A stretch of DNA of 24,067 nucleotides, from IMG/VR virus record IMGVR_UViG_3300048999_000092, positions 1 through 24,067 of that record; one strand, given 5' to 3'. Below the pieces are notes generated by a model that searched no databases, had not been told where the DNA came from, and worked only from the letters and a program-made list of their open reading frames with translations. Below are positions 1 through 24,067 of this stretch, piece after piece; the stretch's first letter is position 1, and each line of letters opens with the position of its first letter. The stretch is from a virus. A program made the position numbers and the translations under genes.

Positions 1-127
1 TCTTTTCTCTCCCCGCGGTTGGCCGGGCGACGCGTCTGGGGCTGGTTGCGCGTCCGCAGGACTGCAATTGCGGTGCTTCGCAGGTCGCGCTGGTGGCTCA
101 CTGGGAGCACTGCGCCTCCCGGGTCCG
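1..127. repeat. 127-bp direct terminal repeat, left copy
   Basis: Positions 1-127 are identical base for base to 23941-24067. A repeat of exactly 127 bases is the size left when a circular or circularly permuted genome is assembled with a k-mer of 127, so I read it as an assembly overlap and not as a biological long terminal repeat. The reading frame that crosses the joined ends supports true adjacency. Confidence 0.95.
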
Positions 128-140
128 GAGCGGCGGGTGA
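3..140 (+). CDS. 3' part of a small Cys/His protein split by the contig ends
   Basis: This is the C-terminal part of the gene that starts at 23802. When the repeat is collapsed, the frame runs through the junction without a stop and ends at TGA 138-140. The visible portion carries a cysteine/histidine cluster (DCNCG, then HWEHC), which could bind one metal ion. The TGA overlaps the GTG start of the terminase (GTGA, 137-140), the typical arrangement for translational coupling in this genome. Function is unknown. Its place just before the terminase is where phages of this type often keep small packaging-associated genes, but nothing in the sequence proves that role. Confidence 0.75.
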   Translation, partial: FSLPAVGRATRLGLVARPQDCNCGASQVALVAHWEHCASRVRSGG

Positions 141-1708
141 AGGTTCGTGACGCGCTCGAGGACCCGGCCGAGATCCTGGCCGGGTACTCCTGGCTGGCGC
201 CGTTCAGGGTGGTGCCGGCGGATGCTGCGCTGCCGCTGTGGATGTCTCCGCCGCCGGCCGATGCGGTCGGCTCGTACGGCGCTGCCGCGGTTGCGTGGAT
301 CGAGAGCGAGCAGCGGATCGTGCTGCGGTGGTGGCAGGCGCTCGCGATCACGCGCCAGCTGGAGCACCGCGCGGATGGGTCGCTGGTCCACGGCACGGTG
401 CTGGAGTCGGCGCCGCGCCGGGCCGGGAAGTCGGTTCGGGTGCGCGGGCTCGCGCTGTGGCGGATGGCGCACCCGGAACTGTTCGGCGAGGTCCAGACCG
501 TCATCCACACCGGGTCGGACGTAGCGATCTGCCGCGAGATCCAGCGTGGTTCGTGGCGATGGGCCGAGGAGCGGGCGGGCTGGACCGTATCGCGGGCCAA
601 CGGCAAGGAAGCGCTCGAAACGCCTGAGGGCGATCGTTGGCTGGTCCGTGCGCAGGATGCGGTGTACGGGTACGACGTGACGCTGGGCGTGGTCGACGAG
701 GCCTGGAAGGTGAAGCCCGACACCGTCAGTGAGGGGCTTGAGCCGGCCACGCTGGAACGGCTGTCTCCCCAGCTTCACGTGACCAGTACTGCGCATCGGA
801 GGGCGACGAGCCTGATGCCGACGATGCTGCGGTCCGCGCTGACCGTCGACGACCCTCGGGTGCTGGTGCTTGTGTGGGCAGCACGGCAGGGAGCCGACCC
901 GGGCGACCCGGCGGTGTGGCGGGCAGCCTCGCCGTACTGGTCGACGCACCGGGCCCAGATGGTCGCGAGCAAGTACGCGAAGGCGCTCGCCGGCGAGGTC
1001 GACCCGGCCGCCGACGATCCCGACCCGATGGCGGGATTCTGTGCGCAGTACCTGAACCTGTGGAACCTCGACACCGGCGTGGCGATCGGCGAGCGCGCTT
1101 TCGACGCGGCCGCGTGGGAACGGTCGGCCGATGCCGAGGGCAACCTTGACGGCGTGATGCGATCGCAGGTCGCAGTGTGCGTCGAGGTCAGCGAGGACCT
1201 GCAACACGTGACGCTGATCGCGGCCGCCCAGCTCGAGGACGGCCGGACGCGCGGTGAGCCGGTAGCGGCGTGGAGCTCCGTCGACGCGGCCCGTTCCAGT
1301 ACGCCGGACCAGCCGTCGATGTACGACCTGATCAAGCGGATCCGGCCGCGGTACGTCGGATGGTTCCCCAGCGGCCCGGGCGCCGTGCTCGACGTCGAAC
1401 TGGCCAAGGCCTACCCCGAGGACAAGGGCCGCATCCGGGGCCGCCGGCTCGTCGGGCAAGCCCAGTGGATCGCCTGCCAAGGCCTCGCTGAGCAGCTGCT
1501 CGCCGCCCGGATCGTGCACCCCGACGACCCGCTGGTCAACGCGCAGATACAGGCCGCGTCGAAGCAGCATTCGGGGGACGGGTGGCGGATCGTGCGCCGA
1601 GACGCCGGCCACGTCGACGCGGCGTACGCGTTCGCCGGAGCGGTGCACCTGGCCCGGCAGATCCCGAGACGCCGGCGGATCAGCGGAACCGCAAAATCGG
1701 CCGCCTGA
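137..1708 (+). CDS. Terminase large subunit
   Basis: ATP-driven motor that packages phage DNA into the prohead and cuts it with its nuclease domain. The ATPase half has a Walker A-like PRRAGKS at residues 93-99 and a Walker B ending in DE at 187-188 (VTLGVVDEAW). The C-terminal half looks like the RNase H-fold nuclease, with an acidic strand (VAVCVEVSED) near residue 350 and a late aspartate at about 494 in HVDAAYA. I chose GTG 137 because it overlaps the preceding stop (GTGA) and has GGAG six bases upstream. A TTG at 68 in the same frame would add 23 residues but overlaps the upstream gene. At 523 aa it is a normal size for the family. The portal gene follows. No small terminase subunit is recognisable nearby. 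Confidence 0.93.
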   Translation: MKVRDALEDPAEILAGYSWLAPFRVVPADAALPLWMSPPPADAVGSYGAAAVAWIESEQRIVLRWWQALAITRQLEHRADGSLVHGTVLESAPRRAGKSVRVRGLALWRMAHPELFGEVQTVIHTGSDVAICREIQRGSWRWAEERAGWTVSRANGKEALETPEGDRWLVRAQDAVYGYDVTLGVVDEAWKVKPDTVSEGLEPATLERLSPQLHVTSTAHRRATSLMPTMLRSALTVDDPRVLVLVWAARQGADPGDPAVWRAASPYWSTHRAQMVASKYAKALAGEVDPAADDPDPMAGFCAQYLNLWNLDTGVAIGERAFDAAAWERSADAEGNLDGVMRSQVAVCVEVSEDLQHVTLIAAAQLEDGRTRGEPVAAWSSVDAARSSTPDQPSMYDLIKRIRPRYVGWFPSGPGAVLDVELAKAYPEDKGRIRGRRLVGQAQWIACQGLAEQLLAARIVHPDDPLVNAQIQAASKQHSGDGWRIVRRDAGHVDAAYAFAGAVHLARQIPRRRRISGTAKSAA

Positions 1709-1725
1709 GATCTCCATAGCAGACC

Positions 1726-1748
1726 GAAACTGGAAATCTTCCGGTTTC
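1726..1748 (+). other. Stem-loop between terminase and portal genes
   Basis: GAAACTGGAA (1726-1735), a 3-base loop ATC, then TTCCGGTTTC (1739-1748): a 10-bp stem with one G-U pair. No T-run follows, so it is not a classic terminator. It touches a possible GTG portal start at 1750, which is one reason to prefer the downstream start at 1789. Confidence 0.4.
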
Positions 1749-1788
1749 AGTGCCGGAAAACCGGAAATCCTCCCGTACCCTGCGAGCT

Positions 1789-3027
1789 GTGGGGATCTTC
1801 AACAGGCGCCGGAAGCCGACCAGGCAGGTACACGCTGGCCGGCCCCCGCAGGCTTTCACGCTGGACGTGCCGCCCGAGATCACCGGCGCACTCCGGCTGA
1901 TGGACATGGCGCCCCGGGTCGTCCGGCGCGAGGCGCTCCAGGTGCCGGCGGTGCTGGCGGCCCGCAACCGGATCTGCACCACCTTGGCGACGCTGCCGCT
2001 GAAGCTGCACGGGCCTGACCGGACGATCCGCGACTGGCCGCTGTTCAGCCAACCTGACCCGAACATTGCGGCGAGCGTGACCTGGGCGCTGACGTACGAA
2101 GATCTGTTGTTCGAGGCGGTGGCCTGGTGGCAGGTGATGAGCCGCAACGCCGCTGGCTGGCCGGTCACGGTCCGGCACGTGCCGCACACCTCGGTCAGTC
2201 CGCAGCCGTTTCCATGGCGGGGGCCGGCCGACGTCATCACCCCGGACCTACAGATCCCCGAAAACCCGCACGGCGTGTACGTCGACGGACAGTTCGTGCC
2301 CAACCGGGACATCATCCGATTCGACTCGCCCAACCCGCCGCTGCTGGTCCACGCCGCACGCGCGATCCGGACCTGTCTGCTGCTCGACGCAACCGCCGGC
2401 CGGTACGCCAACGAGCCCATGAGCGTCGGCTACTTCGAGCCGGACGACTCCGGCATCGACCCGTTCGAAGACGAGGACGACGCCGATGTGGCGATCGACG
2501 CATGGCTGGGGAAGTGGGCGGCCTCGCGTAGGGCGCACGCGTGGGGCTGGATCCCGCCGGGCGTCAAACTCGGCGACGGTACAGCGTTCAGCCCGAAGGA
2601 CCTCCAGTTGGCCGACGCCCGACAGCACGCCGTCCTGGAGATCGCCCGCGCTACTGGCGTCGACCCCGAAGATCTGGGCGTCTCGACCACCTCACGGACC
2701 TACGCGAACCGCGAGGACCGGTTGCAGGACTTCCTCAACTTCACGCTCGGCGGCTACATCTCCACAGTGCAGGACCGGCTGTCGATGCGCGATGTCACCC
2801 CGAACGGCTCGTATGCCCGGATCAAGCTCGACGGGTTCCTGAAGGCCGACCTGACCACGCGGCTGAACGCCTACAAGCTCGGCCGCGAGGTCGGCGTGTA
2901 CGACGACGAGCGGATCGCCGAGCTCGAGGACATCCCCGACGCAACCCCGGACGCGCCGACCATCGATCCGGGTACCCGGCCGACGCTGGTCCCGGCGCCG
3001 GCCGAGAAGGGTGGGCAGGTCGCATGA
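1789..3027 (+). CDS. HK97-family portal protein
   Basis: Forms the dodecameric ring at the capsid vertex through which DNA enters and to which the connector and tail attach. The protein begins MGIFNRRRKP, a start very common in HK97-type portals. The family-typical stretch VPAVLAARNRICTTLATLPL follows near residue 50. Later come a conserved region around the DLGVS motif and the NREDRLQDFLNFTL helix, then a C-terminal stretch with FLKADLTTRLNAYKLGREVG (a frequent portal signature). Length is 412 aa from GTG 1789. An upstream GTG at 1750 would give 425 aa but lies on a stem-loop, and neither start has a strong Shine-Dalgarno sequence. The stop overlaps the next gene's ATG (ATGA). Confidence 0.92.
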   Translation: MGIFNRRRKPTRQVHAGRPPQAFTLDVPPEITGALRLMDMAPRVVRREALQVPAVLAARNRICTTLATLPLKLHGPDRTIRDWPLFSQPDPNIAASVTWALTYEDLLFEAVAWWQVMSRNAAGWPVTVRHVPHTSVSPQPFPWRGPADVITPDLQIPENPHGVYVDGQFVPNRDIIRFDSPNPPLLVHAARAIRTCLLLDATAGRYANEPMSVGYFEPDDSGIDPFEDEDDADVAIDAWLGKWAASRRAHAWGWIPPGVKLGDGTAFSPKDLQLADARQHAVLEIARATGVDPEDLGVSTTSRTYANREDRLQDFLNFTLGGYISTVQDRLSMRDVTPNGSYARIKLDGFLKADLTTRLNAYKLGREVGVYDDERIAELEDIPDATPDAPTIDPGTRPTLVPAPAEKGGQVA

Positions 3028-4826
3028 CGATCACCAGTGCAGACACCGTCAGGATCCCGGCCGGCCTCCAGTTCGATCCGACGACGGACCCGCAACGCCG
3101 GCGTCACCTCGTGCTCGCGATGCCGTGGGGTGCGCAGATCGATCCTCGGCACGTCGAGTCCGGCGGCCATGTCCTCCAGCGCGGCGACGTCCTGGTCGAC
3201 CCCGACCTGGCCCGGCAGGGATTCGTCAACGTCGACCACCTGGTCGGTGACGTCGGCCGGATCGTCGCCGCGATCGAGGACGACATCGGTATCTGGGCCG
3301 TGGTCGACCTGACCGAAGAGGGCGAACAGGTATTTGCCGCCGGCAACGGCGACGTGTCCGCCGAGATCATCCAGCCCGGCCTGCGCTGGTACTTCTCCGG
3401 GCTGGCGTTGATCAGCCCGGACGAGACTCCTGCGATCCCTGGTTCGCGGGTTGTGTTCAACACCAAGCAGTACGCCACGTTCGCAGTTCGATCGAAGGAG
3501 ACCAGCATGACCACTACGGCCCCTGAGGGCACCGGAACTGGTACCGCCCCGGCGGCCGCCGCGGCTGTCGATTTCCAGGCGTTCACGACCGCCCTGGCTG
3601 AGAAGATCGGCGAGTCGCACACCAAGCTCACCGAGGGCTTGACCAAGACGATGACCGACTCGATGACGGCCGCGTTCACGGCCGCGCTGGAGAAGCTGCC
3701 GAACCCGCAGGGTGAGCAGGGTCCGGGCGAGGTCCGTGCGGCCCGCTTCCAGGTGACGCGGGAGGAGCCGGTCTACGCCTTCAACGGCATGGGTCACTCC
3801 CTCGTCCGCGACGCCTGGTACTCGGCGCGGGAACGTGACCACGACGCGACCGAGCGGATCCGCAAGTACCGGTTGCAGTCCGAAGAGGTTTCGAAGCTGG
3901 CCGCGCACCAGGTCGCGATGCAGGCGTTCACCCCGTCCAGCACCAGCAACAGCGGCCAGATCATCCCGCCGGGCTACCGGCCCGACCTGTACGTGCCGCA
4001 GTTGCAGCAGGGCCGGCCGCTGGTCGCGATGACCTCGCAGGGCGTGATCGCGAACGCGACCCCGTTCACCGTGCCGGTGTTCACCTCGGTGTCCGGCGGG
4101 TCTCAGGACCACGTCGAGGGCACCAACCCTTCGGACGGCACCCTGACGTTCGGCACGAAGACGGTCACGCCGGGCGCGATCGATGGCAAGCTGATCCTGA
4201 CCCGCGAGATCGTGGACAGCTCGAACCCGGCGATCGATCAGATCGCGCTCGCTGCGATGCGCGAGTCCTACGCGCGGCAGACCGAGGCGAAGGTCTACAC
4301 CCTGCTGAACGGCGCGAACGGTGCCGGCGGCAGCATCACTTCCGGTTTCGTGCCGTCCGGTGCGCAGGCCTCGACGTACGTCGGCTCGACCGGCACCCCG
4401 CCGGCCGCGATCGCCGGGATCCGCAAGGAACTGGTGCGGTACCCGTTCAACCGGTTCGCGTTCCCCGACATGGCCGCGATCGGCCAGAACGCGGCGCAGA
4501 TGCTCGCGTCGGCTGTCGACACGACCGGCCGCCCGATGTACCCGTGGCTGTCGGCCGACAACTCCCCGTCCGGCGTCAACGTGCGCGGCGGCTACATGAT
4601 CGACGGCGTGCTGTTCGTGCCGGCGTGGTCGGTGTCCGGGGTCGCCGCTGGTGACTCGCAGATCCTGATCGGGAACCGGTCCGACGCCTGGGTGTGGGAG
4701 TCGCCGCTGCTGACGTTCCGGTTCGAGGAGAAGTCGGGGCCGGCCAACATCGAGCTCGCGCTGTTCGGGTACTTCGGTACCCATCTGCTGCGCCCGGTCG
4801 GCCTGTCCGGGATCCGGCTCACCTGA
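3024..4826 (+). CDS. Prohead protease and major capsid protein fusion
   Basis: A 600-aa protein that joins two normally separate head functions. Residues 1-160 resemble a prohead maturation protease: a histidine in FVNVDHLVGDVGRI and a serine in GDVSAEIIQPG could form the active site. Residues about 165-235 are low-complexity and helical (EKIGESHTKLTEGLTKTM), as expected of a scaffolding delta domain. The rest is an HK97-fold major capsid protein, with TSNSGQIIPPGYRPDLYVP and a C-terminal region typical of shell proteins (GVLFVPAWSV, FRFEEKSGPANIELALFGYFG). The start overlaps the portal stop (ATGA). An internal ATG with its own ribosome site at 3507 could make the capsid part alone. Protease-capsid fusions are known in actinophages; the catalytic assignment here is inference. 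Confidence 0.88.
   Translation: MTITSADTVRIPAGLQFDPTTDPQRRRHLVLAMPWGAQIDPRHVESGGHVLQRGDVLVDPDLARQGFVNVDHLVGDVGRIVAAIEDDIGIWAVVDLTEEGEQVFAAGNGDVSAEIIQPGLRWYFSGLALISPDETPAIPGSRVVFNTKQYATFAVRSKETSMTTTAPEGTGTGTAPAAAAAVDFQAFTTALAEKIGESHTKLTEGLTKTMTDSMTAAFTAALEKLPNPQGEQGPGEVRAARFQVTREEPVYAFNGMGHSLVRDAWYSARERDHDATERIRKYRLQSEEVSKLAAHQVAMQAFTPSSTSNSGQIIPPGYRPDLYVPQLQQGRPLVAMTSQGVIANATPFTVPVFTSVSGGSQDHVEGTNPSDGTLTFGTKTVTPGAIDGKLILTREIVDSSNPAIDQIALAAMRESYARQTEAKVYTLLNGANGAGGSITSGFVPSGAQASTYVGSTGTPPAAIAGIRKELVRYPFNRFAFPDMAAIGQNAAQMLASAVDTTGRPMYPWLSADNSPSGVNVRGGYMIDGVLFVPAWSVSGVAAGDSQILIGNRSDAWVWESPLLTFRFEEKSGPANIELALFGYFGTHLLRPVGLSGIRLT
3495..3509 (+). promoter_or_regulatory. Internal ribosome site and in-frame start inside the capsid gene
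   Basis: AAGGAG (3495-3500) sits six bases before an in-frame ATG at 3507 (codon 162 of the fusion). The ATG falls between the protease-like and the delta/capsid regions, so initiation here would yield a 439-aa capsid precursor without the protease. This is one of the best Shine-Dalgarno sequences in the head module. Function inferred from position and spacing. Confidence 0.6.
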
Positions 4827-5071
4827 TGCCTCGAGCGAAGAAGGCCGACACGGCTGGTCCGGATCTTCCTTCGGACCAGCCGGAGTCGATGCGCTCCGAA
4901 GAGGTCATGGTCGTGCCGCCGGCTCAGGAGGAGCCGGTGCGCTGCGGTGGCCATGTCCTCACCGACCGGGGCTGGGTGCTCGAAGGCACCGAGCTGGACC
5001 CGGAACCCGAACAAGACGCTGCCAGCGAGGGCGACGCACCCGCGCCGGCTTCGGGCACGGAACAGGAGTAG
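4826..5071 (+). CDS. Small acidic protein of the head module, unknown function
   Basis: An 81-aa protein whose ATG overlaps the capsid stop (TGATG), so it is probably translated by coupling. It is rich in Pro, Glu and Asp, and lacks obvious membrane segments. A central patch (RCGGHVLTDRGWVLEGTEL) is the only part that looks folded. I do not recognise a family. Small genes at this place, directly after the capsid gene, are often head-associated or connector accessory proteins, but that is position only. Confidence 0.7.
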   Translation: MPRAKKADTAGPDLPSDQPESMRSEEVMVVPPAQEEPVRCGGHVLTDRGWVLEGTELDPEPEQDAASEGDAPAPASGTEQE

Positions 5072-5074
5072 GCC

Positions 5075-5395
5075 ATGGCTGCACTCACGCTGCAACAGAT
5101 CCCCGTTGCAGGGCTGGACATCGGCGCCCTCGCCGCGGCCAGCGCCGGCGGCGACACGGTCCAGGTCACTGCGAACGAGATGGGCGGCTGGGACCTCGCG
5201 TCTGCAGCGCTCGTGTTCCGCAACGGCGACGCCAGCTCGAAGACGATCAGCATCGGCGGCGCGGCCAACGTCACGGTTGCCGCCGGCGCGATCGGGATCT
5301 TCCCGCTCAAGACCGGGCAAGGCGGCGCGAACATCGCGATCACCTACCCGGGCGGCGTCACTGCCTGCACCGTCGGCGCGGTCCAGCTGCCCTGA
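5075..5395 (+). CDS. Small beta-rich virion protein, possible capsid decoration (paralogue 1)
   Basis: A 106-aa protein with an AGGAG ribosome site just before its ATG. It is made of short hydrophobic and polar alternations with many Gly, Ala and Thr, as expected of a beta-sandwich without catalytic residues. It resembles the product of 6034-6369: LVFRNGDASSKTISIGG pairs with LEVLNGNASPDAMTISDSG, and both end in a similar run (ANIAITYPGGVTACTV against GNITITHSVTATVTYK). Small soluble proteins next to the capsid gene are often head decoration or cement proteins. That role is inferred and is not shown by a motif. Confidence 0.72.
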   Translation: MAALTLQQIPVAGLDIGALAAASAGGDTVQVTANEMGGWDLASAALVFRNGDASSKTISIGGAANVTVAAGAIGIFPLKTGQGGANIAITYPGGVTACTVGAVQLP

Positions 5396-5414
5396 GACGA
5401 GAGGAGACCGCGAG

Positions 5415-6020
5415 ATGACCTGGGCACCCGACTACGTCACCAAGGACGATCTGAAGGCCTACCTTCGGATCGACTCCGGTGACACGGTCGACGACGTCCA
5501 GTTGCCTCTCGCGGTCACCTCCAGCTCGCGGGCGGTGGATCTGACCACTCACCGGCAGTTCGGCCAGGTCTCGGCACCCGAGGCGCGGCTCTACACCCCG
5601 CGGTGGAACAGCTCGCGCTGCCGGTGGGTGATCGAGATCGACGACCTGATGGACGCGACCGGGTTCACCCTGAACATCGCTGCCGGCGCGATCACGCAGT
5701 ACCAGCTGGAGCCGTTGAACGCGGCACAGCGGGGCCGGCCGTGGACGCGCGTCGTCATCAGCAAGGACTCGACGATCAAACCGAAGGGCGAAGTCGGCGA
5801 GGCGACCTCGGTCGGTAAGTGGGGTTGGCTCGCGATCCCCGGCACGGTGAAGGAAGCGACCCTCATCCAGGGGGCGCGGTTCAACAAGCGGCGTGACGCA
5901 CCGTTCGGTATCGCAGGATCGCCCGATTCCGGTAGCGAACTGCGCCTGCTCGCAAAGGTCGACCCGGACGTGGCAGTGATGCTCGCGTCCTACATCCGTC
6001 GACGGCTCGCGGTCGGCTAG
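5415..6020 (+). CDS. Head-tail adaptor (gp6/gp15-like connector)
   Basis: Predicted ring protein that binds the underside of the portal. The N-terminus (YVTKDDLKAYLRID, then DDVQLPLAVTSSSRAVDLTTHRQFG) fits the helical core of gp6-like connectors: a short helix, an acidic loop, then a helix ending in an aromatic-rich turn. The middle and C-terminal parts are beta-rich and end in VAVMLASYIRRRLAVG, a final helix also usual in the family. A GAGGAG ribosome site lies upstream of ATG 5415. At 201 aa it is longer than the minimal gp6 fold, closer to actinophage adaptor proteins. It sits between the two paralogous beta-rich proteins. Confidence 0.75.
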   Translation: MTWAPDYVTKDDLKAYLRIDSGDTVDDVQLPLAVTSSSRAVDLTTHRQFGQVSAPEARLYTPRWNSSRCRWVIEIDDLMDATGFTLNIAAGAITQYQLEPLNAAQRGRPWTRVVISKDSTIKPKGEVGEATSVGKWGWLAIPGTVKEATLIQGARFNKRRDAPFGIAGSPDSGSELRLLAKVDPDVAVMLASYIRRRLAVG

Positions 6021-6033
6021 GAAGGAACCCCCG

Positions 6034-6369
6034 ATGGCAACTCTCACCGCTACTGTCCCGACCCGCACCGGCGTACTCACACCCGGTGCGGCCGTGGCCG
6101 CGACCGACGTCGTGCCGGCCTCGATCCTGGGTATCAACGGCGCCCTGCTCGAGGTCCTGAACGGCAACGCGTCCCCGGACGCCATGACGATCAGCGACTC
6201 CGGATCCAGCGCGGCCGGTACGCCGGTCACCAACTACGCGGCCACGGTCGCCAACGCCACCAACAGGGTGTTCAAGCTGTCGCCGAAGCAGGCCGATGCC
6301 AACGGCAACATCACGATCACCCACTCGGTCACCGCCACGGTGACCTACAAGCTCTATCCCCTGGGCTGA
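6034..6369 (+). CDS. Small beta-rich virion protein (paralogue 2)
   Basis: A 111-aa protein with AAGGAA upstream of ATG 6034. It is Thr/Ala/Gly/Val-rich with no charged catalytic cluster and no membrane segment. The central and C-terminal parts resemble the product of 5075-5395 (see there), so the two look like products of a duplication that now flank the adaptor gene. Possible roles are capsid decoration or a small connector or tail accessory. I cannot distinguish between these from the sequence. Confidence 0.7.
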   Translation: MATLTATVPTRTGVLTPGAAVAATDVVPASILGINGALLEVLNGNASPDAMTISDSGSSAAGTPVTNYAATVANATNRVFKLSPKQADANGNITITHSVTATVTYKLYPLG

Positions 6370-6371
6370 TC

Positions 6372-6773
6372 ATGAACCTCGACACGGTGATGACCGAGGT
6401 GGCCGGCCGCCTCGACACGATCACGGGCCTGCGCGTCTTCGACCACCCGGTCGACGAGCTGCAACCCCCGACCGCCATCGTGTCGCTACCCCAGATCGCG
6501 TTCGACCAGACCTACGGCCGCGGCAGCGACCGGTACGCGATGCCGGTCCTGCTCGCGATCGGGAAGGTCGAGAGCAGGGCGTCCCGCAACAACCTGGCTC
6601 CGTACATCGCTGGGTCCGGCCCCAAATCGTTCAAGGCCGTGCTCGAGGACTACGACCCGGTCTCGTTCGACAGCGTGCGCGTCCAGCAGGTCGACTTCGA
6701 CGTAGTGACCTGGGGATCCGTCGATTTTCTGACCGCAACGTTCCTCCTGGACATCATGGGAAGTGGAGCCTGA
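6372..6773 (+). CDS. Tail terminator / head-tail joining protein
   Basis: A 133-aa protein that follows the 6034 gene by two bases and precedes the tail tube gene. It begins with an amphipathic helix (LDTVMTEVAGRLDTI), followed by a beta-rich body with PPTAIVSLPQIAFDQTYGRG and a late strand pair (VRVQQVDFDVVTWG, DFLTATFLLDIMG). This layout and size match tail terminator proteins of long-tailed phages, which cap the tube and dock it to the connector. Position between adaptor and tail tube supports this. Sequence evidence alone is moderate. Confidence 0.7.
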   Translation: MNLDTVMTEVAGRLDTITGLRVFDHPVDELQPPTAIVSLPQIAFDQTYGRGSDRYAMPVLLAIGKVESRASRNNLAPYIAGSGPKSFKAVLEDYDPVSFDSVRVQQVDFDVVTWGSVDFLTATFLLDIMGSGA

Positions 6774-6774
6774 T

Positions 6775-7179
6775 ATGGCTAAGCAGCACGGCAAGAACAC
6801 CGTGGTCAAGGTCGGCGCTAACGACATCAGCACGTACTGCACAGCGTCCGAGCTGAACCGCAGCGGCGACACCCACGACACCACCACGTACGGCAACCTT
6901 TCGCACCGCTACACCGGCGGGTTGCTCGACGGGAAGTTCACCTGCTCCGGGGTGTACGACACCCAGACCGGCACCGGTCCGCGCGCAGTACTGCGTCCGG
7001 CGATCGGTACTACGCAGACGCTCACCCGTCAGCCCGAAGGCACGGGGTCCGGCAAGCCGCAGGACCTGTTCAGCGCGGTGCTCGCGACGTACGTCGAGAC
7101 CAACCCGGTCGCCGACATGGTCAGCTGGTCGAGTGAGTGGACGATCGACGGCGACGTCGACTCGACCCCGCAGCCGTAA
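6775..7179 (+). CDS. Major tail tube protein
   Basis: Subunit of the hexameric rings that make the tail tube. The 134-aa protein opens MAKQHGKNTVVKVGANDIS and then STYCTASELNRSGDTHDTTTYG, the pattern of small actinophage tube proteins (a strand, an 'N-x-I/L-S' turn, then a segment on altered symmetry and a Tyr-Gly turn). It closes with VSWSSEWTIDGDVDST, also typical. The start at ATG 6775 is chosen over an in-frame upstream codon because it directly follows the previous stop. The tail chaperone genes follow, as expected. Confidence 0.82.
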   Translation: MAKQHGKNTVVKVGANDISTYCTASELNRSGDTHDTTTYGNLSHRYTGGLLDGKFTCSGVYDTQTGTGPRAVLRPAIGTTQTLTRQPEGTGSGKPQDLFSAVLATYVETNPVADMVSWSSEWTIDGDVDSTPQP

Positions 7180-7189
7180 GGGGATCGTC

Positions 7190-7549
7190 GTGTCCGATGT
7201 GGATCTGAAGAACGCGCTGCTCGCCGGCGACCCCGACGTCGGCGAGACGACCCGCGAGGTCAAGACGTACGCCGGCGTCGTGATCGTCCGTGGCTTGGCC
7301 CGCGCCGAGGTGCTGAGGTTGAAGATGGCGCGCGAGGTCGGCGATATCGACGTCGCCGAGTTCGAGCAGCAGATGGTTGCGACCGCGATGGTGTCGCCGA
7401 AGATGACGCGGGACGAGGTCGCCAAGTGGCAGGAGATCGACAAGGCCGGCGGTGCGCTCGGTCAGGTGGCCGACGCGATCGCGGACCTGTCGGGCCTGAA
7501 GCAGGGAGCCGAGAAAAGCGGCGTATCTGACTCTGCAAAACAACACTGA
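7190..7549 (+). CDS. Tail assembly chaperone, upstream (G-like) frame
   Basis: A 119-aa protein that would coat the tape measure protein during tail assembly. It starts at GTG 7190 with AAGGGG about six bases upstream. The body is mostly helical and charged (ARAEVLRLKMAREVGDID, MTRDEVAKWQEI), which fits G-type chaperones. The stop is TGA 7547-7549. A second frame, open from 7500, carries the expected T-like extension with no start codon or ribosome site of its own. A minority longer product through a frameshift is therefore likely. Position between tail tube and tape measure supports the call. Confidence 0.8.
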   Translation: MSDVDLKNALLAGDPDVGETTREVKTYAGVVIVRGLARAEVLRLKMAREVGDIDVAEFEQQMVATAMVSPKMTRDEVAKWQEIDKAGGALGQVADAIADLSGLKQGAEKSGVSDSAKQH

Positions 7550-7703
7550 GCTTGAGTTCGAGCACTACCTGGCGGTGAAGCTCGGCATGACCGTGAAGGA
7601 TCTGCGCAGGCGAATGGACCAGGCCGAGTTCGTGCGCTGGCAGATGTACTACTCGCGCATCGCCCAGCAGCAGGAACTCGACCAGCTCCAGAGAGGCGGC
7701 TGA
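7500..7703 (+). CDS. Tail assembly chaperone, T-like extension reached by frameshift
   Basis: The frame is open from 7500 (after a TGA at 7497-7499) to TGA 7701-7703 and overlaps the end of the G-like gene by 50 bases. It encodes LEFEHYLAVKLGMTVKDLRR, then MDQAEFVRWQMYYSRIAQQQ, very like the C-terminal part of T-type tail chaperones. Relative to the upstream frame it is +1 (equivalent to -2). In the overlap, AAA AGC at 7514-7519 lets a lysine tRNA re-pair on AAA one base forward (7515-7517). Shifting there gives a fusion of about 170 aa. The shift direction and site are inferred; the open overlapping frame is seen. Confidence 0.72.
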   Translation, partial: SREPRKAAYLTLQNNTELEFEHYLAVKLGMTVKDLRRRMDQAEFVRWQMYYSRIAQQQELDQLQRGG

Positions 7704-7705
7704 CC

Positions 7706-8116
7706 ATGGCGGACGCGATCCGGATCACAGGGCTGAACGAGTTCGTCCGGGATCTCAAGAAGCTCGACAACGACCTGCCGAAGGTGCTCCGCGTCGCGTT
7801 CAATGCCGCCGGCGAGGACATCCTCACCGACGCCCGCCGGCAGATCCCCAGCGTGTCCGGCAAAGCAAAGGGATCGGTTCGCGCCACCTCGACGCAGAAG
7901 GCGTTCCGGATTACCGGTGGCTCGAAGAGCGTCCCCTACTATCCGTGGCTCGACTTCGGCGGCAAGGTCGGCCGGCGCGGTACCACCAAGCGCCCGTTCC
8001 GTCCTCAGGGCCGCTACATCTACGCGTCGTACTTCAAGCACCGCGACCAGCTCGCGGCCCACCTGGAGAAGGCCCTGATCGACGCGGCACGCGCCGCTGG
8101 TGTGGAGGTGGACTGA
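7706..8116 (+). CDS. HK97 gp10-like tail/connector protein
   Basis: A 136-aa protein with the HK97 gp10-like pattern: a start of IRITGLNEFVRDLKKLDNDL, an amphipathic helix with AAGEDILTDARRQIP, a Ser/Lys loop, and YPWLDFGGKVG followed by a basic stretch and a C-terminal helix. Members act at head-tail joining or tail completion. In most related phages the gene stands before the tail tube; here it lies between the chaperones and the tape measure gene. It starts three bases after the chaperone T-frame stop, so it is probably coexpressed. Confidence 0.75.
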   Translation: MADAIRITGLNEFVRDLKKLDNDLPKVLRVAFNAAGEDILTDARRQIPSVSGKAKGSVRATSTQKAFRITGGSKSVPYYPWLDFGGKVGRRGTTKRPFRPQGRYIYASYFKHRDQLAAHLEKALIDAARAAGVEVD

Positions 8117-8119
8117 ACC

Positions 8120-9265
8120 ATGTCGAAGCCACAGGTAACCCTGACTCTGGCCGGCGACGAGTCGAAGCTGGACAAGGCGTTCGCCGCGGTCGGTGCCTCG
8201 AGCAAGAAGATGGCGGATGAGGTCGGCGCGTCGAGCAAGCGGGTAGGCAAGGAGACCAGCGAGTCGTTCGAACGGACCAACGCGGCCGCCGAGGGGACGT
8301 ACGACAAGTTCGATGCACTGGAGTCGGTGGGCCGCGGTACCACGGACACGATGTCAGGGCTCGGCGAGATCATGTCCGGCAACATCCTCCAGGGCTCTAC
8401 CGACCTCGCAGGCGGTGTCGCCGCCCTGGCGGACGGGTTCACCGGCGCCCTGCTCCCGGCGATCAAGGCTGCTGCCGCCGGCGGCCTGGCGAACGCTGCC
8501 GCCACGGCTCGACAGACCGCGGCGACCCTCTTGTCGAAGGGGGCCGCGATCGCCTCGGCCGCGGCGACGAACGTCATGGCGGTCGCTCAGAAGGCGCTGA
8601 ACCTGGCGATGCGGGCCAACCCGATCGGTCTCATCATCACCGCGCTGACCCTGCTGGTCGCCGGCCTGATCTACGCGTACAAGCACTCCGAGACGTTCCG
8701 CAACATCGTCAACGGCGCCTTCCATGCCGTGCTGGGCGTAGTGCAGGCGGTGGTGTCGTGGATCCGGAACAACTGGCCGCTGCTGCTGAAGATCCTGACC
8801 GGCCCGATCGGGCTCGCGGTCGGCGTGATCGCCAAGCACCGCGACTCGATCGTCGGGTTCTTCAGGTCGGTGCCTGGGGCAATCGCCGGATTCTTCAAGG
8901 GTGTCGCGTCGACGATCACGGCGCCGTACCGGGCCGCGTTCAGCGCGATCAAGTCGGCCTGGAACAACACGGTCGGCGGTAAGGGGTTCTCGGTGCCCGG
9001 TTGGGTCCCTGGCCTTGGCGGTAAGGACTTCCGGATCCCGTACTTCCACACCGGCGGCATCGTGTCCGGTGCGATGGGGTCGGAGACGCTGGCGGTACTG
9101 AAGGCCGGCGAACGGGTCACCGGCGGACGGAATTCCGGGGGCGGCGTCACGATCGTGCTCCAAGGCGACGGAACCGCGGCCGGTACGGCACTGATGGAGG
9201 TGCTGCGGAAGGCGATCAAGGTCACCTCGGGCGGCGACGTCCAGGTTGCGCTGGGGGCCCGGTGA
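8120..9265 (+). CDS. Tape measure protein (short)
   Basis: Sets tail length and is ejected ahead of the DNA. The 381-aa protein has a helical N-terminus (DESKLDKAFAAVGASSKKM), a long Ala/Gly-rich middle, and hydrophobic segments around residues 170-195 (ANPIGLIITALTLLVAGLIY) and 215-245 that could span a membrane. The C-terminal part has the Gly/Pro-rich turn and GGIVSGAMGSETLAVLKAGE motif common at the ends of tape measure proteins. A GGAGG lies about 11 bases before ATG 8120. Using the usual rule of about 0.15 nm per residue, the tail would be near 57 nm, which is short. The stop overlaps the next GTG (GTGA). Confidence 0.88.
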   Translation: MSKPQVTLTLAGDESKLDKAFAAVGASSKKMADEVGASSKRVGKETSESFERTNAAAEGTYDKFDALESVGRGTTDTMSGLGEIMSGNILQGSTDLAGGVAALADGFTGALLPAIKAAAAGGLANAAATARQTAATLLSKGAAIASAAATNVMAVAQKALNLAMRANPIGLIITALTLLVAGLIYAYKHSETFRNIVNGAFHAVLGVVQAVVSWIRNNWPLLLKILTGPIGLAVGVIAKHRDSIVGFFRSVPGAIAGFFKGVASTITAPYRAAFSAIKSAWNNTVGGKGFSVPGWVPGLGGKDFRIPYFHTGGIVSGAMGSETLAVLKAGERVTGGRNSGGGVTIVLQGDGTAAGTALMEVLRKAIKVTSGGDVQVALGAR

Positions 9266-12018
9266 CCGCGCCGTTCGACATCCTCACGGAGCTCCAGGTC
9301 GGCGGCGTGTGGACCGACATCTCAACCGACGTACTGCACCGCGACGGGCACTCGATCAAGCGGGGCAAGACCGAGTACGCGTCGCAGGCGGCACCGTCGG
9401 CGCTGAATCTGTCGCTGAAGAACACGGCCGGGAAGTACTCGCCCCGCAACCCGCTGTCGCCGTACTACGGGAAGATCGGCCGCAACACCCAGATCCGGGT
9501 AGGCCGGCAGCAGGACCCGGTCCACGAGGCGGCGTCGTCAACGTTCGGGACCGATGACCTGTCGTGGACCCATCACGGCGTCGCCCCGACCGGGGTGCTC
9601 GTGTACGTCTGGCAGTACGACACGAACGCCGGCCAGATCGACTCGGTCACGTACGGCGGGGTAGCTATGACCCGCATCATCTTCGGGCTGTTCACGATGG
9701 GCAGCTTCCAGGCGGTCGGGTACGCCTACTGGCTGAACACCGGGATCCCTGCAGGGGACCAGACCGTCGTCATCGACACCACCGCGACGAAGAATCGGTA
9801 CGCGTGCGCGATCACGGTCACCGGCGGCGACACCGCCGAGATCGAGTTCACGCAGATCGCGAACAGCGGCGCCACCCCAACGACCGGCCCGCTCGCGATC
9901 AAGTCGACGACCAAGCGGTCGATGATCTACGGGTCGGTGCTGTCCGAGCTCGACGACGGATCGACGCTCACCCCGCAGGCCGGCTACACCCAGATCGACG
10001 AGACCGACATCGGAACCGAGACGGTCAACACCGATCACAGCAACGTGCTGCCGCCGAACACGTACGCGATCGGTTGGACCCAGACACCGGCCGCGCACTG
10101 GGCAGTCATGGGTGTCGCGGTCCGGGGGATGTCGTATCGGGCGTGGGACGAGGTGGCATCATTCCCGCCGAAGTGGGATCTCACGAACGACAGCGACGTC
10201 TGGGTCCCGCTCGAGGGGGCCGGGCTGCTGCGTCGGCTAGGGCAGGGCACCGACCCGGCCGAGACGGGACTCAGGTCGTTCATCCTGTCCTCGCCCGGCC
10301 TGTTCCGGTACTGGCCACTGTCGGGCGCTGAGGGTACGTCGTACAGCCTCGACATCGCGCCGGTGTGGAAACAGGCGACGAACGTGAAGTTCGCCGGCGA
10401 GGGCGGCAATGGAAACTTCAAATACGGCATCGACCTGGGGTCGGAGTACCTCGGTACCGGGATGGCGTTCTACAACTCCGACGCGTGGCCTATGCGCGCC
10501 AACGTCTTGTCCGGTGACTCGAACTGGGCAGTCGACTTCGTGTTCCAGCACGACGTCAACCTGGGCAGCTTCTCGGCGGTCCTGGCCGACTACAACGGCA
10601 CCCAGTGGACGGTCGCGTTCTTCAACGACGGCACGGCACAGGTGTCGTTCGATGACGGGGTGACCGGCCCGATCGGGTTCTCACCGACCGGGGTACTGCC
10701 GGCCCTGCTCGACACGGCTCCGCATCACTGCCGGCTGAAGCTGTTGCAGAACGGAGCGAATACCGACTGGACCCTGTACATCGACGGCATGGTCGTCGAC
10801 TTCGGCACCCAGTCCAGCTACATCGTGTTCGGGCTTGCGACGCTTCGCCTGTACATGTTCCGGCTGGCAGGGCAAACGTTCATCAACCTCGCGCACATCG
10901 CGGTCTGGTCGTCCCCGACATCGGAGACGTGGCCGTCAGCTGCCGCGGTCACGCTGGCCGCGCAGGGGTACGCTGGCGAAGCGGCCGGCACCCGGATCCA
11001 GCGGATCTGCAATCTCGCGCACATCCCGATGACGGTGGTCGGGAACCCGGCCGACACGGTCATCATGGGCCCGCAGTACTCCGAAGCGAAGCTGACCCAG
11101 ATCAGGGACGCCGAGTCCACCGATCTCGGGATCCTCGGCGAGCCGCGCAGCTCGCTCGGTCTGCTGTACCGGACCCGGTCGTCGCTGTACAACCAGGCGC
11201 CTAAGGTCACCCTGGACTACTCGTTGAAGCATCTCGCGCCGCCGCTCGAACCGGTCGACGACGACCAGGCGACGCACAACGACATCACCGCGACCCGCCG
11301 CAACGGCGGCAGCGTCCGCGTCTCCGACACCACGTCGCGGCTGTCGACGCTCGACCCACCGAACGGGGTCGGCCTCTACAAAGACGAGGTGACGGTCAAC
11401 GTCCAGACAGACGACCAGCTGTCGGCGATGGCTGCGTGGCTGCTGCACCTGGGCACGATCGACGAGGCGCGGTTCCCATCCGTCACGGTGAACCTCCGCG
11501 CGGCCGCACTGGTCGCCGACCCGGTGCTGTCGGCCGCGGTGCTGTCGGTCGACATCGGCGACCGCATCGTCATCACCAACGCGTCGGCCGTGAACATCTA
11601 CGACGACGTCTCGCTCCTGGTCCTCGGCTACAGCGAGAACCTGTCCCCGTTCGAGCACGTGATCACCTTCAACTGTGTCCCGGAATCGCCGTACAACGTC
11701 GCGCAGTACTCGGCGGCATCCGGGGCCAGCACCGACAAGTACGACACCGAAGGGTCAGCGCTCGTCGCCGGCGTCACCAGCACGGACACGACCCTGTCGG
11801 TGAAGTCGACGAGTCCGGGCCGGTCACTGTGGACGACCGACCCGGCCGAGTTCCCGTTCGACATCAGGGTCGGTGGGGAACGGATGACGGTTACGAACAT
11901 CACCGGGCTCGCGTCGCCACAGTCGTTCACCGTTACCCGCCACATCAACGGCGTGGTCAAGGCACAGGCGGCCGACGAACCGGTCTCGCTGTGGAACACA
12001 CCCCGCTACGCGCTCTAG
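9262..12018 (+). CDS. Large composite tail-tip / receptor-binding protein
   Basis: A 918-aa minor tail protein. Residues 1-85 resemble the distal-tail start of actinophage baseplate proteins (GGVWTDISTDVLHRDGHSIK, then ALNLSLKNTAGKYSPRNPLS). About 95-290 is an inserted beta-sandwich unit with the recurrent DSVTYGGVAMTRI motif. About 345-570 looks like a LamG/concanavalin-like carbohydrate-binding domain (GLFRYWPLSGAEGTSYSLD, YIDGMVVDFG, LAHIAVWSSP). From 575 on it returns to a baseplate-type scaffold ending with beta repeats and SLWNTPRYAL. It seems to combine distal tail, hub and host-binding roles, because no other hub gene follows the tape measure gene. Domain boundaries are estimates by eye. 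Confidence 0.83.
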   Translation: MTAPFDILTELQVGGVWTDISTDVLHRDGHSIKRGKTEYASQAAPSALNLSLKNTAGKYSPRNPLSPYYGKIGRNTQIRVGRQQDPVHEAASSTFGTDDLSWTHHGVAPTGVLVYVWQYDTNAGQIDSVTYGGVAMTRIIFGLFTMGSFQAVGYAYWLNTGIPAGDQTVVIDTTATKNRYACAITVTGGDTAEIEFTQIANSGATPTTGPLAIKSTTKRSMIYGSVLSELDDGSTLTPQAGYTQIDETDIGTETVNTDHSNVLPPNTYAIGWTQTPAAHWAVMGVAVRGMSYRAWDEVASFPPKWDLTNDSDVWVPLEGAGLLRRLGQGTDPAETGLRSFILSSPGLFRYWPLSGAEGTSYSLDIAPVWKQATNVKFAGEGGNGNFKYGIDLGSEYLGTGMAFYNSDAWPMRANVLSGDSNWAVDFVFQHDVNLGSFSAVLADYNGTQWTVAFFNDGTAQVSFDDGVTGPIGFSPTGVLPALLDTAPHHCRLKLLQNGANTDWTLYIDGMVVDFGTQSSYIVFGLATLRLYMFRLAGQTFINLAHIAVWSSPTSETWPSAAAVTLAAQGYAGEAAGTRIQRICNLAHIPMTVVGNPADTVIMGPQYSEAKLTQIRDAESTDLGILGEPRSSLGLLYRTRSSLYNQAPKVTLDYSLKHLAPPLEPVDDDQATHNDITATRRNGGSVRVSDTTSRLSTLDPPNGVGLYKDEVTVNVQTDDQLSAMAAWLLHLGTIDEARFPSVTVNLRAAALVADPVLSAAVLSVDIGDRIVITNASAVNIYDDVSLLVLGYSENLSPFEHVITFNCVPESPYNVAQYSAASGASTDKYDTEGSALVAGVTSTDTTLSVKSTSPGRSLWTTDPAEFPFDIRVGGERMTVTNITGLASPQSFTVTRHINGVVKAQAADEPVSLWNTPRYAL

Positions 12019-12028
12019 GGAGACAACG

Positions 12029-12712
12029 ATGGTTCAGAACGCAGGCGACACGATCGTCGCTCCCGGCGTACCGAATGTGCAGGTGTTCACCGCGTCGGGG
12101 ACGTGGACCCGCCCGGTCGGCGGGTTGCGGCACATCATCGTCGAGGTGGTCGGCGGCGGCGGTGCCGGCGGCGGAAGCTCAGCGTCGGTCGCTGCGCAGG
12201 GCGGCTGCGGTGGCGGCGGCGGTGGTGGCGGATACAGCCGGCGCCTGATCCTCGCGGCGTCGCTGTCCGCGACACATCCCGTGACGGTCGGGGCGGGCGG
12301 TACCGCGGGCGCTGCCGGCGCGAACACCGGCAACAACGGCGGGAACAGTTCCTTCGACACATTCGCCACAGCGAACGGTGGGTTCGGCGGTGCGGGGGCG
12401 ACGTCGTCGGCTACATCGCTCGCGGCCGGCGGTGGCGGCGGCGCGAGCGCATCAGGCGATATCAACCGGTCCGGGCAGAACGGCGGGCGTGGGCGCAGTG
12501 TCGGCGGCGACGTGTGGGAGTTCGGCCTCGGCGGCGACTCGGCCATGGGTCACGGCGGGCAGTCCCCGAACGCCTCGGCCGGCCTGAACGGCACCAACGG
12601 CGCGCTATACGGCGGCGGCGGGTCGGGCGGGTTCGACCGGGTCGGTACTGGGGTCTCCCGTCAGGGCGGAATTGGTGCCTCGGGCATCGTCATAGTTACG
12701 ACCTACTTCTGA
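12029..12712 (+). CDS. Glycine-rich tail adhesin-like protein
   Basis: A 227-aa protein with a GGGAG ribosome site. After an N-terminal strand segment (PNVQVFTASGTWTRPVGG) it consists largely of glycine-rich tracts (GGGGAGGGSS, GGCGGGGGGGG, AAGGGGGASASG). It closes with GGIGASGIVIVTTYF, a C-terminal end often seen in glycine-rich phage tail proteins. Such Gly-rich sandwiches form receptor-binding tips in other phages, so a host-recognition role next to the composite tail protein is likely. It is the last clear virion gene before the lysis region. Function inferred from composition and place. Confidence 0.8.
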   Translation: MVQNAGDTIVAPGVPNVQVFTASGTWTRPVGGLRHIIVEVVGGGGAGGGSSASVAAQGGCGGGGGGGGYSRRLILAASLSATHPVTVGAGGTAGAAGANTGNNGGNSSFDTFATANGGFGGAGATSSATSLAAGGGGGASASGDINRSGQNGGRGRSVGGDVWEFGLGGDSAMGHGGQSPNASAGLNGTNGALYGGGGSGGFDRVGTGVSRQGGIGASGIVIVTTYF

Positions 12713-12743
12713 GCACCGAGCGGAGGACACGGGGTGACCACCA

Positions 12744-13037
12744 ATGAGCGATCTGCCGTCCATCATCGGCGGGCTTGCCCTGCTGATCACCGCGGTATTT
12801 GGTGGGCTGGCCGGGCTCGAGGCGCGCCGAGGGAGACGGGACGCCGAGGTGGCCGAGGAGCTCGAGCAGCGGCAACGGTGGTCGCCTCGCGTGCTGCGCG
12901 CGGTGACGATGCTTCGGGACGCGTTCGCCCGGATCCCAGGCGCGGTCGAGCCGGAAGGGATCGACGACCTGATCGCATACCCGCCACCGGCGAAGTCCAA
13001 GCATGCACGGGAGATGTCCGGTGATGACGAGGAGTAG
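12744..13037 (+). CDS. Small membrane protein of the lysis region (possible holin)
   Basis: A 97-aa protein with one strong N-terminal membrane segment ([19 protein letters not shown], about residues 6-25), followed by a charged helical region ([20 protein letters not shown]) and an acidic tail. Start ATG 12744 was chosen over a GTG at 12734 in another frame, whose arginine-rich product is not protein-like. Position between tail genes and endolysin suggests a holin or another lysis helper. The single membrane segment with a long cytoplasmic-type tail would be unusual for a holin, so the call is cautious. Confidence 0.75.
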
Positions 13038-13731
13038 GTGGCTGTTCCCGGCTATCGCCTGCGCGGGGTTGCTGCTGGGTGGGGCGGCGCTGTTCATCAC
13101 AGCCCAGCAGAAGCAGAACGCCGAAGCAGGCAAGGCGGCCGCACAGTCGGAGCTGGTCCAGTCAGCAGAGACGATCCGCAAGGCGTGCATGAAAGATCCC
13201 GCGCAGGTGAGGGCATTGCTAGGCCCGACCGCGTGTACGGACGCGAAGGCGATCATCGACCGGCCGCCGGCCGAGAAGGGGGAAACGGGTGCTCGCGGTG
13301 CTACGGGCGCGCAGGGCCCGGCCGGTCCGGCTGGTCCGCGTGGCCCAGCTGGTGCGCCAGGCGCGCAAGGGCCGGCCGGGAAACCAGGCGCGCCCGGCGC
13401 TGCACCAGGGTGCCTGATCCTCGTCAGCAGATGTCAGGGACCCACGGGCCCGCCAGGCATCCAAGGGCTCACAGGACCACCAGGCGCCCCTGGCAAGGAT
13501 GGAGCGGACGGTAAGGACGGTGCACCCGGAGCGGACGGGGCGCCGGGAAAAGACGGGGCCCCGGGCAAGGATGGACCGCCGGGGCCACCTGGGCCCGCTG
13601 GGCCGGCCTGTCCGGAAGGTAGTTCCGTACAGCAACAGCGTGTCGTGACCACCGATACACCGACCGGCGTACTGATGCTGGTGTGTGTAGCGGCCGAGCA
13701 GAATCCTCAACCACCACAGGAGAAACCATGA
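13021..13731 (+). CDS. Membrane-anchored collagen-like protein
   Basis: A 236-aa protein with an N-terminal membrane anchor ([20 protein letters not shown], about residues 7-26) and a helical linker rich in Gln/Ala/Glu. It then carries about 14 collagen-type Gly-X-Y triplets, an interruption holding two cysteines ([11 protein letters not shown]), about 19 more triplets rich in GKD and GPP, and a short C-terminal domain bracketed by cysteines (CPEGSSVQ ... VLMLVCV). GTG 13021 has GGGAG seven bases upstream; ATG 13024 is an alternative. It overlaps the preceding gene by 17 bases and the next by ATGA. Collagen-like proteins are common in actinophages, but this anchored form in the lysis region suggests a cell-envelope role. 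Confidence 0.85.
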
Positions 13732-13862
13732 CCGAGAACCAGCCCGAGCCGACGCCGGGCGACAACGACCAGGCGGAAACCCCGCAGCAGCCCGAGAACG
13801 TCGGTGACGATGCCGGCGTCGACGAAGACGGCAATGAGCCGGGATACGAGCCCGGCGCATGA
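13728..13862 (+). CDS. 44-aa acidic protein, unknown function
   Basis: A very short gene with AGGAG upstream and coupled overlaps on both sides (ATGA at 13728-13731 and ATGA at 13859-13862). The product is almost entirely Glu, Asp, Pro, Gln and Gly (for example [20 protein letters not shown]) and is expected to be disordered. The tight coupling between collagen-like and endolysin genes, a good ribosome site, and no in-frame stop argue that it is real. It could act as a linker or lysis accessory, but nothing shows this. Confidence 0.68.
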
Positions 13863-14512
13863 CCTGGCGGGTCGCGCGATGCCTCGACGAGCTACTCGCG
13901 CAGTGGAACGAGGCGCACCCGGGCCGGTCCAAGGCCTCGGACGGGTCGATCGGCGACGCGGCCCACCAGTCGCGCGACTCGGACCACAACCCGTGGGTCG
14001 GCCCGGCCAGCGACGGCAAGATGATCGTCACCGCCCGCGACTTCACCCACGACCCCGCGCATGGCGCCGACGCCGACGTCCTGGCGGAGTCGCTCAAGCA
14101 GCACAAGGATCCGCGGGTCAAGTACGTGATCCGGAACCGCCGGATCTGGTCGCTCGCCCGCGACGCTGAAGGGTGGCGTCCGTACTACGGCGACAACCCG
14201 CACATCAAGCACGTGCACGTGTCCGTCTCGCCGGTCGAGAGTCGGTACGACGATGCGCGGCCGTGGAACCTGTCGACCGGATCCGCCGGCGGCAGCACTG
14301 GGCAACCGCCCGGGAAGGACGACGACATGCTCACCCCCGCCGATATCCAGCTGCTGCTGGATACCCCCATCCGGAAGGACGGGCTGACGATGCGCGACGC
14401 GCTGGCCGACGCCTCGTTCGCCGGCAACCAGCTCGCCGAGTCCGGCAAGATGCGCAAGGATCTCGCGACGATGAAGGCGGACATCGCGACGCTCAAGGCT
14501 CGGCCGAGCTGA
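13859..14512 (+). CDS. Endolysin, M15-like zinc peptidase
   Basis: Cell-wall hydrolase for host lysis. The 217-aa protein has the zinc site pattern of D-Ala-D-Ala/L-Ala-D-Glu peptidases: SDHNPWVG with His43, ARDFTHD with Asp61, and HIKHVHVSVS with His118 and His120. It therefore probably cuts peptide stems or cross-links of peptidoglycan. After the catalytic domain (to about residue 138) comes a Gly/Ser linker, then a C-terminal region (LTPADIQLLLDTPI, then helices with MRKDLATMKADIATLK) that looks like a short coiled coil for oligomerisation or wall contact. No signal peptide is seen, so export depends on a holin. The ATG overlaps the preceding stop. Confidence 0.87.
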   Translation: MTWRVARCLDELLAQWNEAHPGRSKASDGSIGDAAHQSRDSDHNPWVGPASDGKMIVTARDFTHDPAHGADADVLAESLKQHKDPRVKYVIRNRRIWSLARDAEGWRPYYGDNPHIKHVHVSVSPVESRYDDARPWNLSTGSAGGSTGQPPGKDDDMLTPADIQLLLDTPIRKDGLTMRDALADASFAGNQLAESGKMRKDLATMKADIATLKARPS

Positions 14513-14760
14513 TGACGCGGCTGCTCGCCGCGGTACGCCGGCGCCCGGTACGCCTGTACCTGTACGGGCTGCTGTTCCCCGGCTTCGCGATCGCCACGGC
14601 GTACGGGCTGACGACGTCGGACAAGGCCGCGCTGTGGATCACGCTCGGCGGCGCGGTCCTGGTGGTCGGCGGTGCGGAGGCCGCCCAGACCAAGACGACA
14701 CCGCTCGCCGATCCCCGCACGAAGGCCGGCGACCCCGCCGTTCTGCAACGCGACTTCTGA
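14512..14760 (+). CDS. Two-segment membrane protein, likely holin
   Basis: An 82-aa protein that overlaps the endolysin stop (TGATG). It has a basic N-terminus (RLLAAVRRRPVRLY) and two hydrophobic segments (LYGLLFPGFAIATAYGL and AALWITLGGAVLVVGGAEA) linked by a short turn, then a polar tail. Size, topology and place directly after the endolysin fit actinophage holins, which make the membrane holes that let the endolysin out. It is the last gene of the rightward operon, and a strong terminator follows within 10 bases. Confidence 0.78.
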   Translation: MTRLLAAVRRRPVRLYLYGLLFPGFAIATAYGLTTSDKAALWITLGGAVLVVGGAEAAQTKTTPLADPRTKAGDPAVLQRDF

Positions 14761-14767
14761 GCACGAC

Positions 14768-14800
14768 GAAGCCCCCCGGCATATCCCGCCGGGGGGCTTC
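14768..14800. terminator. Strong hairpin terminator between convergent operons
   Basis: GAAGCCCCCCGGC (14768-14780), loop ATATCCC, and GCCGGGGGGCTTC (14788-14800): a perfect 13-bp GC-rich stem right after the last late gene. It is followed by TGTGTG rather than a pure T-run. It stands between the rightward late operon and the leftward lysogeny operon and could act in both directions. Confidence 0.85.
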
Positions 14801-14864
14801 TGTGTGCCACAAAGTGCAAGCCCTGTGACATATGACGGGCCTCATCAGGACCCGCAGCAATAGG

Positions 14865-15059
14865 TTACAGCCGGTCGAGCCGCTCCACGTAGGACCGATC
14901 ATGTGACAGCAGATGCTGATTCGTCCCGACCAGCTCGTTATCCCAGAAGACCTGGATCTGGTTGCCCATCACCGTGACCACGGTCCCGTCGCCATAGTCC
15001 CCGGACTGCACCCGGGTGCCCACCTTGATCTCATCCACGTCCTGGACGATACCGGTCAC
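14865..15059 (-). CDS. Small barrel-like protein, last gene of lysogeny operon
   Basis: A 64-aa protein starting at GTG 15059, which overlaps the lipoprotein stop (GTGA on the minus strand). The sequence alternates strands and turns (VGTRVQSGDYGDGTVVTVMG, NQIQVFWDNE), suggesting a small beta-barrel such as an SH3- or KOW-like fold, then a short helix. I do not recognise a specific family. Coupling to the lipoprotein gene and leftward orientation suggest expression in lysogens. A longer frame back to 15128 exists but would overlap the lipoprotein gene heavily. Confidence 0.68.
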   Translation of the reverse strand: MTGIVQDVDEIKVGTRVQSGDYGDGTVVTVMGNQIQVFWDNELVGTNQHLLSHDRSYVERLDRL

Positions 15060-15355
15060 TTGCAGTATCCGGCGTAGGCCTCGGCGAGTACCGCGTCGAC
15101 GGACCCCGGCGGCCACTTCTGACCACACCCCAGCAGCGCTCGCGTCGACGCGTCCTCGCGCGACAGCTTCGGCTCACCCTTCGGCCGCTTGGCGAGGTAG
15201 ACGGTGTACGGGTCGACGGCCGGTGAGCTCGCCCTGGTGGGTGCCGAGCTCACCGCTGTCGACGTCGTGGTCCCGGCGGCCGGCTGCTTCGGGGCATCGC
15301 TGCAACCGGCCACCGCCAGACCGAGCAACGCGACGAGGGCGAGGGATCTGAACAT
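15056..15355 (-). CDS. Lipoprotein expressed from the lysogeny operon
   Basis: A 99-aa protein with a lipoprotein signal: MFRSLALVALLGLAVAGC, lipobox VAGC with Cys18. A Ser/Thr/Pro-rich linker follows, then a short C-terminal domain (YTVYLAKRPKGEPKLSRED, two more cysteines in LLGCGQKW and AYAGYCK) that recalls the small DUF732-like secreted domains of actinobacteria. ATG 15355 is preferred to ATG 15370 because AAGGA lies six bases before it. It is predicted to sit on the outer face of the membrane. In a prophage, such lipoproteins often block DNA entry of related phages (superinfection exclusion). That role is inference from location. Confidence 0.8.
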   Translation of the reverse strand: MFRSLALVALLGLAVAGCSDAPKQPAAGTTTSTAVSSAPTRASSPAVDPYTVYLAKRPKGEPKLSREDASTRALLGCGQKWPPGSVDAVLAEAYAGYCK

Positions 15356-15378
15356 CGGGGTTCCTTCCATGGTGGGGA

Positions 15379-15399
15379 CCGGCAGCGGGGCGCTACCGG
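15379..15399 (-). other. Stem-loop between two lysogeny genes
   Basis: CCGGCAGCG (15379-15387), GGG loop, CGCTACCGG (15391-15399), a 9-bp stem with one wobble pair. It lies between the gene ending at 15405 and the lipoprotein start at 15355 on the minus strand. There is no T-run. It may affect mRNA stability or partial termination. Confidence 0.35.
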
Positions 15400-15404
15400 C
15401 TGGG

Positions 15405-15632
15405 TCACTGTGTGACGTCCGGTTCGTCGTGGCGTTCCCACGCGGTGCCCGGGAGTATCGGCCAGTTGCGGGAGTCGTACTCGAGCGGATCCGGTTCGGC
15501 CGGCGGCGGTTCGACCACCCGCCGGATCGCGATCAGCGTCGCCTCGCACGAGTGCCGGCCGCGCTGCTGGATGAGTTGCCGAACCTCGGCGACCTGCGTC
15601 GCCGGGTCAGGCGTGGATAGGGTGTCGTTCAC
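15405..15632 (-). CDS. Small protein of unknown function in lysogeny operon
   Basis: A 75-aa protein starting at GTG 15632 with GGAGG eight bases upstream on the minus strand. It has a helical N-terminal half (ATQVAEVRQLIQQRGRHSCE, then ATLIAIRRVV) and a Pro/Asp/Trp-rich C-terminal half. No membrane segment or known motif is visible. Small size, helix-rich start and place downstream of the integrase would be compatible with an accessory regulator, but I would leave the function open. Confidence 0.68.
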   Translation of the reverse strand: MNDTLSTPDPATQVAEVRQLIQQRGRHSCEATLIAIRRVVEPPPAEPDPLEYDSRNWPILPGTAWERHDEPDVTQ

Positions 15633-15659
15633 GGTTGGAACCTCCGATGTTCCGATCGA

Positions 15660-15695
15660 GGCCTCCGCTCGGTGCTCGTAACACCGGCGGAGGCC
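15660..15695. terminator. Possible hairpin terminator after the integrase gene
   Basis: GGCCTCCGC (15660-15668), a bulged T, CGGTG, loop CTCGTAA, CACCG, and GCGGAGGCC (15687-15695): a 14-bp stem with one bulge, just 10 bases past the integrase stop on the minus strand. No T-run follows, so it may be a weak terminator, an mRNA-stabilising element, or part of a recombination site. Confidence 0.5.
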
Positions 15696-15704
15696 GACTA
15701 CTTG

Positions 15705-16502
15705 TCAGGACGCGGCAAGGCGTCGTACGGCTTCTACCTTGGCTCGGTTCGCCACCTCGGTATAGATCTGAGTTGAGCTGAGCGACTGGTGCCGCATCAG
15801 CTCCTGAGTCACCCGCAGATCACGCGAGCCGCGCAACGTGTGGGTGCCGAACCAGTGGCGCAGCTGGTGGGCGGTGACGGCGTACCCGCACCGCCGGAAT
15901 GCCTGCGACACCGTCCGCGACACGGAGTTCGGCGTGACGTGCCCCAGGCGGCTGCCGCTAGGGAACCACCAACCCTCATCAGGGAAACCCCGCTGCAACT
16001 GCTGTACGACCTGGTGCACCGGCAACGCCGACAATTGGCCGCCCTTGCCCGTCACGTACAACCACTCGCCCTGGAAGTGCTCACCTTGGACCTTCGCGAT
16101 CTCGTGGACCCGCAGGCCCTCGAATGCCGCCAGCGCGATGTAGGCCCGCGCTCGCCTCGGTGCCACCTCGAGCACTGCGCTAAGTGCTGTCGAACCGGCG
16201 GGCCGAGGGATCCCCTTAGGCTGCGGTGGCCGCGGTACCCGCTCGGTCGGATCGTCATCGCGTAGCCCCTGCTCGACCAGCCACTGGTGCCAGGCGCGTG
16301 CCGATGTCGCGTACGTCTTCCGGGTCCAAGGGCTACGGCAGGCGGCGAGCCAGTTGATGATGTCCATGGTGGTGAGCGCGCCGGGGTCTTCGGCGCCGGC
16401 ATGTGCGCAAAGAGAGCGGATTCCTCCGATCCTCGTGTCGACCGTTTTCTCGCTTGCTCCGGCTGCTCGCATCCACTGTGACCACATCTCCAGGCCGTCC
16501 AT
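15705..16502 (-). CDS. int: Tyrosine integrase
   Basis: Site-specific recombinase that inserts and excises the prophage. The 265-aa protein has an N-terminal SAM-like core-binding domain (residues about 1-90: MDGLEMWSQWMRAAGAS, TRKTYATSARAWHQWL). A catalytic domain follows with all expected residues: Arg131 (GLRVHEI), Lys153 (VTGKGGQ), His212 and Arg215 (AHQLRHWFGTH), His238 (LMRHQSLS) and nucleophile Tyr247 (TQIYTEV). ATG 16502 is chosen because GGGAGG lies eight bases upstream; an in-frame codon at 16583 would overlap the repressor gene. At 265 aa it is compact and lacks an arm-binding domain. It follows the repressor gene by 22 bases in the same operon. Confidence 0.93.
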   Translation of the reverse strand: MDGLEMWSQWMRAAGASEKTVDTRIGGIRSLCAHAGAEDPGALTTMDIINWLAACRSPWTRKTYATSARAWHQWLVEQGLRDDDPTERVPRPPQPKGIPRPAGSTALSAVLEVAPRRARAYIALAAFEGLRVHEIAKVQGEHFQGEWLYVTGKGGQLSALPVHQVVQQLQRGFPDEGWWFPSGSRLGHVTPNSVSRTVSQAFRRCGYAVTAHQLRHWFGTHTLRGSRDLRVTQELMRHQSLSSTQIYTEVANRAKVEAVRRLAAS

Positions 16503-16524
16503 GGGACAGGCCTCCCAAAGGCGT

Positions 16525-16968
16525 TCACGCTGCCACCTGCACGGTCTGTGCAGGTTGTAACCTTCCAATCGTTGGAAAGTCACCGAGTGTTACAGGCTCG
16601 CGTGAATACCTAGCGGTAGTCACCGGTGGCGGCTCCGGTAGGTCGCCGCGGCCGCCGAGGAGTGTTGCCGGATGCACCCCGAGCGCGCCGGCAACGGCCT
16701 CAAGGTCATCGGTGGTGAACGGCGTCTTGCCCCGGAGCCGCTCCGAGAGGCTCTGCTGGGACATCCCGATCGATCGTGACAGCTGGACCTGAGTCACCTG
16801 CTGTCGGGCCATCTGCGCGCGCACTTCCGCTGCGACCAGGTCTGTCAGCCTGAACGGCGGTACCGCCTTGAGGGTGTGCTCATGACGAAGATCGTAAACG
16901 CTGAACCGGTCACCTACAAGGTGAGAAAGTAGATGAGCGTGCCAAGGGCGAGCGCTACTGGTTGACAC
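16525..16968 (-). CDS. Phage repressor, HTH (CI-like)
   Basis: A putative lysogeny repressor with a Xre/Cro-type helix-turn-helix: VRAQMARQQVTQVQLSRSI, then GMSQQSLSERLRGKTPFTTD, then LEAVAGALGVHPATLLGG. This region matches, residue by residue, the HTH of the divergent gene at 16999, so they are paralogues. The C-terminal 40 residues are Pro/Thr-rich without a peptidase domain. The start is uncertain. GTG 16968 (147 aa) has no ribosome site but stands seven bases from a TATAGC -10-like box, fitting leaderless translation. Inner GTG/ATG codons would cut the first HTH helix. Integrase follows in the same operon. Confidence 0.78.
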   Translation of the reverse strand: MSTSSARPWHAHLLSHLVGDRFSVYDLRHEHTLKAVPPFRLTDLVAAEVRAQMARQQVTQVQLSRSIGMSQQSLSERLRGKTPFTTDDLEAVAGALGVHPATLLGGRGDLPEPPPVTTARYSREPVTLGDFPTIGRLQPAQTVQVAA

Positions 16969-16990
16969 AGTACTGGCTATACCGGTAGAA
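16962..16990 (+). promoter_or_regulatory. Rightward early promoter
   Basis: TTGACA (16962-16967), a 17-base spacer, TAGAAC (16985-16990). The predicted transcript start falls at or next to ATG 16999, eight bases after the -10 box. No ribosome site exists there, so the mRNA is probably leaderless. It overlaps two exact copies of ACTGGCTAT. Confidence 0.65.
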
Positions 16991-17000
16991 CACTGGCTAT
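16972..17000. promoter_or_regulatory. Operator-like direct repeats ACTGGCTAT
   Basis: ACTGGCTAT occurs at 16972-16980 and 16992-17000, 20 bp apart (about two helical turns). A weaker version (ACTGGTT) starts at 16957. The copies lie on the leftward -10 box and between the rightward -10 box and start codon, where a repressor would be expected to bind. Confidence 0.55.
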
Positions 17001-17005
17001 GACAG
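16976..17005 (-). promoter_or_regulatory. Leftward lysogeny promoter (tentative)
   Basis: On the minus strand: CTGTCA (17005-17000), an 18-base spacer, TATAGC (16981-16976), then seven bases to GTG 16968. It overlaps the rightward promoter, so one protein bound here could control both. The -35 match is modest. Confidence 0.45.
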
Positions 17006-17235
17006 AGAGCACAGCCGCAGTGCAGGTCGGGGAGAACGTCCGACTGGAGCTGGCACGGGCACGCAAGTCGCAGAGCTGGCTTGCCGGCGTCCTTCAGATC
17101 TCTCAGCAGAGCGTCTCGTCCCGCCTCCGCGGCGAGGTCGCCTTCAACGTCGACGAGCTGACGCATCTCGCGGCCGCCCTCGACGTGTCGGTGGCTTCGC
17201 TGCTCGCAGAGCCGCGGCAGTCCGCCGCGTCCTGA
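16999..17235 (+). CDS. Cro-like HTH regulator, paralogue of the repressor
   Basis: A 78-aa DNA-binding protein that consists of little more than a helix-turn-helix domain: VRLELARARKSQSWLAGVL, then QISQQSVSSRLRGEVAFNVD, then LAAALDVSVASLLAE. It shares the SQQS-S-RLRG core and the following helix pattern with the divergent gene at 16525-16968. First gene of the rightward operon, with a promoter directly at its ATG and no Shine-Dalgarno sequence (likely leaderless). By position it should be the Cro-type lytic regulator, although the reverse assignment cannot be excluded. An excisionase role is less likely given the Xre-type fold. Confidence 0.83.
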   Translation: MTESTAAVQVGENVRLELARARKSQSWLAGVLQISQQSVSSRLRGEVAFNVDELTHLAAALDVSVASLLAEPRQSAAS

Positions 17236-17237
17236 TC

Positions 17238-17311
17238 GGTCGGCCCGCGCAGCGTTGCCTCTCGCGCGCCGGCAGTGGTTCCCCCCGTCTGCTGCCCCGC
17301 GTGGGCCGACC
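17238..17311. other. Intergenic region with 9-bp inverted repeat
   Basis: The 103-base gap 17236-17338 holds GGTCGGCCC (17238-17246) and its inverse GGGCCGACC (17303-17311), 56 bases apart. It could fold into a long-range stem after the Cro-like gene. I see no clear promoter. Confidence 0.3.
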
Positions 17312-17338
17312 CCCAATCGTTGATCGGAGCAACAACCC

Positions 17339-17854
17339 ATGAAGCAGTTCCCGCAGTACGCGGACCGGCCTCCGGTCGTCGTCGACCAGTACGAGCTGGT
17401 CCACGCGGCCGAGGCCCGGCGGCCGCGGCGTACCCCGCCGACCGGCGCGATCCTGTTCGCGATCGTCGTCGCCCTGGTGATCGTCGCCGTCGCTGGCTGG
17501 CTGGTGATGACCGACAGCCCCGCTCGAGGTGCCGCCGACCACGCCGCCGTACCGAGCGCCCGGCCCGGCCCGGCCGTCCCGCAGCACAAGACAGCCGAGA
17601 AGTCGCCGGCGGCTCCGACCTCGGTCAGCGAGGACGGCATGTACATCGTCGGGAAGCAGATCAGGGTTGGGACGTACCGCGCGACGTGCGGTACTCGGTC
17701 GACGTGCATCTGGCAGCGGTACCAGGCGCTCGGTGGGGTCCTGACGTCGGTGGCCGGCGGTACTGCGATGCCGGGGCAGTCCGTGGTGGTCGAGCTGGGT
17801 AAGGCTGACTTCAGCTTCGGAGTGCTCGGCTTCGGCGTCTGGACGATCCGGTGA
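17339..17854 (+). CDS. Membrane-tethered extracytoplasmic protein
   Basis: A 171-aa protein with a short cytoplasmic start, a strong membrane segment (AILFAIVVALVIVAVAGWLV, about residues 37-56), a Pro/Ala-rich linker, and a C-terminal beta domain. That domain carries DGMYIVGKQIRVGTYRAT, a cysteine pair (ATCGTRSTCIW), and ends in FSFGVLGFGVWTIR. The domain resembles a small module common in secreted actinobacterial proteins (pattern: G-x-Y-x-V-G-x-x-I-x-x-G-T-Y followed by C and W). Predicted to be anchored with the domain outside. GGAG lies nine bases before ATG 17339. As an early or immunity-region gene it could modify the host surface or exclude other phages; this is inference. Confidence 0.78.
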   Translation: MKQFPQYADRPPVVVDQYELVHAAEARRPRRTPPTGAILFAIVVALVIVAVAGWLVMTDSPARGAADHAAVPSARPGPAVPQHKTAEKSPAAPTSVSEDGMYIVGKQIRVGTYRATCGTRSTCIWQRYQALGGVLTSVAGGTAMPGQSVVVELGKADFSFGVLGFGVWTIR

Positions 17855-18108
17855 GCGCCGACGTGGTTGCCCCTGAGCCCGAGATCGACTTCAGCAAGGT
17901 CGAGAGGCTGAGGCAGGCCGAGATCACTGCGATGTGGCGCGCACACTTCCGCCGGAAGGAGATGCGGGCGGAGAAGACGCCTGTCGCCAGAGCGCTCGGC
18001 GAGGCGCTGCTCGTGTTGTCCAGCCTCGGCTCGAAGTTCGAACTCAGTGACTGGGATCGGGGTCGTGCTGCCGATGCCGCGCGGCGCATCACTGAGGTGC
18101 TCTCGTGA
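17851..18108 (+). CDS. Small early protein, unknown function
   Basis: An 85-aa protein starting at GTG 17851, overlapping the previous stop (GTGA). Charged and helical (FSKVERLRQAEITAMWRAHF, RRKEMRAEKTPVARALGEAL). No metal site, membrane segment or recognisable family. It is one of four consecutive small genes joined by stop-start overlaps in the early operon, so it is probably translated by coupling. The basic helical middle could contact nucleic acid, but there is no specific evidence. Confidence 0.72.
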   Translation: MSADVVAPEPEIDFSKVERLRQAEITAMWRAHFRRKEMRAEKTPVARALGEALLVLSSLGSKFELSDWDRGRAADAARRITEVLS

Positions 18109-18377
18109 GCGCGCTGATCGTGACCGTGGTCGATGCGTTCAACCGGCACGGCAGCTTCACCGCCCGTGCAGTCGAGCACAGCCTGGCCGTAGAACTGCGC
18201 CACGTCGACACCGGCGCCTACGCCGCGGTTGTGTGGCTGCCGGCTGGCGGGGAGTGGGCCTGGCACACCAGGCCGACTGGATCCGACACGCACCGGTTGT
18301 TGCCGAAGGCCACCACGGTTGAGGAAGTGGTGCGCGCTGTCGCTACGTCGGTCCTCGATGAGGGGCCGAGGCGGTGA
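18105..18377 (+). CDS. Small early protein, unknown function
   Basis: A 90-aa protein with GTG start overlapping the previous stop (GTGA). Mixed alpha/beta appearance: strands with ALIVTVVDAFNRHGSFTARA and AYAAVVWLPAGGEWAWHTRP, then a C-terminal helix (VEEVVRAVATSVLDEG). It has no catalytic motif that I recognise. The Trp-rich middle suggests a compact folded domain and not a disordered linker. Confidence 0.72.
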   Translation: MSALIVTVVDAFNRHGSFTARAVEHSLAVELRHVDTGAYAAVVWLPAGGEWAWHTRPTGSDTHRLLPKATTVEEVVRAVATSVLDEGPRR

Positions 18378-18673
18378 CCGCCGTGGTCGACGAGCGCCCG
18401 CACTACCGCTCGGCTGAGCAGCTACTCGCTGACGCCCTCGAGGGAACCGCGCCGCACCTGACCAACGTGGTCGCGGGCAAGCTCGGCCCGGCGACCACGG
18501 CCGAGCTCGCGAAGGCGGTCGCCCGCGCGACCGACCTGGCCGTACGCCGGCGTGCTGACGAGTCGACCGCGGCACGTCTGCGTGCGCTGTATGAGCTGAT
18601 CGAGGCCGGCGTCGACGGGATCCCGGACTGCTCGACCGACGAGGCCGCGATCGAGCAGGTGTCGCGTGGCTGA
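18374..18673 (+). CDS. Small helical early protein, unknown function
   Basis: A 99-aa protein with GTG start overlapping the previous stop (GTGA). Largely helical and Ala/Arg/Glu-rich (EQLLADALEGTAPHLTNVV, AELAKAVARATDLAVRRRAD, RLRALYELIEAGVDGI). No membrane segment or zinc motif. Its end overlaps the following gene's GTG by eight bases. The helical repeats could mediate protein interaction. Function is open. Confidence 0.72.
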   Translation: MTAVVDERPHYRSAEQLLADALEGTAPHLTNVVAGKLGPATTAELAKAVARATDLAVRRRADESTAARLRALYELIEAGVDGIPDCSTDEAAIEQVSRG

Positions 18674-18980
18674 CCAAGAGCTGTCCCTCGAGCCCACCGA
18701 GCACGAGGGGCCACGGTCCGGGGGTGCGGCTGCTACCGCACCCCCGGACCCGATGACATCGGTCGAGTTCGACTCGATCGTCGCCCTCATCTGGCACGAC
18801 CTCGACAGCGACCGTTGCCGAGTCGGTGACCTCCTGGCCGACGCGCTCGGGTTCATCGGTGGCATCGCGCTCGGCGTCGACACCGACCCGCACGAAGCCG
18901 ACCGGGCAACCGCCGTACTGCGGGCCATGGAGCAGCGGGCCCTGTTCGGCCCCTACCACGACCAGGAGGACCACCGGTGA
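18666..18980 (+). CDS. Small early protein with internal hairpin, unknown function
   Basis: A 104-aa frame from GTG 18666. Its first 29 residues are low-complexity (Pro, Glu, Gly, Ala), and the folded-looking part begins at Met30 (MTSVEFDSIVALIWHDLDSD, then LLADALGFIGGIALGVDTDP). A perfect 15-bp hairpin (18715-18750) lies in the low-complexity segment, just before ATG 18753. The true start could therefore be 18753 (75 aa), with the hairpin as a regulatory element. The stop overlaps the annealing protein gene (GTGA). Family not recognised. Confidence 0.68.
   Translation: MADQELSLEPTEHEGPRSGGAAATAPPDPMTSVEFDSIVALIWHDLDSDRCRVGDLLADALGFIGGIALGVDTDPHEADRATAVLRAMEQRALFGPYHDQEDHR
18715..18750. other. 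Perfect 15-bp hairpin inside the early operon
   Basis: GGTCCGGGGGTGCGG (18715-18729), loop CTGCTA, CCGCACCCCCGGACC (18736-18750). It is as strong as the terminator at 14768 but lies within an open frame, three bases before an in-frame ATG. Candidate attenuator, transcription pause or translation control element. Confidence 0.6.
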
Positions 18981-20008
18981 CCGTCACCGACACCCCACCG
19001 GCCGACGTTCCGGCACCACCACCAGCCGAGCCCAGCATCGCGAAACTCGCAGCCGCGCTCGCCCGCGTCCAGGTCGAGCTGCCCCCGATCCGCAAGGCCG
19101 AGACCGGCGAGGTGTCCGGAACCAACAAGGACGGCAAGTTCTTCAGCTACAAATACTCGTACGCCGACCTGGCAGCGGTGTCCGCCGCGATCATGCCGCT
19201 GCTCGGCAAGAACGGGCTGTCGTTCACCAGCTGGCCGTCGACGACCCCGCGCGGATTCATGCTCCGGTACTACCTGCTGCACGAGTCCGGCGAGCAGATG
19301 GCAGGCGAGTACCCGCTCCCAACTGGTGAACGGGTCACAGCACAGCAGCTCGGCTCGGCGATCACCTACGCCCGCCGGTACTGCCTATGCGCAGTGACCG
19401 GTGTCGCCCCGGATGACGACGACGATGCGGCCGCGGCCGATGGTGCGAAGGCCCAACAGCGGGCCGAGCAGCACGAAGAGCTCGACGCCGAGCTCTCACA
19501 CGCTCGTGACGAGGTACGGGGCGCATGGGCCACGCAGTACGGCCCGTTCGACCAGGCGAAGGCCGGTGAGATGTTCAAGGCCTGGTCCAAGGGCACGACG
19601 TTGCTCGGGGCTACCGCTGGGCAGCTCCGAGCGTTCGCCGGCTACATCCACGCCCAACCGGCAGCGGACGCCGGCAGTGAGCCGACCGTGCTGCCGCCCG
19701 CCGAGAATCCCGCGACCGACAAGCCGCCGGCCGAGCCGCGGAAGATGACCAAGCTTCAGCAGGGCAAGCTGTTCGCCCTGTTCAGCGACATCGGGTACAC
19801 CGCGGCCGCCGACCAGCGCTCGTTCCTGTCGAAGGCCTTGGAACGCGAGATCAAGTCGCGGTCCGAGCTGACCGTGGACGACGCGAAGATCGTGATCGAC
19901 ATCCTCGAGGAAGCCGTCTCCGGGCCTGCCGCCGGCGCCCAAAGCGCGTCCGGTGAGACCCGTGTGCCTGCAGGCCCGGAGACACCACCTGAGGACGGTG
20001 GGCGATGA
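18977..20008 (+). CDS. erf: ERF-family single-strand annealing protein
   Basis: Recombination protein that anneals complementary single strands, used in phage replication and genome circularisation. The 343-aa protein shows the ERF core: FFSYKYSYADLAAVSAAIMP (residues about 55-74), LGKNGLSFTSWP, a strand pair with LRYYLLHESGEQMAGEYPLP, and the conserved QQLGSAITYARRYCLCAVTG (123-142) followed by an aspartate run (146-150). The remainder is a Glu/Ala-rich linker and a helical C-terminal domain (MTKLQQGKLFALFSDIGY) that may bind a partner such as the host SSB. GTG 18977 overlaps the previous stop. It pairs logically with the RusA-like resolvase gene downstream. Confidence 0.88.
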   Translation: MTVTDTPPADVPAPPPAEPSIAKLAAALARVQVELPPIRKAETGEVSGTNKDGKFFSYKYSYADLAAVSAAIMPLLGKNGLSFTSWPSTTPRGFMLRYYLLHESGEQMAGEYPLPTGERVTAQQLGSAITYARRYCLCAVTGVAPDDDDDAAAADGAKAQQRAEQHEELDAELSHARDEVRGAWATQYGPFDQAKAGEMFKAWSKGTTLLGATAGQLRAFAGYIHAQPAADAGSEPTVLPPAENPATDKPPAEPRKMTKLQQGKLFALFSDIGYTAAADQRSFLSKALEREIKSRSELTVDDAKIVIDILEEAVSGPAAGAQSASGETRVPAGPETPPEDGGR

Positions 20009-20136
20009 GCGAGCCGCGGTACGACTACGGCGAGACGGGTTGCCTGTCCTGCGGGTCGGTGATCGTGCTCGCGATCGGCACGCTCGGCCTGATGGGCTGG
20101 TACGTCGTCGAGGTGCTCCGGATGGTGCTGTCGTGA
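20005..20136 (+). CDS. 43-aa membrane protein, unknown function
   Basis: A very small gene with ATGA overlap at the start and GTGA overlap at the end. The product has a CLSCG motif at residues 13-17 and one hydrophobic segment (SVIVLAIGTLGLMGWYVVEV), so it should be an inner-membrane microprotein. Coupling on both sides is the main evidence that it is real. No function can be assigned. Confidence 0.65.
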   Translation: MSEPRYDYGETGCLSCGSVIVLAIGTLGLMGWYVVEVLRMVLS

Positions 20137-20435
20137 CCCGGCGGAGCAAGACGGCACGGCGTACCGGTGCGCCCACGTGCGGCGGCTGCGGGGCGCGCGT
20201 GGTGTTCGTGAAGATGACGTACACCGGCAAGCGGCTGCCCGTCGATCCGCTGCCCGTTGCTGACGGCAACGTGTGTGCCCGACGCGTCGGCAACTACCTC
20301 CACGGCTGGGTTATCTCGGCCGAGCACCCCGCGGGCGGCCCGCCGATCTACCAGCGGTACGTCGCGCACCACGCCACGTGTGCCGATCGGCCGGCGCCCA
20401 AGGAACGCCCTGAACCTCCGCCCGCCCTGTTCTGA
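20133..20435 (+). CDS. Zinc-ribbon-like small protein
   Basis: A 100-aa protein with GTG start overlapping the previous stop. A basic N-terminus is followed by TCGGCGARVVFVKMTYTGKR with CxxC, then LPVDPLPVADGNV, and a later HHATC that completes a likely four-ligand zinc site. This pattern (CGGC, 'K-x-x-P-V-D', final H-x-x-C) is widespread in actinophage early regions. The biochemical role is not known to me; nucleic-acid binding is plausible. Confidence 0.75.
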   Translation: MTRRSKTARRTGAPTCGGCGARVVFVKMTYTGKRLPVDPLPVADGNVCARRVGNYLHGWVISAEHPAGGPPIYQRYVAHHATCADRPAPKERPEPPPALF

Positions 20436-20458
20436 ATCCCAACCCACCAAGGAGAACC

Positions 20459-20809
20459 GTGACCAGTGAAGTGAAGCTCGCCGGGCGCCTGCCTGCCTCG
20501 CCCGAGAGCAACGGCATGGGGTCGGTGATTGCCGACCTGCTCAAGACGCCCAAGGAACAACGCCTGTACGTCGTCTGGGGCGACGTTCTGAAGATCGAGC
20601 GGAACCTGGACACCGGCGACGAGGTGCCCACGCTGCGGGTGCTGAAGATCGAGCCGCTCGGCCTGGTCGACGAGGTGTCGCAGGCGATCCAGGTCGAGGT
20701 GATGCGGAAGGCCGAGGAGCGCCTGGGTCACACGCCGCTGCCGTTCGACCAGCACGACCCGGACGGCGTGACCCTGCTGCCCGGCACGGGTGACGAGGAG
20801 GAGGACTGA
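20459..20809 (+). CDS. Early protein of unknown function
   Basis: A 116-aa acidic protein with AAGGAG ribosome site before GTG 20459. It has a folded-looking centre (QRLYVVWGDVLKIERNLDTG, then VPTLRVLKIEPLGLVDEV) followed by a helix (AIQVEVMRKAEERLGHTPLP) and an acidic tail. No catalytic or metal motif. Its position between the annealing protein and the resolvase suggests a link with recombination or replication, but this is only context. Confidence 0.72.
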   Translation: MTSEVKLAGRLPASPESNGMGSVIADLLKTPKEQRLYVVWGDVLKIERNLDTGDEVPTLRVLKIEPLGLVDEVSQAIQVEVMRKAEERLGHTPLPFDQHDPDGVTLLPGTGDEEED

Positions 20810-21036
20810 TGCCGCGGTTCAGCAACCCGTACGACGACATGCTGACCACGGCCAAGGTTGAGCAGCTGCTCGAGCAGTTCGGCGCCGACGACTTCACCGA
20901 CTCGCGCACGCTCGCTGACCACCTGGTCGCCCGGTCGACGCTGTGCGAGTTCCTGACCAGCAAGGGCCAAGTGCGGATCACGTACGACCTTCGCCCGCAG
21001 GCCGACACCCCAGCACCAGCACCGGATCCCGAGTAG
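20809..21036 (+). CDS. Small acidic early protein, unknown function
   Basis: A 75-aa protein whose ATG overlaps the preceding stop (TGATG). Helical N-terminal part (YDDMLTTAKVEQLLEQFGAD, then SRTLADHLVARSTLCEFLTS) and a Pro-rich end. No motif recognised. Translational coupling and direct continuation into the RusA-like gene (two-base gap) place it in the same recombination block. Confidence 0.72.
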   Translation: MPRFSNPYDDMLTTAKVEQLLEQFGADDFTDSRTLADHLVARSTLCEFLTSKGQVRITYDLRPQADTPAPAPDPE

Positions 21037-21038
21037 CG

Positions 21039-21503
21039 GTGACCGAGTGGGCCGTGATGTTCCACGGCGACCCGGTGACGCAGGGATCGATGACCTGCAA
21101 GGGCAGACATCTGCCCGGCAGTCACCAGAACCTGCAACCCGACAACGAGACCGAGCTGAAGCACTGGCGCGCTCTCGTTGAGAAGGCCGGGCGGGCCCTA
21201 CCAGTCACGGGGCTGGTAGGGCCCCTGCGTGTGCGCGCTGTCCACACGATCGCGCGGCCGCGCACGATCCCGCTTCGGGTCCGCGCCTGGCCGATGGTCG
21301 TCGGTAGCGGCGACGTCGACAAGTTCGGCCGCGCGCTGCTCGACGGCCTCGCGCAATCCGGTGTCTTCGGCAACGACGCCCAGGTCTGCCACCTGAACAT
21401 CGCGAAGCGCTACCCCGACTCCCCATCCGTCCCGTGGATCAACCGGGCCGATCACCTCGACCGGCCCGGCGTAGTGATCCGCATCTACCCGATTGGAGCG
21501 TGA
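21039..21503 (+). CDS. rusA: RusA-like Holliday junction resolvase
   Basis: Dimeric endonuclease that cuts four-way DNA junctions so that replicating or recombining DNA can be packaged. The 154-aa protein has the RusA pattern: an N-terminal strand with FHGDPVTQGSM, then GSGDVDKFGRALLDGLAQSG with Asp92, Asp94 and Lys95, and VFGNDAQVCHL with Asp113. These match the catalytic acids of the family. GTG 21039 is selected because it follows the previous stop by two bases; the ribosome site is weak, so coupling is likely. It works logically with the ERF-type annealing protein upstream. Confidence 0.88.
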   Translation: MTEWAVMFHGDPVTQGSMTCKGRHLPGSHQNLQPDNETELKHWRALVEKAGRALPVTGLVGPLRVRAVHTIARPRTIPLRVRAWPMVVGSGDVDKFGRALLDGLAQSGVFGNDAQVCHLNIAKRYPDSPSVPWINRADHLDRPGVVIRIYPIGA

Positions 21504-21510
21504 CCCACCC

Positions 21511-21873
21511 ATGGTGATGATCCAGAGCCCCGAGCTGCCCGACCCGCAGCCGGCGCCTGAGGGCTGTATCTGCCGCGACGCTCCCGGCTGGTACCCCGGA
21601 CGCCCGTCAGCCGAGCTGTGCCCCGTCCACGGGCCGCACGCGCGCGTCTGCCCGAGCGTCCGTTTCCTGACCACCAGCTGGCGCTCCGAGGGCGCTGGAT
21701 GGCGCTGCCCGCCCTGCGGAGCGCAGTGGACCCTGACCCGCGTCACCGAGGCCCCTGAGCCCCACGTGACGCCGCACGGCACCCATCCACGCAGCGAGTG
21801 CGGCCCGCAGTGGTGCAGCCTGCTCCCGCCCCGCCCGACGATGCACTGGGTACGCGACGAGGTGGCCGGCTAA
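21511..21873 (+). CDS. Cysteine-rich zinc-finger-like protein, unknown function
   Basis: A 120-aa protein with many paired cysteines and histidines: CICRD, CPVHGPH, VCPSVRF, a clear RCPPCGAQW ribbon, and CGPQWCSLL. It probably binds more than one zinc ion. GGAG at 21495 supports ATG 21511, though ATG 21517 and an upstream TTG 21493 are alternatives. The stop overlaps the next ATG (TAATG). It belongs to a run of Cys/His-rich small proteins in this part of the genome. Confidence 0.72.
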   Translation: MVMIQSPELPDPQPAPEGCICRDAPGWYPGRPSAELCPVHGPHARVCPSVRFLTTSWRSEGAGWRCPPCGAQWTLTRVTEAPEPHVTPHGTHPRSECGPQWCSLLPPRPTMHWVRDEVAG

Positions 21874-22037
21874 TGGCTGGGCTACTGGGGGTAGCCGCGT
21901 ACGTCGTACTCGTCGCCGCCGGCGTGCTCGCGTTCGCCCACGTCGTCATCAGCTGGCCCCGCGGCTTCGCCCACCAGTGCAGCGCGATCGCCGTCGTGCT
22001 GTTCGTCGAGCTCGCCGCCCTGTGGGCCGCCTCGTGA
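21873..22037 (+). CDS. 54-aa two-segment membrane protein, unknown function
   Basis: Starts in a TAATG overlap and ends in a GTGA overlap. Two hydrophobic segments (GVAAYVVLVAAGVLAFAHVV and CSAIAVVLFVELAALWA) are separated by a short loop (SWPRGFAHQ). It resembles a holin in shape, but its place in the early operon, far from the endolysin, argues against that role. Function is open. Confidence 0.68.
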   Translation: MAGLLGVAAYVVLVAAGVLAFAHVVISWPRGFAHQCSAIAVVLFVELAALWAAS

Positions 22038-22207
22038 GCGCCACACTGTTCGAGGACGGCTGCCCGGACGAGCAGCACAGCTGGACCGAGCCCGTCGTGA
22101 GCGAGACGTCAATAGGCACCTTGACGGGCCGCACATGCCAGGTGTGCAAGCTGAACTGGGTCCAGCTCACCCGCCCTGACGGCTCGACGTTGGGGTTGGC
22201 CGGATGA
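22034..22207 (+). CDS. 57-aa zinc-finger-like protein, unknown function
   Basis: GTG start overlaps the previous stop (GTGA), and its own stop overlaps the next ATG (ATGA). The sequence has CPDEQHSW and a later TCQVCKLNW, giving a C-x-x-x-x-H and CxxC set that fits one zinc site. It lies directly before the winged-helix gene. A DNA-binding accessory role is possible but not shown. Confidence 0.7.
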   Translation: MSATLFEDGCPDEQHSWTEPVVSETSIGTLTGRTCQVCKLNWVQLTRPDGSTLGLAG

Positions 22208-22584
22208 GCGGCCGGATCGTCGGCGAGGTCCTCGACCACGCACCCGATGACCTGCGACCCCTCGACTTCCGCGTGTTGATCGCCCTCGCCGAGGACGCGT
22301 TCGACAGCGACCGTACGGCCCGCAAACGCTGCTCGGCCGAGGAACTGGCGTACCGCGCTCGGTCGACCCCGGGAAGCGTCCGACAGGCCCTCGTGCGGCT
22401 TCGCGAGCGCGCCCTGATCCGGCCCGTCCACACCAAGGTCGGGCCCGGCCGGCAGCAGAACTGGGTGATCGCCCAGCTGTCCAGCCACCACCGAGAAGGC
22501 GCCCGGATCATCCCGCTAACGCGTGACCGCCAGGGGTCACACGATCCGCCCGACGAACACGTGACTCCCAGCGGTAACGCGTAG
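22204..22584 (+). CDS. Winged-helix DNA-binding protein, candidate replication initiator
   Basis: A 126-aa protein with a winged-helix fold: PLDFRVLIALAEDAFD (helix 1), CSAEELAYRARSTPGSVRQA (helices 2 and 3, recognition), LVRLRERALIRPVHTKVG (helix and wing). ATG 22204 overlaps the preceding stop. The last part of the gene contains the first ACGCGT repeats of a repeat cluster that continues past its stop (22518-22648). This is the arrangement of initiators that bind iterons in or beside their own gene. The C-terminal tail (QGSHDPPDEHVTPSGNA) is shaped by these repeats. Initiator is my preferred reading; a transcription regulator is the alternative. Confidence 0.72.
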   Translation: MSGRIVGEVLDHAPDDLRPLDFRVLIALAEDAFDSDRTARKRCSAEELAYRARSTPGSVRQALVRLRERALIRPVHTKVGPGRQQNWVIAQLSSHHREGARIIPLTRDRQGSHDPPDEHVTPSGNA

Positions 22585-22660
22585 CCCCTGTGGATAACCA
22601 AGCAACGCGTTACCAAACGCGTTACCAGAGGGCCTCGAACGCGTGACCGCTGGAGGTAAC
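22518..22660. repeat. Iteron-like repeats, candidate replication origin
   Basis: Consensus AACGCGT(T/G)ACC occurs at 22518-22528, 22604-22614, 22616-22626 and 22638-22648. An inverted copy (GGTAACGCGT) is at 22573-22582, and half-sites at 22535-22540 (GGTCAC) and 22655-22660 (GGTAAC). Five ACGCGT cores fall within 126 bp. A DnaA-box sequence lies among them. The cluster overlaps the end of the winged-helix gene. Confidence 0.72.
22589..22597 (-). other. DnaA-box sequence
   Basis: TGTGGATAA on the plus strand, which is TTATCCACA on the minus strand, the classical DnaA-box consensus. It sits between the inverted and direct ACGCGT repeats. In this high-GC genome such an A/T-containing 9-mer is notable. 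Binding by host DnaA is inference. Confidence 0.6.
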
Positions 22661-22684
22661 ACCACCCGTAAAGACCACCCGTAA
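22661..22684. repeat. Tandem direct repeat ACCACCCGTAA
   Basis: Two exact 11-base copies at 22661-22671 and 22674-22684, offset by 13 bases, directly after the iterons in the gap 22585-22738. They are followed by the inverted repeat CCAC...GTGG (about 22686-22700). Possible part of the origin or a control site for the next gene. Confidence 0.55.
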
Positions 22685-22738
22685 CCACCGTAGTTAGTGG
22701 CGGGCCCCCGCTCTTAGGTGTCCCCGGAAGGACCCACG

Positions 22739-23167
22739 ATGACCGCACTGACCGACCCCCGGCCGATAGCCACATCCGGCCCCGTCTGGATCAACACCGA
22801 GATCCAATCCGCACGCCTCGCCGCCGAGGTCGAGGACCTGATCGAGGCCAACCCCGAGCTCGAGCTCGCCTCGCTCCGGATCATCGTGCTCGAGCAGCGG
22901 CCCGACTCGCTGCGGGTCGAAGTCGTTGCCCGCGTCGGCGCACTGGTCGACGGCGAACCCGGCTGCCCGTCCTGCCACGTACACGGCGCCCAGCCCCACA
23001 CCGAGTACTGCCAGCTCGTCGACCACGCATCACAGCTGACCTACCGCGAGCTGTACGGACCGCCGGCGGCACGACAGTGCGACGACCCCGAGCCGCACAA
23101 GGCGCACATCCGGTTCGACGACAGCCCGCACAACGTCTGCCCTGGACGGCTGGTCCGCCGCCGATGA
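22739..23167 (+). CDS. Cys/His-rich protein, unknown function
   Basis: A 142-aa protein with GGAAGGA upstream of ATG 22739. The N-terminal half is an alpha/beta segment (NTEIQSARLAAEVEDLIEAN, then LASLRIIVLEQRPDSLRVEV). The C-terminal half has CPSCHVHGAQPHTEYC and later CDDPEPHKAHI and NVCPGR, suggesting two zinc sites. It opens the transcription unit after the candidate origin and overlaps the HNH gene (ATGA). Small proteins ending with the 'D-x-P-x-P-H-x-x-H' pattern occur widely in actinophages, without known function to me. Confidence 0.74.
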   Translation: MTALTDPRPIATSGPVWINTEIQSARLAAEVEDLIEANPELELASLRIIVLEQRPDSLRVEVVARVGALVDGEPGCPSCHVHGAQPHTEYCQLVDHASQLTYRELYGPPAARQCDDPEPHKAHIRFDDSPHNVCPGRLVRRR

Positions 23168-23463
23168 GCAAGGGCTGGGCAGGCGGCAGCACCTGGGCCT
23201 ACCGCAAGCTCCGCCGCTTCGTCCTTGCCCGCGACAACTACCTCTGCCAACTCCACCACCCCGGCTGCACCACCATCGGCAACCAGCTCCACCACCTCGA
23301 CGGCGTACGCGCCGGCAAGGTCTGCCCACCCAACCGAGCAGTCGCCTCATGCGCCAACTGCAACATCCGTGAAGGCGACCCGACCAAGACCAAGGCCACC
23401 ACCGCTCGAGGTAGCCGGCCACCCGCTGACCCACCACCCAACCCACCACGCACCAACTGGTAA
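23164..23463 (+). CDS. HNH endonuclease
   Basis: A 99-aa nuclease of the HNH/bba-metal type. It shows RDNYLCQLHHPGCTTIGNQL with the first zinc cysteines, LHHLDG as the catalytic His pair, and NRAVASCANCNIREGDP with the conserved Asn and the second CxxC. ATG 23164 overlaps the previous stop. HNH proteins standing next to the large terminase are often required for DNA packaging and cohesive-end cleavage in HK97-type phages. In the circular map this one is two small genes ahead of the terminase, which fits that role. The Pro-rich tail (PPADPPPNPPRTNW) is probably disordered. Confidence 0.88.
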   Translation: MSKGWAGGSTWAYRKLRRFVLARDNYLCQLHHPGCTTIGNQLHHLDGVRAGKVCPPNRAVASCANCNIREGDPTKTKATTARGSRPPADPPPNPPRTNW

Positions 23464-23475
23464 CCGGAGGACACG

Positions 23476-23805
23476 ATGATCGAGGGACTGCACCAGATGT
23501 CCGACGCTGTGACCGTGCTCGTCAGCACCGACCTACTCGCCCAGCTCGAGGACGACTGGTCACCAGCCGTACAGATCCAGATCCGCCGCACACCCGGCAT
23601 CGGCAGCGGGTTCGAGATGATCGCCCGCAACCTTCGACCGATCGAGGACGCAGCCACAGCCGCAGCCGTGCCGACCTGTGACGCCGGGCACTGCACCGAG
23701 CCAACCGCCGCACTCGTCCCAACCAAGGACTTCGGATGGCTGCCCATGTGCCGAGCCCACACCGTGACCGAGCTCGCCAACCTCAGCGGAGAAGCGGACC
23801 GATGA
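23476..23805 (+). CDS. Small Cys/His protein before the terminase, unknown function
   Basis: A 109-aa protein with a GGAGGA ribosome site upstream of ATG 23476. N-terminal part: SDAVTVLVSTDLLAQLEDDW, possibly a small alpha/beta fold. C-terminal part: PTCDAGHCTEPTAALVP and MCRAHTVTEL, which supply a C-x-x-x-H-C and C-x-x-H zinc-type site. The stop overlaps the next ATG (ATGA). It lies between HNH and terminase genes, where a small terminase would be expected, but I see no small-terminase features in it. Confidence 0.74.
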   Translation: MIEGLHQMSDAVTVLVSTDLLAQLEDDWSPAVQIQIRRTPGIGSGFEMIARNLRPIEDAATAAAVPTCDAGHCTEPTAALVPTKDFGWLPMCRAHTVTELANLSGEADR

Positions 23806-24067
23806 CCAACCTGTTCGCCCACCTCGTCGACGCCATCGACCGAGCACGAACCGCACACCAATCCGACTTCACACTCACCACCAACGACGGCACCACCGTT
23901 TTTCCCCACCACCCCACCCCACAGACACCCGTTGTACCTGTCTTTTCTCTCCCCGCGGTTGGCCGGGCGACGCGTCTGGGGCTGGTTGCGCGTCCGCAGG
24001 ACTGCAATTGCGGTGCTTCGCAGGTCGCGCTGGTGGCTCACTGGGAGCACTGCGCCTCCCGGGTCCG
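23802..24067 (+). CDS. Small Cys/His protein, 5' part; completed at 1-140
   Basis: ATG 23802 overlaps the previous stop (ATGA). The frame is open to the contig end, and with the terminal repeat collapsed it ends at TGA 138-140, giving 92 aa. N-terminal part: MTNLFAHLVDAIDRARTAH, a short helix, then a Thr/Pro-rich segment (FPHHPTPQTPVVPVF). C-terminal part: the Cys/His cluster DCNCG and HWEHC. The stop overlaps the terminase GTG. No family recognised. It could be a packaging accessory or a very small zinc protein of the early type. Confidence 0.75.
   Translation, partial: MTNLFAHLVDAIDRARTAHQSDFTLTTNDGTTVFPHHPTPQTPVVPVFSLPAVGRATRLGLVARPQDCNCGASQVALVAHWEHCASRV
23941..24067. repeat. 127-bp direct terminal repeat, right copy
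   Basis: Exact copy of positions 1-127. It should be trimmed once to give a 23,940-bp circle. The gene starting at 23802 runs off this end and finishes at position 140. Confidence 0.95.

Follow-up and report, generated by a model that had tools for sequence, protein, structure and literature searches.

Iterons, a consensus DnaA box and a winged-helix gene as a probable replication origin of a small soil actinophage

Introduction

Replication starts of temperate actinophages without a helicase of their own are little described, and the genome of a small soil actinophage, analysed here as one stretch of 24,067 bp (the window), raises the question of where and how its replication would begin. 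An earlier note on this DNA had drawn attention to repeats with a consensus DnaA box at the end of a winged-helix (WH) gene, and had proposed that they form a phage origin served by host DnaA. Judged from sequence comparisons, the segment 22204-22700 is probably (at about 0.72) the replication origin of the phage together with its initiator, an iteron origin of the lambda-O-like type, whose initiator has only the WH domain and at which host DnaA would probably recruit the helicase.

Genomic context

The window begins and ends with an exact 127-bp direct repeat (1-127 and 23941-24067). Because 127 bp is a common assembler k-mer size and a gene starting at about 23802 reads across the joint between end and start, the sequence represents an assembly circle of 23,940 bp, probably the complete genome in circular or circularly permuted form. 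Its phage genes encode terminase, portal, capsid and tail proteins, a tyrosine integrase, HTH repressors, Erf, RusA and HNH proteins. A temperate immunity region comprises the tyrosine integrase and two divergent HTH repressor-like genes (15705-16583, - strand; 16525-17946, - strand, C-terminal part; 16999-17235, + strand). The 918-aa product of 9262-12018 matches phrog_5313 (E 3e-184), a family without known function, and more weakly resembles a phosphodiesterase family and minor tail proteins. No nucleotide relatives of 20000-24067 were found among phages, Rfam and tRNA searches gave no matches, and the GC skew of the window shows no clear origin signal.

The only clear sister phage found is L128, a 28,757-bp contig with the early region in the same order and flanking genes that are 32-84% identical (Erf 61%, 116-aa protein 84%, RusA 70%, 142-aa protein 32%). 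A terminase-based search for prophage relatives in 396 actinobacterial genomes returned a single distant one, and a search with the conserved 116-aa neighbour protein returned none. The early genes of the window are as follows.

18977-20008, + strand: Erf-family single-strand annealing protein; syntenic context, 61% identity in L128
20459-20809: 116-aa protein of unknown function; 84% identity in L128, the best-conserved early gene of both phages
20943-21503, + strand: RusA-like resolvase; syntenic context, 70% identity in L128
22204-22584, + strand: 126-aa WH protein, the proposed iteron-binding initiator; AF2 model and homology to initiator-like proteins
22739-23167, + strand: 142-aa protein of unknown function, the next gene after the array; kept in L128 (32-33%)
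23164-23463, + strand: HNH endonuclease; syntenic context, relatives in L048 and L049

Architecture of the iteron array

The sequence ACGCGTKACC (K = T/G) occurs five times within 130 bp (22519-22648) and nowhere else in the 24,067 bp, with copies on the + strand at 22519, 22605, 22617 and 22639 and on the - strand at 22573; shuffled sequences give 0.4 copies per window and 0.01 per 201 bp. A better repeat unit is the half-site GTKACC/GGTMAC, which is present as seven exact copies and one GTGACT (0.48 expected in the region). These half-sites form three palindromes of the type GTKAC(C/T)-N6-GGTMAC, starting at 22523, 22561 and 22643, with no others in the window and 0.03 expected, and their consensus is AACGCGTGACC-GCCAGC-GGTAACACG. 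In every pair, palindromic or direct, the half-site starts lie 12 bp apart. The features of the segment are listed below.

22518-22660: iteron array of eight half-sites GTKACC/GGTMAC
22523-22540: palindrome 1, GTGACC-gccagg-GGTCAC
22561-22578: palindrome 2, GTGACT-cccagc-GGTAAC
22589-22597, - strand: consensus DnaA box TTATCCACA (+ strand: TGTGGATAA), a perfect match
22604-22626, + strand: tandem direct iteron pair AACGCGTTACC-A-AACGCGTTACC, half-sites at 22609 and 22621
22643-22660: palindrome 3, GTGACC-gctgga-GGTAAC
22657-22696: candidate DNA-unwinding element, 40 bp within the least stable 0.43% of the genome

Four direct copies, one inverted copy and additional half-sites had already been recognised in the earlier note, and this description stands except that the inverted copy reads ACGCGTTACC and not AACGCGTTACC, and that the palindromic order had been missed. 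The overlap with the WH gene is likewise as described there, the array being made up of the last 67 bp of 22204-22584 and 76 bp past the stop codon. A crude 7-mer score taken alone is matched by 4 of 60 control segments of the same genome. The candidate unwinding element contains two tandem 13-mers, ACCACCCGTAAAG and ACCACCCGTAACC (22661-22686), and other stretches of the genome are weaker.

Two inverted iterons, GGTAACGCGTAGC and GCAACGCGTTACC (22573-22614), are complementary at 12 of 13 positions and enclose a 16-bp loop in which the DnaA box sits. As a single strand, 22510-22665 folds far better than shuffled sequences (z -5.3). No terminator was found in 22000-23200.

The winged-helix protein and its relatives

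The WH protein is modelled by AF2 as a winged helix (pLDDT 82), and it consists of this single domain. Profile searches against Pfam and PHROG gave no family above threshold, and tblastn against annotated phages and a plasmid collection gave no direct relatives. The protein is homologous to the N-terminal domain of a set of initiator-like proteins (L002-L025) from Streptomyces phages and integrated elements, which occur both in viral contigs and in 30 of the 393 Streptomyces genomes searched. Most of these relatives are longer (280-390 aa), and the 126-aa protein ends within the array without their C-terminal region. Two of them match PHROG replication-initiation families (L012, phrog_270, E 2e-26; L020, phrog_6643, E 6e-9). 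A DnaB gene follows the WH gene of L002, and a gene for a loader-like P-loop ATPase of the GTGKT type follows others.

The relatives carry repeats of their own, encoded in frame between the WH domain and the C-terminus. Of 41 WH loci tested, including the window, L128 and other phage loci, 39 have repeated 7-mers at 200-620 bp after the WH start that exceed all of 200 shuffles, the exceptions being L042 and L049. The repeat sites differ by group (GGGTCCGG, CAGTGTC, GGGTTCC, GGGTCAC, GGGGCCC), and the nearest WH neighbour belongs to the same site class in 24 of 27 cases, two classes being singletons. Mean WH identity is 74% within and 33% between site classes, a figure to which common descent contributes. 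The expectation that relatives would keep repeats at this position thus holds for nearly all loci and fails for L049, a phage with a 69% identical terminase whose WH-like gene lies at the same place without repeats and without a DnaA box. Two further contigs were found by terminase: in L053 a WH-like gene is accompanied by weak GTGTCC repeats, and the sequence of L048 begins after the WH region.

A scan of viral contigs at the DNA level only, which looked for the window iteron in two closely spaced copies, returned 20 stretches. Seven of the enclosing ORFs were tested, and six of them, which come from unrelated phages, match PHROG replication-initiation or primosomal families and have the sites in the linker that follows their N-terminal domain; the matches in L147 and L151 resemble repetitive coding sequence. 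A nearly identical iteron (ACGCGTGACC/ACGCGTTACC) was observed in the linkers of unrelated phage initiators of the DUF1376-type, phrog_16167 and phrog_9474 families (L136, L139, L143, L133, L135, L140), which would reflect either convergence or the sharing of sites between different WH families. Another Streptomyces protein of about 230-330 aa, present in 13 of 393 genomes (L026-L036, L038, L039), has linker repeats of the GGGTTCC type; it is perhaps the initiator of an integrated element, and L026 matches HTH_36.

The same array could be read as an operator, with the WH protein acting as a transcription factor, either a repressor of its own operon or a switch for the downstream 142-aa, HNH and terminase genes. 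Half-site palindromes are of a form used by dimeric regulators, the array extends into the gap between the WH stop codon and the next gene, and the nearest folds of the WH protein in the PDB are mostly transcription regulators. As a discriminator the fold search was set aside, with many generic winged helices among its matches and the initiator entries 4pt7 and 4pql among them. Against regulation, the array of most relatives is placed within the gene, at about 280-580 bp from its start and away from promoters, and the genes themselves adjoin DnaB or loader-like ATPases and match replication PHROGs. A search of 22000-23200 for promoters, which covers the sigma-70 type only, found none. An operator also leaves the retained DnaA boxes and the low-stability stretch unexplained, and this reading is considered improbable. 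The segment is most likely a replication origin, of a widespread kind in which iterons are tied to a WH initiator.

The DnaA box and the sister phage

The sequence TGTGGATAA at 22589-22597 is, as the earlier note had it, a consensus DnaA box among the repeats, and it is the sole TTRTNCACA in the window, where about 0.1 TTRTCCACA would be expected. All consensus boxes of the window (1/1) and of L128 (2/2) fall within a 2% segment between the WH start and the next gene; with about 0.1 expected per genome and a 2% segment, chance placement of TTRTCCACA has a probability of roughly 0.002 in the window and of the order of 1e-6 for the two boxes of L128.

In L128, the WH-like gene (8728-9144, 138 aa) also ends inside its array. 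Its product is not significantly similar to the WH protein of the window in pairwise BLAST (E 0.05) and gives E 1.7e-4 in a profile comparison with it; a single-sequence model of it was unusable (pLDDT 38). The iterons of L128, GGTGGGACGAATC (9116-9212), differ from those of the window. A 14-bp block containing the DnaA box, CCCTGTGGATAACC (22586-22599), is nevertheless identical in both phages, which indicates that the WH gene and iterons changed together while the box stayed, the conserved box resting on that single sister phage. A second DnaA box, TGTGGACAA, stands ahead of the L128 iterons, and 9200-9259, between iterons and DnaA box, is the least stable 60 bp of that contig.

Consensus boxes are absent at 36 of 37 other WH loci examined, so that the use of DnaA would be limited to a subset. 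The exception is the Pseudonocardia plasmid pPaSha2 (L043), in which a WH gene is accompanied by iterons AAAGGGGCCCA with boxes TTGTGGATAG and TGTGGACAA within the array. DnaA-like boxes in L057 and L075 were left out of the count, as they lie inside other genes near terminase. In pPaSha2 (L043 4001-4750), what appears to be the C-terminal part of the initiator follows the iterons in another frame, through a frameshift, an assembly error or decay.

The earlier note had seen no helicase in this genome, and targeted searches agree. Profile searches with DnaB_C and IstB were negative in the window and in L128, and the only P-loop motif in the window is that of the terminase. The P-loop pattern was backed by HMM searches, the combined reach being the P-loop, DnaB_C and IstB families and part of the small ORFs; the pattern can miss ATPases, as it finds nothing in L128, not even the terminase. 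The phage is thus without a recognisable helicase or loader family, and a non-P-loop loader or a diverged primase would escape the searches used. Since the C-terminal region of the relatives is lacking and the searches found neither a DnaB gene nor one for a DnaC-type loader, host DnaA would most likely bring in the host helicase.

The same searches bear on a role of the array in partition or packaging, as a parS-like or a pac/cos-associated site and not an origin. On the circular map, about 1.4 kb separates the repeats from the terminase gene downstream of them, and direct repeats also mark parS in parABS phages (PMC7157519). This phage has a tyrosine integrase, however, no ParA-type P-loop was seen in the window beside the sole P-loop of the terminase, and among relatives in other contexts iterons and WH genes vary together, all of which makes such a site very improbable.

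A closer competitor retains the iteron origin and assigns it to the WH protein alone, with the DnaA box incidental or modulating and the host helicase recruited directly by the WH protein or by another phage protein. The scarcity of boxes at the other loci is in its favour, several early genes of the window lack a functional assignment, and in the phage SoJo a helicase loader annotated beside the initiator has only a zinc-finger match, so that a loader can escape DnaB and IstB searches. It is rendered rather unlikely by the confinement of perfect boxes to the array segment in two diverged phages, by the retention of the 14-bp block despite the change of WH gene and iterons, and by the boxes in the pPaSha2 array.

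The proposal of a candidate origin in the earlier note is accordingly strengthened by relatives that match replication-initiation PHROGs, adjoin genes for DnaB or loader-like proteins and have repeats of their own at the corresponding position, by the joint replacement of WH gene and iterons in L128, and by the low-stability stretch beside the array. Its suggestion of a role for host DnaA gains less firm backing, from the retained box in L128 and the boxes in pPaSha2.

Comparison with known replication origins

At the lambda origin, dimeric lambda O binds four iterons of 19 bp each (PMC3985674). The present locus resembles it in having a phage initiator, iterons that overlap the initiator's own gene and weak DNA beside the array, and the same layout is found in the relatives L002-L025, several with an adjacent DnaB or loader-like gene. 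It differs in its WH-only initiator of 126 aa, in an array that runs beyond the stop codon and contains a consensus DnaA box, and in that searches revealed no P-like loader. The iteron plasmid origins of P1, F, RK2 and pSC101 (PMC4980987) share iterons linked to a WH initiator and a DnaA box, and their low-stability element has a candidate counterpart here; the plasmid Rep proteins have two WH domains, whereas here there is one, with palindromic as well as direct sites, in an integrase-bearing temperate phage.

Among Streptomyces phages, the initiators of SV1, Picard, SoJo and Eklok, annotated as replication initiation protein or RepA-like, have repeats in the initiator linker, and their early regions are similar (initiator, small genes and HNH, with ERF upstream in SoJo and Eklok). 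They differ in being full-length proteins with a C-terminal domain and in lacking a DnaA box, and the next gene in SoJo is the annotated helicase loader. In Streptomyces linear plasmids such as pSLA2 and pSCL1, the iterons bound by Rep1 lie inside the gene for Rep1 itself, which has a helicase-like Rep2 as its neighbour. An actinobacterial iteron-binding initiator, as proposed for the window, and a centrally located origin (PMC3583192) make these plasmids similar, the likeness being one of description; the plasmid collection gave no match to the WH protein. A comparable actinophage initiator with an HTH domain is the RepA (320-350 aa) of extrachromosomal cluster A mycobacteriophages, phages that have parABS instead of an integrase, for which the authors identified no repeats and suspected an origin within or beside the gene (PMC7157519). 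In mycobacteria, no DnaC-type loader has been identified (PMC5720831).

Proposed mechanism and biological significance

If the segment is an origin, the WH protein would bind the GTKACC half-sites, on the palindromes probably in dimeric form, and the resulting nucleoprotein complex would span about 140 bp, overlapping the 3' end of its own gene. It may bend or melt the adjacent weak DNA at 22657-22696. The protein lacks the C-terminal region of its relatives, whether through loss or from the outset, and host DnaA at the single box in the array would most likely recruit the host helicase, as in P1-type plasmid origins. More tentatively, and with somewhat more doubt than confidence, the origin may belong to a minimal actinophage class whose lambda-O-type initiator is reduced to its WH domain, with host DnaA recruiting the helicase through a box kept at the array, and with WH gene and iterons exchanged as a cassette around that fixed box.

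The linkage of iterons to a WH initiator is widespread among phages, and the kind of origin is therefore not new. The view that the combination was unfamiliar in actinophages has to be narrowed to this extent, and what still looks unusual is a WH-only initiator with an embedded DnaA box and no helicase. As a rule for searching, iterons in the linker or at the 3' end of WH initiator genes flag likely origins in many unrelated phages. If the proposed reading is true, some 500 bp of DNA would make up everything that this phage contributes to initiation, and the segment would offer a small handle on how DnaA brings the helicase to a foreign origin in actinobacteria.
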